NCBI GenBank assembly: GCA_028685875.1
Contig: JAQUDD010000002.1
Span: 1 to 64,000, forward strand
DNA: 64,000 nucleotides
DNA from: Candidatus Absconditabacteria bacterium
GTDB taxonomy: Bacteria; Patescibacteriota; Gracilibacteria; Absconditabacterales; Absconditicoccaceae
Reading direction: 5' to 3'
Positions 1-64,000 of this stretch are shown here, piece after piece. The notes under the pieces were generated by a model. The model searched no databases. It saw only the letters and a program-made list of their open reading frames with translations, and had not been told where the DNA came from. How positions within the stretch are numbered: the stretch's first letter is position 1; each line of letters begins with the position of its first letter. The position numbers and the translations under genes were made by a program.

Positions 1-1655
1 AGTCCTTGAGCAACTACTTCTCTTGCTCCTTTGTCGATGGCCGGGATGAACTCATTAGGGATTACTCCTCCTTTGATTTGAGATTCAAAATCGTAGAGAT
101 TCTCGTTATTTTTTTCAAGTTTTAATACTACGTGTCCGAATTGTCCTCTACCTCCTGATTGTTTCTTGAAGATTCCCTCTCCTTCTACGTTTTGAGTGAT
201 AGTTTCTCTATATGCTACTTGAGGAGCACCGGTTGTAACCTCTACTTTATGTTCTCTTTTCATTCTTTCTACAATAACTTCCAGATGAAGTTCTCCCATA
301 CCAGAAATAATAGTTTGTCCTGTTTCTTCATCGGTGTAGTATTTGAAAGAAGGATCTTCGTAAGAAAGTTTTGAGAGGGCAAGTCCCATTTTTTCTTGAT
401 CTCCTTTTGATTTTGGTTCTACAGCAATTTGGATTACGGTTTCAGGGAATACCATATTTTCGAGAACAATTGGATGTTTAGGATCACAGAGTGTGTTTCC
501 TGTTCTTGTGTCTTTGAGTCCGAGAAAGGCACAGATATGACCTGCATGAATTTCTTGGATTTCTTCTCTTTTATTGGCATGCATGAGAAGGAGCCTTCCT
601 ACTCTTTCTTTCTGTCCAGTGATAGGATTAAGAAGCATATCTCCTGTTCTGATAATTCCAGAATATACTCTTACATAAGTCAGAGTACCTACAAAAGGAT
701 CAGTCAGAATTTTGAAAGCGATTGCTGAAGCCGGTTCATTATCAGCAGGTTTTCTATAGAGTTTTTTTTCGCTATCATCTACATCTTCTCCTTCCATCTC
801 TCCTACGTCAAGTGGAGTTGGCATAAAATCAACGATAGCATCGAGCATTAATTGAGTTCCTTTATTTCCAAGTGAAGAACCACACATTACAGGATGGATG
901 TTACTAGAAATTGTTCCTGCTCTGATAGCCCCTTTAATCAAATCTTCAGGAATTTCTACTCCTTCAAGGAACTTTTCAGCAAGTTCATCACTAAATACAG
1001 AAATTTTGTCGAGCATGATTTCTCTATATTCTTCTGCTTTTGCTTGTAATTCAGCAGGAATCTCGTGTTCTACAACATTTATTCCTTTGTCTCCTTCAAA
1101 GGTATAATATTTCATATTGATCAGATTTACTACTCCTTGGAAAGTATCTGCTTGTCCATTAGGAATCTGGAGCGCTACTCCTTTGTTGGTCATTCTCTCA
1201 TTGATAGATTCTAGGGAATTATAGAAATTTGCCCCTAATTTATCCATCTTGTTTACATAGATCATTCTTGGAACATGATATTTATCTGCCTGTCTCCATA
1301 CGGTTTCTGTTTGTGGTTCAACTCCTTGAGATGCATCGAGAAGTGCAACTGCACCATCAAGCACTCTAAGCGATCTTTCTACTTCAATTGTGAAGTCTAC
1401 GTGACCTGGAGTATCGATAATATTAATATGAAACCCTTTCCAGAAACATACGGTAGTAGCTGAAGTAATGGTAATTCCTCTTTCTTTTTCTTGGTCCATC
1501 CAGTCCATCTGACTTTCTCCATCGTGAGTTTCTCCGATTTTGTGTAAACGTCCAGTATAGAAAAGAATTCTTTCTGTCGTTGTGGTTTTTCCGGCATCGA
1601 TGTGGGCCATGATACCAATGTTTCTTACCTTTTCTAAAGGTGTAATGTCTGCCAT
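1..1655 (-). CDS. fusA: Elongation factor G, 5' part (truncated by window edge)
   Basis: Translocase GTPase of the ribosome. The reverse strand reads [20 protein letters not shown] from 1655, followed by the P-loop [19 protein letters not shown], the switch region [15 protein letters not shown] and the NKMD-type base-recognition motif, all typical of EF-G domain I. Domains II and III continue to the window edge; the C-terminal domains lie outside. I saw no in-frame TGA in the roughly 550 visible codons, although most neighbours use TGA as glycine, which fits avoidance of the reassigned codon in highly expressed genes. It stands divergent from the gene at 1867. Confidence 0.97.
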
Positions 1656-1806
1656 ATTCTTGATAGCTAAAATAATAAAAATTAACTGCTAGACTATAGG
1701 AATGTGGATTTTATTTTCAAGAAGAAATGATTGGGGATAGGATTACAGAAGATTAGTGAGAATTACAAAAGATTTATGGGTAAAGAGTGAAAAAGTCTGA
1801 CTTTTT

Positions 1807-1835
1807 TTGACTTTGGGAAATTTTGGGTATATAAT
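1807..1835 (+). promoter_or_regulatory. Sigma-70-like promoter
   Basis: TTGACT (1807-1812), a 17-bp spacer and TATAAT (1830-1835) sit about 30 bp upstream of the ATG at 1867. This fixes the start of the downstream gene, because an earlier in-frame ATG at 1807 would overlap the promoter itself. Confidence 0.75.
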
Positions 1836-1866
1836 AGAGGTGATTTATTATTTTACCTTTTATAGT

Positions 1867-3069
1867 ATGGTAGAAACACAAAATAAAGAGGTTAAAGTGC
1901 AAAACAATTCTCGGGAGGTAGACTGGGTTTTGCAGCAAGTTAATGAAGAACTCATCAAGCTTGATGAAGGCATTAAGGCTACAAATGAAGCTAGAAATCT
2001 TTTTATTAAGAAAAATTCTGATACTCAAGAGGAAGTATTTGATATAGATTTGGCTGAAAAATATCTTGAAGGATTGAAAGATAAGTCTTGGTGAGAATTG
2101 TCCTCTTCTAACTCTGCAGCTTGGATTATGGCAGTGCAGATCGTTTTGAAGAGTGAGGGATATGAAGTTGGAAACATTGATGGAATGTTGGGAAATGCTA
2201 CTAAAGTGGGCGTTAGAGATTTTCAAAGAAGACATGGTTTAAAAGTTGATGGACTTCCCGGTAGTGCTACTATTAAGGCTTTATTGGGAGGTGTTGTGAG
2301 CCCTATAAATGAAATATATAGTGAAGAAATTTTGGATAAAAGAAAAACTATTATCAAGGATTTATCTTTATCTCAAGATCCTAAAAATGAACTCTTTTAT
2401 ACTAGAAGTTGATACTCAGGAAAGTACGTTTTTGATGATAAAGGGACTTTGTTTTACTTGGGGGACAACAAACTCTTGCCACAACGTTATGATGAGAAAA
2501 CAAAGAATTGGATTGAAGATAATTCCTTTGTTATCTCTTTGGTTGTTTCTGAACTTAATCTAAGGAAAATAGATTCTGGATTTTATGCTAGAGATGGTTA
2601 TCCTTGAACCTATAGTTTTGATGTAAGAGGATCTTTACATTATTCTTGACATGAAAATAGTTTGCCTCAAAAATATAACTATATTACTAAAAATTGGACT
2701 CCTGAATTTGATAATAGATCTCTTGTAAGTCAATATTCTTTAAAATTAGATACTAGATGATTTTATACAAATAGTCGTTCATGAATATATGCTTTTGACT
2801 CAAACTGAAATTTATTTTATCGTTCAGACAAAGAGGGGAACCAAAAGTTAGAGAACGGTAAACGGAAGCAGAAAGTATCTTTTGGAGAGTTGCCGGCAGC
2901 CTTGAAGACAATTGATGCTACTATTCAGGTTCTATCTCTGAAAAAAGATGGAGATAATTACGTTAGAGATGGTTATAATGGGAAATATACTTTTAATAAC
3001 AAATGACAACTTTCTTACTCAGGCTCCGAGAAGTACACAACTTATGCCGATGGAAAGCGAGTAAGTTAA
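1867..3069 (+). CDS. Peptidoglycan-binding-like domain protein with C-terminal Tyr/Gly repeats
   Basis: A 400-residue protein read through eight in-frame TGA glycines. Residues 1-75 are charged and helical. Residues about 80-145 look like a PG_binding_1 domain (IDGMLGNATKVGVRDFQRRH, then VDGLPGSATIKALL), a fold that binds cell wall peptides. The rest holds about four imperfect repeats of the form SGKYVFDDKGTLFY, PGTYSFDVRGSLHY, SGIYAFDSNGNLFY and NGKYTFNNKGQLSY, spaced 45-75 residues apart. Many of the repeat glycines are TGA codons. There is no clear signal peptide, so location is uncertain. The TAA stop overlaps the stop of the convergent lepA C-terminal gene by 4 bp. Confidence 0.85.
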
Positions 3070-4553
3070 TTCCTCGAAATCATTTTTACAAATATGTCCG
3101 AGGGGACCTCTACATTTCCGATGGCTTTCATTCTTTTTTTTCACTCCTTCTGTTTCTGAAGGAGTTTTCTTTTTCTGGAGACATCTCCCCCATAACACTT
3201 GGCAAGAACGTCTTTTTTCATCGCGGAAATAGTCTCTCTTGCAATTACTTTTGATCCTAGTCCTGCCTGAATAGGAATAGAGAAAAGCTGTCTGGGGATC
3301 AGTGTTTTTAGTTTTTCTACAGCATCACGACCTTTGTAATAGGCGTTGTCTTTGTGGACTACTCGAGTAAGTGCTTCTACTTTTTCGTTGTTGATAAAGA
3401 TATCCAGTTTTACGAGATCGGCAGGTTCGTACCCTTTGAATTCGTAGTTCATGGTTGCGTATCCTTTTGTGGCAGATTTGAGTCTATCATAAAAATCAAT
3501 GATGATTTCTCCCATAGGGAGGTGATATTTCCATACTACTCTACTCTCATCTAGATATTCCATTGATTTAAGGTTCCCTCTGTATTCTTGGCAGAGTGCC
3601 ATAATATTTCCTGCAAAGTCTTTTGGTCCCACGATTTCTACTTCTGATAAAGGTTCTCGAATTTCTTCGATCATCCCCTGTTCTATCATTTCGGAACCAG
3701 ATTTTACAACAATTCGAGGTCTGAGTATCTCTACAATCTTTTTGAATTCTGGATCTTCAAGCATATTCCCAAATATCCCTTGGCTGTGTTCAATATGTGC
3801 TTCTTGAGCAGGAGAAAGTTGATAGTTTTCCTTTTTGAGGATCGCTTTATAGAGAGAGGTTGCGATCAGATTTTTTAGATTATTCCCAGATTTGATCAAT
3901 TGGATGGAAAGATTCTTAGATTTCACAAGGTAGATTACGGTTGGGATGGTGAAGATCGTATCAAGTCCATATTCTCTTCGTAGTCTTTCTTTGATGATAT
4001 CCATATGGAGCATCCCGAGGAATCCACATCTAAATCCTAATCCGAGTGCTCAGGATTCTTCCATTTCATATTCTACTGCACTATCATTGAGAGAAAGTTT
4101 TTCAAGGCTATCTTTGAGTTTATCGTATTCTGTGGAATCAATAGGATAGACTCCTGCATAGACGAAAGGGGTCACTTTTTTGAATCCTGGAATGAGGTAT
4201 TGTTGTAGATCGTTTGTTTTTTGTGTTTCCGAACCCCCCGACCCGCTGAAGCGTGTCTCCCCCCTTCTTAGGGGGGTAAATCAGGAGATGATGGTATCTC
4301 AGATTTTTACTTCTCTTACAGATTTTTGTCCGGTGGTGATATATCCTATTTGTCCTGCTGATAAGGTTTTGTCGGCTTGGTATTCTGGTGTGAAGTGTCC
4401 TACTTCTGTGGGAGCAAAACTATTTTGAGAGTGAATAAGGTGTACTACTTCTCCTGCCTTAAAGCTTCCCTCTACTACTTTTACGTAGGCTAAAACTCCC
4501 TTGTAGGGATCAAAGACAGAATCGAAGATGAGTGCTCTAGAGATATTGTTCAT
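3066..4553 (-). CDS. lepA: Elongation factor 4, C-terminal part (domain II to CTD) of a split LepA
   Basis: A 495-residue product starting at [20 protein letters not shown], which corresponds to the start of domain II in ordinary LepA (about residue 185 of 600). Family landmarks follow: the Pro-Gly linker [50 protein letters not shown], and the C-terminal [20 protein letters not shown] where the last Gly is TGA, ending IGNVEV...SRN. The GTPase domain is absent here; a matching N-terminal piece lies at 10494-11069 on the same strand. Two insertions make it longer than expected: about 24 residues encoded by a palindromic repeat (4213-4283) and about 50 residues after residue 240. Start chosen at ATG 4553; no strong ribosome-binding site is visible. 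Confidence 0.9.
4213..4283. repeat. Palindromic insert inside lepA (in frame)
   Basis: A GC-rich block containing CCCCCCT (4259-4265) and AGGGGGG (4270-4276) as an inverted repeat, plus a second C6 run near 4243. It adds about 24 residues ([18 protein letters not shown] and following) between the conserved LepA segments VREVKIGDTI and PGFKKVTPF. The composition is unlike the surrounding AT-rich gene, which suggests an inserted repeat that stayed in frame. Confidence 0.6.
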
Positions 4554-4663
4554 GTAGGTGTATAATGTAAACGTATTGCCCTGAAGGGTACTAAAAAGCT
4601 GAACTTTTTCAAGATGAATGGTTCTTGTTTGACTTATTTTACTTCTTATATTGCATTCCTTTT

Positions 4664-4691
4664 TTGTTTGTGTATAGTGTAGGGGTATAAT
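4664..4691 (+). promoter_or_regulatory. Putative promoter
   Basis: TTGTTT (4664-4669), a 16-bp spacer and a perfect TATAAT (4686-4691), 20 bp before the ATG at 4711. Confidence 0.55.
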
Positions 4692-4710
4692 AAAAATATA
4701 ATTTGAAACA

Positions 4711-5130
4711 ATGGATGAAAACGTGTGTGTTATTGCTGTCCTAACTCCCAAAGGGAAGAAAAGAGTCTTCTCTTTCTTCAGGGTAGATCAGATTCTCTAT
4801 CTGAAAGAGGAAATTAAAAATGTTGTGCAATTTCGAAGAATGATTAATAAAAAAGCACTTCGGGAGTCGGAGTTTCAGGAATTATCCCCAGAGCTTGCTA
4901 GACTTCAAATCATAGCGCTTTTACTTTCTGCTGGTATGGCTCGTAAGGGGGATTTAGATCCTTTAGATTATTATAAGGATCTGATGGATTTATGGAATAA
5001 TGGGAAGGATACTTCTTTTGTTAGAAGAGACTATAAAAAAATTCCACTTCCGTTTCCGAAGAATCTTTATTTTTTTCTGAGAGATGCAATTGAAAGAGAT
5101 TTCAATATCCAACTTGTAGAGAAATTGTAA
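4711..5130 (+). CDS. Hypothetical protein, 139 aa
   Basis: Soluble, mostly helical protein that I do not recognise. It has no signal peptide or membrane segment and no in-frame TGA. It starts MDENVCVIAVLTPKGKKRVF and has a mid-region (LSPELARLQIIALLLSAGMA) that could form an amphipathic helix. The ATG lies just after a good -10 box, so the leader is very short. It is divergent from the lepA C-terminal piece and precedes a pair of 32-bp direct repeats. Confidence 0.7.
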   Translation: MDENVCVIAVLTPKGKKRVFSFFRVDQILYLKEEIKNVVQFRRMINKKALRESEFQELSPELARLQIIALLLSAGMARKGDLDPLDYYKDLMDLWNNGKDTSFVRRDYKKIPLPFPKNLYFFLRDAIERDFNIQLVEKL

Positions 5131-5161
5131 GAGAAATTGTAGGTGTTTATTTAGTCTGATG

Positions 5162-5260
5162 GATAATAAGATATTTTTTATTTAACGTCAGACAAGCTAG
5201 AAGAAGCACTCATTGAGCGAGAAAAGATGATAATAAGATATTTTTTATTTAACGTCAGAC
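5162..5260. repeat. Two perfect 32-bp direct repeats separated by 35 bp
   Basis: The 32-bp unit beginning GATAATAAGATATTTTTT and ending AACGTCAGAC occurs at 5162-5193 and 5229-5260. The 35-bp intervening sequence is unrelated. The geometry resembles a one-spacer CRISPR, but there are only two units, the repeat is very AT-rich, and no cas gene is in the window. Recombination or a duplicated regulatory or terminator segment upstream of ruvB is more likely. Confidence 0.7.
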
Positions 5261-5367
5261 TTTTCTTTTTATGATATATTTCTTTTGTTCTGTCAAAGAT
5301 TTTTTTTACAACTTGCATTTTTCTATCAAAAAAGTATTTCTAGAGTGATTTAGATTTTTCCCTACGG

Positions 5368-6303
5368 ATGGAGATTAAAAAAATAGATACTAGACAACTC
5401 AATGATACAAATGGACATAGCAGACCCGATTCTTTTGCTACCTTTATTGGGCAGAGTCAGATTAAAAAAATCTTGAAGACTGCTATTGGTAGTGCACAAA
5501 AAAGACAGGGAAATCTTGGACATGTACTTTTTGCTGGTCCGAGCGGATTTGGTAAGACAACGATGGCTACTATTATCTCCAAGGAAATGAGTGTTGGGGT
5601 AAAGATGGTTACTGCCTATGCTATTAGCAAGCCGAGTGAAATTGTGAGCATTCTTAATAGTTTAGAAAGCTGAGATATTCTTTTTATTGATGAGATTCAT
5701 AGGTTGAAGCCTATGATTGAAGAGGTGCTTTATATTGCAATGGAGGATTTTGTGATTGATATGGTGATGCCAGAGGGTGGTAGTGTGAGGATTCCCATCA
5801 ATCCTTTTACTCTCATTGGAGCAACCACAAAATCAGAGATGCTTTCTCAGCCGATGAAAAATAGGTTTGTATATAGCTTTCATTTTATGGAATATACGTT
5901 TGAGGAAAAACAGATTATTATTGAGAGATATTTAGACTTTTATCAGATTCCCTTTGAGTCAGATATTTTGCAGGCGATCGCTCATAAAGTGGATTCAGTT
6001 CCGAGGGAAATCCATACTATTTGTATCAAAATTAGGGATTTTTGTGTAAATCATGGATATAGCAAGCTGACTAATGAGATTTGGTTGGAGTTTCTTCATC
6101 ATTCTCAGATTAAAGAAGGATGAATGACCCCCCTTCATCAGCAGTATTTGGATGTCTTGGCTCACTATGATAGACCACTTTGATCCAAGGCTATTGCTGC
6201 ACAGCTTGGAGTGAATGAAAAGGCTTTAGAGGAGGATATTGAGCCCTTACTCTTGAAACTTGGGAAGATAGAAAAAACCCATGCTGGGAGGGTTTTATTG
6301 TAG
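5368..6303 (+). CDS. ruvB: Holliday junction branch migration helicase RuvB
   Basis: AAA+ motor that drives branch migration with RuvA (ruvA is at 21942). The 311 residues carry Walker A GPSGFGKTT (about 57-65), Walker B ILFIDEIH (about 104-111), the IGATTK sensor and NRF before the lid. The C-terminal winged helix is represented by PLHQQYLDVLAHYDRP and following. Three TGA codons are read as glycine, including the one just before the Walker B strand. Slightly shorter than typical RuvB (about 330-350). Unlike many bacteria it is not next to ruvA, and no ruvC is present in this window. Confidence 0.95.
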
Positions 6304-6317
6304 GATGATTTATTTTC

Positions 6318-7544
6318 TTACTGGATTTTATACCCTAATGCAATCAATTCTCTTTGTATTTGTCCATGATCATTTGCATTAGCCATAGCAGCCTCTGGGG
6401 TGATAAGCCCTGCTTCTACCAGTTGTACTAAATGATCTTCTAGTAGTTGCATTCCGGAATTTCTATTGGTGTACATTACATTTTTGATCTGATTAAGCTT
6501 ATTTTCTCTAATTGTATTTTCTACAGCAATATTATTAAGGAGAATCTCATGAGCAGGTATCATTCCTTTTCCATCAGCTTTTCTGATAAGTTTCTGGATG
6601 ATGATAGCGGTCATGTTTTCAGAAATTTGGTTTCTAATTTGTGGTTGTTCATCAGCTGGAAACATAGAAATTACTTTATTAATCGTTTGTTCTGCTGATC
6701 TGGAATGGATAGTGGTGAGCACGAGATGTCCTGTTTCTGCAAGAGCAATGGCGTTTCTTAGTGATTCTGGATCTCTGATCTCTCCAAAGAGAATTACATC
6801 CGGTCTCTGTCTGAGTGCATATTTCATCGCAGAGGCGAAGGTAACAATATCTTTTCCTAGCTGTTTTTGTTCAAAGATGGCTTTTTTAGGTTCAAAAATA
6901 TATTCGATAGGGTCTTCAATGGTGATGATATGTTTTTGTTTTCCCATGTTAATTTCTTCAATCATTGCGGCGAGAGTGGTTGATTTTCCGGAACCGGTAG
7001 GACCTGCAACAAAAATCACTCCATTCGTTTTTCCACTCAGTCTTTTAAATATTTCTGGGAGTCCTCTTTCATCAATAGTAGGAACCTTTTCTTCTAGAAG
7101 TCTCGCTACAATCATCATATGATCTCTTTGTCTTGAAATATTTACTCTATATCTTCTCCCGTGCATGGAAAGTCCGATATCTACGCTGAGATTCTTTTTG
7201 AAAAGTTCTTTATCTTCTTCATTCATGATAAAATCTGAGAAGGCATCGAGGGTTTTATCTTCAAGTTTTGGTAGCCCCACGATTCTACGTGCTTCTCCAA
7301 AGATTCTTAGGGTTGGTTCTTCTCCATAAGTCAGGTAGATATCAGAAGAATCATGCTTAATCATTAAATCTAGGAGATACTCTAGATATTTTTCTGGATC
7401 CCCATTTGCTAAATCTGTAATTCCATTGTTATTGGTAGAGGTTTGGGAAATAGGAGTAGCATCCTGAGAAGTCTGTTGGTTTTGCTGAGGAACAGCATTT
7501 TGAGCGGGGTTTGTGTTTTGGTTTATGTTTGCTTCAGTCATCAT
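6318..7544 (-). CDS. pilT: PilT-type twitching motility ATPase (paralog 1)
   Basis: Hexameric secretion-type ATPase for type IV pilus retraction. From the MM start (7544) there is a Gln/Asn/Thr-rich leader of about 45 residues, then the PAS-like N-domain (LEYLLDLMIKHDSSDIYLTY) and Walker A GPTGSGKSTT. The Asp box HIITIEDPIEYIF, Walker B RPDVILFGEIRDPES and His box TGHLVLTTIHSRSA follow. AIRNQIS-type PilT segments are present. No TGA glycine is used. Closely related to the second copy at 47825-48940; this one differs by the long polar leader. An upstream in-frame non-polar extension to 7601 is unlikely, because the sufB terminator lies there. Confidence 0.92.
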   Translation of the reverse strand: MMTEANINQNTNPAQNAVPQQNQQTSQDATPISQTSTNNNGITDLANGDPEKYLEYLLDLMIKHDSSDIYLTYGEEPTLRIFGEARRIVGLPKLEDKTLDAFSDFIMNEEDKELFKKNLSVDIGLSMHGRRYRVNISRQRDHMMIVARLLEEKVPTIDERGLPEIFKRLSGKTNGVIFVAGPTGSGKSTTLAAMIEEINMGKQKHIITIEDPIEYIFEPKKAIFEQKQLGKDIVTFASAMKYALRQRPDVILFGEIRDPESLRNAIALAETGHLVLTTIHSRSAEQTINKVISMFPADEQPQIRNQISENMTAIIIQKLIRKADGKGMIPAHEILLNNIAVENTIRENKLNQIKNVMYTNRNSGMQLLEDHLVQLVEAGLITPEAAMANANDHGQIQRELIALGYKIQ

Positions 7545-7599
7545 ACAGAAGAGGAAGATAAATATCTCTTTTATTATACTGACAGAAGGTTCTTTATGC

Positions 7600-7627
7600 A
7601 AAAAAAAGACTTCGTAATTTGAAGTCT
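7600..7627 (-). terminator. Intrinsic terminator downstream of sufB
   Basis: On the reverse strand AGACTTC pairs with GAAGTCT around a 7-nt loop, followed by a T7 tract. The arm sequence is repeated once more about 20 bp upstream (TGAAGTCTAATTTTGGTAT twice). Confidence 0.7.
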
Positions 7628-7683
7628 AATTTTGGTATTTTGAAGTCTAATTTTGGTATGTGTTGTTTTGAATAATATTTCCT

Positions 7684-7834
7684 GGATTCTTCACTACGTT
7701 CAGAATGACAAAGTGTTTGTCATCCTGAGTGAAACGAAGGATCCAGTAAATAACATGGATTCTTTCCCTTTGTTGCACTCTGGGTCAGAATGACGAGTAT
7801 TTTTGGATTGCCACGTCTCTGGCTCGCAATGATG
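7684..7834. repeat. Cluster of four dispersed palindromic repeat units
   Basis: Units: GGATTCTTCACTACG...AGAATGAC (7684-7709), GTCATCCTGAG...GGATCC (7719-7744, inverted relative to the first), GGATTCTTTCCC...CAGAATGAC (7757-7794) and GGATTGCC...CTCGCAATGATG (7804-7834). Related units occur at 23610, 39496, 55687, 60354 and 61186. The block ends 6 bp before the sufB stop codon. Confidence 0.85.
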
Positions 7835-7839
7835 AGATG

Positions 7840-9216
7840 TTATCCAATGCTTCCTTCCATTTCCATCTCAATGAGGTGGTTGAGTTCTCCTGCATATTCC
7901 ATGGGAAGCTTCTTTACAACTCCTGAGATAAATCCATTTACGATCATTGCCATAGCTTTTTCTTCGGGCAATCCCCTACTCATAAGATAAAACATCTGAT
8001 GTATATCTATTTTCCCGGCAGATGCTTCATGAGATACTGTTGCATCGGCAGTTTCTACTTTAATTACGGGAATAGTTTCAGAAACAGAAATTGTATCTAG
8101 CAATAATGCATCACATTCTGTAGCAGTAACGGCGTTAGTTGCTGTTTCTCTAATATCTACGAGTCCTCTATAGGTAGTAATTCCTCCATCTTTAGAGATG
8201 GATTTAGAAACAATATTTGATGAGGTATTTTTTCCAATATGGATCACTTTTGCTCCAACATCTTGGTTTTGATCTTTGGAAGCGACTACCACCGAAATAT
8301 TATCAGATTTACTATTATCTCCCTTGAGAATACTACAAGGATAAAGCATAGTTCCCCCTGATCCAAGATTTCCTCCAATTCGCTCCATAAAACTATTTTC
8401 TTCTACTAATGCTCTTTTGGTATTGAGATTAAAAGTATTGAGCGATCGATTTTCCACTGATGAATATCTCATTTTAGCATTTTTTCCAACATAGATTTCT
8501 ACACATCCTGCATGGATGGATTTTTGGTCGTATTTTGGAGCTGAACACCCTTCAATATAATCTCCTTGGGTATCGTCTTCGAGAATAATTAGGGTATGTT
8601 CAAACTGCCCTCCTTCCAAAGTATTCATACGGAAGTAGGCTTGGAGAGGATCAGTAAGTTTGATACCTTTGGGAATATAAATGAAAGTTCCTCCACTTCG
8701 TACAGCTCCATGAAGTGCTGTAAATTTGTGGTCGGTCGGTGGCACTAATTTCATGAAGTATTGTTGCACGATATCTGGATATTCTTTTATTGCCTCACTC
8801 ATATCTTCGAAGATGATTCAGCTTTTTAATCGCTGTTCTTTGAGTCTATGGTAGACTACAGACGAATCATATTGTCCTCCAACTCCTGCAAGATACTGTT
8901 GTTCTGCTTCTGGAATTTTGAGCCTTGCAAAGACATTTTTGATCTTTTCTGGTACTTGGTCTCGATTGTCGCTGTATCCTTTGAAGTCTTTTTTTGGTTT
9001 TGCATAATAGACAATATTTTCGTAATTAAGTGAAGAAATATCTGGTCCATATTTTGGATCTTTGCTTTTTAGGAAGATATTGTAGCATTTAAGTCTATGT
9101 TCAAGCATTCGCTGTGGTTCTTGGAGGTCTCTGGAGATTCCTCTGATTGTTTCTTCTGAGAGTCCTTTAAGATAGACTTCGTAGGCAATATCATCGTGTT
9201 GTTCAAGATTGGTCAC
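7840..9216 (-). CDS. sufB: Fe-S cluster assembly scaffold SufB
   Basis: Scaffold of the SUF system, normally acting with SufC and SufD. Recognised by KGLSEETIRGIS near the N-terminus, the TGA-encoded Gly in LKSGIIFEDM, LHGAVRSGGTFIYIPKGI, QFEHTLIILED, EGCSAP, ENRSLNT and the C-terminal SHEASAGKIDIHQMFYLMSRG. The start is uncertain: GTG 9216 gives 458 residues and an N-terminus slightly shorter than usual; the frame stays open to about 9318 through non-ATG codons. No sufC, sufD or sufS adjoins it, which is unusual since these normally form an operon. The 3' end abuts a dispersed repeat cluster. Confidence 0.93.
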
Positions 9217-9343
9217 GGGTAAAAGGATATGTGATAAAATTCTGATTTTTAGCTCATCTTTATATCTAGTGATTTGAAAAACGCTTACAATAGAAAAAAA
9301 GATACTGAATTGCTTCAATATCTTTTTGAATGTATAGAATGGA

Positions 9344-9841
9344 TTACGCTTCTAACTCATACCCATGTCTTGTAGCGAAGGCTTCTTGTACTATCTGAAG
9401 GTTATCACTTGCATCAATAGTAAGATCATAGAGAGCAGACACTTCTTCAAAGAGAGCGTCAGCTGCTGCCTCTACTTCATCAGTCCACTCTTCATCAGAA
9501 AGAGTGTAGTAAGCGATAAGTTCTCCGTATTTTTCGAGGTATACTACTTCTGAGTCTAGTACTGCAGCAAAGGCATCTCTCAGATCAGTATCGTCCTTGT
9601 ATCCTTCCATATTCTTTACTGTTTCAGCATTAGCTGCACAGAGATTGAGTGCTGCTGTAAGAGCTGTTTGAGCGCCTTCATAGTTTTCGAGATTGAGTTC
9701 CGTGTCAATCACTTCTTCAGCTGTGTAACAAGCTTTCCCTAATTCCACCAGTTTGTCATTGTAATCAATAACATTTACTCCACATCCAGCAAGCAATACT
9801 GTGCTGAAAGCTGCGAAGATTGCTAATAAACCTTTTTTCAT
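9344..9841 (-). CDS. Lipoprotein, 165 aa (paralog A)
   Basis: Signal peptide MKKGLLAIFAAFSTVLLAGC with lipobox LLAGC, so the mature protein should be lipid-anchored at Cys20. The rest is acidic and helical with YNDKLVELGKACYTAEEVID and a later LDSEVVYLEKYGELIAYYTL segment. It shares its plan and several motifs (YNxxLVE, VxYLEKxGE, xQxxFxxxH near the C-terminus) with the adjacent gene at 9895-10419, so the pair is a tandem duplication. Function unknown; the layout resembles helical DUF3829-like lipoproteins, but I cannot assign it. Confidence 0.85.
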   Translation of the reverse strand: MKKGLLAIFAAFSTVLLAGCGVNVIDYNDKLVELGKACYTAEEVIDTELNLENYEGAQTALTAALNLCAANAETVKNMEGYKDDTDLRDAFAAVLDSEVVYLEKYGELIAYYTLSDEEWTDEVEAAADALFEEVSALYDLTIDASDNLQIVQEAFATRHGYELEA

Positions 9842-9894
9842 CGTTATTAGTAAAAATAATAAAATGTATGTGGTAACTTATACCCAAAGTTGTT

Positions 9895-10419
9895 CTATTC
9901 TCCTTCTTCAGTGGAGGCTGTGGAGAGAATATATTGGTGTTGTTCGGAGAAGCTTGTTTGTGTTTCTAGAAGAGTCTTTCCTGCATCAGCTGATGTTTCT
10001 TGGAGAAGGAGTAATTCTCCAGCAATGCGTTCATAATCAGCTTTATCTGCTTCTGAGAAATCGGAATCTTCGCTCTTTTCTCGATAGATTAGGCTTTCTC
10101 CAAACTTTTCTAAATAGGCTACTTCTGCGAGCAATAAGGCATTGGTAGCGTCCCTCAAAGATGCATCGCCTCAGAATTCTTTTGTTTCACTAACAGATTT
10201 CTGTACGCTTTTGCAGGTAGAAAGAGACGCTTCATAGAGAGTTTTGGTGAGGGTATAATTTTTTTCTTCAATTGCTTGTCGCATCATATTTTGAGCGAGG
10301 CTGCAATCTCCAGCATATTCTACCAAAAGGTTATTATATTCCACGGCTGTGATATTCTTTGAACATCCAGAGACCAGAAAAGATACTACCATAATACTTG
10401 CAATAAGTTGCTTTTTCAT
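9895..10419 (-). CDS. Lipoprotein, 174 aa (paralog B)
   Basis: Signal peptide MKKQLIASIMVVSFLVSGC with lipobox LVSGC. One TGA is read as Gly (TKEFGDASLRDATNALLLAE). The mature part has YNNLLVEYAGDCSLAQNMM, paired cysteines and EVAYLEKFGESLIY, aligning with paralog A downstream. The C-terminus is Glu-rich (STASTEEGE). Lies between the lepA N-terminal piece and paralog A, all on the same strand and possibly cotranscribed. Function unknown. Confidence 0.85.
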
Positions 10420-10493
10420 CTGCTTTTTAGTTTTTAAAACGAACTGCGTTCTTTAGGATAAGGATGTCTATTTAGAAATCAAGCTTTTCCCTT

Positions 10494-11069
10494 TTATGCA
10501 AGGCTTGAAAATTTTTTAGGGTTGTTTTGCTTGTGGGTTTCTGGGTCTTGAATACGCTCAATAATGGCATCTAGGACGAGCTCTACGTTTTCCCCAGTTT
10601 TCCCGGAAACACAGATAATCTCTTCTTTTGGGAGTCAGATTACATTTTCTATCTCGGTTGCTACTCTATTTGGGTTGGCTGCTGGGAGATCGATTTTATT
10701 GAGTACAGGGATTATTTCTAGTCCTTGATCCATTGCTTGGTAGAGAGTGGAAAGGGTTTGAGCTTGTATCCCTTGAGAAGCGTCGATGAGCAAGATTGCG
10801 CCTTCTACAGCTGCAAGAGAACGTGATACTTCATACTGAAAATCCACATGCCCTGGGGTATCAATGAGATTGAGTTCGTAGCCTTTTCGTTGCATTCTGG
10901 CAGGAGTGAGCTTGATGGTGATCCCCCTTTCTTGTTCGATATCCATGCGGTCCAAGACTTGTCCGCGGTCGAGTTTTCTGAGTGTTCAGGTGATTTCGAG
11001 CATTCTATCTGCGAGGGTGGATTTTCCATGGTCGATGTGAGCGATGATGCAAAAGTTGCGGATATTCAT
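10494..11069 (-). CDS. lepA: Elongation factor 4, N-terminal GTPase domain of a split LepA
   Basis: A 191-residue protein equal to domain I of LepA. It starts [20 protein letters not shown] (P-loop), continues with [14 protein letters not shown] (switch I), [18 protein letters not shown] (switch II), [11 protein letters not shown] (NKxD) and [15 protein letters not shown] (SAK-like). It ends in a TAA after PKKFSSLA, exactly where domain II should begin. Two TGA glycines lie within conserved positions. Domain II to the C-terminus is encoded at 3066-4553 on the same strand. All nucleotide-binding motifs are intact, so this is a clean domain-boundary split, not decay. Confidence 0.93.
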
Positions 11070-11194
11070 AGGAAAGAGGAAGAGGGAAAAAGATAAAAAG
11101 GGGGAAAGATTCTTCTGATTATTTCGCTGAAAATGATAAGAAAGCTACTTCGAAAAGCAAGATATATCTCTTTATCTTTTTGCTTGACATTTCC

Positions 11195-11224
11195 TTGATT
11201 TTTTGTTTCATATTTATATATAAT
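11195..11224 (+). promoter_or_regulatory. Putative promoter
   Basis: TTGATT (11195-11200), an 18-bp spacer and TATAAT (11219-11224), 30 bp before ATG 11254. A nearby TTGACA (11184) is too far from the -10 box. Confidence 0.5.
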
Positions 11225-11253
11225 TTATAAACTAAATTAAAACAAAATGTGTT

Positions 11254-11589
11254 ATGAAGAAATTTTTTTATATTCCTTTATGTGTAATCCTCTTTATCTT
11301 AGGGATTGAATCTATTAAATATTCTCATTCTATTTATCCATATGGATCTCTTCTTGAGGTTTCTGGAGAGCTAGTCAGAGAAGATATTACAGGTTACTCT
11401 AAGTATAATGCTACAATTATTGATATTGAAGATATTGATCAATATTTTGTAGAGGATGCTTATGGAGAGTTCGTTCCCATAGAACTTCCTAATAAATATT
11501 TTTATTTCTTATGGAAAGTTTTCCTAATAACTGGTATGGCTTTGCTATCATATTATCTTTGGAAAAAAGAACGAAAGAAAAACGAATAG
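11254..11589 (+). CDS. Small membrane protein, 111 aa
   Basis: Two hydrophobic segments, residues about 4-20 (FFYIPLCVILFILGI) and about 83-101 (FLWKVFLITGMALLSYYLW). They flank a polar middle that would be extracytoplasmic with both ends inside. The tail is basic (KKERKKNE). No recognised family. Followed by a terminator at 11626, so it is probably a single-gene unit. Confidence 0.7.
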   Translation: MKKFFYIPLCVILFILGIESIKYSHSIYPYGSLLEVSGELVREDITGYSKYNATIIDIEDIDQYFVEDAYGEFVPIELPNKYFYFLWKVFLITGMALLSYYLWKKERKKNE

Positions 11590-11625
11590 AGTAAGTTTTC
11601 TTGATTCTATAACCTATTTTGAAGT

Positions 11626-11650
11626 AGTGCCCTAATAAGGCACTTTTTCT
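11626..11650 (+). terminator. Intrinsic terminator
   Basis: AGTGCC / GGCACT stem with a 7-nt loop and a T5 tract. Confidence 0.75.
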
Positions 11651-11718
11651 AATTGAAAAAAAAGATAAGATTCTTACTCTATTTATATGACTTTAAACAA
11701 CTAAAAACTTTCTAAAAT

Positions 11719-13548
11719 ATGGCGATACATAAATTACCCGATTATGTGATTAATAGATTGAAAGCAGGAGAAGTGGTGGAAAAACCTGCTTCTATTTTGA
11801 AAGAATTGATAGAAAATTCCTTAGATGCTGGAGCGACTAAGATAGAGGTAAGCCTCAATGATGGAGGAAAATCCTATCTTAGTGTGCAGGATGATGGGAC
11901 AGGAATTGAGCTCTCAGATATGGATTTACTCTTGGAGAGGTATGCGACTTCCAAGATTGAGACGGATGAGGATCTCTATAGCATTGCAAGTTATGGATTC
12001 CGTGGAGAGGCGCTGGCAAGCATTGCTGAGGTGAGTAAAACTACGGTGATAACCAAGACTGCCTATGCAGAGATTGGGACAAAGTTAGTAAAGAAATGAG
12101 GAGAATTGGTTATCAAAAATACGCCTGTGGGGTTTGAACATGGGACGATAGTAAGTGTTGAGGATCTGTTTTTTAATGTGCCTGCGAGATTGAAATTCTT
12201 GAAGTCGGCGCAGACAGAATTTTTTTACTGTTATAATTATTTTGTGGATGTGGCGCTTTGGCATTATGATAAGTCCTTTGTGCTGAAGAAAAATGATAGA
12301 GTGAGCTTTGATCTCAAACCTGTGCGTGATCTCAAAGACAGAATTGTAGATATTTACAAAAAAGATTGGAGAAAAAATCTGAAAGCTTTTGAGGTGCAAA
12401 ATGAGGTGATGAAACTGAGTGGCGTGGTGTCTGATCCAAGTCTGAGATTTGGTTCAGGGGAAAATATTAAGATTTACGTCAATGGGAGACCGATTCAGGA
12501 TAAAATTATCAGAAAAGCACTGATGGATGCCTATAATAGACAGATTACACCTGGAGAATTCCCGTTTGTGCTGTTAATGTTAGAGATGGATCCGAAGCTC
12601 GTGGATGTGAATGTGCATCCGAGCAAGTTACAAGTGAAATTTGCAGATAGTAAGATGGTGTATCAGATGGTATATGATACGGTTAGTGAAGCCTTGGGTG
12701 GAAATAAGATTGCTCAGCAATATATCAATTATTCTCAGAAGGGATATGTGCCAAGTCAGGCTACAGGAGCAGTGCTGGATCAGGTGGTGGGAGATATAAC
12801 CTCTCCATCCTTCGGTTCCCCTGCCTCTACTAGGGATGTAAGTTTGGATAGAGAAGGGATTTTGGCGGATGGACCGAGTGCGGAAAAATTATTTGCTTTT
12901 GATCAGGCGACCAATCCTAGTGTGCAATCTGTTTTTCATCTAGATCAATTTACAGAATCTGGTCAGAATGCTAAAGTATTTTTTTCTCCTGAGGTAGGAG
13001 AGTATCAGGTGATTGGTCAACTTTGGAATAGTTATGTTGTGTTACAATCCCAAGATGCGCTGTATTATATTGATCAGCATGCCTTAGCAGAAAGAATTGC
13101 CTATGAAAAGATGAAACAAGAACAGGATATCAACCCTGAGGTTCTTTTACAACCTTTGAAATTTGAAATTAATCAAGTTCCTGATTTAGAGGAAAAAATC
13201 TGGGAACTTAATCAGCTGGGATTTGAGATTTCCCTACTCGGAGAAAATGTGATTGTGATTTATGCTATTCCTAGAGTATTTGTGGCAAATCCTGTGGATA
13301 TGCAGCAGCTTCTCAATCACGTACTGTATTTAGAGAAGATTAGCTTTGATCATATGATGGATAGTGTATATGCGAGTAAGGCCTGTAAGACCTCAATTAA
13401 ATCTTGACACAAACTTTCTTTCCCTCAGATGGAACAATTGGTGAGTGATGGGTTTGAGAAGATTCCAGGGATGTTTGTGTGTCAGCATGGAAGGCCGTTT
13501 TTTGTGAGGATTGATAAGGGAGATGTGGATAAAATGTTTGATAGGTAA
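11719..13548 (+). CDS. mutL: DNA mismatch repair protein MutL
   Basis: A 609-residue GHKL ATPase. N-terminal motifs are IAAGEV-like LKAGEVVEKPASILKELIEN, DDGTGI, TSKI and YGFRGEALASI. The transducer domain includes VNGRPI and VNVHPSK. A variable linker covers residues about 320-400. The C-terminal domain has DQHALAERIAYE, matching the endonuclease metal-binding motif DQHAX2EX4E, and CQHGRPF near the end. It is therefore of the nicking type. Two TGA glycines (residue 128 and in SIKSGHK) are required for continuity. mutS is not in the window. Confidence 0.96.
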
Positions 13549-13618
13549 ATTTTTGATTGATATTTTGGATGTCGGAGCTTTTCTTCGGCATTTTATATTT
13601 TTGGGGAAACTATACCTT

Positions 13619-14284
13619 TTATTTATATGCAATTTTCATTGTACTTTCTCTTTTAAAAAGGAAGTTAAAGAACCATTTTGGATCAGTCTTTTCTAGTTTT
13701 TTATTTACCCAGATTACTGTGATGATGCTTCCTAGTGTGGCACAAATCATATCTCGCACAGTATCTTCTAAGTCCCCTCCCATTACTATTCAAAAAATCT
13801 GATCTACTAGAAATTCTAGATATTCCCAGAATGCGGCACAAGTTATAGAAAAATAAAATGCAAAAAATATCAAAAATCCCTTAGATACTTTTACTTCTCA
13901 AAGTCCTCTACGATTATTGAGTCGGTAAAAAACAATAAATCCAAAAAGTGTTAAGACAAGTCCAGAGAGAAAATGTAGCATAATATCCCGAGGATAGACT
14001 CCAAAAACAACCCATCCATAAAAGTCAAAGGCATCTCCAAATACTGCATTTGCAATAAGAAAGAGCCAATACACGATTTTTAATCCACTAGAAAATTTAA
14101 CTTTCCAGGCTTTTTCTAGTCATTCTGGAAGGAAAGTAAGGAGTAATGATATTCCTAAATTGATTATATTATATCGGTCTAATGCAATAATTTTCCAAAC
14201 GAGAGGAATTACAATAATGATCCTCAGAAATTGTAATAAGAAGAATTCTATTTTTTCTCGTTTATCTCTTTGTATTCGTTTCAT
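13619..14284 (-). CDS. Membrane protein of the YjdF/DUF2238 type
   Basis: A 221-residue protein with about five or six hydrophobic helices, read through three TGA glycines. Conserved features of the YjdF-like group are visible: DIMLHFLSGLVLTL (Asp and His at a helix start), AAFWEYLEFLVDQ and MGGDLEDTVRDMICATLGSII. It is a probable integral inner-membrane protein of unknown activity. It sits 21 bp upstream of the next start on the opposite side of mutL and is convergent with mutL. The family assignment is from motif recognition only. Confidence 0.75.
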
Positions 14285-14305
14285 AGATTCATGTTTTCTA
14301 AAAGA

Positions 14306-15112
14306 TTACTTGGAAATCATGATAGCATTTCAGCTCTTTTTTACAATCTTATCTTTTATCATTCCTTCAATAATTTTTTCTATTTCTTTTTTGGGAAACT
14401 CTTCTTTTGCCTCAGAGATTTGGATACTCCCCTTTTTGATAAGTTGTTTTACGAGCCATCCTCTGACCTGTCTGTCTGATCCTTCAAATTTTGATTGTTT
14501 GCTAACAGATTTGATCTTGGTCTTTTTTGCGGTTAAATGCATTGCTCCGTAATCCATTAATGCGTTATGTCGATCCCTACTCTTTCCTTGTGGGATTAGC
14601 TTTTTAGCTATATTTTCTAATTCTTTTATAGAAATATTTTCTTCCAGTTTCAAAAGGAATATTAAAACTCTTCTGATATTAGTATCAACGACGACTTCTT
14701 CTTGATTTCGTGCAAAAGCGCAAATTGCTCCTGCAGTATAGGGTCAGATTCCGGGTAAGGCAAGGAGTTTCTTGTAGTCTTTAGGAGGATTCCCCTGATA
14801 GTCTTTAACGATTACTTTCGCACATTCTTGAAGTCTGAGCGCTCTAGAATTAAATCCTAATCCTGATCGATGAGCTAACAATTTTGCTTTTGAGATGGAG
14901 GCAAGTGCTTCATAATTGGGAATATCTTGCATCCACTTTTCTCGGTAGGGTAAAACACGAGAAAGCTGAGTCTGTTGGCTCATCACTTCACAGATATGGA
15001 TGGCGTAGGGGTCTTGTGTTTCTCTTCGTGGGAACCTTCTTCCTTCTTGTCCGTATCGAGAAAGGATTTTTTCTTGTAGTTCTTGGATTTCTTTTATGGT
15101 TATTTTCTTCAT
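14306..15112 (-). CDS. mutY: A/G-specific adenine glycosylase MutY-like, lacking the Fe-S cluster motif
   Basis: Base-excision glycosylase that removes A opposite 8-oxoG. The 268 residues show DPYAIHICEVMSQQTQ (catalytic Glu in ICEVM), the helix-hairpin-helix LLALPGIGPYTAGAICAFA (the second Gly of GIG is TGA) and VDTNIRRV with the catalytic Asp. After DYGAMHLTAKKTKIKS the usual C-X6-C-X2-C-X5-C cluster is missing; SKQSKFEGSDRQVRG follows directly. The C-terminal NUDIX-like 8-oxoG recognition domain is also absent, replaced by about 50 helical residues. Its ATG overlaps the TAA of the upstream DUF1294 gene, so the two are translationally coupled. Confidence 0.88.
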
Positions 15113-15390
15113 TACTTCCCAAAGAGCAAATAAAGACTAGCTCCACCTATAATCCAAAGAATTACAATCCCATAAAACCAGATAAGAAATTTCCCTTTTA
15201 CTGTTTTGTGACGGAAGGCTTCCATTGCTAGGATTGCTCCTAGTCGTCCTCCTAATGCACAAAAAATAAGCAGGATCTTTTCGCTGATTCTTCGTTTTTT
15301 GAGAATAGCTTTCCACTTATCAATTCCTCGGAGAAGGAAAGTGATGATGTTTATAAGGAGGAAGTAGATGAGAAGTATTTTCCGTCGCAT
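15112..15390 (-). CDS. DUF1294 membrane protein
   Basis: A 92-residue protein with the DUF1294 hallmarks ITFLLRGIDKWKA, RRISEKILLIFCALGGRLGA and FRHKTVKGKF. About three hydrophobic helices. Ends in TAATG overlap with mutY. Function of the family is unknown. Confidence 0.88.
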   Translation of the reverse strand: MRRKILLIYFLLINIITFLLRGIDKWKAILKKRRISEKILLIFCALGGRLGAILAMEAFRHKTVKGKFLIWFYGIVILWIIGGASLYLLFGK

Positions 15391-15517
15391 AAGGAGAGAT
15401 AGTTGATAAACCTTTTGAGAGCATACCTTATTTGCTGCTTATTTCAATTGTAATCTAAAAGTATGAATATTTACTATTCATACTTTCTTTAATTTTCTCC
15501 TAAATATTAGGGAAAAA

Positions 15518-15679
15518 TTAGGGAAAATCGTACCCACTTTCTACACAAGAGAACCATTCCCAGTTGATACCTTCTTTTGTTGGGTTTCTTGTTTCCTCCT
15601 TGTTTTCATTTGTTTTTTCTTTCTTTCTAAAGAAAGAAATGATCCAAATAAAAAGTGCTTTTAGTGTTCTTGTTTCCAT
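15518..15679 (-). CDS. Possible small protein, 53 aa
   Basis: METRTLKALFIWIISFFRKK begins a short ORF with a single short hydrophobic stretch, then a Lys/Glu/Asn-rich stretch and a Trp-rich end (INWEWFSCVESGYDFP). A TAAAAT-like -10 and an inverted repeat (CTCTGG / CCAGAG, 15709-15731) lie just upstream. The rest of the 15391-15815 gap holds nothing else I can support. Confidence 0.4.
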   Translation of the reverse strand: METRTLKALFIWIISFFRKKEKTNENKEETRNPTKEGINWEWFSCVESGYDFP

Positions 15680-15767
15680 TTTTTTTTGTTTATTATTTTA
15701 GTACCACTCTGGCTTTCTTTTATCCAGAGAGCACTTAAAATAACAAATTGTACTTAAAAGTCAAATA

Positions 15768-15796
15768 AAAAAGCCATCTTTTGAGGTTGGCTTTTT
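15768..15796 (-). terminator. Intrinsic terminator (can act in both directions)
   Basis: AAAAAGCCA / TGGCTTTTT stem just after the SIMPL gene stop on the reverse strand. Confidence 0.75.
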
Positions 15797-15815
15797 CCCT
15801 ATCGTTTCTATGGAA

Positions 15816-16556
15816 TTATTTGATTTCGTAAACCACATTCACGGTTATGCTTACTTCACTTTCCCCTGCTTCAAGGCTTACAGAGTCATACTTTGCCTCC
15901 TCTGCTACTGATGCCGCTGTGTTATACATCGGGTAGAATCCTCCTATATTGGAACTCTCAACGATATTGATTGGATCTCCAAGTGTTACTCCTGCCGCAT
16001 TTGCAAGTTGTTCAGCTTTTTTTCTGGCTTGTTCTAGAGCTAATTCTCTCACTTGAGCTTCCCCAGCTGATTTATCCTTAAGGGAGAAATTACTTCCGTT
16101 AATGTTAATATTTCCTACTGTTGGCGCTGCGCTCAATACTTGCTCACCCAATTCTATAAATCTTTCTCCATTAAGTGTTATGGTGATAGTTTGGCTTGCA
16201 TTATATCCATCTGCAATTTGTTGAGAAGTATCCTTCTCCCAATAATAATTCTGATATACAGAATAATTTGAAGTCTGGATACTTTTTGCTTCTACTCCAA
16301 GTCCTTTTACGAGTTCAATGAAATTTTTGCTCAGTTCATCGATTTTTTGTTGAGCTTCTTGCGTAGAATCACCTTTCTCTTGTACATTAAAATAGAGTGT
16401 TAATGTGTCTGGTTGTACTTTAGCTACTCCTACTCCACTTACACTAATCCCATTGGTTAGCTCTTTGTTTGAAGATATTCCTGGGTAAGTAAATCGCATT
16501 ACTGCACAAAACATTACTGCGATAATGAAAATCAATAATCTGTCCAATCATTTCAT
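15816..16556 (-). CDS. SIMPL domain (DUF541) protein 1
   Basis: A 246-residue protein with an N-terminal membrane anchor (LLIFIIAVMFCAVM). The SIMPL fold starts at ISVSGVGVAKVQPDTLTLYF; the ARKKAEQLANAAGVTLGDP helix and a final EVSITVNVVYEIK are typical. The true start is ATG 16556 followed by AAA TGA; an in-frame TTG at 16547 would be needed only if TGA were a stop. It is the first of two neighbouring SIMPL genes on the same strand. Predicted extracytoplasmic; the molecular role is unknown in the family. Confidence 0.88.
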
Positions 16557-16625
16557 GATGTTCTTGGTGAAAAAATAAAAGAGGTACACCCTTATAACGA
16601 TGTATCTTTTAAAATGTGACAGAAA

Positions 16626-17315
16626 TTATTTTATACTATAGCTAAGGCTGACTTCTGTTGTAAAACTTCCTGTGAGAGCATCTAGATATATTTTGTCTTC
16701 CCTATATCCATAATAAGAAGAATAGAATGTCCCTTCGGAGCTAGATGCTATATCTTTAATCTTTACTCAGAGTGTTTGTGCCGTTTCTTCTGCTACTGCT
16801 CTCGCATCAAGGTATGCTTGTTTTCTTACTTTATTTTTTATTTCTTTGAGATTACTGTTATCTTGCATATAATAGTTATGCCCTTGATAGTTAACATCTT
16901 TATTATTCGCCATGATGTGTTCCACAATTACTTCTTTCTTTTCAAAATCTATAGGATTTTTAAGTTCTATGGCAAAATATTTATTGATGTTATAGGACTT
17001 TTCATAAGTGTTGAAGTAGGAATCTTGTGCCCTTTCGTTTAAGATATATTCAATATTTTCTCCAGAAAGATAATTTTCAACATTAGTAAGGATATTTTTG
17101 AATTCTTCTTGTACTCCTGAAAATGATGCACTATTTCTATACATGTCAAAACTCAAACTCAATGTATCTGCGGTGATTTCTATATTTCCTCTTCCTATTA
17201 CATTTATTGTTCCGTCTGGGGTGCGAATCTGGGCAAAGGCACAGAGTCCGATAATTCCTCAAATTACGAGGAGTAATGAGAGACCTAGAAAAAAGAGTTT
17301 GTCAGATTTTTGCAT
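16626..17315 (-). CDS. SIMPL domain (DUF541) protein 2
   Basis: A 229-residue paralog of the downstream gene. MQKSDKLFFLGLSLLLVIGG (the first Gly of VIGG is TGA) is the membrane anchor, then INVIGRGNIEITADTLSLSF. The helix KVRKQAYLDARAVAEETAQTL and a terminal EVSLSYSIK complete the domain. Overall similarity to paralog 1 is low. Starts 54 bp after the 7TM gene stop, so the three genes likely form one unit. Confidence 0.85.
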
Positions 17316-17368
17316 GGTATATTCTTGCAAGAAGATAAAACGATCTATATATTGTTGTTGATTATTAC

Positions 17369-18901
17369 TTATTCTTCCTCATCTTCCAAGCGTTTTTTAA
17401 TGAGAGGCATAAATCTGACAATTTCAAAGAGCTGGAGTCAACTAAACCTTCCGACGATAATGGTTGCAATTAGTATAACAAGGAGAAGTTCTGGATAACT
17501 AAGAAGTAGATTTCTCAGCCGATTCCGTTCTAAGATTCCTCGTGAAATAATGGTAACGAAAAGGAATTCAGTAATCGCTATCCATCCGGCCTTGCTCCAA
17601 AGTTTGAAGTTTTCAGTAAAAAGTTTATCGCTAGCCATGATAATGAGTAAAAGAGGGAGAATGATAAATCCATTATTCCAGATTCCTGAAGGAAGTAGGG
17701 AGAGATTTAACTCCTGATTAAGGAATATCCCTCATAATAGGAGAAGAATGTATATGATAATAAGTAGGCTGATTTTTGTGCTTTGTAAGAGATGGATTTT
17801 TGTACTAAATCGTCTAGTAAGGAACGTTGCTAGAATTGCGCAAAGAAAGAAGAATATTGTGGTTTGCCATCAAATTAAGAAGATACTAACTGCAAATAAG
17901 AGTGGTTGATACACCCCAAAGACCGATAGTCCTATAATTTGTCTGAGTCCACTAATAAAGAGTACCACGAGTGAGATAAGCAGAATCGTTCCGATAAGTT
18001 GTAATGATAGTCATGATTGAATGGCACGATCAACAAGATTTGAGATAATCAACCATCCACTTTTCCCTTCTCCTTGTGAACTATGAAAGGATGCAAAGCT
18101 ATCAATTTCTTCATTACTTTTGTTTAGGGAAAGTGCGCTCATGAAGTTGAGAAAATCTGATGATTTTATTGTTGCAATTTGCTGTTCTCAGAGTTCTTTT
18201 ACAAAGAGAGAAATTACTCTATTAAGAAAAGAAGGATTATTATTACTGATAATATAAAGCGTCTTTTCTCCATAAACTAGTTCTTGAGTGATGAGATCGG
18301 TATAACTACTGAGAATTTGATCGAAATTTGGATGTTTGATAAGAATAATTTCAGCATTATTAATTCTACGTGTTGCATTTCTAAGTATACTTTTGATTTC
18401 CTCTTCATTGGAAAATTTCACTTCATCTAGTAATAGTTGATCTAGGTAAGTAGATTCTTCAGCGAGATTCTCTTGGAACCCTAACTGGAAGGCTTCTTCA
18501 CTATTTCCTATGTATAATATACTCCTTTGGTATACACTAATCTCTTTTTCTAATTCGTAGCTACATTCTCCTCTGTTGATTGTTGCTGAGAGTAAAAGAT
18601 TCCCTAATTCTCAGAAGCTAATTTGTAGCGAACTATCATTAGTTCTTTGTACGATTTTCTCTCCCTCTTTTATTTGGAGGCTATAAGATACAGGAATATT
18701 ACTTGCAGGATCGTTGCTACTAATAGAATAGGTAAGCTCTTCTCCAAGCAATACTATACTTGGTCCGTTGAGGATGAATGACTCTATACAGAGATTCTGA
18801 ATAGGATTATTTTCTATTTCATCAGAGGGCATAATTTCTTGGGCAAAGAGGGTTTGCGTTCCTAAGAAAACTGAAAATATAGTGAGGAGTATTTTTTTCA
18901 T
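17369..18901 (-). CDS. Predicted 7TM membrane protein with extracytoplasmic N-domain (7TM_transglut-like)
   Basis: A 510-residue protein with a signal peptide (MKKILLTIFSVFLGTQTLFA) and a predicted beta-rich extracytoplasmic part to about residue 150. A mixed region including KSILRNATRRINNAEIILIK follows, then about seven membrane helices from residue 300 onward: LIGTILLISLVVLFISGL, IIGLSVFGVYQPLLFAVSIF and others. The SGLRQIIGLSVFGVYQP segment resembles the 7TM domain fused to inactive transglutaminases (UUP1 type). At least six TGA glycines, two within helices. Ends in an acidic LEDEEE tail. Followed by two SIMPL genes. Assignment is by pattern only. Confidence 0.72.
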
Positions 18902-18969
18902 CAATGCAAAAAAGATAAATCTGAATGAGATAGTAACTTTTTGCTTCTTTTTTTCAAGGAATCAGTCTT

Positions 18970-20478
18970 TTACCTTTCTACTAACTTCTGATCCTCAATC
19001 TCCAAAATCCTATCAATCATAATCTCTTGTACAAAATACTGATCATGAGATACCACGAGCAAAGCGCCTTCATAGTCTTGCAAAGCACTTTCGATCACCT
19101 CCCTCGTATTGATATCCAAGTGGTTCGTCGGTTCATCTAAGATCAAAAGATCATAACTATATCATGAAATCTCCGCAAATCTTAAGCGGACTTTTTGTCC
19201 ATAGCTCAGCGTGGATACTTTCTGTTCCCAGATCGTTTCCCCTAGACCGAAATTACTCAGCACTGTCTTTGCTCTCCTCTGATCATGATACACGCCTTCT
19301 ACTTTGGAGAGAAATTCATCCATCACCGATAATTCAGAATTGATATTAAGTTGATATTGGTCGATATAACAGGTTTTGATCCCATTTCCAATCGTCACTT
19401 CAGGAGCATCATTACGCTCAAACTGAGCAACTACATCACGCAGCAAGGTCGTTTTTCCACTTCCATTTACTCCCTGAAGAAGCACTCTTTCTTTGCCAAA
19501 CATTTCAAAGCTGCAGTCCTTAATCAAAAGCTGACCAGCGATGCTGATATCTTTTTTGAGATAACGGAGTAATCTCTTAGAATTATGCACTCCTCCGTCC
19601 AAAGCAAGTTTTGCCGATTTCGTAAACTTCACTTCTTCAGGATCTGCGCCTCCAAATTCCCTCCCAAACTGCGACCTTTTCGCTTTCAAAAGTTTTCCAA
19701 AAGTCGGATTAGCATAATACGATGCTCTTTCCTGCAATTTGCGAAGCCAGTCTTCCATCTTTCTTTTGTTTCTCGCATACCTCTCAATTTCTTCCAGCTT
19801 TTTCTTTTTATTGGCTTGTTTATCCTGCTTATATGCCTCATACGCGCCTCTCCAGTTGCCAGGGTAATAGGTAATCCCACCAAACTCAATATCCACAATC
19901 CCTTCACACGCCTCATTGATCAGCGCTCTGTCATGAGAAATCATCAAAATCATCCCAGGAAAATGTTGAATATAGTTTACGAATCGCTCCCTGGTCTCCG
20001 CATCGATATGATTGGTTGGCTCGTCGAGAATGAGAATATCATTCTCCTGCAAGAGCATCTGCGCAAACAAAATCCTCCTCTGCTGTCCTCCGCTGAGCTC
20101 GCTCAGCCTACGCTTTCGAGAGATATCGGAAGGAAATCAAACTTCTTTGAGTGCTTTCTCGATCTTATACTCTTCTCGTGGTTGAACGAAATTCTTGAGA
20201 TATCCCTTCACCGTCACCGAATATCAGAATTTGAGTTCCTGAGGGATATATCCGATATTTGCATTCGTCTTGATGCTTCCCTCGCTTGGACGCGTTTTGC
20301 GTGCAATCACCCTTGCAAGGGTCGTCTTTCCCACTCCATTTGGACCGACAATTCCGATGATGTGTTGCTGAGGAAATTCAAAATTCAGATTCTTAAAAAG
20401 AGGACGTATCACATCATAGCCCTTGGTAAGATTTTGGAGAGAAAGCTGAATATCCTTATAGTCCATATGCAAGTTCAT
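18970..20478 (-). CDS. ABC-F family ATPase
   Basis: A 502-residue soluble protein with two nucleotide-binding domains and no membrane segment. NBD1 has GIVGPNGVGKTT, signature LSELSGGQQRR, ILILDEPTNHID and MISHDRALI. NBD2 has LLQGVNGSGKTT, STLSYGQKVRLR, LLILDEPTNHLD and VVSHDQYF. The linker is Lys/Glu-rich (QANKKKKLEEIERYARNKRK). ABC-F proteins act on the ribosome in translation rescue or antibiotic protection; I cannot name the subfamily. Three TGA glycines. Codon choice (many ATC and CTC) is noticeably richer in C than the neighbours. Confidence 0.93.
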
Positions 20479-20709
20479 AGTCTAAATTCTAGAGAAGTAT
20501 AGCATTCCTCTGAAAAAATGAAAGTCTGATTATCTACTCAGGATACGAAGAGGAGAGAGAAATGTGACGAGAGAAAAACTAGCTAAAAAGATTACTTTGG
20601 GAAGAAAAGAAACATTTAAAAAGAAAAAAGTCTGATAGATTTTTTGTAAGAAAGTAGAAATATGAGGGAATAACTAGCATAACCGCCATCAAAAAAAAAT
20701 TACTTTCAC

Positions 20710-20739
20710 TTGACTTTTATAGAGAGATAGGTATATATT
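20710..20739 (+). promoter_or_regulatory. Promoter of the 20.75 kb RNA
   Basis: TTGACT (20710-20715), an 18-bp spacer and TATATT (20734-20739), putting the start of transcription near 20746, at the first stem of the RNA candidate. Confidence 0.6.
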
Positions 20740-20746
20740 ATATATC

Positions 20747-20951
20747 AAATCATCTCGGACCCCTATGTGGGTAGGTGATTTGGTCTAGAATACAATTCTA
20801 AATAAAATCGCCCTTCCAATGCTACAAAGACCTTCAATATTTGGAGGCAACCCACTGGAACTACAACCACTAAGATGTGGCAGTGAGCACAAACCCGTGT
20901 ATTAACAGGGTTTGGGAGTACGGATTTTTGATTAAAATCCGTGCTTTTTTT
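20747..20951 (+). ncRNA. Structured small RNA candidate of unknown class
   Basis: No ORF covers this stretch. Five helices can be drawn: AAATCATCT/AGGTGATTT (20747-20781) enclosing CCC/GGG; GGTCT/AGACC (20782-20832) enclosing AGAAT/ATTCT; CACTG/CAGTG (20853-20885) enclosing CCAC/GTGG; CAAACCC/GGGTTTG (20890-20914); and the terminator hairpin ACGGATTTT/AAAATCCGT followed by T7. A promoter precedes it. It is not recognisable as tmRNA, RNase P, SRP or 6S RNA: there is no closing stem joining the two ends, no tag ORF and no 4.5S loop. It could be a trans-acting RNA or a leader of the dsbA-like gene at 21040. Confidence 0.65.
20920..20951 (+). terminator. Intrinsic terminator of the RNA
   Basis: 9-bp stem ACGGATTTT / AAAATCCGT with a T7 tract. 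Confidence 0.85.
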
Positions 20952-21039
20952 CTTTTACAAAAAACTCAGATCAACTCTCTCTTGCAAGAAGCCCTAACTT
21001 TTTTATGATAAAAAAGAATTTTATCTTGCATTATCCCTT

Positions 21040-21837
21040 ATGAAAACTTCAACCACACGACTTATCATTATTTTAGCGCTCGTTATCGGAGTAGCTATCG
21101 GACTTTTTTATCCTAATCCTCGAGAAAAGGAGCAGCCGCTTAGTTCTGATATCAATCTTTCTACAAGATCTATCGCCGAGGAAGACTGTGAAGAAGAAAA
21201 TACACTCGCCTGTGGAGGAGAAGAAATTGTGGAAGAAGTCGAAGAAATGACTTCTATTCTTAGCAATTCTGGAACAATCACTCCAGCAATTATTGAGGAA
21301 ATCAAAGTAAATGGATTTGTGCAGACGAACGGAACATCAAAATATCTCCTAGTAGAATACACGGATCTTGAATGTCCTTACTGTAAAGAGCTTCACAATT
21401 CACAAAATACTGACTATATTCTTCAACAGTTGTTAGGAGGAAATGCCGATTATGTTGTAAAACATTATCCAAAGGCCTTTCATACCGAGGCGCTTCCTGC
21501 ACATCAGATCCTCGAATGTATCGCTGAGCAGAAAGGGCAAAGTGCATATTATAACGCTCTTGATGCTTATTTCAAAAGTAATGAAAAAATAAGTTTGACT
21601 CTGAGTGACCAAGTGATTACAAGTTTGGATGTTAATGTTGAAGAGATTAGAAGCTGTTTAGAGAGTGGGAAATATCGCGAAAAAATCTTTGCTCATATCG
21701 GAGAAGCAGTAGGGATATTTGATGCAAAATATGTGCCGAGTACCATCATTATCAATACAGAAAATGGGAAATGGATCTCTTATGTAGGAAATGAAACAGT
21801 GGAAGCAGTGGAAAGGGAATTGATAGCTATTGAGTAA
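21040..21837 (+). CDS. Membrane-anchored DsbA/thioredoxin-like oxidoreductase
   Basis: A 265-residue protein with an N-terminal anchor (LIIILALVIGVAIGLFY), an acidic spacer with a Cys pair (EEDCEEENTLACGG), then a thioredoxin fold starting at KYLLVEYTDLECPYCKELHN. The CPYC active site and later cis-Pro (YVPSTIIIN) match DsbA-like (Thioredoxin_4) enzymes that form disulfides outside the membrane. A further Cys pair is in the helical insert (ILECIAEQ, IRSCLES). Follows the structured RNA at 20747 and has its own downstream terminator. Confidence 0.9.
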   Translation: MKTSTTRLIIILALVIGVAIGLFYPNPREKEQPLSSDINLSTRSIAEEDCEEENTLACGGEEIVEEVEEMTSILSNSGTITPAIIEEIKVNGFVQTNGTSKYLLVEYTDLECPYCKELHNSQNTDYILQQLLGGNADYVVKHYPKAFHTEALPAHQILECIAEQKGQSAYYNALDAYFKSNEKISLTLSDQVITSLDVNVEEIRSCLESGKYREKIFAHIGEAVGIFDAKYVPSTIIINTENGKWISYVGNETVEAVERELIAIE

Positions 21838-21859
21838 ATACAGAAAATGATAAACAAGA

Positions 21860-21884
21860 AAGCTGAATATACTCAGCTTTTTTT
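21860..21884 (+). terminator. Intrinsic terminator
   Basis: AAGCTGA / TCAGCTT stem and T tract after the dsbA-like gene. Confidence 0.8.
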
Positions 21885-21941
21885 CAATTGCAAAAAAAAG
21901 GAATATTCGTAGAAAGAAATGAGTTTATCTTTGCAAGACGA

Positions 21942-22493
21942 ATGTTACATTTTTTTCATGGGAAGCTAGAAAGGTATGGAAGTACTGCTCTCCTCAAGAA
22001 TAAGGATCGAGGAATACAGACTTTTTATGCTGGTGGAAAACAGGAGGGAGATTTCTATCTCTATCCTCATTTGGATGATAATAAAAAAACGGTTGTCTAT
22101 TTTGCCTTTGATAGTATGCAACAGAAACAACTTTTTGAAGATTTACTCAAGGTAAGTGGTGTTGGGAGTAAGACTGCGTTTCTCATCTCTCAATACAGTC
22201 AAGAAGAGATTAATCTTGCACTTAAAAATATGGATGTGAAGTTTTTTCAAGCGATCCCTGGTATCGGTCCCAAATCAGCAAAGAAAATTCTTTTGGAACT
22301 TAAAGGGAATTTTGATTTAGATCAAGTTTCCGCTTTGGATGTAGATCAAAAGCTTTTTAAGGATATTGTTAAGAGTCTGAAAGGATTTGGTTATGATGCA
22401 GATAGGGTAAAAAGCATCTTAACAAAATATGAAGGAAAGATTAGCAAAGAAAATATGGCGGAAGTGATTAAATGGGTGATTTCTCAGATTTAA
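21942..22493 (+). CDS. ruvA: Holliday junction DNA-binding protein RuvA
   Basis: Partner of RuvB (5368). From ATG 21942 it has 183 residues: an N-terminal OB-like strand region (MLHFFHGKLERYG), the helix-hairpin-helix pair LLKVSGVGSKTAFLIS and FFQAIPGIGPKSAKKILLEL, a short acidic linker, and the C-terminal three-helix domain III (DIVKSLKGFGYDADRVKSIL). No TGA codons. An upstream TTG (21888) could extend it by 18 residues but lies at the preceding terminator. The next gene begins 17 bp downstream. Confidence 0.92.
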   Translation: MLHFFHGKLERYGSTALLKNKDRGIQTFYAGGKQEGDFYLYPHLDDNKKTVVYFAFDSMQQKQLFEDLLKVSGVGSKTAFLISQYSQEEINLALKNMDVKFFQAIPGIGPKSAKKILLELKGNFDLDQVSALDVDQKLFKDIVKSLKGFGYDADRVKSILTKYEGKISKENMAEVIKWVISQI

Positions 22494-22510
22494 CTTACTT
22501 AAGGAGAGGA

Positions 22511-22936
22511 ATGTTTCATATTAAGGATTTTCTCATTACCTATGGATCAAGGATTAAATATGTCCTTTCTTTTGTTTTTATTATTGTTATGCTCCTTGCG
22601 ATTAGGACTTATACTAATTATACTATCATTATTAGTACCACTAATAATGTTGATGAAAAAAGTCGTATTACCCAGCAAGAACTTGATTATGCACAAAACT
22701 TTGAATCTAAATATCTTGCTTCTGAATATGGGCATCTCTTTTTAGCACATGATAATAATGTAATTTTTTGGGGAGAGAGTATTGTCTCTTTTACTAGCGG
22801 AACAGGGACAACTACTGTGGAACCTATGACTCTTTCTCATATCCCAGATCGTCAAACACAGTTAGAAGAAGATAAAAAAATGCTGACTCCTGTTGAATCT
22901 TGGAATCTCTTTATTAAAGAAAAACTCGCTAATTAG
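22511..22936 (+). CDS. Single-pass membrane protein, possibly FtsB/DivIC-like
   Basis: A strong Shine-Dalgarno-like AAGGAGAGG precedes ATG 22511, so this start is preferred over ATG 22472 inside ruvA. The 141 residues have one membrane helix (YVLSFVFIIVMLLAIRTY), a short polar helical stretch, then EYGHLFLAHDNNVIFWGE, reminiscent of the conserved end of septum initiators. The usual leucine-zipper coiled coil is weak, so the assignment is tentative. A terminator hairpin overlaps the stop codon. Confidence 0.55.
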   Translation: MFHIKDFLITYGSRIKYVLSFVFIIVMLLAIRTYTNYTIIISTTNNVDEKSRITQQELDYAQNFESKYLASEYGHLFLAHDNNVIFWGESIVSFTSGTGTTTVEPMTLSHIPDRQTQLEEDKKMLTPVESWNLFIKEKLAN

Positions 22937-22952
22937 GCGAGTTTATTTTTTA
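22923..22952 (+). terminator. Intrinsic terminator
   Basis: ACTCGC / GCGAGT stem with loop containing the TAG stop, followed by T-rich sequence. Confidence 0.7.
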
Positions 22953-22967
22953 TAATTTTGGAACTTT

Positions 22968-23573
22968 TTATTCCCACTTTTTCCAACTTGGGCAGGTTTG
23001 TTGTACATTCACATGAGAGAATCCTTGATGTTGAATAGCTTCCATAATCGTTTCTTTTAAAAGTTTGATATCTTTATCTTCTACAGAAGTTACGGATTCA
23101 CATCCCACTGCTTTGAGTAGGGCGATAGGATCTAGAGGACGAGTTGGGTTTCCTTGTGGTGTTGATTTAGTTTTTATCTCCTCTGGAGTAGTAGGAGAAG
23201 CTTGCCCTGTCGTCAAAGCATAATTCTCATTATCGCAGGTGATATGTACGATGTTGATATCTCTTCTCGCTGCATTGAGCAAATGTCCTAATCCGATTCC
23301 ATAAGTATCTCCATCTCCAGAAACACTAATCACCGTAAGTTCAGGATTCGCAAGCTTTACTCCTGTAGCAAAAGGGACTCCCCTTCCATGGAGGGTTTCT
23401 GCTCAATAACAGTCAAAATATTGATTCATTTTACTGTTACATCCAATTCCCGTCACCATGACAAGGTTATGTTTGGGGATATTGAGTTCTTGTACTGCTT
23501 GCTTGATTGCCATATGGATCATGTAGTCTCCACATCATGGACACCACTGAAATTTCATTAAGTTTGTTCTCAT
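22968..23573 (-). CDS. korB: 2-oxoacid:ferredoxin oxidoreductase, beta subunit
   Basis: TPP-binding subunit (201 residues). It begins MRTNLMKFQWCPGCGDYM, where the first Gly of WCPGCG is a TGA codon, one of the clearest proofs of the code. Then VTGIGCNSKMNQYFDCYGAE (a second TGA), LHGRGVPFATGVK, the TPP motif SGDGDTYGIGLGHLLNAARR and DNENYALTTGQASPTT. It ends with PSWKKWE. About 80 residues shorter than many beta subunits, but comparable short forms exist. The alpha/gamma subunit gene is upstream on the same strand, separated by a 160-bp repeat-bearing gap. Confidence 0.93.
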
Positions 23574-23609
23574 TTATATGATTATAGCTAATAAATCTGA
23601 TAGTTCCTT

Positions 23610-23724
23610 GTCATTGCGAGCGAAGCGTGGCAATCCAAATAAAAAGGATTTTTTTTACCTAGATTCTTCCTCCTTTCGGTTCCGTCTCCCTTCGCTCATC
23701 TTCACCTCCAGTCGTCTGAATGAC
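23610..23724. repeat. Dispersed palindromic repeats between korA and korB
   Basis: GTCATTGCGAG...GGCAATCC (23610-23636) and an AGATTCTTCC...GTCTGAATGAC unit (23660-23724). Same families as at 7684, 39496 and 55687. They lie inside what is otherwise a two-gene operon. Confidence 0.8.
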
Positions 23725-23734
23725 AAAAGAGCAT

Positions 23735-25369
23735 CTATTTCACATACTGCTCCAATTCCTCAATAAAAATTGGATATAAGGTATACTTTCTATGATGAGA
23801 GATTTTTTTATTTCGTTCTGGGGTGGTAAGATTGCATTCTTGACGAACTACTCTCTCCATCTGTCCTTCATAATTCATCTCAATGAAGATCAACTTTTTG
23901 ATTTGGTTTTCATGGTTTTTGAAAAATTCTGGCAGGTGAAAACTGAAAGGATGAAAAACTTTGATAATAATCAATCCTCGATCAGGTTTTTTCTTAATCA
24001 GTGATTCAATATTATAACGATTGATTCCTCGTGTTACAAAGAAATTTTCTACATGGGGATTGATCACTTCGTATGCAACAAAATCTTCTGCGAATTCTTG
24101 TGCAGTAAAGGTCAGCCTTTTTCTGAATCTTTTTTGCATTTGTTGGTCTTTGATGAGGGGATTTTCGTTTGTTGTTCATGATTCTTCGTGTTCATAAGAG
24201 GTCGCAATGAAGAGTGTATTTTCGGTTCCTGGGATAGCATAGGGAGAGATTCAGCTTTTTGTATCTTTGTATCTTAGATAAGTGTCCTCTCCTCCTCCTG
24301 TTGCTATCTCTCCTCTATCAATCTTTGGGAGAGTTAGCTTTTTTTGATTAATAGTCAGATATCCTTCAGAAAGCTGTTTATCTAAGAGGATAATGAGTGG
24401 ATGTTGGTATCTATCCGACCAATTAAGTGCCTGTCCCATCATACTATAGGCTTCTTCGAAGGTTGAAGGTGCCATGACAATAGGAGAAGTCTCTCAGAAG
24501 CTCGCATTCATCGCGTAGGCAAGATCTCCTTGCGCAGTGAAGGTCGGAGTCCCCGTGCTTGGTCCATCTCTCTGAGAAAGAATATATACCCCTCAGATTT
24601 CCGCCTGATGAGCAAAGGAAATACTCTCTGTCATCAATGCAAACCCGCCTCAGGAAGTTCCACACATTGCTCTCTTTCCAGCAAACCTTGCTCCCAGCAT
24701 AGACATCGCTACTGCGATTTCATCTTCTCCCTGATAGTAGGTAACTGAAGGATCTTCCAGAATTACATCAGAAATTGATGAAGCTGGCGTCATAGGATAG
24801 GCAGAATAGAATTCCAATCCTGATTGTATTGCACCTTTTGCCACCAGTTCATTTCCAAACATGAGCGGTTTAGCGGGTCAGATTTTTTGAGCATAATGTA
24901 CTAAGGTGCAAAGATCATTACATTGTTCCTGCCCATAGGTATATCCATTTTCTAATTCTATAAAATTTTCTTCTCGATATTTTTCTTTCATAAAGGTTTG
25001 GATTATAGATTTTCCCTCTTCTAAGGAAATATTCAACATTCTGAGAGCAACTCAGAAGGCGAAGGTATTTTTATGTTTTGCGGCAACCGATTTGATATTC
25101 ACAATATTCTGAAGGTCATAGATTTCTTGATTTTTGGTAACAGAATAGTCATCAAATGTCAAAAAGATATCCACCTTTTTGGGAAGGAGAATGCTTCCAT
25201 CATCAGAAATAGAAAGGAAGAAATTATTATTGTCTCCTTTGATAATGGAGGCATATTCTTTATCTGCTCGGATGGTATATCCTTTGGAAGCAAGCAATTC
25301 TGCAAGCAGCATTCCTGCAGTATTTACTCCTGACCCTGCTGGACCGGAGAATCCTAATTGTATGTGCAT
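23735..25369 (-). CDS. korA: 2-oxoacid:ferredoxin oxidoreductase, fused gamma-alpha subunit
   Basis: A 544-residue fusion read through seven TGA glycines. Residues 1-165 are the gamma domain (MHIQLGFSGPAGSGVNTAGM). The alpha part starts near residue 170: LMFGNELVAKGAIQSGLEFY, SAYPMTPASSISDV, YQGEDEIAVAMSMLGARFAG, then SQRDGPSTGTPTFTAQGDLA and LILLDKQLSEGYLT. It ends in the C-terminal transketolase-like domain. Works with KorB (22968) to oxidise a 2-oxoacid to acyl-CoA with reduced ferredoxin; the exact substrate (pyruvate or 2-oxoglutarate) is not decided by the sequence. Start ATG 25369. Confidence 0.93.
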
Positions 25370-25517
25370 AATCACGTTTCTAATGGATAAAATATATGAA
25401 TACTACGTATTTTTGTTTCCTTCTCATTGCTAGTAAATTGGAAGAGAAAAACAAGAGAAGAAAGAAAATTACAAAGAAGTTCCTCTTGCTTTTTTCTACC
25501 TATTTCCTTACAACAAC

Positions 25518-25540
25518 ACTTGTAAAATATCAACACAAGT
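25518..25540. promoter_or_regulatory. Inverted repeat upstream of the CooC-like gene
   Basis: ACTTGT and ACAAGT separated by 11 bp, 33 bp before the ATG and next to AT-rich TATAAA sequence. Possible operator; no regulator is suggested by context. Confidence 0.3.
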
Positions 25541-25572
25541 AAAATGTTTATTCTATATAAAATACCATTCTT

Positions 25573-26409
25573 ATGAAAATCGCGGTGGTTGGGAAGTGAG
25601 GAAGTGGTAAAAGTAGCATTAGTCGGTTACTTACCCAATACTTATTACAAGAAAAACAAAAAGTTTGTGCTATTGATAGTGATCATAATATGGATTTTAC
25701 CGATTTGCTAGGATATGAATTTAATGAAGAAAGTCCAAGTTTTAGGGATTTATACGATGAATTATTTGTTTTCTTAGATAAAGATAGAAGAGAAACCAAA
25801 CCCAAAGAACTTATTAGAGAGAATTTATGATATTCTAGATTTTTTTTAGATACTCCTGATGACTTCACCAAAAAGGTTATGATTCAACAAGGGGAAAACT
25901 TCAAACTTGCAACTCTGGCATTAGGGACTGAAGATGTAATGCTCGGAAATAGTTGTGCACATGGATTAAGTAATCCTCTGAAAATATATCTCTCCCTTTT
26001 GGATGAATGAAAATATACCGTTGTGGTAGATGGGGTTGCTGGAGTAGATATGATTAATTTTGGTCTCTATCATGCTTGTGACTATCTTATCATTGTAGTA
26101 GAACCTAGTAGGAATGGGATTAAGGTAGCGAAACAAATCAAGAATCTCTGTGATATTTCCAGTGTGAATTATGGACTCATTGTTAATAAATATCAGCCTA
26201 ATGCTTATGCGGATCAGATCTATGAAGAAATGGGAGATAAGGTAATTGGCAGTATTGCTTATGATGAAGGACTTTTTGCTTATGATTATGAGAAGATTGC
26301 AGAAACTGTGAAGAAATCTATCGCTAATATTTATATGGAGATGCAGATTTTTAAAGGATTTAGTCTGATTGAAAGAATTAGAAAGTTAGAAGAGTTAAAA
26401 GGGAATTAG
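25573..26409 (+). CDS. CooC/MinD-type P-loop ATPase
   Basis: A 278-residue SIMIBI-class ATPase. The deviant Walker A is MKIAVVGKGGSGKSSISR, in which the first Gly of GGSGKS is encoded by TGA. VVDGVAGVDM follows as the Walker B/switch II region, with the NKY nucleotide-specificity motif (LIVNKYQPNA). CooC-like relatives insert nickel or handle metal cofactors; other relatives act in partitioning. The neighbouring genes do not settle its role. It lies 21 bp upstream of the interrupted PLP-rhodanese gene and is likely cotranscribed. Confidence 0.88.
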
Positions 26410-26429
26410 TTTACTTGTAATGAACAATA

Positions 26430-27827
26430 ATGCATAGTGTCTTTTATGGAGATGAAGCTCTCTTGGACTATCTTGATCCAGAGAATTATATTACTCCTTT
26501 AGTTGAATTACCAAAGCAATTAAACCCGTTTGTAAAAGAGAGGGTTAGTATTTTTGCGAAAATGTTAACTCATCTTCCTCTTATGAATGTAAAATCCATT
26601 CCAGCTTTTCATATGTTGAAAAGTTCTTCATTAAAAGGAGTTACTACCTTAGTTGAGAGTTCCTCTGGGAATACTGCTCTTTCTTTATGAGTCATATGAA
26701 GAGCATTTTGAATCAAAAAAACTCAAGCTTTTATCTCTCATGAGGTTACAGGGGGAAAATTGAAATTATTGTAACTCTTTGGTATTGATATGATAGTAAA
26801 TAGGGAGATGATTTGTCCAAATCCTAATGATCCCCATAGTTGAATACAAAAAGCCAAACATCTCTGAGAACAAAAGAGATATTATAATTCTGGACAATAT
26901 GATAATCCTCTTAATCCTGATGCTCATTATAAAATTACTGGACCTCAGATTTATCAACAATTGGCTTGAGATATTCAGATGTTTGTTACAGGACTTGGGA
27001 CAACGGGGAGTATGATAGGTATTTCTAAGTATTTAAAAGAACAAGACTCTGATATTTTTTGTTTGGGAGTAACTAGAAAACCCAATAATCCTGTCCCTGG
27101 TCCTAGGACCAAGAATCTTTTGCAGCAGATTTCTTTTTCTTGGGAAAAATATCTTGATGAGATGATAGATATCTGAAGTAGAGAGGCGTATACTACCAGC
27201 CTTTCTTTGATTAGGGAAGGACTTATTGCAGGGCCAAGTTCTGGATTTAGCTTGGCTGCTATTTTATCTTATCTTAAACAATGCAAGAAGAAGTGAACTC
27301 TAGATGCTTTGAGAAATACTAATGGAGAGATTCGTATTGTATTTTTGTGTTGTGATACTCCCTTTCCCTATATTGACGAATACTTTAGTTATGTTCCACA
27401 ACATTATTTTCCTAAGATCCAATGAGAAGAACTTCTTCAACAATGAAGTACAACTTCTTTTTCACCATCCTATAATAAAATTCAGGAAATATCTTGTAAA
27501 CAGCTTTATCGTAAGGCTTTTTCTCATAAGGAACTTCTTAAAGATTGGAGGATCTATGATATCAGGGATCAAGAAGCATATGAACACTTTCATATTCCTG
27601 GGGCGGTCCATGTAGAAAATGAGGAAATCGCTAGAAAATACTGCAAATTACATACCTCTGGCTGTACCTGTATAGTCTGTAAATATGGACTAAGATCTTC
27701 TGATTTTGTTTCTACTTTAGACCAAGAAAATTTGCTAAGTCTCATCTGATGAACTACTGAACGATCTGCTCTTGATTTGCCTAGATGGATATCGCCGACT
27801 TGTAGGAGATCACATACTACTTTATAA
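26430..27827 (+). pseudogene. Cysteine synthase-like PLP enzyme fused to rhodanese, interrupted by in-frame TAA
   Basis: With TGA as Gly, one frame runs through 466 codons except for a TAA at 26772-26774. Before it: MNVKSIPAFHML (probable PLP Lys) and VESSSGNTALSLG (phosphate/substrate loop), then GGKLKLL. After it, in the same frame: LFGIDMIVNREM, VTGLGTTGSMIG (PLP phosphate cradle), GPSSGFSLAA. Residues about 360-450 are a rhodanese domain (WRIYDIRDQEAYEHFHIPGA) with active-site loop CKYGLRS. Similarity resumes directly across the TAA, so it replaces a single sense codon, probably CAA or AAA. Either a recent nonsense mutation, a sequencing error or a readthrough site. An ATG at 26787 could start the downstream part alone. 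Confidence 0.8.
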
Positions 27828-27853
27828 ATTACGATCCCATTCCATCTTAAGAA

Positions 27854-27880
27854 GTAGAGCAAAAAACTCTGCTTTTTTTT
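27854..27880 (+). terminator. Intrinsic terminator
   Basis: GTAGAG / CTCTGC stem with an A-rich loop and a T8 tract, after the PLP-rhodanese gene. Confidence 0.75.
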
Positions 27881-27937
27881 GACTTTTCGAGCTTTTTGAA
27901 CTATACTTAGGGGTGCTTTTATTTGAAATGCAGTTTG

Positions 27938-28225
27938 ATGAGTAAACAGGAGTATATCCTAGCAGTAATTGATGCGATGCCTGATCGAGAAATGGGTCGA
28001 GGGATCAAAGCAATGGTACAAAATAATCAACTTGAGGACCGTACAATTAATGTACTTGTCTTGATTTTCAAAAAAGCTGTTGATAGACTTACTGATGTGA
28101 TTAAGAAACATAAAATTATGGAAAATATTGAAGCACTAGAAAGACTTAGTGCGCAAAAGGAAGTTCAAAGACAACAGGATGCAAAAGATATAGAATCTTT
28201 AAATGGCATGTTAGATGCACTTTAA
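27938..28225 (+). CDS. Small helical protein, 95 aa
   Basis: Start ATG 27938 (MSKQEYILAVIDAMPDREMG) is preferred over a TTG at 27923. The middle (LVLIFKKAVDRLTDVIKKHK) and the C-terminal half (ENIEALERLSAQKEVQRQQD) look like amphipathic helices or a coiled coil. No family recognised. First of three small genes in tandem (28242, 28783), closely spaced and all charged and soluble. Confidence 0.65.
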   Translation: MSKQEYILAVIDAMPDREMGRGIKAMVQNNQLEDRTINVLVLIFKKAVDRLTDVIKKHKIMENIEALERLSAQKEVQRQQDAKDIESLNGMLDAL

Positions 28226-28241
28226 TTCTTAACCTCTATTG

Positions 28242-28754
28242 ATGACTGCAGAAGAAATCAAACAATTGGAGGCTAAGCAAGAGGCCTCTGGACATGAATG
28301 GGATGAACTTGAAGCGGAGCTTTCAGCATTGATTGCTGATGAGACTAGTGGGCTTGGAGATCTTGCCAAATTTAGTAAAAATCTTTCAAAAAAAGATTCT
28401 GCTGTACAATTATGAAATATTCATTTAGAACAGCTGAAATCTGACTTGCAAAATGGAGGCTTAGTAGATTTTGAATGAGGAGAAAGATGATCAAAAGTCT
28501 TTGGATTTGAAGTCATTGGGGATGATATTCACCCCACCCTTACTCCGAATGGTGATGCAATTATTCCGATCAACTTTTGGTATAATAATCAGAGGAGAAC
28601 AAAACTGTTGGTTCTTCACATCAAAGATGAATGATGAGAAAACAAATATTTGCTTCCTAATGGAGAGAATATCTACGATATTGAGATTAGTAAAGAGCAA
28701 TTTAATTATCAACTTATTCATGATCAAAAAGGTTTTCATTTAACATTAGCATAA
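28242..28754 (+). CDS. Hypothetical protein, 170 aa, UGA-rich
   Basis: The frame is open only with TGA as Gly (five in-frame TGA codons, two consecutive at EGGE near residue 128). It starts MTAEEIKQLEAKQEASGHEW, an acidic helical region. It then has KVFGFEVIGDDIHPTLTPNG and IINFWYNNQ-like beta-rich segments. It begins 17 bp after the previous gene. No domain recognised. The high share of charged residues and lack of a signal peptide suggest a cytoplasmic protein. Confidence 0.7.
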
Positions 28755-28782
28755 TAATATTTTTATACTTTATACTTAACAA

Positions 28783-29193
28783 ATGGCATTAGACAATATC
28801 CAGAGAATTAATGAAGTCCCAGAAGCTACTCCTTTAGTAGAAAATCTGGATACTCAAGATACTGATATGAAATATCTTGTAGAAGAATCTAAACAGGATC
28901 CAGAATCTACAAAACAAAAGGCAGATAAAACCATGGAGGAAATAAATGAAGAAAAAGAATTAGCAGAAAAGGAAGGAAGAAAACCTGTTTGGGAAACTCT
29001 TCAGACAGCTTTATCGAAATTAAAGTTCAAAAAGGAACAAAATCAATTCCAAAACGAAGGTGATATCGCTCTGGATGATGAATATAAATCAACGAAAGAA
29101 GATATGAACTCAAATATTGCTCAAGTTATTAAAATTGAACAAAATGGAGATGATGAAGGGTTTGAGAAGAGACATGAAAGCATGGCTGCCTAG
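28783..29193 (+). CDS. Hypothetical acidic protein, 136 aa
   Basis: Very hydrophilic, Glu/Lys-rich and probably largely disordered or helical (KQKADKTMEEINEEKELAEK). No hydrophobic core segment, no signal peptide, no TGA. Last gene of the small-gene tandem; a terminator follows at 29220. Function unknown. Confidence 0.6.
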   Translation: MALDNIQRINEVPEATPLVENLDTQDTDMKYLVEESKQDPESTKQKADKTMEEINEEKELAEKEGRKPVWETLQTALSKLKFKKEQNQFQNEGDIALDDEYKSTKEDMNSNIAQVIKIEQNGDDEGFEKRHESMAA

Positions 29194-29219
29194 AAGACCT
29201 CTTCCATTTGATTTTTACA

Positions 29220-29245
29220 AAAGAGTCATTAGACTCTTTTTTGTT
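29220..29245 (+). terminator. Intrinsic terminator
   Basis: AAAGAGTC / GACTCTTT stem, 4-nt loop, T6 tract. Confidence 0.85.
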
Positions 29246-29268
29246 TTATTAGAGATAAAAATATAGGG

Positions 29269-30063
29269 ATGAAAATAGCCTCTCGAAATGTGAATGGAAT
29301 TCGTGCAGTATTGAATAAAGGATTTTTTGAATGGGTCAAGGAAAATGATCGAGATATTTTTTGTCTCCAAGAAGTGAAAGCGTTTGAGACCCAAATCCCT
29401 CCTGAATTGAGATTTCATTTGTCTGATTATCATTACCTCTGGCATAAAGGGACTAGGCCTGGCTATGCAGGTACTGCTATCTTTTATAAAAAGAATATTG
29501 AGATCAAAGAGGCAAAATCTGAGTTTCCCATTTTTGAGTTCTGGGAAGAGTGAAGGACGACAGAGATAATTTTTTTATATAAAGGAAAAGAGATTGTTTT
29601 AATGAATATCTATTTTCCTAATGGAGGAGAGAGAGCGGATGGGACAGAAATGTTAACTTATAAATTAGATTATTATAAAAATTTCATAAAATATTGTAAT
29701 GAACAGAAAATTACTGGTAGAGAAATTATTACCACAGGAGACTTTAATATTTGTCATCAGGCAATAGATATTGCTCGCCCTGAGGAAAATAAAAACTCAA
29801 TCTGATTTCTTCCGATTGAAAGAGCGGAAATGGATACTATGCTTGCTCAGGGATACACAGATGTTCGACGTTGGAAAAATCCGACACTTGCAGAGAGATA
29901 TACTTGGTGGAGTTATCGTGCTGGTTCTAGACCAAGAAATGTTGGCTGGAGGTTAGATTATTTTTGGGTTTCAGGGGGAATCTTACCTTTAGTAAAAGAT
30001 ATACAACATCAAGATGATGTTTTGGGTTCTGATCACTGCCCTATTTTTTTGGAATTATCTTAA
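29269..30063 (+). CDS. xthA: Exodeoxyribonuclease III / AP endonuclease
   Basis: A 264-residue EEP-family nuclease acting on abasic sites. Motifs in order: MKIASRNVNGIRAV, DIFCLQEVKA (metal-binding Glu), GYAGTAIFYK, LMNIYFPNGGE, TTGDFNICHQAIDIARP (catalytic Asp and Asn), RRWKNPTLAERYTWWSYR, WRLDYFWVS and LGSDHCPIFLEL (catalytic Asp-His). Two TGA glycines. Its TAA overlaps the stop of the convergent peroxiredoxin gene. Confidence 0.96.
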
Positions 30064-30512
30064 GAAGTTGTCATTCAGAGTTCTTTCATAAGTTCTTCTA
30101 CATGTCCGTTTGCTTGTACTTTTCTTCGCTCTTTGAGTATATTGCCTTGTGTATCGAGAAGAAAAGTAGATCTTTCTGCTCCCATGTAGGTTTTCCCGTA
30201 AAGTTTTTTCTCTTTTCGAACATCAAATTGTTTGTGGAGTATAAGATTCTCATCGGAGATTAGATCGATGCTCAATCCTTGTTTGTCAATAAAGGAGCAA
30301 TGGGATTTTGGGCTATCTTTACTCACTCCAACGATATGGATTCAGGCTTGTAAAAAAGCTGATTGATGAAGGGTAAATGCCCTTGCTTCGAGAGAACATC
30401 CGGAAGTATTGTCTTTGGGGTAGAAGTAGAGAAGGGTTTTTCCATTTTTCGCTAGAAGCTGGGTGAAATCAACTTCTGAGATAGTATTTCCTTGAATGAG
30501 GGTAATGAACAT
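30060..30512 (-). CDS. bcp: Peroxiredoxin of the BCP/PrxQ type
   Basis: Thiol peroxidase, 150 residues. YFYPKDNTSGCSLEARAF contains the peroxidatic Cys, where the usual motif is TPGCT. GIHIVGVSKDSPKSHCSFID carries a second Cys in place of the usual Phe-Ala region, a candidate resolving Cys. MGAERSTFLLDTQGNILKER matches the family R-x-TFLID segment. Two TGA glycines, one in the last five codons. Short N-terminus: it begins MFITLIQGNTISEVDFTQLL and lacks the usual GDKAPDF start, so an N-terminal strand is missing or shortened. Confidence 0.88.
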
Positions 30513-30550
30513 AAAAAGAGAAGAAAAGATTAAAAGTTGGAGAGAAGGTG

Positions 30551-31129
30551 TTAGAAATTAAACCATTCATCATGCTCATATGCTTCTTGAATGATTGCAT
30601 CAGCGAAGGGTTGTAATGGTTTATATACATATGTTTTATGAAGGTGTTTTACTAATTCTTCACGCGATATGTTGAAATCTTTGTATAAACTTCCATCAGT
30701 TAGATAAATGTTATATTCAGGAATGAGTTTGTCGAGTGCGTAGACAAATTTTGCTTCGTCTGTATCTCTTTTATGGTAGGAATGAATATTTTCTCGGATG
30801 TCGGTTTCTCAGAATTCTTCCTCGAGTTTCTGAAGGGCTTTGGCTTCTCTTTCTTCTTTGGTTTTCACTGCTTCATGATCAAAAGGTAAGGGATATATAG
30901 CAGATTATCTCAAACTTCCTTTAGATAAGAATCAAGTGATAAAGTATGCCCTTGCACATGATATGATAGAGGTATACGCTGGATATCGTGCTAAAAGTGT
31001 TAATTGATATCCATGTTCGAGATCATTTTCTAATCTCTTACTATCAGGATAGTATACCGTTCTTTCTACTATCCTTAGCTTTTGTGTCATCTTGATAAAC
31101 TCAAGAAACTTTTGATGTGCTGTCTCCAT
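30551..31129 (-). pseudogene. HD-domain phosphohydrolase gene disrupted by an 86-bp inversion
   Basis: The frame starts METAHQKFLEFIKMTQKLRI and carries RLENDLEHGYQLTLLA (first metal His). It then enters 30897-30982, where the sequence is inverted and brings a TAA (30905-30907). After it the same frame resumes with YPLPFDHEAVKTKEEREAKA and DTDEAKFVYALDKLIPEYNI to the TAA at 30551. Reading the 86-bp block on the opposite strand gives IADYLKLPLDKNQVIKYALA followed by HDMIEVYAG, the missing HD motif. Reversing the block restores a continuous 192-residue HD_3/YfbR-like protein. Its ATG overlaps the stop of DUF1653 (TAATG). Confidence 0.88.
30897..30982. other. Inverted 86-bp DNA segment inside the HD gene
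   Basis: Bounded by GATAT (30892-30896) and ATATC (30983-30987), a 5-bp inverted repeat. The conserved HD motif reads on the plus strand while the flanks of the gene read on the minus strand. Confidence 0.85.
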
Positions 31130-31368
31130 TAGGGTTTTCTGATCAGTGTAAAACAAGGGAAGGTCTTTCCTTCTCTGGTGACTTCTTCTAGGAACATGGC
31201 TTTGGGTCTTGCTCGAATACTATTGTAATTAGTATCTTCTTTTGGTTGGTAAAGGCTGATATAGATTACTAATTCTTCCATTGTTTCAGAATGAAGAGCG
31301 ACGGAAAGAACTTTGTAAAAATTTCCTTTGTAATGTTGGTAGGTTCCTCCGATTACGAGTTCTTGCAT
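31129..31368 (-). CDS. DUF1653 protein
   Basis: A 79-residue protein with the DUF1653 pattern: GGTYQHYKGNFYKVLSVALH, SETMEELVIYISLYQP, RPKAMFLEEV and TREGKTFPCF. The family is small, beta-rich and of unknown function. Coupled by TAATG overlap to the HD gene, and downstream of murA on the same strand. Confidence 0.9.
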   Translation of the reverse strand: MQELVIGGTYQHYKGNFYKVLSVALHSETMEELVIYISLYQPKEDTNYNSIRARPKAMFLEEVTREGKTFPCFTLIRKP

Positions 31369-31392
31369 GGATTTATGTTTTAGATAAAAAAT

Positions 31393-32637
31393 TTATTCAG
31401 ATCTGATTTGTTCAATGGAAACTCCAATATTCGTCAGCTTTTGGATAATATTATCATATCCTCTTTCAATAATGGATTCATTGGTTATATAGGTACTTCC
31501 CTTTGCCATAATCCCAGCAAGAATCATTGCACTTCCTCCTCTGAGGTCAGTACTTGAAACGTATCCTCCTTTTAGGTTGGTTTTACCGAGGACTAATGCT
31601 TGATGAGGATTTAGTATTTCTATTTTTGCTCCAAGGTTCTCTAGTTCTGAAAGATATCAGAATCTTCATTCATAGAGTGTTTCAAAGATTTTGGAGATTC
31701 CATGACATTGAGTGAAGAGTGCACCGAAGATTGACTGGAGATCACTAGGGAATCCTGGGAAAATTCTGATTTCTAATTTTTTGACTGCTCTATAGTTGGC
31801 TTTATTATAAGAGTCTACTTTGATAGTATGTTTATCGAGAATGCGGAAGTTAATACCCATTTCATCGGCAATATTGTACATGGCAGAGAGGTCGTCAACA
31901 TTCATGTTTTTGATGAGAAGCTCAGAATTATCAGCTCCTGCCCCGATAGCAAAATATGTACCTGCTTCGATATAGTCACTTACAATAGTAAATTCAGGAT
32001 TCTTTACTTCAATTTTTTTAGTAGGCTTTATGGTCAGGGTGTGATCAATTCCTCGTGTAATATTGGCTCCTGCATTATTGAGGAATTCAACAAGATTTTT
32101 TACATGTGGCTCTGTTGCTGCCTGATAGACAGTAATATCATAATCAATGTCTTTGAGGAATGCGAGATAAGTAATGAGCGCTTCTACTGCAGTTACGGAA
32201 AATCCCTTGAGCATAATATTTCTTTTTGGTTTTCCGACAACTTTGAAGACTTTATGTTCTCCTTCATAGGTAATTTCTACTCCTGCCTTCACAAGTCCAT
32301 CATCAAAGACATCAAGGGGTCTTTTCCCAATATTACATCCACCACTTCCCACAAAACGCACTTCTCCATATTTAATGAGTCCTAAAGGGATGAGAAGAAT
32401 AGATGCCCTGAATTTGGTTGCTAAGTCATTAGTAAGATCAAAATACTTTTTGGAAGTAGTAAGTGCTGTCTCTGCAAGAGCTTCCATATTCCTTACATCG
32501 CTGATATGAGGTTTGTTTTTGAGTTCAACTTCATTGTCCAAGATGTAGTTAGCTGCTACAATAGGTAATGCTGCATTTTTACTTCCTGAAATAATTACTT
32601 CGCCCTTGAGATTAGGTGAATAGCCGATTTTATACAT
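31393..32637 (-). CDS. murA: UDP-N-acetylglucosamine 1-carboxyvinyltransferase MurA
   Basis: First committed step of peptidoglycan synthesis (enolpyruvyl transfer to UDP-GlcNAc). The 414 residues show LKGEVIISGSKNAALPI, RASILLIPLGLI, VGSGGCNIGKRPLDVF with the catalytic Cys (fosfomycin target), TVYQAATEPHVKNLVEFLNN, PGFPSDLQSIFGALFTQCHG and TDLRGGSAMILAG. Two TGA glycines close together near residue 325. The catalytic loop Cys is present, so a fosfomycin-sensitive type is expected. Slightly shorter than the usual 418-430 residues. Confidence 0.96.
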
Positions 32638-32712
32638 TCGTGAGATAAGTGGATAAAAATTCCTCTTTCTTCTCCAGAATATATGGGTTCAGCTCATAAA
32701 GTAAAGTTGAAA

Positions 32713-32738
32713 AAAATCTGATTTTTAGTTCAGATTTT
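32713..32738 (-). terminator. Intrinsic terminator
   Basis: AAAATCTGA / TCAGATTTT stem; on the reverse strand followed by a T run, after the gene at 32749. Confidence 0.8.
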
Positions 32739-32748
32739 AAAAGTTCTG

Positions 32749-34299
32749 TTATTGATTTTGTAGTTCTGTTATAATGTTTTGATGCATAGCATACATTTCT
32801 TCTTCTATCTGAGAGGGTTGAAGACGAGGTAATAATGCTTCTAGGATAAGGTCTCAGAGGATATTATAAATATTCCATCCTTTTCTCTCCAGTACGAGAG
32901 GAAGATATTCTTCATTGTTATTGTATTCAATTTCTGCATTTTCTGCTCCAAGTCGCAATCCATATTTAATTTTGTTTATTGTATCCTTCCTATTAAAGAA
33001 CGGTTCAGTTAGTGGAAGATATTCCTCAAATGAATATCTTTCCTCTTTTTCTCCTCAAATAACATCAATTTCGTCTCTATTAGAGAATTGAAAATTATTT
33101 GTTAGTGTTGCAAACATGTGATATTCTGCTTTATAGGTGTTTTTATTAAGTGACTCTTTATTGATCGTTAAGGTTTCTTGATATTCATGAAGGAGCCTTT
33201 CTTTAACTTCCAAGTTGAGTCAATAGTTCAAAAGCTGTTTTGTGCTTTTATGAGCAATATCCATCATCACCATTCCAATGAGTCTTTGAACATATCCTGC
33301 ATGTGAATTGAGATACTTATCTGCCAGAGTGAGTTGAAGTATATTTAAATCTATTGCTCTTTCATACTCCCCTTGCTCAGCATAATAGATACCTATGTTT
33401 CATAGACTTCTTACTATAGGTTGTAATCCTATTAATTTAGGAAAATACATTTCCTCATCTTGTCGCTGTAAATTTGCAATTCTTTCTACTTGATCAAAAA
33501 AATCTGACTCCTCTAATTGTTGTAAATATTCCAATAATTCTGGATTGTTTTCTATGAATTCACCATGTGTTTTATAATATTTTTCTGTTCGTCTATCATT
33601 TCGATATCTTCGCATCTGATTTTCTTTATCTAATCCAAATCCATCCCATTTTTCATAAGGAAATTTTTCCCTAATTATATTTAAAGTTTCTATATCATCA
33701 AAACTCGTTCCAAACACTCTTGCAAATTCTTTATATCCATTTTCCTCTGCTGAGAGATTTGGATCTAATCGTGTCGCTTCAAAGTAAGCGTCTGGAATAA
33801 TTTCTGGGGTTTGTTGTGCTTGTTCCCCTATGAAGAAATAGATGCATCCCAGAATAATCACTATAATTATTGCTATGAGCGTAGATCTTCGCTGTGGGGT
33901 ATCAGACTTTTGCTTCTCTGGAAGCTGGGCAAGATGAAGTTTTTGTCTTTTTTGTTGGAGTTCGAGAGAAATACAAAAACTGATTACAAAAAGTGTGAGC
34001 GTTCGCATTAACATTTTAGATGTTGGGTCTTTTGCGTAGTAAGTAATTAATCCTGTAAGTGCAATCATTCCTCATGAGAGGATAAGAAACGCTATCTTTA
34101 TGCATTTGAGCGTAGTAAGGTTCGGGATGAAAATCGCAATACTACAAAAGAAAAAGAAAACTGAGATAAGTATCCCAATCGTTCCGTGCAGAGGAAGCAA
34201 AAGGTTAAATGCTTGAATAGTAAGGAGAACGCTTCGAATCCCTATGAGAAAGAGAATTCAACTGGCTATTTTATTTCGGAAAAGGATTTTTCTGTGCAT
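32749..34299 (-). CDS. Membrane protein with a TPR-like soluble region, 516 aa
   Basis: The N-terminus has four hydrophobic helices (ILFLIGIRSVLLTIQAF, TIGILISVFFFFCSIAIF, IAFLILSGGMIALTGL, LTLFVISFCISLEL). A basic loop follows, then a fifth helix (STLIAIIIVIILGCIYFF) and a long polar C-terminal region. That region contains YYAEQGEYERAIDLNILQLTL, a TPR-like helical pair, but only one clear unit. At least five TGA glycines. No catalytic motif seen. Downstream neighbour on the same strand is murA, about 110 bp away across a terminator. Confidence 0.72.
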
Positions 34300-34460
34300 G
34301 TGTTTTTTTATTTTAGTTAATAAATATTATCCTATCCATTATATAGATCTATCTTATTTATGCAAAAAGTTCTATTTTCTTCTCTCTCTTGTAAACGGAG
34401 AATGAAATCGTAGTATGGAAATTAGATTTTTTATTCTCTTGTGTGATCCTGCATTTTGTT

Positions 34461-36116
34461 ATGAAATATGAACTCCTAAACGAAGAATATTGACTTTCTT
34501 TTATAGAAAGACTACTGAAAATCAGGACGGTAGCATCAGATGTTGATGCTTTTTTTCAGCCAACTTTAGGTAATAGTTGGATTGATCCTTTTTTACTCAA
34601 TGATATGGAGAAAGCAGTAGATCACATTATCACAGCTATGAAAAAGAATCACAAGATTATGGTTTTTGGAGACTATGATGTGGATGGAATCACTTCGAGC
34701 TACAGTGTGTATAAATTTTTGAGATATTTTCTGCAGTATCCAAATGTAAGTATTATGTATCCCAGTAGAAGAGAAGATGGTTATGGATTGAAGGTAAAAC
34801 ATCTGGAGATGATGAAGGAAAAAAATATTGATTTGGTGATTACTGTGGATAACGGGATTACTTCCATAGAAGAAGCTTTTTATGCGAAGACGCTTGGCAT
34901 TGATTTGATTGTGACGGATCATCATCATCCTCTAAATGAGCTTCCCTCTGCTATTGCAGTGGTAAATCCTAGCTGCTCTCCTCGTTATCCTTTTAAAGGA
35001 TTGGCTTGAGTCTGAGTAGCTTTCAAACTGATTATGGCGATTCTCTCTAAAACTACATTGGATGTAAAAAGAAAGAATCAGATTTTTCATTTCTTTTTGC
35101 CGATTGTGGCGATTGGGACGGTAGCAGATATTGTTCCTTTGCTGAGTGAAAATAGGTTTATGGTGAAGAAGGGTCTAGAACTTATCAACTCCTCCGCTGA
35201 TACCTTACCTCCTGCATTGAAAGGATTTCTCTCGTATCTGAATATTAAAAGTCCTATTGATACCTTTCATATTGGGTTTATGATTGGACCGAGAATTAAT
35301 GCATGAGGGAGAATGGAAAGTCCTTATGATAGTTTGAATATCTTTCTTCATGAGGGAGAGGAACAAGTAGCGTTTTTGGAGAAAATAGATGCAATCAATA
35401 CAGAAAGAAGAAAAACTCAAGAGCAAGGAGTAAAAATAGCTGAAACCATGATTAATCCCGAAGGAAGTTTACTTTGTGCTTATAGTGAGGAGTTTCATGA
35501 AGGAGTGATCGGGATTATTGCGGGAAGATTAACGGAAAAATATTATAAACCTTCCATTGTATTTAAGATTGAACCTGAAAAAGGGACGGCAAGTGCAAGT
35601 TTGAGAGGTCCTGCATATTTTAATGTGATTGATATGATTCTTGCTCATGAGGAATTGCTTGAGAGATATGGAGGGCATAAGGGGGCTGGAGGATTAACGG
35701 TGAAGATTGAGAATTTAGCGCTTCTCTGTGAAAAGATGGAGCGTTATTGTGTTGATAAGATTCAGATTTCTGATTTGGAGAAAGTGATCAGTGTAGATAC
35801 GAAGATTTTTCCTCATGAATGGATTGAGGATAATCTTAGCTATTTAGAAAAATTTGCTCCTTTTGGAGAAGGGAATAAGGAACCTCTTTTTTTGTTTGAA
35901 GACTTGGAAGTACACAGAGTTGAAAAAGTCTGAAACAAAGGAAATGGACATATGAAAATTTATGCGTATCGAGGAGAAATGCTGATGAGTTTGCTTTTTT
36001 GGGGGAAGTGAGCTGATTGTGAGTTGGTCCCAAGTCAAATTTCTGTGATTGGAAGTATCAAAAGAGATACCTTTAATGGAGGATATTTCATTGATGGAAC
36101 GCAGATTTTGGAATAA
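34461..36116 (+). CDS. recJ: Single-stranded-DNA-specific exonuclease RecJ
   Basis: A 551-residue DHH-family 5'-3' exonuclease. Start ATG 34461 (MKYELLNEEYGLSFIERLLK) is set by the open frame once TGA is Gly. Motifs: IMVFGDYDVDGITSSYS, DLVITVDNGI, IVTDHHHPLNELP (DHH), AIGTVADIVPL, GFMIGPRINAGGRM, GVIGIIAGRLTEKYYKPS and the DHHA1 glycine signature RYGGHKGAGGLTV. The C-terminal OB-like region includes EKFAPFGEGNKEP. Six TGA glycines. Confidence 0.96.
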
Positions 36117-36264
36117 AGATAAAAGAGTACCTTCCCCCTTTTTTTTATTCATTTTTTTGCCTTATGCCTTTTTTGTAAGAAAAGTAGATAGATTTTTTCT
36201 TCTCTTCTTGTACATGAAAGAAATTTACCTATAGACAAGGAGTTTTACTGATAATTTTCCATAT

Positions 36265-36819
36265 ATGAAAAAATTAATTATTACTGCAAACCCTTCTTCA
36301 AAAGGATTTACTCATGTTCTTTCGTGAAAGCTAGAAGCACTTTCTCTTAAACAAGGAGACGAAGTAGAACTTTTGGATCTTTACTCAACACCTCTGCAAC
36401 AAGATTTTCTTACATATGAAGAGGCCAAAGAGATTGGAGAAAATTCTCTAACGAAGCAAATGCAAGAGAAGCTACTTTGGGCAGATGAATATATCTTTAT
36501 TTTCCCCATTTGGTGGGGAGATGCCCCAGCAATTATGAAGAATTTTTGGGACTGTAATTTTACTCAAGGATTTGCTTATAGATACAGAAAAGGAGGGAAA
36601 AGAGAGGGATTATTAAAAGGTAAACAAGCAAGAATTATTGCCACTTCTGGGGCACCAGCATTTTTTTATTCAATTATTTTACATATTCCGCTTTTTTGGA
36701 AGCTTAATAGAATTGGTTTTTGTGGGGTCAAACAAAAATCCTTTACAATATTTGGAAACTTGTGAAGGACAAAGACTGATGCGAGTAAGTATTTAACGAA
36801 GTTAGAGAAATTGGTGTAA
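36265..36819 (+). CDS. Flavodoxin-fold NAD(P)H:quinone oxidoreductase
   Basis: 184 residues starting KKLIITANPSSKGFTHVLSG (FMN phosphate loop). EYIFIFPIWWGDAPAIMKNF matches the MdaB/KefF-type FMN site, and IIATSGAPAFFYS follows. Such enzymes reduce quinones or regulate KefC-type potassium efflux; no transporter gene adjoins it, so its partner is unknown. Two TGA glycines (LSGKLE and NLGRTK). It is convergent with ftsQ with a gap of about 10 bp. Confidence 0.88.
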
Positions 36820-36829
36820 TTTTCTTACT

Positions 36830-37711
36830 TTACCACTTTCTAATAATTACTCTATTTTCATCCAAAGATCAAAGATCAATGCTTGCAATCCTATCAAAGT
36901 CTGGATAGTATTTTTGGAGTTTATGATATTTTTCAAACTGAGTTTCTAGGGTTTTAATATCCTGAAGGTTAAGATAGATAACTTTTTCGTCTGTCGTGAA
37001 GAGTGCAACTCTTCGAGAACCTACCAAATATACGAAACGTCTAATATTTGGAATAGCTTCATACACCTTGGGGAGAAGTAGTGTGAAATTTTTGAAGCTA
37101 AACTGGAAGAAAAAGCTCTCTAAGGATACTGCACCAGAAGCATATTGTGGAGTATCAATAACGGGAGCTGCCAATCAAAGCGCTCCTCCACTCTGAAGTT
37201 CAAAAATTGTGGTATCATTTCGTACTCCATATTCTTTTTCTCTGTATTTAATTTTGAGTGCAGGTTCTTTATAGAGAACATTAATTCCCAGAGTATTCCC
37301 TGTTTCAAGTTGAAAGTTGATATCTGTTACAAAAGGATGCGTCGCCTGTATACTGTGTAAAATATCGTGTTTTTTGAATCTATTAAGCATAAAATAATTC
37401 TGATTTTTTACTTGAGTGGTGAGAGCATTAAAAAGTTCTATGTCTTCGTAATAGTCTATTGTTCCCTGCGAGAACTTGATTTTTTCGATAGTATATTCTG
37501 CTCTAAAAAAAAATCCTCTAATGATAAACACAAAAATAAATACACAAAAAATAATAATCATTGTTACTCGAGTAATAATTTTTTTTGTTTTGGCACTCAG
37601 AGATATCTTAACATTAGGGGTACGAATCCCTGCTTTGTTCATTACTTTCTTGAGTGAGGGTTTCCTTTTTTTCTTGGCAAAGGACCTAGCACTAACTAAT
37701 CCTCTAGACAT
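36830..37711 (-). CDS. ftsQ: Cell division protein FtsQ-like
   Basis: Single-pass divisome protein with 293 residues. A basic N-terminal tail (FAKKKRKPSLKKVMNKAG) is followed by one membrane helix (VTMIIIFCVFIFVFIIRG). The POTRA-like region runs AEYTIEKIKFSQGTIDYY to TDINFQLETGNTLGINVLYK. The FtsQ beta domain ends with KVIYLNLQDIKTL and IASIDLGSLDENRVIIRKW, resembling the IDLR..NRV end of FtsQ. Two TGA glycines. Its start overlaps the stop of the upstream DUF212 gene by 8 bp. Confidence 0.85.
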
Positions 37712-38201
37712 ATACGATATAATATAATACAAAGGTAAGAAGCATTCCAAATAATAACCCTCCCAACACTTCTATAGGAGTGTGTCCTAGTCTTTCATTC
37801 AGCTTGGTTTTCTTTCCTCATTTCATAGAAAATGTTTCTTTTAATTCTTTTCTGATGTCATTTAGATATTCTGCATGTTTCCCTGTTTGAAATCTTACAT
37901 TCATTGCATCATAAGCAAAGAGGAGAGAGAAAGTAGCCGCAATAGCGAAGGTTGTAGAAAATATCCCATCATGTAATAAAGCAAGTATAGTAACACTGCT
38001 TGCTACTCCGGTGTGGAAGGAAGGGAACCCTCCAGAAGAAAATACCTGATCGAGAGAAAAATGTTTTTGACTGACAGAATCAATTACTACTTTGGTAAGT
38101 TGAATAATACCCCCTACAATTGCAACGATAAAAATAGGAGGAAGAGTATTCTTTATTTCCTGAAAAAAGTCTATCGTATGCTGGATGAGGTATTGCAGCA
38201 T
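37704..38201 (-). CDS. Divergent PAP2-family (DUF212) membrane protein
   Basis: 165 residues. IFIVAIVGGIIQLTKVVIDS, SSGGFPSFHTGVASSVTILA (the conserved GG-PS-H segment), FAYDAMNVRFQTGKHAEYLN and LNERLGHTPIEVLGGLLFGM are diagnostic of the acid-phosphatase/haloperoxidase-related DUF212 group. About four membrane helices. One TGA glycine (SMKGGKK). Probably acts on a lipid or phosphate substrate at the membrane; the reaction is unproven. Overlaps ftsQ by 8 bp, so cotranslated. Confidence 0.9.
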
Positions 38202-38324
38202 CAACCTTTTGAAAAAGTAAATCTTCTTTGTCTTATGAAAATCTTTTAAAAATACAAGTTATCTTTAGCTTGAAAATCTTGGATATATAGCTACTCTTTC
38301 TGTGTTTTATTTCTTCGTGTAAGT

Positions 38325-38573
38325 ATGGGGTTTGAGGAAAGAATTAATAAATGGATCATTGGTGCAGTAATGGGAAGGAAGCATGTCTATCGCTACGAAG
38401 ATACTAAAAAGATCGTTGACAAAGAACATACCCCTAAAGAAGGGAATACTAAGAAATCTTCTAAAATCTCCGAAGTGAAGTGATTTCTGGAGCTTTGAGT
38501 TGGGGAATTAAAGAGCAATATTAAGGGGAAAATAAGCTCTGAAAACGATGATGAGTATTCCGATGATCGATAA
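38325..38573 (+). CDS. Small hydrophilic protein, 82 aa
   Basis: Starts MGFEERINKWIIGAVMGRKH; continuous only with two TGA glycines (EVKGFLELGVG). Lys/Glu-rich with an acidic C-terminus (ENDDEYSDDR). It may contain an amphipathic N-terminal helix. No family recognised. Stands alone between the DUF212 and ZIP genes, on the opposite strand from both. Confidence 0.55.
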
Positions 38574-38685
38574 AATATCTCAATACCACCATTCCTGCTT
38601 TATGAAAAACTTCTCGGAATGATGAGAAGTTTTTTTGTTTACTATTAATTTTGTCCAATGATATTTCTGGGGTTGCTATTTCTCA

Positions 38686-39441
38686 TTAGTCAATGTGTCC
38701 TGCTGTAAGCGCAAGCATAATTCCTATTCCTGCCAAGAAGAAGAGAATTTGGATGAGGGAGGAAGAAAGTTTTGTGGTTTTATGCATCTCTGGAATAAGA
38801 TCAGAGCCTGCAATATAGATAAAGAGACCAGCAGCTAGAGGCATTAAGAATTCTGAGATTCCTTCAATATACATATTAAGTACTATTGCAATCCCCACTC
38901 CAATAAAAGCTGTTAATGCTGTGAGAAAATTCATTAAGAGAGCCTTCTTTTTTGTGAATCCCCCATGAATAAGTACTCCAAAGTCTCAGATTTCTTGTGG
39001 TATTTCATGGAGAATCACCGCGATGGTGGTTGCAATTCCTACTTGGATATCTACGAGAAATGCTGCTCCGATAATGAGTCCATCAATTAAATTGTGTACC
39101 ATATCCCCTACTAAATTCATCCAAGCGAAGGGATGTTTGTGTTCTTTAGTGATCGGCATGTGGCAGTGATTTCGGTGGATTACTTTTTCAATGATGAGTC
39201 CTAGTACTATTCCCACTAACACAATAAGTCAGATGTGTAGGTCAAACTCTCCTTCATGACTTGCTTCTGGCAAGAGATGAAGAAACGCATCTCCCATCAA
39301 GGTTCCTGCGGAAAATGCTATAAAATAAATCAGAATTTTTTTAAGTTTTTCGACTTTGATTCCAAGTGTGAGAATTCAGATTAAGGAGATAATGCTTACA
39401 ATGGCTGTTGCTATAAGTGCATAGATAATATTTTGCGGCAT
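38686..39441 (-). CDS. ZIP-family divalent metal transporter
   Basis: 251 residues with about eight hydrophobic helices. The conserved ZIP metal-binding helices are present: GDMVHNLIDGLIIGAAF (HN..DG) and ILHEIPQEIGDFGVLIHGG (HEIPxEIGDF, with the Gly encoded by TGA). A short His-rich loop (HRNHCHMPITKEHKHPFAW) lies between helices three and four. Imports Zn or related metals into the cytoplasm. Four TGA glycines. The downstream flank is AT-rich; the upstream side abuts the repeat cluster at 39496. Confidence 0.93.
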
Positions 39442-39495
39442 AGATAGGGGAGAATAAAAGTATAAAAGAGAAAGAGATTGAAAGTTATGTATGTT

Positions 39496-39798
39496 GTCAT
39501 CCTGAGTGAAACGAAGGATCCAAGGATGCATTTTTTTTGTTTCTGGATTCTTCACTGCGTTCAGAATGACGGGATGTCATTGCGAGCCAAAGGCGAAGCA
39601 ATCCAAGTAAAAGGAATTTCTTTTTTATCTGGATTCTTTCCCGCTGTTCGCTTTGCTCAGCGGGACGCGGCCTCCTTACAGTTCTCCCGCAGTTCTGCGG
39701 GACAGGCTGCCTTTCTTTGTTCGTCTTCACTTCCAGTCGTCTGAATGACGATTTATGTTCAGAATGACAGTTGGATTGCTTCGCAAGCTCGCAATGAC
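39496..39798. repeat. Large cluster of dispersed palindromic repeats
   Basis: Units in order: GTCATCCTGAG...GGATCC (39496-39521), GGATTCTTCACTGCG...GAATGAC (39545-39570), GTCATTGCGAG...GCAATCC (39576-39604), a GC-rich block with GCTCAGCGGGACGCGGCC and TTCTGCGGGACAGG, GTCTGAATGAC and CAGAATGAC units, and GGATTGC...CTCGCAATGAC (39773-39798). The third and last form an inverted pair like the ends of the GIY-YIG cassettes at 60354 and 61186 but enclose no gene. Confidence 0.85.
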
Positions 39799-39812
39799 GA
39801 GATGTTGATGGA

Positions 39813-40112
39813 TTATTCTTCACAGTTTGGATCTCAACAATCACAATGAGATTGATGTTGTTTTTTTCGTTTTATTAATGTTCTGGTTGAGATTCAAAAT
39901 TTTTTTACCACTTCTTTTGCGGTTTTGTTTTCATGACAATACTCTTCATTTACTTCTTCAATGAATTTTCTGCTATAAGTTCCTCTTTTCCCTTCTGGGG
40001 TAAAAGTAGTTTTGCAATCATGACAGAGGTACCTTTGACTATGGTTTCTTCCTTGTCCATACTTAATGGTATCTTCACTTTCACATTTTTTACATTCAGG
40101 ATTATTTGTCAT
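39813..40112 (-). CDS. Zinc-ribbon protein resembling IS1-type InsA
   Basis: 99 residues. ECKKCESEDTIKYGQG and YLCHDCKTTFTPEGKRG form a CxxC...CxxC zinc ribbon as found in InsA-like transposase subunits. A helix-turn-helix-like stretch (FIEEVNEEYCHENKTAKEVV) follows. The tail is a Cys/His cluster (HCDCGDPNCEE). Two TGA glycines. No DDE transposase or terminal repeats accompany it, so it may be a relic or domesticated DNA-binding protein. Lies beside the repeat cluster. Confidence 0.65.
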
Positions 40113-40304
40113 TTATAATATACGAAATGTAAAAATATTTTCTCTACAGCATTTTACTTTTGTTGGTATAAGAAAGAGAGAGCGGAATACAAGTAAATTT
40201 TACTAAATCCTCCTCTTTTCTCTTGTTGATTTTTTTCTTAGATTCTCTTGTAAGAGGGCTGTCTTTCTCTATAAAGGGGCTGTTTTATCCCATTATCGAT
40301 TACT

Positions 40305-41696
40305 ATGAAAGCTACACAGATTGCACAAATCTCGAAGAGCTACCCATCACTCTTGGACGCGCCGATCAAGGTGCAGGGGCGGGTGAGAAGCATCAGAGAT
40401 TCAAAAACCTTTGGGTTTATCGAGCTTAATGACGGTTCTTGTTTTAAGAATATTCAGATAGTATTTGATAATAAGCTCAATAATTTCGAAGAAATTTGTA
40501 AATTCACCACGGGAAGTAGCGTGAGTGTAGAAGGGATTTTGGTGGCTTCTGAGGGAGCGAAGCAAGCTTATGAAGTTAAGGCTACAAAGGTGAAGCTCAT
40601 CGGTGGAGCTGATGAAGATTTTCCGTTGCAGAAAAAGAGACATAGTTTTGAATATCTCAGAACTATTGCGCATCTCAGACCGAGAAGCAACACTTTTAAC
40701 GCAGTATTTAGAGTGAGAAATCTGCTTTCTTTTGCGATACATCAGTTTTTTCAAGAGAGAGGATTTCTGTGGGTGCATACGCCGATTATTACGGGATCTG
40801 ATGCGGAAGGAGCGGGAGAAATGTTTCAGGTAACCACACTTGATCTAGAAAATCTACCAAAGAATAGTGAAGAGAGCGTTGATTATCATCAGGATTTTTT
40901 CTGATCTAAGGCATCCTTAACGGTAAGCGGACAGCTCGAAGGAGAGACGTTTGCGACTGCTTTTGGGAATATTTACACCTTTGGACCGACGTTCAGAGCG
41001 GAAAATTCTAATACTTCGAGGCATTTGTCTGAGTTTTGGATGATTGAGCCGGAGATCGCTTTTGCGGATCTGGAGGACAATATGCAGTTGGCAGAAGATT
41101 TGATCAAATATGTCTTTGGCTATGTGCTAGAAAAGGCGCCTGATGAGATGGAATTCTTTGATACATTTATCTTTCCTGGCGTGAAAGAGAGAGCAGAAAC
41201 ATTGGTGAAATCAGAATTTTCTCATGTGACCTATACCGAAGCTATCGAACTTTTGAAAAAAGCTGACCACACCTTTGAGTATGCTCCTGAATGGGGAATC
41301 GATTTGCAAACCGAGCATGAGAGATATCTCTCGGAAAAGATCTTTAAGGGACCAGTATTTGTGACGGATTATCCCAAGGATATCAAGGCGTTTTATATGA
41401 AGCTCAATGAAGATAATAAGACGGTAAGAGGAATGGATTTATTGGTGCCAGGAGTGGGAGAATTGATCGGAGGAAGTCAGAGAGAAGATAATTATGAGAA
41501 GTTGAAAGCGAGAATGGATGCGATGGGAGTAAATACGGACGAACTGTATTGGTTTTTGGAGCTCAGAAAATATGGTACAGTGTCTCATGCAGGATTTGGA
41601 GTTGGATTTGAGAGATTAGTGATGTATATGACAGGAATGGAAAATATTCGTGATGTGATTCCGTTTCCTAGATATCCGAGAAATTGTGAGTTTTAG
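40305..41696 (+). CDS. asnS: Asparaginyl-tRNA synthetase
   Basis: Class IIb synthetase of 463 residues. The N-terminal OB anticodon-binding domain has [20 protein letters not shown]. The catalytic core has motif 1 near [49 protein letters not shown], motif 2 [20 protein letters not shown] and motif 3 [13 protein letters not shown]. Start ATG 40305. One TGA glycine only. Its codon use is somewhat richer in GCG, GAG and ATC than neighbouring genes. Confidence 0.95.
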
Positions 41697-41748
41697 GGTT
41701 AGGGAGGATTACAGATGATTTGGGAAGAGAAAAAAGTGTAAAAGAAGA

Positions 41749-41787
41749 AAAGAGCGATGGGTATTCGCTCTTTTAGTTTTTTTATTG
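41749..41787 (+). terminator. Intrinsic terminator after asnS
   Basis: AAAGAGCGA / TCGCTCTTT stem followed by T-rich sequence. Confidence 0.85.
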
Positions 41788-41798
41788 CTTCAATAAGT

Positions 41799-42377
41799 TT
41801 AAATTAATGTTGGGACATTGAATTGGAAGAAAGCAAAAGCAATTTTATTATTTTTGTTCTCTTCTCTGATATCATCTACCCAGGTCCAATCATAGTTAGG
41901 ACCTTCTTCATTTTGTAATATCAGAACAGGAAAGATTTTACGACCATGATTATGTTCTGGTAAATCTGCTTCTTTTGCAGGAGCAAGTATTGCTAACCGA
42001 TTGTTTTCTTTATTTGTTAGTTCTTGCAGTTCTTTGCGATATACCTCCCATAAAGCGAACAAATTATCCCTACTGAGAGAAAATCCATAATTATTTTTTA
42101 TAAAATTTAACATCTCCATATTCTTTATTTCTGCTGAAGCTGTTGCAATCACAATACTAACAGTACCTATTTTTGCAAAATGATATACCTTCCAAATCCC
42201 TTGAGATCTAATATCTTCAGGGCTATGGTATCCACTAAGACGATAATTCCCTAAAAATAGATTATCCCTTATCCCTTCTCTTTTTTCCTGAACTAGCTGT
42301 TCAAAGGGAATGTTGATGGCGTGTAAATTAAGGGGAGATACACTAATTCTCTTAATAACTTCAATTTTTGTTTCCAT
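41799..42377 (-). CDS. Hypothetical protein, 192 aa
   Basis: Soluble mixed alpha/beta protein with no recognised domain and no TGA glycine. It begins METKIEVIKRISVSPLNLHA; a central VYHFAKIGTVSIVIATASAE strand pair is followed by LFALWEVYRKELQELTNKEN. Its end (PNYDWTWVDDIREENKNNK) is Trp/Asp-rich. Single-gene unit between convergent asnS and the gyrA terminator. Confidence 0.7.
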   Translation of the reverse strand: METKIEVIKRISVSPLNLHAINIPFEQLVQEKREGIRDNLFLGNYRLSGYHSPEDIRSQGIWKVYHFAKIGTVSIVIATASAEIKNMEMLNFIKNNYGFSLSRDNLFALWEVYRKELQELTNKENNRLAILAPAKEADLPEHNHGRKIFPVLILQNEEGPNYDWTWVDDIREENKNNKIAFAFFQFNVPTLI

Positions 42378-42459
42378 ATACTTTTATTTAATTTGTTTAT
42401 ATTTTATATTTTATATAAGAGCATATATAATAAATATATTCCTAATGTCAATCTTTTTT

Positions 42460-42484
42460 AATAAAAAGCTGACTTATGTCAGCT
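42460..42484 (-). terminator. Intrinsic terminator of gyrA
   Basis: On the reverse strand AGCTGAC / GTCAGCT stem with a 4-nt loop and a T5 tract. Confidence 0.8.
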
Positions 42485-42493
42485 CTTCTGTTT

Positions 42494-45070
42494 TTATTCT
42501 TCAGAATTGTTTGTTTCTCTCTTCTCTTTCTCTTCACCCGGAAGGTCAAAAAGGGATGGTTCTCCTTCATTCTTTTCAGATTTTTTCTTCTCTTCTTTGT
42601 ATTTCACGTTTTCTTCTTTTTCTTCTCGTGGGCGGTAGATAATATCAATGTGTTGATCTACCATTTTATGTAATGGAGTCTCTGGTTCATCAAGGCGGAC
42701 ATTATTTGAATGCAGAGTGATCATTTTCCCATCATCAAATCTAATTCTGATTGCTCCTTCTACGATAGAGATTCCTCCCTCAATGGTTTCTTTTCCTGTC
42801 ATGACTACTTGTCCTTTTCTTGCTCTTTTTCGGATTCTGAGGTCTTCGAGAGAGAGTAATTTTCCATTTTTATCGGAATGGATTAAGATAAATGGTTCGT
42901 CTTTGTGTAAGAACATATTCGCAACTTCATCGCCTTCTTGGAGAGAGATCGCAGTAACTCCTCCAGCGGTCTTTCCCATTGCTCTGATATCTGATGATGG
43001 GAAGAGTAGCATTCGTCCTTGCTTGGTAAGTATTCCGATATTGTCTGTATCTACTACCGCTTCAACTTTTAGAATTTTTTCTTTTGGCTGAAGATTCATA
43101 ATCACCGTTGGGAATTTCTTGAAAGAAAGCACAAGATTTTTATCGATTTTTTTGATACTATTTTGGTTCGTCAAGAAGATGAGATGGTCATAGGCGAAGT
43201 GTAAGGTCTTGGCAAAAATAATTTTTCCCTTAAGGTCAAAATGTTTTTTGAGATTGATTGCAGGTTTTGCCATTGTCAATGCTCCAAAATCTTTGAGTCT
43301 CTGTACTACGAGCTCTCCTTGATCAGTAATAATAATCAGATTGTCCTGATTATGAGTGTAGATCAGATCAAGCGTTTCATCTGGGATCACTTGTACTCTT
43401 GATTGATAGAGCACCCTGAGTGAGTAATCATTTCCAATTCGGCAGATTACATCTTCTTTTACTTTATCTGCTGCTGCTTGAAGTGCTTTAATACTTCCTG
43501 CGATATTGTAGACATCTTTACTTTCTGAAACTTCTGTCTTCCTCTCATCTCCATACTTATTTTTCATATAATCAAACTCCTCTTTTACTACTTCATCAAG
43601 TCTTGTAGGATTATTGATAATCTCATTGAGTTCTTCGATCTGTCTTTTCTTTTCTTCTATTTCATCGGTAATCTTTTGAATTTCTAATCCTACCAAGGCT
43701 TGTAATCTCATCTGAAGAATATATTCTGCCTGTTCTGCGCTGAACTCAAATTTTTCGATCAAGGCATTTTTTGCTTCTTGTCTGGTCTCTGATCCTCTAA
43801 TGGTGGCAATTACTTCATCAATAATATCAATTGCCTTTTTGAGTCCCTCAAGGATGTGTAGTCTATCTGTTGCCTTTTTGAGTTGAAAGACAGATCTACG
43901 ATATACGACATCTCTTCTAAAAGTTACGAACTCCATCAGAAGATCTTTGATATTGAGTAGCCTTGGCTGACTTCCTTTATCAATTAACGATACGTTATTG
44001 ATGTTAAAATTGGTCTGAAGATCGGTAAATTTGTACAGCTGAATTAAAATTGTATCAGGATCTACGCCTTTTCTAAGGTAGAGCACAATTCTATTCTTAT
44101 TCTTATTACTTTCATCTCTGATGTCATTGATTCCTTCAATCTTTTTATCTACCACGAGTTCTCCAATTTTGGCAACAAGTGTAGACTTATTCACAAAGTA
44201 AGGGATTTCATCAATCACAATTACGTGAGCGTCTTCGTATACTTCAGTATGAGTTTTCCCACGCACTACGATTGGCCCCTTTCCTTTCTTGTAAACTTCT
44301 TTGATACTTTCTGGATCAAAGATCATTCCTCCTGTTGGAAAGTCAGGACCTTTTATGATTTCCATGATTTCATCTATAGAAACTTCATATTCTACCTCTT
44401 TCTCTTCTTCAAATCCTAATTCATTGATTACTGTTCCCATCATTTTCTTTCCCTCTTTCTCAAGTAAGAGATGACAAGCATCCAATACCTCATTTAGATT
44501 ATGGGGAGCCATGTTAGTTGCCATACCTACTGCAATCCCCATGGTTCCATTACAAAGATGGTTCGGGAATTTTGTAGCCAACATCTTTGGTTCATCAAGG
44601 GAGCCATCAAAGTTTGGTCTTCGATCAACGGTATCTTGCTCAAGATCGGCGAGCATTTCTTCTGCAAGCTTTGTTAATCTTGCTTCGGTATATCTCATCG
44701 CAGCTGCTCCATCTCCATCGATAGATCCAAAGTTTCCCTGTCCATCCACAAGTGGATATCTCATCGCCCAAGGCTGTGCAAGTCTTACCATTGCTTCATA
44801 AATTGAAGAATCACCATGTGGATGATATTTTCCCATTACTTCTCCGACGATTCTTGCAGATTTCTTATGTTTTTGGTTAAAAAAATTGTTTGTCTGATAC
44901 ATCGCATAGAGAATTCTTCTTACTACGGGTTTAAGTCCATCTCTCGTATCAGGAAGTGCACGAGATACAATTACGGACATTGAATAGTCAATATAGGATT
45001 GGGAAATTTCCTTTTCTAAAGAATGATTGATTTCCTTATTGATTTGTGGGACAAGTTCTTTTTCTGACAT
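42494..45070 (-). CDS. gyrA: DNA gyrase subunit A
   Basis: 858 residues without any TGA. Opens [54 protein letters not shown] (quinolone region), [20 protein letters not shown] with the active-site Tyr. The winged-helix, tower and coiled-coil domains follow, then the six-bladed C-terminal wheel. The GyrA box is degenerate ([15 protein letters not shown] instead of QRRGGKG), so a ParC-like activity cannot be fully excluded; the chain length and the Glu-rich C-terminal tail fit GyrA. Cell-wide essential topoisomerase acting with GyrB, which is not in the window. Confidence 0.93.
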
Positions 45071-45137
45071 GGATGGGCAGCTGAAGAGATAAAAAAAAGA
45101 TATCCTTTATAATTTTCTGAATCTGATTTCATGATAC

Positions 45138-45166
45138 GAAAAGAACTGCCTTTTTCAAGCAGTTCC
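45138..45166 (-). terminator. Intrinsic terminator
   Basis: GAACTGC / GCAGTTC stem with a T tract on the reverse strand, after the gene at 45203. Confidence 0.7.
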
Positions 45167-45202
45167 TAGTTGACATTTATGAATTAGACTCTTAATATGT
45201 TC

Positions 45203-45535
45203 TTATACAATTTTGTCTTTCCATTCAGGATCTTTCGCCATTAATTCTTGGAGATGTTCGAATGCAGTTCCTTTTCCATCATGAAGGTCCATATAGAAAT
45301 CATAAAGATTTTTATATGAGTCATCGTTCAGTGACAATTCGTAAAGTTTATTAAGTTGTTCTAGTGGCAATTGATCTCAATCTCTAATTGTTTTTCGTAG
45401 TATTTTTGATACTCATTCTTGATCTGAAAAATTACTCAACATATCTCAAATAACTTTTTCAATCAGAAACTCTCTTCCTTCGTGGGTTTCCGTATTTCTT
45501 TCGTAGTGTTCCATATGATCGGGATTGAATGGCAT
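45203..45535 (-). CDS. Hypothetical protein, 110 aa
   Basis: Open only with TGA as Gly (three times: VIGDM, QEGVS, RDGDQ). Starts MPFNPDHMEHYERNTETHEG and continues with helical segments (LEQLNKLYELSLNDDSYKNL, FEHLQELMAKDPEWKDKIV). Charged, soluble, no recognised family. It has its own terminator and lies upstream of nothing on its strand except the gyrA region. Confidence 0.65.
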
Positions 45536-45584
45536 TGGTATAATTATAGAAGTTAAATATTTTTCCTTATATATATTTCTTTGT

Positions 45585-45770
45585 TTAAGTCAATCCATTT
45601 TCTTCTCCTTCTTCTGTTTCCTTTCCTCAAAAAATTCCTAGTCATTTTTTTAAGAGGTTTCCTCCTGTTCAGAGAACTTTTTTGGCAACATTCACTCCCG
45701 TTTTTACCGTTCCTTCTGCAACAGCCACTCAGCTTTTTAAGGCTTTTCCTCAGATTGAACTAAGATTGGA
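45585..45770 (-). pseudogene. Duplicated 3' fragment of the glycine-rich protein gene at 47156
   Basis: Reading with TGA as Gly gives LSSIGGKALKSGVAVAEGTV and KTGVNVAKKVLGTGGNLLKK, nearly identical to the C-terminus of the 47156-47797 product (LSSIGGKVLKSGVAVAGGTV). There is an in-frame TAA just upstream and no start codon, so it is a truncated copy with a different last few residues. DNA identity over about 150 bp is high. Confidence 0.8.
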
Positions 45771-45913
45771 TTAGTTTCTTAGTATATTATTTCTAATCTA
45801 TTGTCTCTAGAAAAAGTGTGCATTTGAGAAATAAATCCTCTCACTGTGATTTTGTTGTATTTTGCTATTTTTTGGTTATAGTTTTTTGTGCGAATTTATA
45901 TTATATTATCTAA

Positions 45914-46324
45914 ATGAAGCTTAATCCCATAATTAGTTTATCATTAAGGAGTTATGACAAAGTAGGTATATTGTTTACATTAGTATATAGTCTTTATGGA
46001 ATTATCCAATATGCCTCTAAAATTGCATCATTAAACAATCTTAACCCAAGTCCTAATAGTACGCCATATATTGATTTGGTATGGGGAGCAGAAACAGCCG
46101 TAAAGATAAATGACTTAATAGAATGGTTTATTATATGAGAAATAGCTTATTATTCACTATACGGTATAATTTTAATTAGTATCATGTTTTTAATAATCCA
46201 ATATCTTAAGATAAAAACAAAAACATTCTCACCAAAAATTTGTTTAATTACCCTATTTCTTCACATATTTCTAATGTCTCCTTACATTGTGTATGTTATT
46301 GCAAATCGTCATTATTTTATATAG
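45914..46324 (+). CDS. Small membrane protein, 136 aa
   Basis: Three hydrophobic segments: VGILFTLVYSLYGIIQYA, YSLYGIILISIMFLIIQYL and LITLFLHIFLMSPYIVYVI. One TGA glycine (WFIIGEIAYY) is needed to join the first and second. The middle polar loop would be exposed. No family recognised. Sits between the pseudogene fragment and a secreted protein gene. Confidence 0.65.
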
Positions 46325-46327
46325 AAA

Positions 46328-46355
46328 GCATCTATAGGATGTAACCTATAGATGC
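46328..46355. terminator. Perfect 11-bp inverted repeat, possible terminator
   Basis: GCATCTATAGG / CCTATAGATGC with a 6-nt loop right after the TAG at 46324. The following T tract is short (CTGTTTT), so termination is likely but not certain. Confidence 0.55.
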
Positions 46356-46379
46356 CTGTTTTACAGTTTAGTTTACATT

Positions 46380-46787
46380 TTAATTCAGTGTTGCCACACA
46401 TACTTCTAAATAATAGGAGGCTGTATTTACTCGTATTGCACGAAGATTGGATGAGGGAGTTGGATCTGTATAAGAATAGGAACCATTTGCAGGGATAGAC
46501 ACAACATTGTCTGTGATAACATCCCCTAATGCATCGATTTCTTGTATTCTTATACTTACACTGCTAGAGCTACTACTACCTATATTGATAGTATACCAAG
46601 TACAATATCCACATTCGAAGGTATGGGTGTGAGAAAAAAGACTGGAGCCCCAACAATCGTAAAAACTCTGAATTCTTTCAACATCACTAACAACCTCAGT
46701 ATTTGCATTTGCTTTTGTAGAAGAAGTAAATGCACACAACAGAATAGCAACGAAAAACATCGCCAATAAATAAACTTTTGTTTTCAT
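46380..46787 (-). CDS. Secreted protein, 135 aa
   Basis: Signal peptide MKTKVYLLAMFFVAILLCAF with probable cleavage after ANA (near residue 28). The mature part has four Cys (SFYDCWGSS, FECGYCTWY and EVCVATLN) and a Ser-rich stretch, and is beta-rich (SVSIRIQEIDALGD). No TGA. Ends at a clear TAA. Function unknown; it may be a small extracellular beta-sandwich. Confidence 0.75.
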   Translation of the reverse strand: MKTKVYLLAMFFVAILLCAFTSSTKANANTEVVSDVERIQSFYDCWGSSLFSHTHTFECGYCTWYTINIGSSSSSSVSIRIQEIDALGDVITDNVVSIPANGSYSYTDPTPSSNLRAIRVNTASYYLEVCVATLN

Positions 46788-47155
46788 TTTTATTTAATTT
46801 TTTGACTCTATTTAGGTAGAATACAGAGTCGTTTTTACTTTTTATTTTACGTTTAGTAGAATCTACCTTTCTACTTTGGATGTCCCGAAGAAAAATCTAC
46901 TCAGAAAGAACATCAGTCATTTATTCCATAAGGTCTCTTCTCCTCGTCCTATCATAGTCAAGTGATAGCTCCTGTGCTTTTTTATCTAGGTTAAGCAACG
47001 CCTGACCCGCCATGGGGTATGTTTTGTTTTTACTGTTTTGTTTTTTATTTCACGTGAAATTATAGTCTATAAGCCATGCTTTTCAATTTAATCTTTATAC
47101 AACAGTGGTATATCCTTTTTTATCCTAACTTCAAGAGAATTTTTATAGGAGCATT
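46788..47155. other. Intergenic region
   Basis: A 368-bp stretch with an inverted repeat near 46806-46834 (GACTCT...AGAGTC), CTATCA...TGATAG at 46949-46968, and a slightly GC-richer patch at 46970-47020. No gene is supported beyond the tiny ORF described separately. Confidence 0.5.
46921..47013 (-). CDS. Very short ORF, 30 aa (doubtful)
   Basis: MAGQALLNLDKKAQELSLDY is followed by 10 more residues to a TAA. It is GC-richer than its surroundings and mostly helical, but has no ribosome-binding site and no homolog I recognise. It could be a remnant. Confidence 0.2.
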   Translation of the reverse strand: MAGQALLNLDKKAQELSLDYDRTRRRDLME

Positions 47156-47797
47156 TTATACTTCTTCTGTTTCCTTCCCTCAAAAAATTCCTAGTCATTT
47201 TTTTAAGAGGTTTCCTCCTGCTCAGAGAACTTTTTTGGCAACATTTACTCCCGTTTTTACCGTTCCTCCTGCAACAGCTACTCAGCTTTTTAAGACTTTT
47301 CCTCAGATTGAACTAAGAGTATTCAGAGGTTTCTTTGGTTCAAAGACTCACTCCCCTTCTTTTGCTGGTTCTATCCAAATATTTCCAAGTTCTTTTCCTA
47401 TGTGCATCACGTCTTCTACTGCCCCAGTCGTCAAAGAAATTGCATCACTTGTAAGATCTTTTGCAGCTTCTACTCCTGTATTAGCAATATTTTTTCCTAG
47501 GGAGGCAAGATTGTCTACGGCTTTTGTGGGTTGAAAGAGATTTGAAGGTTCCGAGATAAATTCCCCCAGATTTCCTATTACTTGGGTTCAGAATTTTGTA
47601 ATATCTTTTGTTATTTCTGTAGCAGTAGAGATTCCTTCACTTGCCAGTCCTCCCAAATCTGCAACAGGCTGAAAAACAGAAGCATCGGGTGCTACATAGA
47701 TTTCTTGTTCAGAAAAGTATGTTTCAGTTGTAGGAGTTTCTGAAGGTATTGGAGTTGTTTGTTGGGTATTTTGAGCGGTTGGATCGTTTGTAGTCAT
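47156..47797 (-). CDS. PilT-linked protein with UGA-encoded glycine-rich tail
   Basis: 213 residues. The N-terminus is a Thr/Pro/Glu-rich linker (MTTNDPTAQNTQQTTPIPSE); the middle has repeated motifs resembling DLGGLASEGISTA and SLGKNIANTGVEAAKDL. The C-terminus (SIGGKVLKSGVAVAGGTVKT and GVNVAKKVLGAGGNLLKKG) is Gly/Lys/Val-rich, like a glycine-zipper membrane-active segment. Seven TGA codons supply its glycines. It starts 27 bp after the pilT2 stop, so it probably belongs to the pilT2 operon. The polar N-terminus resembles the leader of the other PilT. Confidence 0.7.
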
Positions 47798-47824
47798 CCA
47801 CACAAAAAAAGAAATAAAGTAGTA

Positions 47825-48940
47825 CTATCCTTGTGGATTTTGAATTAATCCTTTCGCTGCTAATTCCTTGATGAGGTAGTCGCTGTCATTTGCAATATTT
47901 ACTGCGTTATTGAGATCAATAAATCCTTTACTTGCAAGAAAGAGTAAGTGATCTTCCAATAACTGCATTCCCATAGCTCTATTGGTATAGATGGTATTAT
48001 TGAGCTGATTGAGTTTATTTTCTCTGATGATATTTTCTACTGCAGTATTATTGAGAAGAATCTCTTGGACAGGAACCATTCCTCCTCCTACTCTTTTTGC
48101 TAGTTTCTGAACAATAATAGCAGCCATCGTATCAGAAATCTGGTTTCTAATCTGTGATTGTTCGTCTGCTGGGAACATTGAAATAATTTTATTTACGGTT
48201 TGTGCTGCAGATCTGGAATGGATAGTAGTAAGCACTAAATGTCCTGTTTCGGCAAGGGCAATTGCATTTCTGATTCCATCTGGATCCCTTGCCTCACCAA
48301 AAAGAATTACATCCGGTCTCTGTCTAAGTGCATATTTCATTGCGGATGAAAAACTCGCAATATCTTTTCCCAGTTGTTTTTGTTCAATCAGAGCTTTTTT
48401 GGGAGTAAATATGTATTCAATAGGGTCTTCGAGTGTGATAATATGTTTCTGTTTATTCATGTTAATTTCTTCAATCATCGCGGCAAGTGTGGTTGATTTT
48501 CCCGATCCTGTTGGACCAGCTATGAAAATAATTCCACTTGTCTTTTGCATAAGTTGCTTGAAGACAGGAGAAAGTTTTAGATCATCAAGTGTAGGGACTT
48601 TTTCTGCAAAAAGTCTGAATACAATCATTCTATGTCCGCTTTGTTGAGAAATATTTATTCTGAATCTGCGATTGTGAGCAACATATCCAATATCCACACT
48701 CATATTTTTTTCGAAGAGTTCTTTATCTCTCTCATCCATGAGTTGCTGGGCAATAGCATCAAGCATTTCGTCAGAAAATTTATCTAGACCTACAAGTCTA
48801 TACACTTCATCATTTACTCTCAGTGAAGGTTCTTCATTAAAAGTAAAGTAAGAATCTGAGGCCGCATAGTCAATATGTAATTTTAGCAGATAGAGAAGAT
48901 ATTCTCCAGGATCTGTAATATGAGGATTTTCTATTGCCAT
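47825..48940 (-). CDS. pilT: PilT-type twitching motility ATPase (paralog 2)
   Basis: 371 residues from ATG 48940; a longer frame to 48970 uses a less likely start. Walker A AGPTGSGKSTTLAAMIEEIN, Asp box ITLEDPIEYIF, Walker B RPDVILFGEARDPDGIRNAI, His box TGHLVLTTIHSRSA and AIIVQKLAKR. Very similar to paralog 1 at 6318, but lacks the polar leader, and the Walker B-adjacent EIRDPE is EARDPD. No TGA. Followed by the UGA-rich protein at 47156. Confidence 0.92.
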   Translation of the reverse strand: MAIENPHITDPGEYLLYLLKLHIDYAASDSYFTFNEEPSLRVNDEVYRLVGLDKFSDEMLDAIAQQLMDERDKELFEKNMSVDIGYVAHNRRFRINISQQSGHRMIVFRLFAEKVPTLDDLKLSPVFKQLMQKTSGIIFIAGPTGSGKSTTLAAMIEEINMNKQKHIITLEDPIEYIFTPKKALIEQKQLGKDIASFSSAMKYALRQRPDVILFGEARDPDGIRNAIALAETGHLVLTTIHSRSAAQTVNKIISMFPADEQSQIRNQISDTMAAIIVQKLAKRVGGGMVPVQEILLNNTAVENIIRENKLNQLNNTIYTNRAMGMQLLEDHLLFLASKGFIDLNNAVNIANDSDYLIKELAAKGLIQNPQG

Positions 48941-49071
48941 TGATAAGAAATGTAAGGTAAAACTAATCACTTTCTATATAGAAAAAATCAGAAAGAAAGC
49001 AAGATATAATATTTCCCTTTTACTTTTGTCTCTTTTCATTATAAGTCAAATCGTTTAGATTTTTGCTTATT

Positions 49072-49854
49072 ATGAACTTTAAAGAATTTTTAGTGGGAAG
49101 TAGTATAGCTTTATTTCCCTTTTCTGAGTCTGATACTAAGATAGTAACTTCTCCTCAGGAAGAAATCTTTGATACCATTTCTTTGGAATATATATGAAAG
49201 GCTGTTGATCATACAGAGAATTCTTTTGGTTCTGAGATATTTTTGGATGTTTCTACTGAAATAATAAAAACGCTTAATAGTAGAGAAAACAGGGAATTCC
49301 TCTCTCAGAATCTCCCTCAGATTACGGCAGAAACTTTCGTACTTTTTTGTGAGAGGGAAATGGAAGTTATTTTTTCTCCTAAAGAAAAAAAGGAACTTCT
49401 CAGCTTTCTTCCTAGTGTTTTTGAAAAATATCCCATCTGCTCTCTTTCCCCTGAAGGAGATCTTTCTTTTCTCCTGAGTGAAACCTATATTGATGCTATG
49501 GCGAAGGAACTCATGCCGTATTTTGTTAGTAAATTAGCACGATATTATAAAATTGGGATATTTCTTGCGTGAGGGAACAACAAAATTCGAGAAAAAGTAA
49601 AAAAAGATTTAAGAACGAAGAACCTTCAATCAGCTAAATCAGTATTTATTAAAGATTTTGGAGTTGCTTTTCAGAAGCTTTTGATTGAAATAAAAAACAC
49701 TACTCCGAATATCTGAGAACCTACTATTGGAGAATATTTTACTATGATATATACTACTTTTAAGAATCCTGACTTCAGAGAGTGGATGGATACTCAAGAT
49801 ACAAGTTTTCTCAATCTCCCCTTCTCTCAGTTAACATATCAGCAAAATAACTAG
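49072..49854 (+). CDS. Hypothetical protein, 260 aa
   Basis: Starts MNFKEFLVGSSIALFPFSES. Mostly helical with three TGA glycines (EYIGKAV, FLAGNNK, PNIGEPT). A hydrophobic stretch (YYKIGIFLA) is short, so it is not clearly a membrane protein. Conserved-looking pieces include TAETFVLFCEREMEVIFSPK. No family recognised. Divergent from pilT2 and convergent with glyA. Confidence 0.6.
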
Positions 49855-49869
49855 TATCTTACTCCTCTT

Positions 49870-51162
49870 TTAGTTTATTACGAAAAGAGGAACAGGATAT
49901 TGTGTAGCAAATGCTTCTACTTCCTTTTTGAGTTGTACCAATTTTTCTGGATGATCTACGGTCTGCAATGCTTGATGAATGAAAGATGCGATGTATTTTG
50001 TTCCTTCTGCCTTAATTCCTCTCGTAGTCATCGCTGGCATTCCAATCCTGAGTCCTGAAGGTCTGGATGGTGGATTTGGGTCATCGGGAATTGTAGATTT
50101 GGAGGTGGAAATTCAGATCTTATCTAAAGTATCTTCCGCTATTTTCCCATCAAGATTTGTTCCACTAAAATCAACAATAATCATATGGTTATCTGTCCCT
50201 CAGGTAACGAGTTTATATCCATACTTAAGCATTTCTTCTGCAAGCGTTTTTGCGTTGATGAGTGTTTGTTTTGCATAATCTAAAAAGTCAGGAGTCTGAG
50301 CTTCTTTGAGGGCTACAGCGATAGCAGCGATGGTATTCATATGGGGTCCTCCTTGCATTCCTGGGAATACTGCTCTATCAATTCTGGTTGGAATGTTTTC
50401 GATTGTGTCTTCAGGTTTTTTGAGTGGATTAGAAACGATTCCTTTGGAGAGAATTAGAGCTCCTCTGGGTCCGCGAAGGGATTTGTGAGTTGTGGTCATT
50501 GCAGCATGGAATCCATAATCAAAAGGATTTTTGAGTATTCCTGCTGCTATGAATCCCCCGACATGAGAAATATCTGCATAGAGAATTGCTCAGACTTCAT
50601 TGGCTATTTCTGCAAATTTATCATATTCTAGTTCTCTAGGATAAGCACTAAATCCTGCCAATATTACTTTGGGCTTAAACTCGTGAGCAAGTGAACGAAG
50701 TTGATTGAAATCTATTTTTCCATTAGATAGCGTTTTATACCTTTGGAAATTAAAGACTTTGGAAAAAAAGGTAACGGGCGATCCATGTGTAAGATGTCCT
50801 CCATGAGAAAGATCCATCCCTAATATTGCATCCCCAGGCTCCATTACTGCTGAGTAGAAAGCAAGATTAGCTGCGGCTCCAGAAAGAGCCTGTACATTTG
50901 CATGATCAGCTTTAAAAAGCTGTTTTGCTCTATCAATAGCCAATTGTTCTACTATATCTGTATTTTCTTGTCCTCCGTAGTATCTTTTTCCGGGAAATCC
51001 TTCGGAATATTTATTAGCAAGGATGGAAGATTGTGTTGCAAGTACTGCTGCTGATTGGTAGTTCTCACTTGCTATCAACTCCATTCCATGATTTTGTCTA
51101 TACTCTTCTTGTTTGATTGCTTGAGAAATCTCTGGGTCAAAGGATTGAATAAAATTAGTCAT
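49870..51162 (-). CDS. glyA: Serine hydroxymethyltransferase
   Basis: PLP enzyme interconverting serine and glycine with tetrahydrofolate, 430 residues. MELIASENYQSAAVL, NKYSEGFPGKRYYGGQENTD, LSHGGHLTHGSPV, ILAGFSAYPRELEY, ADISHVGGFIAAG, and TTTHKSLRGPRGALIL with the PLP Lys are all family hallmarks. IDRAVFPGMQGGPHMNTIAA and RIGMPAMTTRGI follow. Three TGA glycines. Notable here because it produces glycine, whose codon set is expanded in this organism. Confidence 0.97.
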
Positions 51163-51290
51163 GACTTTAGGCGTTAATAAACAAAAGGTTATTTCATAGT
51201 AATTTCGCTAATCTATAGAGATTTTTTAAAGAAAGAAAAGAGCAAAATCTCCCTATTTTAGAATATTATTAAGAAAAAGTGTTGAAATGT

Positions 51291-51318
51291 TTGCAAAACG
51301 CTCTGTTTTCTCTACAAT
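51291..51318 (+). promoter_or_regulatory. Putative promoter of the pilin genes
   Basis: TTGCAA (51291-51296), 16-bp spacer, TACAAT (51313-51318). ATG 51384 lies about 60 bp downstream of the expected start. Confidence 0.55.
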
Positions 51319-51383
51319 TACCTTTGTATTATTCGATGAAGTACGTTCTTCTCGAATCTCTTTATTCTTAATCTATATACAAG

Positions 51384-51794
51384 ATGAAAAAAATGTTATT
51401 GGGATTGGCACTTGGACTCCTTACTTTTGTTGGAGTATCTAGTCTAACACCTGCTTTTGCACAAACGGATGGTTCTTTTCAAGCAGGATCATTTGGAGAT
51501 ACTAGTGCAGCAGGAGGTCTTGGAGTAAGTGGAGCATGAGAAGAAGCAAGTGGAGGGTTAATTGATATGATTAAAACCTTTATTAACTGGATACTCGGGA
51601 TGTTGGGACTCGTTGCTTTAGTGCTTTGTCTTTATGCTGGATTTAAAATTACTACAGCTGGAGGAGATGAGAAAAAGGTGACCGATGGAAAGACTATCTT
51701 GAAGAATGCTGGTATTGGTCTAGCGATTATTGCACTTTCTTGGATGATTGTTAGTCTTATCTTTTGGATTATTGGTGGAGTTACTGGTTCATAA
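51384..51794 (+). CDS. VirB2/TrbC-type pilin-like membrane protein 1
   Basis: 136 residues. Signal peptide MKKMLLGLALGLLTFVGVSS ending TPAFAQ. A Gly/Ser-rich mature N-terminus includes one TGA glycine (GAGEEA). Two membrane helices follow: WILGMLGLVALVLCLYAGFK and AGIGLAIIALSWMIVSLIF, joined by GGDEKKVTDGKTILKN. This two-helix plan with an intervening charged loop matches the VirB2/TrbC pilin family common in CPR bacteria. Tandem with a paralog 36 bp downstream. Confidence 0.82.
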
Positions 51795-51830
51795 TATTAT
51801 ACACCTTCTTTACTATTTATATGTAAGATA

Positions 51831-52271
51831 ATGAAAAAGCTTTTTTCGTGGCTCCTTATTCCTATGCTTAGCCTAGGGATATTGCTTCCTTGTACTGTTT
51901 CTGTTGCACAATTTGGGCAGATGAATTATGTAGATGGAGTTGGAGTTGTTGGAACAGATGACGCAGAAAGTACTGACGACTCCCTGATTGATATCTTAAA
52001 AAATGCTATCAATTGGATACTTGGGATGCTGGGACTTCTTGCTTTATGTTTGGTATTGTATGCTGGATTTTTAATGGTAACAGCTGGAAGTGATGAAGCT
52101 AAAGTCAAAAAAGGAGTAACCATTATGAAGAATGCAGGTATTGGTTTAGTAGTTATCGCTCTCGCTTGGATGATTGTGAGCCTAGTCTTTTGGCTTATTG
52201 GTTGAATTGCAGGAGATGTTCCTGCTACAACCACGTGATTTATTCCTCAATTATTTACTTACCTAGCATAG
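51831..52271 (+). CDS. VirB2/TrbC-type pilin-like membrane protein 2
   Basis: 146 residues, paralog of the preceding gene. Signal peptide MKKLFSWLLIPMLSLGILLP with cleavage after SVA. Helices WILGMLGLLALCLVLYAGFL and AGIGLVVIALAWMIVSLVFW with loop GSDEAKVKKGVTIMKN. Ends in IGGIAGDVPATTTGFIPQLF, containing two TGA glycines. The shared NWILGMLGL and GIGL blocks show recent duplication. A terminator follows at 52309. Confidence 0.82.
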
Positions 52272-52308
52272 TCTATATACTTACTATCTAGAGAAACTAT
52301 AAAGAGAG

Positions 52309-52341
52309 ATCAGATTTCCTTTGGGGAGTCTGATTTTTTTT
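52309..52341 (+). terminator. Intrinsic terminator after the pilin pair
   Basis: ATCAGA / TCTGAT stem with a T8 tract. A 110-bp gap then precedes dnaE. Confidence 0.75.
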
Positions 52342-52451
52342 ACTTTTGAGAAACTTTGTAGAGAAAAAATATAGCTAATATCTTGTAATTTTTCCCCTGA
52401 TGTATAGACTGAGGATAGTAGTTAGATTTTTTTAGCTTTGAGGGGAAAGAG

Positions 52452-55400
52452 ATGAGTAGTATGGTAATGACACGTGATGAATTTGAACTTCGTTATCTCT
52501 CTTTTTTTTGATTGAGTAAAAAATTTAGGTTACATTGGGAGCAGGATGTCTTGATTAATTTAGTGAAAATTACCAGTAAAGGAGCTTTAGAAAAAAAGCT
52601 GACTGATACCTCACCCGATGACCTTAAGAAGTTTACTCAGATGACCTATACCCCCTTTAAAAGGGAATTTATCGCCAAGCAACAAGAAATCTTTCCTGGC
52701 AAAGATCCTAGATTTTCCTTGGGATTCTATATTGATCGTTTGGAATATGAGATGAAGGTGATTAAAGAGATGGGATTTAATTCCTACTTTTTGGTAGTAT
52801 CTGACTATGTGAGATGGGCAAAAGATAATAAGATTGTTGTAGGACCAGGAAGATGATCTGGGGCAGGTTCGCTTTTAGCATGGGTGATAGGGATTACGGA
52901 TGTGGATCCTCTTCCTTTTGATCTGCTTTTTGAGAGACTATTAAATCCTGCGAGAATTTCAATGCCAGACTTTGATATTGATTTTGAGGATACTCTAAGA
53001 GGGAAGGTAGTAGACTATGTGACGGAAAAATATGGAGCAGAAAATGTTTGTTCGATCGGTACCTTTATGAAGATGGCGAGCAAGGCGGCATTTAAAGATG
53101 CTGCAAGAACACTTGGGGTGCCTTTTGATAGGTCTAATTACGTCTCTAATCTTTTGAGTGATAAAGGGGGCTTGTTAGATATGGTAAATGATCCTGAAGG
53201 AAATGATGAACTCAAGAATCTCTATGAAACTGATGAAAAACTCAAGAAGGCGATTGATTTTGGGAGTGAATTGACGGGAAATATGAGACAGCTTGGGGTA
53301 CACGCCTGCGGAATTATTATTGCACCAGATAAAGTGACCCATTTTACACCAACGCAATATAATAAGGAAACAGATCATACTATTGTTTCTCAGTATGATG
53401 GACCAACTCTTGAATATATCTGACTATTGAAGATGGATTTCTTAGGATTAAGAAATCTTAGTATTATTAAGAATTGTATCAAAATTATTAAAGCGAGAGC
53501 TGATAAGAATTGAACAGACTTCCCTGAAATGTTTCAACATTTTATGGATACCATGAGTTTCGATCCTCCGCTTAATGACTCTTTTACTTATGAAAAGGTA
53601 TTTAAAGAAGGAGATACAACAGGAATCTTCCAATTTGAATCGGCAGGAATGAGAAGATTTTTGATTCAACTGGAGCCAGATGTGATTGATAATATTGTAG
53701 CAATGGCCGCACTCTATCGTCCTGGACCTATGGAATTTATTCCGAGTTATATTGAGAGGAGACATGGGAGGGAAGAGATTGAATATCTTTATCCTGAACT
53801 CAGAGAAGCATTAACGAGAAAATATGGAGCGAAGGTAGCTGAAGAGGAAAAGAGAAAACTGATCGAAGATTTGAGTCCTATTATGAAAGATACCTATGGG
53901 ATTGCTGTGTATCAAGAGCAACTTATGTTTCTGGTACAAGTAATGGCGGGATTTTCGCTTGGGGAAGCGGATATGCTGAGAAGAGGAATTGGAAAGAAAA
54001 AAAAGGAAATTATCGATGCAATCAAACAAGAGTTTATCGAAAAAGGAGCGGCATTTAGGGACTATAAACCAGAAACCACTAAAGAGATTTATGAGAGGAT
54101 GATTGAACCTGCGGCTTCCTATTCCTTCAATAAATCGCATGCAGTGTGCTATGCTTTAATTGCTTATCAGACAGCGTATTTGAAGGCACACTATCCTGTT
54201 GAATTTTATGCTGCACTTATTAGATCAGTGGAAGAAGACACAGATACTCAGAGTTTTTATATTTCTGAGATTCAGCAGCATGGGATTGAGGTGCATGCTC
54301 CCGATGTAAATATTTCCTTTAATCATGTGGCTGCGATTGATGATGCGATCAGAATGGGATTTGTTTCCATTAAGGGTGTAGGTAAGGACATAGGAGAATT
54401 TATCCAACAAGAGAGAAAAAACTGAATTTACACAAAGTTGGAGGATTTTCTAAAAAGATGTGCTCCCGTGATTAATAAGAAATCCCTAGAAGGTTTAATT
54501 AAGGCAGGGGCTTTAGATACTTTTGAAGATCGTAAAGTTCTTTTGGATAATTTGGAAGGAATCTTGGATTGGGTGAAGAATTCTGCGAATGCTGACCAAG
54601 GACTTTTTGGTGGGATGGAGACGCAAATTGCTTTGAAACAGACTCATCCTTCTAGTTTGATGGAAAGATTGATGATGGAACAAGAGGTATTTAAATCTTT
54701 TATTTCTGGAAATCCTTTAGATGGATTGTATAAGTATATCAAGAAGTTTACCTTTCTTTCCTTGGTAAAGGATAAGACAGAACTTGGAAATTTCATTATC
54801 ATTGGATATGTTAGGGAGATTCAAAGAGCGAGAAAAAAAGGATTTTTTATCAAGATAGATGATATTTCGGACAGCTTTGAGTTTTTTGTTTCTGATCCTT
54901 GTGGATTGGAGAAGTTTGATTTGGTGATTGTTCATGGATATAAAAAGAATAGAATCTCTATTAATAAAATCATCAAAACTGATCATGAAAAATTAAAAAG
55001 CTTGGCTGGAGGAAGTTATGATCCTGGTGATACTGTGGTTAAGGTAAAAAAAGCCAGATATGGAGAACAGAGAAAAGCGGATATTGAGAGAATTAAAGCT
55101 GCGGCTGCACAAGTCACCCAAGAAGAGAAAAAGGAGCTTGCGAAAGGAATTATTAGTGGTTCTAGTTTTGAAGAATGAGAAAATGAGGTAAACGCAGACA
55201 CAATAATTAATTCTGATATTTCTGAAGATAGTATAGAAACTCTTCCTGGGGAACCTTCTTTACTTGAAGAGGAAAATGAAGGAAATAAACATATTGAGCA
55301 GGATTTGGGGATTATTGAGGAGGAAGAAGATACAAATAAAGCTCAAGAAATAATTGATATTTCAACGGAACCTTTGCTGGAAACAGGAAATGTGGATAAT

Positions 55401-55634
55401 GAAATAAAAGATGAACCTAATCTTGAGAATGAAGCCTTTAATGAACTAGATGGGGTAGCAGAAGTGAGCAAACCTGTTGAAATTTCTGTTGAGGGACTTA
55501 TTATGCAGGATATTCAAGAGATTATGCTTATTATTAAAAATAATCCCTGAGAAGAGTTTGCAAAAGTCCTATGAGCTTCTGTACATGTTTCAGAGGAGGG
55601 ATTGGAGAGATTAAGAAGATTTATGAAGAATTAG
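52452..55634 (+). CDS. dnaE: DNA polymerase III alpha subunit lacking the PHP domain
   Basis: 1060 residues from ATG 52452 (AGGGGAAAGAG upstream acts as ribosome site). The palm begins almost immediately: GFYIDRLEYEMKVIKEMGFN, VVGPGRGSGAGSLLAWVIGI (Gly by TGA), and MPDFDIDFEDTLRG with the catalytic Asp residues. Then YGAENVCSIGTFMKM, QLGVHACGIII, MDFLGLRNLSIIKN, FQFESAGMRRFLIQLEPD, ALYRPGPMEFIPSYI and SYSFNKSHAVCYALIAYQTA. An OB-fold region (FIIIGYVREIQRARKKGFFI) follows, then an acidic tail of about 120 residues. Eight TGA glycines. The N-terminal PHP domain (about 270 residues in other DnaE) is absent, and the 180 bp upstream cannot encode it. Confidence 0.93.
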
Positions 55635-55686
55635 AGAGGAAGAGAAGAAAAGTGTAAAAGATTAAATTATTATTATAGAATTTTTT

Positions 55687-55753
55687 GTCATCCTGAGTGA
55701 AACGAAGGATCCATATCTACTTACTGGATTCTTTAGTTTCGCTTCAGAACGAC
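55687..55753. repeat. Dispersed palindromic repeat pair
   Basis: GTCATCCTGAG...GGATCC (55687-55712) and GGATTCTTTAG...CAGAACGAC (55726-55753), an inverted pair of the same family as at 7684 and 39496. Lies between dnaE and the DHH gene. Confidence 0.8.
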
Positions 55754-55779
55754 TAAGCACGATTACAGATACTTTATAC

Positions 55780-56754
55780 ATGCAGATACAACAACAGATG
55801 AAAGAAACACTAGAACAGGCACAGAAAATTGCAATTTTTGGGCATCAGTCGATAGATGGAGATGCGATTGGATCAATGTTTTGACTTGGTTTGCAGCTCG
55901 AGAAGTTGGGGAAGCAAGTCAGCTATTTTACCCCAGACAAAGAAAGTCAGAATTTTGATTTTCTTCCTGAGATACAGAATATGCAATACGAGTTTGATTA
56001 TGCAGACTATGATGTTTTGATATTTGTAGATTTTTCTGGATATGGAAGAATTAAGAAATTTACGGAGAATCATATTGAGTATTTTGACCAGATTCCAAAA
56101 GTAATTATAGATCATCATCTCTTTGATCATGCATTTCAGAATGCATTAGTTTATAGAGATGAGAGTGCTATCAGTTGTGCAGAACTTATCTTTGAACTTA
56201 GCAAGAAATGGCGAGATCTCATAGATAAAAAAGTGGCTACGTTCCTTTATATGGGGATTCTTACTGATAGTGGAAACTTTTCATACGATAGTTGAGAAGA
56301 AAGCATTAGGGTGATGAATGATGCCATTGATCTTTTAATATTAGGAGCAGACAAAGCATCAATTATCTTGAATATCTTTCATAGGAAATCATTAAAGGAG
56401 GTTCAGTTTTCTTCTCTTATCTTGGAAAGAATGCAGATGCAGGACGATCTTATTTTTTCTCGACATAGCCAAGAAGAATTGGAGCTCTTTTGAGTACACG
56501 GAGATGCTTCTGATACAGCTCTCTATACTATGGTAACCATTGAATGAGGTGAGCTTGTGATCCTTGGGAAAGAGGTAAAAGATGCTATTAAAATGAGTTT
56601 TAGAGGGAAGGGGAGATATAATTGTCGTGATCTTTGTGTTGCTTTTGGAGGAGGAGGACATCATAATGCTGCGGGATGCACTATTCCAAAGACGGGAAAT
56701 TTGGAAGAAGATATATTTGCCTTTATTGGAGAAATTAAAGAAATCCTTAATTAA
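55780..56754 (+). CDS. DHH/DHHA1 family phosphoesterase (NrnA-like)
   Basis: 324 residues starting MQIQQQMKETLEQAQKIAIF. Metal-binding motifs: FGHQSIDGDAIGSM, YDVLIFVDFSGYG, KVIIDHHLFDHA (DHH), and LYMGILTDSGNFSYDS with a TGA glycine after it. The DHHA1 end has LCVAFGGGGHHNAAGCTIP. This layout fits nanoRNase/pAp phosphatase or c-di-nucleotide hydrolases. Several TGA glycines. It overlaps no other gene; the repeat pair precedes its ATG. Confidence 0.9.
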
Positions 56755-56840
56755 TCTCTCCTTTGACTTCTTCTAGCTTTCAGGAGTAGGATTGTTATGA
56801 TCTCACTGGAGATGAGGAATTTTATTTAATAGCATTACCT

Positions 56841-58229
56841 ATGCATCAAAAACGACTCAGACTTTTCCGTCTTTTGAGGCCACTGATTCATTTTGGGATT
56901 ATCTTACTCATTTTCTATATCACCTATGAGATGAGATTGGTCTCTGATTTCATTCCGGGAGTACATCTTGATATTCCTCTTATTAATATAGGAGAACTCA
57001 AAATATTTGCCGTTGTTAGTGCGGCGGCATTTGTGGTTATTGGTTGGATGAAAAAACTCTATGAATTAAATAAGACAGCAGATAATTATATTAGAACTCT
57101 GACTAAGGTTTGGTTATATTGGTTTATCAGCATTACCTTTATTTCTTACTTTGGGCAAGGATTTGTCTTTTGGCGAGGAATTTCCAGATTTGTTATTCTC
57201 TTTAGTGCCTTCTTGACTTACTTTGTACTCTTTATTTTCGATCAGATTTGGTATCGTATTGATTTTAAGTTACAAAAAAAAGTCTGAAAAAAGATTCTGA
57301 TTATCTCCAATAATATGATTGATAGCTATGAGATTATTGAAAAAATTAAAGAAAATTTCAGCTCCCCTACTGAGTTTGTCGAAAGCAAGGATCTTGATGC
57401 AGTAGATTTTGCAAATTACTCAATGACGGTAGCTTTATGAACGTTTGATAAAGATACTTTACAAACTGTTTTTGAAAGAATTAGATTTTATGAAACGAGA
57501 TTTTTCCATATTAGTGAGGGATATTTTCTTGAAGATGTAGTCTATAAACCTGAAAAAATAGATAATATTATCGCTATGGAATATAAGCATTCAAAACTCG
57601 ATGGACGATCTCTGGTTGTTAAGAGACTTTTTGATATTGTCTGATCTTTTTTGGGAATTATTTTGGCTTCTCCTGTAATGTTAGTTGTTGCGCTTCTGAT
57701 AAAAATTGACAGTGAATGACCCATTATTTATAAATCCAAGAGAGTTGGGAAATGAGGAAAAGAATTTACTTTTTATAAATTTCGCACAATGTATACTCAC
57801 ATGAGTGTGGGATATGGAGGGGAAGAGGCTGAGAAACTTTATAAGAAGCTCGTTGACTCAGATGCAAATAATAGAAAATGAATCTTGCCAAAGATTAAAA
57901 ATGACCCAAGAGTAACAAAGCTAGGGAAATTTCTTAGAAAGAGTTCTTTAGATGAATTACCTCAACTCTTTCAGATTTTTATTGGAACCATGTCTTTGGT
58001 CTGACCAAGGCCACATTTGCCAAATGAAGTAGCAAAATATGAAGCTTGGCAGAAAAGGGTTTTGAGTATTAAACCAGGGATAACGTGATATGCACAAGTG
58101 TTTGGAAGAGATGAGCTACCTTTTGAAGAAGAAGCGAAACTTGATTTGTATTATATTCAGAATTGGTCACTTGCGATGGATATTTATGTAATCTTTGCAA
58201 CCTTTGGTGTGGTGTTTAAGGGGAGGTAA
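56841..58229 (+). CDS. Polyprenyl glycosylphosphotransferase (sugar transferase)
   Basis: 462 residues in the WbaP/CpsE plan. The N-terminal half has about four membrane helices ([78 protein letters not shown]). A CoA-binding-like domain comes next, then the catalytic bacterial sugar transferase domain: [54 protein letters not shown] and the [19 protein letters not shown] end. Eight TGA glycines. It transfers a sugar-1-phosphate to a lipid carrier for surface polysaccharide; no other cluster genes adjoin it. Confidence 0.92.
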
Positions 58230-58279
58230 AAGGAAAGAGCAAAAGAAGAAGAGTAAAAAAGATTAAATGGGTGAAAGTA

Positions 58280-58310
58280 AAAAAGGCCGATAGATTGTCA
58301 GCCTTTTTAT
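58280..58310. terminator. Bidirectional intrinsic terminator
   Basis: AAAAAGGC / GCCTTTTT stem between the convergent sugar transferase and lexA genes; T runs on both strands. Confidence 0.8.
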
Positions 58311-58328
58311 TGTGATTTTTAAAACTAA

Positions 58329-58940
58329 TTACATATTCTTAATTATCTTTTTCACCACTCCGATGACTTTCGTTTCATCATAGGGATCGATTTCTACCTT
58401 ATCAAAAAATCTGTTAACAGATTCTAGGAAGAATTGACCATCCTGTTTGATAATCTTTTTGAGTTTTGGAAGTTGGTTATGGATTACGAAGACATAATCA
58501 TTTTCATCATAGGAATCCTGTTGGCGAATGAGAACAAGGTCTCCATCCTGGATTTTTGGTTCCATAGAGTTCCCCTTCGCACGAACGAAGAAACAGTTAG
58601 TAATGTCACTTGCTCCGATAAAAGCCATGGTAACTGGCATCTTTTCTTGGGAATACTCGTGAATAATCGCCTTTCCTTGGTTTCCACATTGAGCAAATCC
58701 GAAGATAGGCAGCTGAACGATATCGGTGAATTTATCCGTGATGCTTTCACGGACGAGGCGATATCCTTTTTCATCTTTGACAAAGTATCCCTTGAGGACA
58801 AGCTGGTTGAGCTTATTGAGGACCGTTTGAGGATGTTTTACTCAGATTTCCTGAGCTATTTCTCTGAGAGTTAGTCCTTCTTCATTAGTGTTTTTTTTGA
58901 AGAAGAGAATGAGTGCTTTTTGAATGTCGTCGAGTTTCAT
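58329..58940 (-). CDS. lexA: LexA-like transcriptional repressor / S24 protease
   Basis: 203 residues. N-terminal winged helix: LTLREIAQEIGVKHPQTVLN with one TGA glycine. Then LPIFGFAQCGNQGKAI, where the autocleavage dipeptide appears to be Cys-Gly instead of LexA's Ala-Gly (UmuD also uses Cys-Gly). FVRAKGNSMEPKIQDGDLVL has the catalytic Ser, and LPKLKKIIK the Lys. It regulates SOS genes or is a UmuD-like mediator. Divergent from recA (59280), with an inverted repeat between them. Confidence 0.85.
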
Positions 58941-59079
58941 TTCTTGTAAGAAAGAAAAATAAAAGTCTGATTTCTGTTATTCTGGGCAAAGCGAAGAATT
59001 TCTATCGAAAAGAATTCCTTATGTATACATCCCCTTCTTCCACTAAAGCAAGCTCTGGGATACAGAAAACCTCCCCTTC

Positions 59080-59104
59080 CCCTCCTTACAAAGGAGGGCT
59101 TTTG
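59080..59104. terminator. Strong GC hairpin in the lexA-recA spacer
   Basis: CCCTCCTT / AAGGAGGG, 8-bp perfect stem with a 3-nt loop and then CTTTT. Preceded by CTCCCCTTCC. Resembles the C-run/G-run palindrome inserted in lepA at 4259-4276. Confidence 0.6.
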
Positions 59105-59133
59105 CAATTTCTTTATAAGAATCTCTTTGACGA

Positions 59134-59152
59134 TGTCAAATCATTTTTGACA
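59134..59152. promoter_or_regulatory. Candidate LexA operator upstream of recA
   Basis: Perfect inverted repeat TGTCAAA(5 bp)TTTGACA. A half-site TTTTTGACAAAA recurs at 59163-59176. Located 128 bp before recA ATG and in the shared lexA/recA spacer. No experimentally known LexA box for this group, so this is inference from position and symmetry. A plausible recA promoter, TTGATT (59211) with TAGGAT (59233), is downstream. Confidence 0.45.
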
Positions 59153-59279
59153 AAAATCAATCTTTTTTTGACAAAATTTTATTTCAAGTTCCCAACTAAT
59201 AAAAATCGTCTTGATTTTTTATTTTTTTTTGTTAGGATGATATCGTTATGTTATTTTTTACACATTATCACATCAACAA

Positions 59280-60353
59280 ATGACGACAAAGAACCCGCAA
59301 GGATTAAAAGATGCATTGGCAAGTATTGAGAAACAGTTTGGAAAATGAGCCGTGATTAGAATGGGAGATACTTCAAATGTTAGCCTAGTAAATACTTTCC
59401 ATAGTGGATCCTATATTTTAGATTTAATCTTGGGTGGTGGATATCCAGAGGGAAGAGTTGTAGAAATCTATGGACCTGAATCGAGTGGAAAAACTACTGT
59501 TGCACTTCACGCGATTGCAGAGATTCAAAAGAGAGGCGAAATTGCTGCATTTATTGATGCTGAGCATGCACTTGATCCTCACTATGCTCGTAAGCTGGGA
59601 GTTAATATTGATGACTTATTCCTTTCTCAGCCTGACTATGGAGAACAGGCTTTACAAATTGCTGAAGAACTTGCAAAATCAGGGAATGTTAAATTGATTG
59701 TGATAGATAGTGTTGCTGCCTTGGTTCCTAAAGCAGAAGTAGAAGGAGATATGGGAGATAGCTATATGGGTCTACAAGCAAGAATGATGTCTCAAGGACT
59801 CAGAAAGCTGGCTTCTATCCTTGCAAAGACAGGGACTACTTGCGTCTTTATCAATCAGATTAGAATGAAGATTGGAGTGATGTTTGGAAATCCTGAAACC
59901 ACAACTGGAGGAAACGCTTTGAAATTCTTTGCTTCTCAGAGGATTGAGATTAGAAGAGGAGATAAAATTATGGAAGACAAAGAACAAATCGGATACTTTG
60001 CAAAAGTGAAAGTAGCAAAAAATAAGATTGCAGCACCTTTCAAAACTGCGGAGGTCCCTGTAAAATGGTGAATAGGGTATGATACGGTAACAGATACTAT
60101 TGAGGCTGCTGTTCTTTTAAAATTAATTACCAAAGCAGGAGCTTTCTATACCATAGGAGATCAAAAGCTTCAAGGGAAAGAGAAGCTTTCGCAATATCTC
60201 ATTGCTGAAACGAAGGGATTAGCGGACTTGCAAAAGAAGATTGAATCTAACATCAAAGATATGAGATCAGGGAAGAAAGTGCTCGATGATGAAGTATTTG
60301 ATAATTTAGAGGCGATTGCTGAAGATATCGCAGGAGTGGAAGAGGTTGAGTAG
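59280..60353 (+). CDS. recA: Recombinase RecA
   Basis: 357 residues. [20 protein letters not shown] continues GKGAVIRMGD with a TGA glycine, exactly the conserved FGKG. Walker [65 protein letters not shown] (loop L2 region) and [17 protein letters not shown] follow. A C-terminal acidic tail ends [11 protein letters not shown]. Only two TGA glycines. A GIY-YIG cassette begins on the base right after its TAG. Confidence 0.97.
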
Positions 60354-60748
60354 GTCATTGCGAGCTTGCGAAGCAATCCAAATATTTATAGGTTCAAATC
60401 TTAATGAAAAAGTGATATGTTTACATTATGACTAATCATAAACATTGAACTCTGTATGTTTGAGTTACTTCAAATTTAGAACAAAGAGTTTATCAACATA
60501 AAATGAAGTACTTCAGGTGATTTACAGCAAAATATGATTTAGATAAACTTGTACGATTTCAAGAATCTCCTACAATTCAAGATGCTATTGAGGAGGAAAA
60601 AAGATTAAAGTGAGGGAATCGCAAACAGAAAATTTTGTTAATTGAAAATATTAACCCAAACTGGAAGGATTTGGCTTCATCTTTAGACCTCGTTTAAATA
60701 TGAATATCTACTTATTTGGATTGCTTCGTCCTTCGTCCTCGCAATGAC
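60354..60748. mobile_element. GIY-YIG nuclease cassette 1 with terminal inverted repeats
   Basis: Left end GTCATTGCGAG...GAAGCAATCC (60354-60379) and right end GGATTGCTTCG...CTCGCAATGAC (60718-60748) form inverted terminal repeats around the GIY-YIG gene 60428-60697. The cassette starts immediately after recA TAG. A near-identical cassette lies at 61186-61572. Confidence 0.75.
60428..60697 (+). CDS. GIY-YIG endonuclease-like protein 1
   Basis: 89 residues with TGA read as Gly four times (KHGTLYVGVTSNLEQRVYQH begins with two of them). The GIY-YIG hallmark is GTLYVGVTSNLEQR, where the family has GTLYIGVTSDLxxR. Then FRGFTAKYDLDKLVRFQESP and EEEKRLKGGNRKQKI with the conserved metal-binding Glu and basic region. 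Ends NPNWKDLASSLDLV. It is a very short member, close to an isolated catalytic domain, and is 75-80% similar to the second copy at 61253. Confidence 0.9.
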
Positions 60749-60774
60749 ATTTTACTTCTTCTCTACACATAACT

Positions 60775-61185
60775 ATGACAGAACTACTTCCTTGATACTT
60801 TGCGTATACGATAAATACCACCTTTATCACCAAGCCCGTGGCATTTGAAAATTTTATGCCGGTAGATATTGGAGACTATGCGATCTTTAAGCAGGAATTC
60901 TCCGAGAAATATGGAAATATTAATCGAGAAAGTTGAATGATTGAACATGCTACTCTTCAAGGGAATGGGTGGATTGGTCTTGCCCATCCGCAGGGAGATA
61001 AGGAAATCAATCAAGAGTTTGTTGCCTATGAAATTAAAGGAGATTATGCCCAAATGAAAGATGCGTATGTAAAAATTATGCAAGACTACCCGGAAGCAAA
61101 GGGATATTACAATCTTTATCTTACTGACCCCATGCTTACTCCTATGGAGGAGAATAGAACCTGGATATTGTTAGAAGTGGAATAA
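60775..61185 (+). CDS. GyrI-like small-molecule-binding domain protein
   Basis: 136 residues, two TGA glycines (LLPGYFAYTI and RESGMIEH). The second half, YEIKGDYAQMKDAYVKIMQD, followed by EAKGYYNLYLTDPMLTPMEE and NRTWILLEVE, follows the GyrI/SbmC pattern, where a helical pair is followed by the Y-x-x-DP turn. It may bind a small ligand or DNA gyrase; no helix-turn-helix is fused. The two GIY-YIG cassettes flank it, the second directly after its TAA. Confidence 0.65.
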
Positions 61186-61572
61186 GTCATTGCGAGCTTG
61201 CGAAGCAATCCTATATACTCAAATTATAATGAAAAAGTGACATGTTTATATGATGACCAATCATAAACATTGAACTCTGTATGTTTGAGTTACTTCAAAT
61301 CTAGAACAGAGAATTTACCAACATAAAACGAAATACTTTTCATGATTTAGTGCTAAATATGGTTTAGATATATTAATCTGGTTTCAAGAATACTCTACCA
61401 TTCAAGATGCTATTCACGAAGAAAAAAGATTGAAATGAGGTAGTCGTAAGCAAAAGATTGAATTAATTGAAGAAATAAATCCATATTGGGAAGATTTAGG
61501 AACGTCTTTAGACTCTGTTTAAATATATATCTCTATTATTTGGATTGCTTCGTCCTTCGTCCTCGCAATGAC
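61186..61572. mobile_element. GIY-YIG nuclease cassette 2 with terminal inverted repeats
   Basis: Left end GTCATTGCGAG...GCAATCC at 61186-61211 and right end GGATTGCTTCG...CAATGAC at 61542-61572, same ends as cassette 1. Again it begins on the base after the stop codon of the preceding gene (TAA at 61183). Internal flanks (AATGAAAAAGTGA upstream of the gene) match cassette 1. Confidence 0.75.
61253..61522 (+). CDS. GIY-YIG endonuclease-like protein 2
   Basis: 89 residues: MTNHKHGTLYVGVTSNLEQR, then FSGFSAKYGLDILIWFQEYS and HEEKRLKGGSRKQKIELIEE, with four TGA glycines at the same places as copy 1. Differences are scattered, including many synonymous changes, so the two copies diverged under constraint and are not a recent duplication or assembly repeat. 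Confidence 0.9.
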
Positions 61573-61582
61573 AATTTGTGAT

Positions 61583-61614
61583 AAGCTGATCTTGAAAAAA
61601 AGGTCAGCTTTTTT
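61583..61614 (+). terminator. Intrinsic terminator
   Basis: AAGCTGA / TCAGCTT stem and T6 tract, directly after cassette 2. Confidence 0.75.
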
Positions 61615-61709
61615 ATACTTCGGGAGTTGAAAAGATGAAAAGAGAAAAAGGTAAAAAGTCGTCTCTCTTTTAATCTTTTATACTTTTAATCTTTTACGCT
61701 TAATCTATT

Positions 61710-62279
61710 ATGAGGGTACCTATTTGAATATCACAGAGACATCTTCATCTTTCTCAAGAAGATGCAAATACCTTATTTGGATCAAATTATGAACTTACAC
61801 CCATAAAAGATCTTTCTCAGCCTGGACAATATGCAGCTGAGGAAACTGTTACCCTCAAATGACCGAAAGGAGAAATTGAAAGAGTAAGAATTCTTGGACC
61901 CTATAGAAAATTTACTCAGGTGGAGATCTTAGCTTCAGATGTATTTAAGCTGGGGACACCTGCTCCTCTCAGAGAATCTGGAGATATTCAAGGAAGCGGA
62001 AGTATCGAAATTATCGGACCAAAAGCAAGTATTATCATTCCTCAAGGATTGATTGTGGCGCAAAGACATATTCATATGACGGTAGCTGATGCAGAAAACT
62101 TTGGAGTAAAAAATGGAGATATCGTGAAGGTAAGTGTGAATGGAGAGAGAGCCGTAGTCTTTGAAAATGTAGTAATTAGAGTGAGTGATAAGTTTGCTCT
62201 GGATATGCATATCGATGTTGATGAAGGAAATGCTGCTGGACTTGCTCAAGGCGCTTGGGGAGAAGTGATTATTAGATAA
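61710..62279 (+). CDS. pduL: Phosphate acyltransferase PduL
   Basis: 189 residues. Two copies of the metal-binding His motif: VPIGISQRHLHLSQEDANTL and LIVAQRHIHMTVADAENFGV. GPYRKFTQVEIL and SDVFKLGTPAPLRESGDIQG match the family between them. Converts acyl-CoA to acyl-phosphate, usually acetyl-CoA to acetyl phosphate, which would pair with the ferredoxin oxidoreductase at 22968-25369 to conserve energy. Two TGA glycines, both in the N-terminal half. Confidence 0.95.
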
Positions 62280-62290
62280 AAAAATCGATA

Positions 62291-62322
62291 AAAAAACTTC
62301 TCAATCACGAGGAGTTCTTTTT
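62291..62322. terminator. Bidirectional terminator between pduL and dnaA
   Basis: AACTTCTC / GAGGAGTT stem (one G-U) with T runs on both strands. Confidence 0.7.
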
Positions 62323-62368
62323 ATAATTGTATTTTATATTAGTAGAAATACAGGGATCATCTAGTATT

Positions 62369-63844
62369 TTATCCTTCTACCCACTCAATAAAGATCTGGT
62401 AATCATGCTTAATATTTTCATCGGTTTTCAGCTTTTTTTCGATATTTCCTATTGCATAAATTGCAGTAGCATGGTTTTTCCCGCCAAAGTAGTCCCCTAT
62501 TTTTTCTAGGGTTCGTTTGAAATATTTCTTTGCGATAAGCATTAAAATTTGTCTTGCTGTAGTGATTTCTTTTTTTCTACTATCAGATTTGAGATCTGCG
62601 ACAGAGATCCCATAGTAGTTTGCAACCATCTCTACGATGGTATCAAAAGACTGAAGTGATTTGCTATTTTGCTCAGAAGTATTGGTAGATTGTGTTCCTG
62701 TTTTTGACTGATATCCCAAAGTTTGTAAACAGGCATGTACATCTTCTTCTGTAATTTCCTGACAGGAAAGTTTTTTTCTCGTGAGGAGGATATTGAGTGC
62801 TCCTTCCAGTTCACGCACATTAGACTTAATATGTTGTGCTACAAGGGAAAGTAGCTCAAAATCAATATGTTCCTGTTTCACTTCAAGTTTAGATTCCAAA
62901 ATAGCAATTCTCGTTTCAAAATCAGGAGCATGGATATCGGCAACTAATCCCAAAGCAAATCTGCTTTTTAATCTTGGTTCGATATGTTGGAGTTCTTTTG
63001 GTGGACGATCTGAAGAGATAATTACTTGCTTTTTCTTGGAATGAAAGTCATTAAAGATGTTATGAAATACTTCTTGAGTTTTGTCTTTATCTGCAAGGAA
63101 CTGGATATCATCAATCAATAAAACATCCACATCATCAAATTTTCTCATCAAGGTATTCATTTTATTATGTCTAAGGGATTGTACGATTTCTTCTACGAGT
63201 TTCGTAGCGGGGAGATAAATTACTACTTTGTGTTGATCATTTTGCATAATTTCATTCCCAATTGCTTGCATCAGGTGGGTTTTTCCAAGTCCGACATTTC
63301 CGTAGAGGAAGAGTGGATTGTAAGCAGTTCCTGGATTCTCTGCTACTGCTTTTGCAGCGGAAAAAGCGAACTGGTTATTCGCACCTGCGACGAAATTATC
63401 AAATCTAAAACTTGGATCAAAGAGAATCCCAAAATAGTCTGATAATTCAGATTTTATATTTTTTTCTGAACTTTGTCTTGTGCTTGCTGCTTCTTCTTTA
63501 ATATTGAGGAGCTTTTTGAGATCGAGAAGTAGATCACTTCCATTGGAAAATGGCTGATATACACGATACTCTACTGTAAATTGGGGATTGTAGACTTGTT
63601 GAACTGCTTCTTTGAAGGATTTATTGAAAATCTTTTTCCCCTGTGCGAGTACAAAATCATTGGGAAATCCGATATATATTTTCTTTTCTTGTTCTTCAAT
63701 GTTGATAATCCCTGATTTTGCTAAAAAGGTCAGAATCTTTTTATGATCATGTTGTGCAGAAATGTGGATAATCACCTTAGTTCGGATATCTTTGAGTAAG
63801 GTTTTCTTTTCCTCATTATACTGCTGAGCCATATCGATAAGCAT
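62369..63844 (-). CDS. dnaA: Replication initiator DnaA
   Basis: 491 residues without TGA. Domain I is divergent (IRTKVIIHISAQHDHKKILT). Domain III AAA+: FVAGANNQFAFSAAKAVAEN, FLYGNVGLGKTHLMQAIGNE (Walker A), VLLIDDIQFLADKDKTQEVF (Walker B), IISSDRPPKELQHIEPRLKS (sensor/arginine finger), NVRELEGALNIL. Domain IV carries the DnaA signature region KYFKRTLEKIGDYFGGKNHA with DNA-contact HATAIYAI. Start at ATG 63844; the second in-frame ATG is four codons later. No obvious box cluster next to it. Confidence 0.96.
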   Translation of the reverse strand: MLIDMAQQYNEEKKTLLKDIRTKVIIHISAQHDHKKILTFLAKSGIINIEEQEKKIYIGFPNDFVLAQGKKIFNKSFKEAVQQVYNPQFTVEYRVYQPFSNGSDLLLDLKKLLNIKEEAASTRQSSEKNIKSELSDYFGILFDPSFRFDNFVAGANNQFAFSAAKAVAENPGTAYNPLFLYGNVGLGKTHLMQAIGNEIMQNDQHKVVIYLPATKLVEEIVQSLRHNKMNTLMRKFDDVDVLLIDDIQFLADKDKTQEVFHNIFNDFHSKKKQVIISSDRPPKELQHIEPRLKSRFALGLVADIHAPDFETRIAILESKLEVKQEHIDFELLSLVAQHIKSNVRELEGALNILLTRKKLSCQEITEEDVHACLQTLGYQSKTGTQSTNTSEQNSKSLQSFDTIVEMVANYYGISVADLKSDSRKKEITTARQILMLIAKKYFKRTLEKIGDYFGGKNHATAIYAIGNIEKKLKTDENIKHDYQIFIEWVEG

Positions 63845-63911
63845 ATTCTACAGAAGAGAAGAACAAAATAAAAAAGCTATACTATTTGTTTAAGAACGGA
63901 GATTGAACATT

Positions 63912-64000
63912 TTATTGCTTATGTAAGACAATTCGTCCTACATGGGTATGCTCCCCTCTTTCTCCTGCAACAGGATTGCTGTATTGACCAAAATCTTTTA
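63912..64000 (-). CDS. C-terminal end of an unidentified protein (truncated by window edge)
   Basis: The last 28 codons read KDFGQYSNPVAGERGEHTHV followed by GRIVLHKQ and TAA. It precedes dnaA on the same strand. I do not recognise the family from this short piece. Confidence 0.5.
   Translation of the reverse strand, partial: KDFGQYSNPVAGERGEHTHVGRIVLHKQ

Follow-up and report, generated by a model that had tools for sequence, protein, structure and literature searches.

Independently transcribed intergenic small RNAs of bacteria are 100-300 nt long and often poorly conserved between species, and such an RNA is by default presumed to act through antisense pairing. Attenuation leaders and riboswitches consist of a promoter, a structured stretch and a terminator upstream of a co-oriented gene, and 6S RNA folds into a single long hairpin interrupted by a central bubble. 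In our search of the open-access literature, no paper on small RNAs in Gracilibacteria-type genomes was found. The window analyzed here, a stretch of 64,000 nt, belongs to contig C14 of the assembly G000 (1.03 Mb, 36% GC, 3,049 bases given as N), in whose genes TGA is read through, the code 25 usage of Gracilibacteria and Absconditabacteria. The window contains a candidate RNA of about 200 nt that resembles the independently transcribed small RNAs in its own promoter, intrinsic terminator and non-coding body, the leaders in its arrangement upstream of a co-oriented gene, and 6S RNA in its size and in being structured. On balance, these sequence features point to a stand-alone small RNA gene, intergenic and specific to its lineage, a reading that we consider somewhat probable.

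Transcription signals and the stretch between them

The candidate RNA, present as a single copy in the genome, sits in a 561-nt gap between two divergent genes. On the minus strand lies a gene for an ABC-F family ATPase (18970-20478; its score of 364 bits falls short of the 380 that NCBIfam sets for ribosomal-protection-like ABC-F), and on the plus strand a gene for a 265-aa DsbA-like thioredoxin-fold protein (21040-21837; Pfam Thioredoxin_4), a possible cis target, whose relatives in a search of genome contigs were only 23-39% identical. The gap is the sixth longest among the 147 divergent gaps of the genome, for which the median is 129 nt.

A sigma-70-like promoter, TTGACT-18-TATATT, is located on the plus strand at 20710-20739 with a 10/12 match, and would place the transcription start near 20746; sites as good as this one occur about four times as often in intergenic DNA (0.79 per kb-strand) as within genes (0.19). 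A strong intrinsic terminator on the same strand, with a stem of 15 pairs (four G-C), a loop of 5 and a T-rich tail, is located at 20914-20948, and 91 nt separate it from the ATG of the DsbA-like gene at 21040. The promoter, the strong terminator and the distance of about 90 bp to the dsbA-like gene were all found as the first-pass annotation had described them.

The terminator was not preceded by a co-oriented gene, as the nearest gene to its left is oppositely oriented and starts 435 nt away. Across the genome, 68 of the 118 strong terminator-like sites were located within 150 nt after a co-oriented gene, and ten had no co-oriented gene upstream; among those ten, only the site at 20914-20948 and a two-way site at C9:26621 were more than 400 nt from a neighboring gene. 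Since the terminator trails no plus-strand gene, the simplest interpretation is that the plus strand gives rise to a non-coding transcript, and the orphan terminator is the best argument for a transcript at this locus.

The putative RNA body (20746-20913, plus strand) comprises about 170 nt between promoter and terminator, has 44% GC against the genome mean of 36%, is predicted to adopt alternative folds and carries no coding signal. Its sole small ORF, of 28 codons at 20819-20905, ranks at the 3rd percentile of real gene stretches in its codon usage, as is typical of wrong frames, and neither this ORF nor an open stretch of 38 codons that ends just ahead of the terminator matched a Pfam family. 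A small-protein reading was rejected on these grounds, and the absence of coding potential asserted earlier is borne out. The locus could alternatively be a residue of decay or rearrangement, in which a lost gene has left its promoter and terminator around a functionless body. That the open stretch runs almost to the terminator would fit such a history, but this stretch has no Pfam match and its ORF has the codon usage of non-coding frames, the promoter and terminator both appear intact, and the GC content of the locus, which ranks 22nd among the genome's intergenic windows, exceeds that of most intergenic DNA. We regard decay as an improbable origin.

Predicted folding and the DsbA-like gene

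The candidate including its terminator has a minimum free energy of -73.8, compared with -51.5 ± 4.6 for shuffled sequences (z -4.9). With the terminator removed, z is -2.85 and 2 of 200 shuffles fold equally well, and the antisense strand also reaches z -3.9. After GC correction, the locus ranks 35th in fold energy among the genome's intergenic loci, with 34 better, and the window that scores best at the locus belongs to the minus strand. The fold energy of the candidate is unremarkable for the genome's own intergenic DNA, and structure is weaker evidence than had first been thought.

The first-pass annotation had described five compatible helices, UAGAAU/AUUCUA, CCUUCAA/UUGGAGG, CACUG/CAGUG with CCAC/GUGG, CAAACCC/GGGUUUG and CAAAUCA/UGAUUUG. 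These local helices can indeed be drawn together, but they do not form the most stable fold: the joint drawing gives -52.3 kcal/mol, compared with -67.1 kcal/mol for a fold with long-range pairs (GGACCC/GGGUUU, GUGGGU/ACCCAC and GGUGAUUU/AAAUCGCC), where other pairing supplants the first helix. Folding of successive prefixes suggests that this first helix appears early and is displaced once about 114 nt have been made. Three hairpins on the plus strand are predicted with high probability, namely GGUGAUUU..UAGAAU-ACA-AUUCUA..AAAUCGCC at 20774-20812 (most pairs 0.75-1.0), which shares its 5' strand with the displaced helix, CCUUCAA-UAU-UUGGAGG at 20831-20847 (about 0.87) and CCAC-UAAGAU-GUGG at 20867-20880 (about 0.93).

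The same arrangement could serve a cis-acting attenuation leader, in which transcription from 20710 would halt at the terminator unless a signal stabilizes an alternative fold, upon which the polymerase would reach the DsbA-like gene. The shared strand of terminator and gene, and a 5' strand, CAAAUCAUC..CG, that is able to pair with the 5' arm of the terminator, make this conceivable, and the congeners lack a counterpart of both the RNA and the DsbA-like gene at this place. Forbidding the terminator, however, costs 12.6 kcal/mol in silico, a value that a ligand or protein could alter, and termination should therefore be the default. A promoter-like site, TTGCAA-16-TATGAT, is moreover located past the terminator at 20982-21009 (plus strand; 9/12 match, weak alone), about 30 nt ahead of the ATG, so the DsbA-like gene could be transcribed without the upstream promoter. 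Unlike attenuation leaders and riboswitches, the candidate has no antiterminator predicted to be stable; none of the riboswitch or leader families in Rfam fits it, and it shows no conserved gene-family association, with no match beside the DsbA-like, ABC-F or ruvA loci of congeners. The earlier suggestion of a leader controlling dsbA thus keeps its strand and its alternative pairing, loses ground through the fold energies and the promoter-like site past the terminator, and seems to us unlikely.

Known RNA classes and conservation in relatives

No Rfam family reached the gathering score in the window, and at E values up to 10 the only match of note on this strand was a weak resemblance of the terminator to L20_leader (24 of 58.7 bits), which agrees with the earlier view that the candidate belongs to no known Rfam class. 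RNase P RNA (RF00010) and tmRNA (RF00023) are not the candidate, as had been stated, and the genome's copies are located elsewhere, at C7:31049-31406 and C6:93459-93828, respectively. The latter (L077) is a covariance match of 69.7 bits that was unreported by ARAGORN.

Neither 6S RNA (RF00013) nor SRP RNA (RF00169, RF01854) matched at the locus at E values up to 10, in line with their exclusion in the first-pass annotation. A highly diverged 6S or SRP RNA below the detection of Rfam was nevertheless considered, as searches of this genome gave no 6S RNA, SRP RNA was found nowhere in the genus with the small and large bacterial models, and the size of the candidate fits 6S RNA. Weak 6S RNA matches occur in other families of the class. 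Against this reading, the candidate lacks any such match at the locus, its predicted fold is multibranched rather than one long hairpin, and it is absent from congeners in which housekeeping RNAs are 72-79% identical. The genome also yielded no homologue to an E. coli Ffh query, although the control queries TrmD, L19 and S16 did match. A diverged 6S or SRP RNA is close to refuted and, in our judgment, extremely unlikely. Across the whole genome, no sign of SRP was seen with both RNA models and Ffh; two SRP subunits are reported to be absent in the related Vampirococcus lugosii and in many CPR bacteria (PMC8080830).

None of the regularly spaced repeats found in the genome is a CRISPR array and the candidate matches no such repeat; a tracrRNA was rejected for want of an array and of complementarity to these repeats. 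Several other repeats were observed. Two identical 32-nt copies at 5162-5193 and 5229-5260 of the window, 67 nt apart, end in CGTCAGAC with TCTGATG upstream, and are probably a duplicated hairpin between genes. Palindrome-like interspersed repeats of the form GGATCCTTC..TCATTCTGAGTG are located at 7711-7745, 39488-39522 and 55679-55713 of the window, and in tandem arrays at C11:25690-26500 and 34250-35420. Adjoining genes at 60404-60697 and 61190-61522 are about 80% identical in DNA and appear GIY-YIG-like by eye (MTNHKHGTLYVGVTSNLEQR). The same EF-G-like N-terminus is found near two contig ends, at C7:518 and C14:170166, likely an assembly overlap or a duplication.

BLAST comparisons found no convincing homologue of the candidate in 58 relatives, seven of them of the same genus, and none in 378 genomes across the phylum, where the short matches look like chance and the best one falls in what appears to be DnaK-like coding sequence. 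A covariance model (R1) found nothing in 48 other genomes of the family; being built from a single sequence, it gives a weaker negative than BLAST with its controls. With filters off, R1 also found nothing at congener loci carrying relatives of the neighboring genes (DsbA-like, ABC-F and ruvA; best E 0.15). As positive controls, this genome's copies of RNase P RNA and tmRNA aligned with those of congeners, in 3-kb loci, at 72-79% identity (E 1e-44 to 1e-78), so that an RNA equally conserved would have been detected. With RuvA identities of 51-68%, the sister genomes are distant, and several are incomplete. The candidate had no match in phages, and in plasmids only its terminator matched, resembling Riemerella and Bergeyella sequence; three scans of viral contigs for exact motifs gave no hit. 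A 25-nt AT-rich stretch of another genome (L003 1501-1525, on G005:C26) is identical to 20784-20808 of the window; it was rejected as a homologue, its flanking sequence being unrelated and the identity possibly due to chance.

Gene-context analysis further shows that the downstream pair of ruvA and orf154 is kept together in six of the seven congeners. The sequence upstream of ruvA varies, and within 1.5 kb it contains no counterpart of the RNA or of the DsbA-like gene. In G001, the ABC-F gene (78% identical) has a different gene upstream and no RNA. Such lack of conservation, and the difference from the congeners in gene order upstream of ruvA, would also be in keeping with the decayed remnant weighed above. 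The best reading of the comparison of the RNA and its neighbors is that the candidate may be lineage-specific within the genomes searched. By the first-pass annotation's own account, a lack of sequence or covariation conservation in sister genomes would count against its reading, and neither BLAST nor the covariance search found any such conservation. Its proposal of a new CPR small-RNA class is not supported, given that no homologue was found in seven congeners, 48 other family members and 378 genomes of the phylum with controls that worked. Without a homologue, there is no covariation and no sign of selection.

A candidate small RNA gene

What survives of the proposed new CPR small RNA is a non-coding unit with both transcription signals. 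The promoter and the orphan plus-strand terminator bracket a stretch without coding signal, so that the own promoter, terminator and non-coding body of a stand-alone small RNA are all found at the level of sequence. We infer that RNA polymerase would start near 20746 from the candidate's own promoter and, without depending on either neighboring gene, would transcribe a non-coding RNA of about 200 nt that ends at the terminator near 20948. If the RNA is functional, its most likely role would be to base-pair with mRNA, using the unpaired linker at about 20813-20830; otherwise it may be a young, weakly selected transcript. Target prediction against 902 gene starts found no target, as pairing was no stronger than for shuffled sequence. 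A scan for Hfq and CsrA motifs was blank, as was its SRP-GTPase control motif, and carries no weight.

With no relative in the other genomes searched, the candidate probably represents a small RNA of the ordinary, species-specific kind. A structured regulatory RNA, acting in cis or in trans, of an undescribed class confined to this code-25 lineage of Patescibacteria is a decidedly doubtful prospect, and the candidate alone reveals no new class, since no related RNA can be set beside it. Little has been recorded on small RNAs in Gracilibacteria-type genomes, and this locus, if expressed, would offer a concrete candidate for metatranscriptome checks.

Follow-up and report, generated by a model that had tools for sequence, protein, structure and literature searches.

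The window (the whole stretch of DNA that was analysed, 64,000 nucleotides) is C14:1-64000, the start of a contig in a genome of 1.03 Mb. In this genome TGA encodes glycine, as is the rule in the Gracilibacteria/SR1 lineage, and recA and the two nuclease genes described here can be read through only with this code. Two compact cassettes in direct orientation, 0.8 kb apart, are found downstream of recA, one of 395 bp at 60354-60748 and one of 387 bp at 61186-61572. Both open with GTCATTGCGAGCTTGCGAAGCAATCC and close with GGATTGCTTCGTCCTTCGTCCTCGCAATGAC, and their ends are inverted (GTCATTGCGAG..GCAATCC), as an earlier note on this DNA had described. The left end of the first cassette (60354..60380, + strand) is a CGTC-type REP with a GTC tag, an ATTGC/GCAAT foot and a CCA tail, and abuts the TAG of recA; its right end (60717..60748, - strand) is an inverted REP with a terminal CTCGCAATGAC. 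The second cassette has its left REP at 61186..61212 (+), abutting a TAA, and its right REP at 61541..61572 (-). Inside, the two cassettes are identical at 320/395 positions (81%), versus ~31% in the flanks (ungapped, 19/60 on the left and 18/60 on the right), and their homology thus stops at the GTC/GAC tags. The first base of each cassette is the first base after the stop codon, exactly as claimed. The stop codon was nevertheless rejected as a target site, since only 2/25 REPs of the family checked abut one, and these two belong to the cassettes. No target-site duplication was seen at the cassettes, whose flanks are unrelated, and no transposase gene lies inside them; they consequently have neither hallmark of an insertion sequence or transposon. 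No Rfam family matched within 59000-62600.

The gene between the cassettes (60754..61185, +) has a frame open from 60754 with a first ATG at about 60775. It matched no Pfam family at E<=0.1, so that its former label, GyrI-like, is without support from Pfam, and no counterpart was detected in the 12 relatives searched. Its position between two cassettes of the same orientation gives it the look of cargo in a composite element.

Each cassette encodes a protein of 97 residues, nuclease 1 at 60404..60697 (+, ATG at 60404) and nuclease 2 at 61229..61522 (+, ATG at 61229), which are 78% identical. Their assignment to the GIY-YIG nucleases stands: the GIY-YIG domain is matched above the gathering score (PF01541, Pfam, E 3e-14) and the catalytic Tyr, Tyr, Arg, Glu and Asn are invariant among homologues. 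The length of 89 residues proposed before is that of a version starting at an internal ATG, which loses the first strand of the GIY motif. The AlphaFold2 model of nuclease 1 is a confident fold (pLDDT 91), and the nearest solved fold is UPF0213 BH0048 (1zg2). Comparison of the two genes gave a dN of 0.13 and a dS of 1.09, and the resulting dN/dS of 0.12 indicates purifying selection on the protein, in agreement with what had been suspected from synonymous changes. The pair is old, given a dS of about 1.1. This age, the unrelated flanks outside the tags and the presence of the same bounded REP-GIY-REP unit at unrelated loci in many phyla (see below) make it scarcely credible that the cassettes result from an ordinary local duplication or from homologous recombination between REPs whose role is that of terminators or 3' stabilisers, even if the copies are neighbours in the same orientation, each next to a stop codon.

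The cassette ends belong to a larger family. With at most one mismatch, GTCATTGCGAG occurs 8 times in the window versus 0.48 expected, a number reached in 0/100 shuffles, and the whole genome contains 35 exact REP copies versus 0 for the reversed control. Gene-less REPs outnumber the cassettes, and those listed in the earlier note are real: one at 7805..7833 (-), clustered with REPs of two sister families at 7684-7794, a solo copy at 23610..23637 (+), and the left (39576..39605, +) and right (39772..39798, -) partners of an inverted pair without a GIY-YIG gene. This genome also has ATTCTG and ATCCTG REPs, which form two sister families. The clusters at 7684-7833 and 39496-39798 mix ATTGCG, ATTCTG and ATCCTG REPs in both orientations, and near-tandem ATTCTG REPs with a spacing of about 96 bp occur elsewhere (G000:C11:25631-26583 and 34017-34732), one of these arrays lying beside a third GIY-YIG gene (L040).

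CGTC REPs have been described as intergenic palindromes with an unpaired (C)GTC tag, a stem starting with A and a short CC(A) tail, also occurring as inverted pairs; they include dRS3 of Neisseria, equated with CGTC-1, and RPE-4/RPE-6 of Rickettsia, and were reported without a dedicated transposase, no transposase gene being flanked by them (Di Nocera, De Gregorio and Rocco 2013, PMC3733652). The REPs of the window have the unpaired (C)GTC tag, a stem beginning with AT and the CC(A) tail, and, judged by sequence, the cassette ends are CGTC-tagged REPs. When the cassette ends were folded as DNA, ATTGC paired with GCAAT as a 5-bp foot, and GTC and CCA stayed unpaired. Only this foot is firm in the ATTGCG REPs of the window genome, with a variable interior, versus the stem of 8-9 bp and loop of 4-5 nt in the description of CGTC REPs; perfect stems of 8-9 bp are present in other species. 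Compensation in the inner stem of ATTGCG REPs is weak (mean z -0.36, p 0.014).

The association of the repeat with the nuclease gene was analyzed at 80 homologous loci from a scan of GTDB genomes, which were selected on the similarity of the protein, irrespective of their flanks, and which represent the query's best matches as opposed to a random sample. Contigs of metagenome-assembled genomes are among the data and may misassemble repeats. Outward-facing REPs (pattern GTCATNNN..N'N'N'ATCC) have a density of 3.5 per kb at up to 100 bp from the gene, which drops to about 0.03 per kb beyond 1 kb. At 24/80 loci the gene is flanked left and right by REPs (<=300 bp) whose GTC points outward, versus 0.03% of random placements, which bears out the expectation that GIY-YIG genes lie between paired ends more often than by chance; paired ends were found for 6/1455 control ORFs (0.4%). 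More than half of the 80 loci failed this strict two-ended test. With a relaxed definition of the REP, 71/80 loci have at least one end and 46/80 both, with control rates of 9.6% and 0.2%, respectively. The paired loci come from about ten phylum-level lineages, according to record titles. When hairpins were sought with neither tag nor stem specified, a 5' GTC was present at 60/146 of those lying no more than 150 bp from the gene versus 13/265 in control stretches. These comparisons support the view that the placement of a GIY-YIG gene between inverted palindromes is recurrent and no local accident.

The type of REP also follows the nuclease. Left and right stems share an identical 6-mer in 54% of loci, versus 11% after shuffling. 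On a tree of 92 nucleases, the distribution of ten REP stem types takes 38 changes, versus a mean of 61.8 after shuffling, and none of 200 shuffles reached so low a number. The ATTCCC nucleases of Chloroflexota, Pseudomonadota, Patescibacteria and others tend to cluster, in a tree where many forks are weakly supported. Within the window genome, the ATTGCG nucleases and the paralogue flanked by ATTCTG/ATCCTG (L040) are separate lineages with separate REPs. Part of this co-variation may be due to inheritance of whole loci. Among 99 genomes, i.e. the window genome and its relatives, 38 have a GIY gene. With phylogeny ignored, all 11 relatives with at least 9 ATTGCG REPs carry it (11/11, p=9.5e-6), and the mean number of these REPs is 13.5 with the gene versus 1.8 without it (p 1e-7); the association is weaker for ATTCTG REPs (7/10, p 0.036). 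ATTGCG REPs with CC tails number 35 in the window genome versus 0 in seven congeners, and within the genus the matching nuclease is found only in the window genome. In three relatives (G021, G024 and G028; loci L059, L055 and L045), ATTGCG REPs end in GCAATCT and not GCAATCC, at the cassette as well as across the genome, which may reflect a shift in tail specificity.

A different enzyme, such as a RAYT or an IS transposase, could move the REPs, the GIY-YIG gene being a passenger caught between two of them. We know of no strand-transfer activity in GIY-YIG enzymes, which hydrolyse, gene-less REPs are more numerous than cassettes, and some genomes have REPs with no GIY gene detected, namely G015 (8 copies; a single contig, 98% complete) and G012, all of which such a passenger would explain. 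It would predict neither matching left and right stems nor a REP type that tracks the nuclease tree across phyla, and no transposase gene flanked by CGTC REPs was reported (Di Nocera et al., PMC3733652). We thus regard a passenger gene as quite improbable.

Gain and loss were visible at orthologous sites in two other genera. In Azospirillum lipoferum 4B, a block of four REPs and a GIY gene splits sufB from sufC, which have no insert between them in five species (A. oryzae, A. ramasamyi, Azospirillum sp. B510, A. thermophilum and A. argentinense). The sufB-[REP-GIY-REP]-sufC arrangement is read from these alignments as a gain of the cassette, with junctions blurred by divergence. On Sphingobium plasmids, the gap between fnrL and a regulator gene contains REP-GIY-REP in four aligned records; the GIY copy of TYG73 is frameshifted. 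In the same gap, TomTYG64 has a single palindrome, GTCACCCCGGGTCAAGCCCGGGGTGAC, with both outer tags retained, imperfect in TYG74, and TYG72 and TYG65 have neither cassette nor palindrome. GTCACCCCGGGTCAAGCCCGGGGTGAC matches the remnant expected from a deletion between ACCCCGGG half-stems, and this footprint could be due to replication slippage between the 8-bp half-stems. Symmetric palindromes are rare at the loci examined (2 versus 162 ordinary REPs), and no symmetric GTC..GAC scar was found in the window genome and 30 relatives. Unrelated-looking hairpins are present at cassette sites in Azospirillum sp. B510 (L176) and Sphingobium TYG72 (L186), as if these gaps attract palindromes. In other plasmid backgrounds no clean presence/absence junction was found. 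At the window locus itself, the cassette after recA is absent in 14 relatives, in which the junction is unreadable owing to lost downstream synteny. Empty sites, which the earlier note had proposed to look for, are therefore seen in Azospirillum and Sphingobium and not after recA. The link between REPs and GIY-YIG genes is strong and the filling of sites variable, the reverse of the two outcomes (repeats with no link to the nuclease, or sites always filled) that had been named as speaking against a mobile family.

The window proteins have a relative of particular interest. A gonococcal homologue, which we take to be the gene named ssn, is 47% identical to the window protein over 85 residues (E 1e-28) and lies in a dRS3/CGTC-REP array; the REPs nearest to this Neisseria gonorrhoeae gene are in the opposite orientation. 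Two 2.17-Mb N. gonorrhoeae 'plasmid' records of PLSDB (NZ_CP119140.1 and NZ_CP119142.1) look like chromosomes. Work by Chenal and colleagues (Nature Communications, 2025) reportedly defined Ssn as a family of site-specific single-stranded nucleases of the GIY-YIG type. The Ssn of Neisseria meningitidis is reported to cut the repeat NTS, present in hundreds of copies, and to modulate transformation, and thousands of homologues reportedly exist, each with its own target sequences. Mobility is not known to be part of the description of Ssn. Because the gonococcal homologue is this similar and lies in a dRS3 array, dRS3 being CGTC-1, membership of the Ssn family is the best assignment for the window proteins, and their genome also contains a repeat family, with 35 REPs and paired ends at both cassettes. 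The cassettes could hold a domesticated Ssn. Its REPs would then serve as genomic marks and influence recombination and natural transformation, the cassette being immobile and the REPs spreading otherwise. The function reported in N. meningitidis, the position of the gonococcal gene, its 47% identity to the window protein and the dN/dS of 0.12 all suit such a role. We consider it unlikely, though, as cassettes are gained and lost, one genome carries two of them at a distance of 0.8 kb whose homology stops at the REP tags, and presence is patchy (38/99 genomes).

The explanation that we favour as the probable one is that the cassette is a minimal element, a UPF0213-related, Ssn-like GIY-YIG nuclease between inverted CGTC REPs that are its putative recognition sites, and that it works in a REP-RAYT-like manner. 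The nuclease would recognise and nick the REP near the unpaired GTC tag, probably in single-stranded form on the lagging strand or in DNA that is taken up. The Neisseria homologue is reported to cleave its repeat. Specificity would reside in the foot of the hairpin, so that each nuclease serves one REP family, as the co-variation indicates. Host enzymes would then repair and copy the nicked palindromes, by which cassettes and gene-less REPs may be gained, lost and multiplied. GIY-YIG enzymes cut by hydrolysis and are not known to transfer strands, so that completion of the process would fall to the replication or repair machinery of the host, and the model would thus resemble REP/RAYT in logic and not in chemistry. 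Against it speak this lack of a known strand-transfer activity, the REPs in genomes with no nuclease detected (G015, G012), the failure of more than half of the 80 loci in the strict two-ended test, the opposite orientation of the REPs nearest to the gonococcal gene and the failure to find a target-site duplication. Comparative sequence evidence points firmly to a bounded cassette, a specific match of REP and nuclease, selection on the protein, and gain and loss. Of the REP/RAYT-like family proposed in the earlier note, the recurrent architecture and the enzyme-repeat co-variation hold, as do gain, loss and a copy-number correlation; movement of the repeats by the nuclease itself, through active transposition, is a candidate role. 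The GIY-YIG nuclease appears to be the best candidate for the missing enzyme of CGTC REPs. A bolder proposal, a real possibility that we would not yet call probable, is that this nuclease mobilises the CGTC-REP superfamily across bacteria, as an autonomous one-gene element with palindromic ends as substrate and thus a second, independent REP-RAYT lifestyle.

CGTC REPs are among the commonest small bacterial repeats (dRS3, RPE-4/6, GTCATTCCCGCG..., GTCATTCTGAG...), and in the sole survey found they are reported to lack a dedicated enzyme. Their origin would become directly testable with a one-to-one partner of the kind that sequence predicts here across many phyla, the target of each nuclease being readable from its own flanks. 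If true, REP-type repeat families evolved twice around unrelated enzymes. Our literature search found no paper joining GIY-YIG with REP, CGTC or dRS3. The pairing of nuclease and repeat is partly known, having reportedly a precedent in Ssn/NTS of Neisseria, and is not wholly new; what is added is the recognition of the repeats, in many phyla, as CGTC REPs, together with the cassette with its two ends, the co-variation of specificity, and gain and loss.

Several known systems can be compared with the cassettes. E. coli YhbQ, of UPF0213, belongs to the same GIY-YIG fold family, but shares only 27% identity with the window protein, and CGTC REPs are absent from its locus. The CGTC REPs resemble the window ends in tag, stem, tail, inverted pairs and intergenic location, and differ in having been reported without a dedicated transposase (PMC3733652), whereas here they are tied to a GIY-YIG gene. 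The GTAG REPs with RAYT/TnpA-REP share a gene flanked by inverted tagged palindromes, enzyme-specific families and gene-less copies. The RAYT enzyme, in contrast, is unrelated both in fold and in chemistry (an HUH tyrosine, versus hydrolysis by GIY-YIG), its REPs have another tag (GTAG versus GTC), and the cassettes have neither the HUH tyrosine transposase nor the GTAG tag. Ssn, finally, is like the window protein a single-domain GIY-YIG enzyme with a high-copy palindromic repeat, from which the window gene differs in forming a two-ended compact cassette, in a bacterium that reads TGA as glycine, with gain and loss seen in other species.
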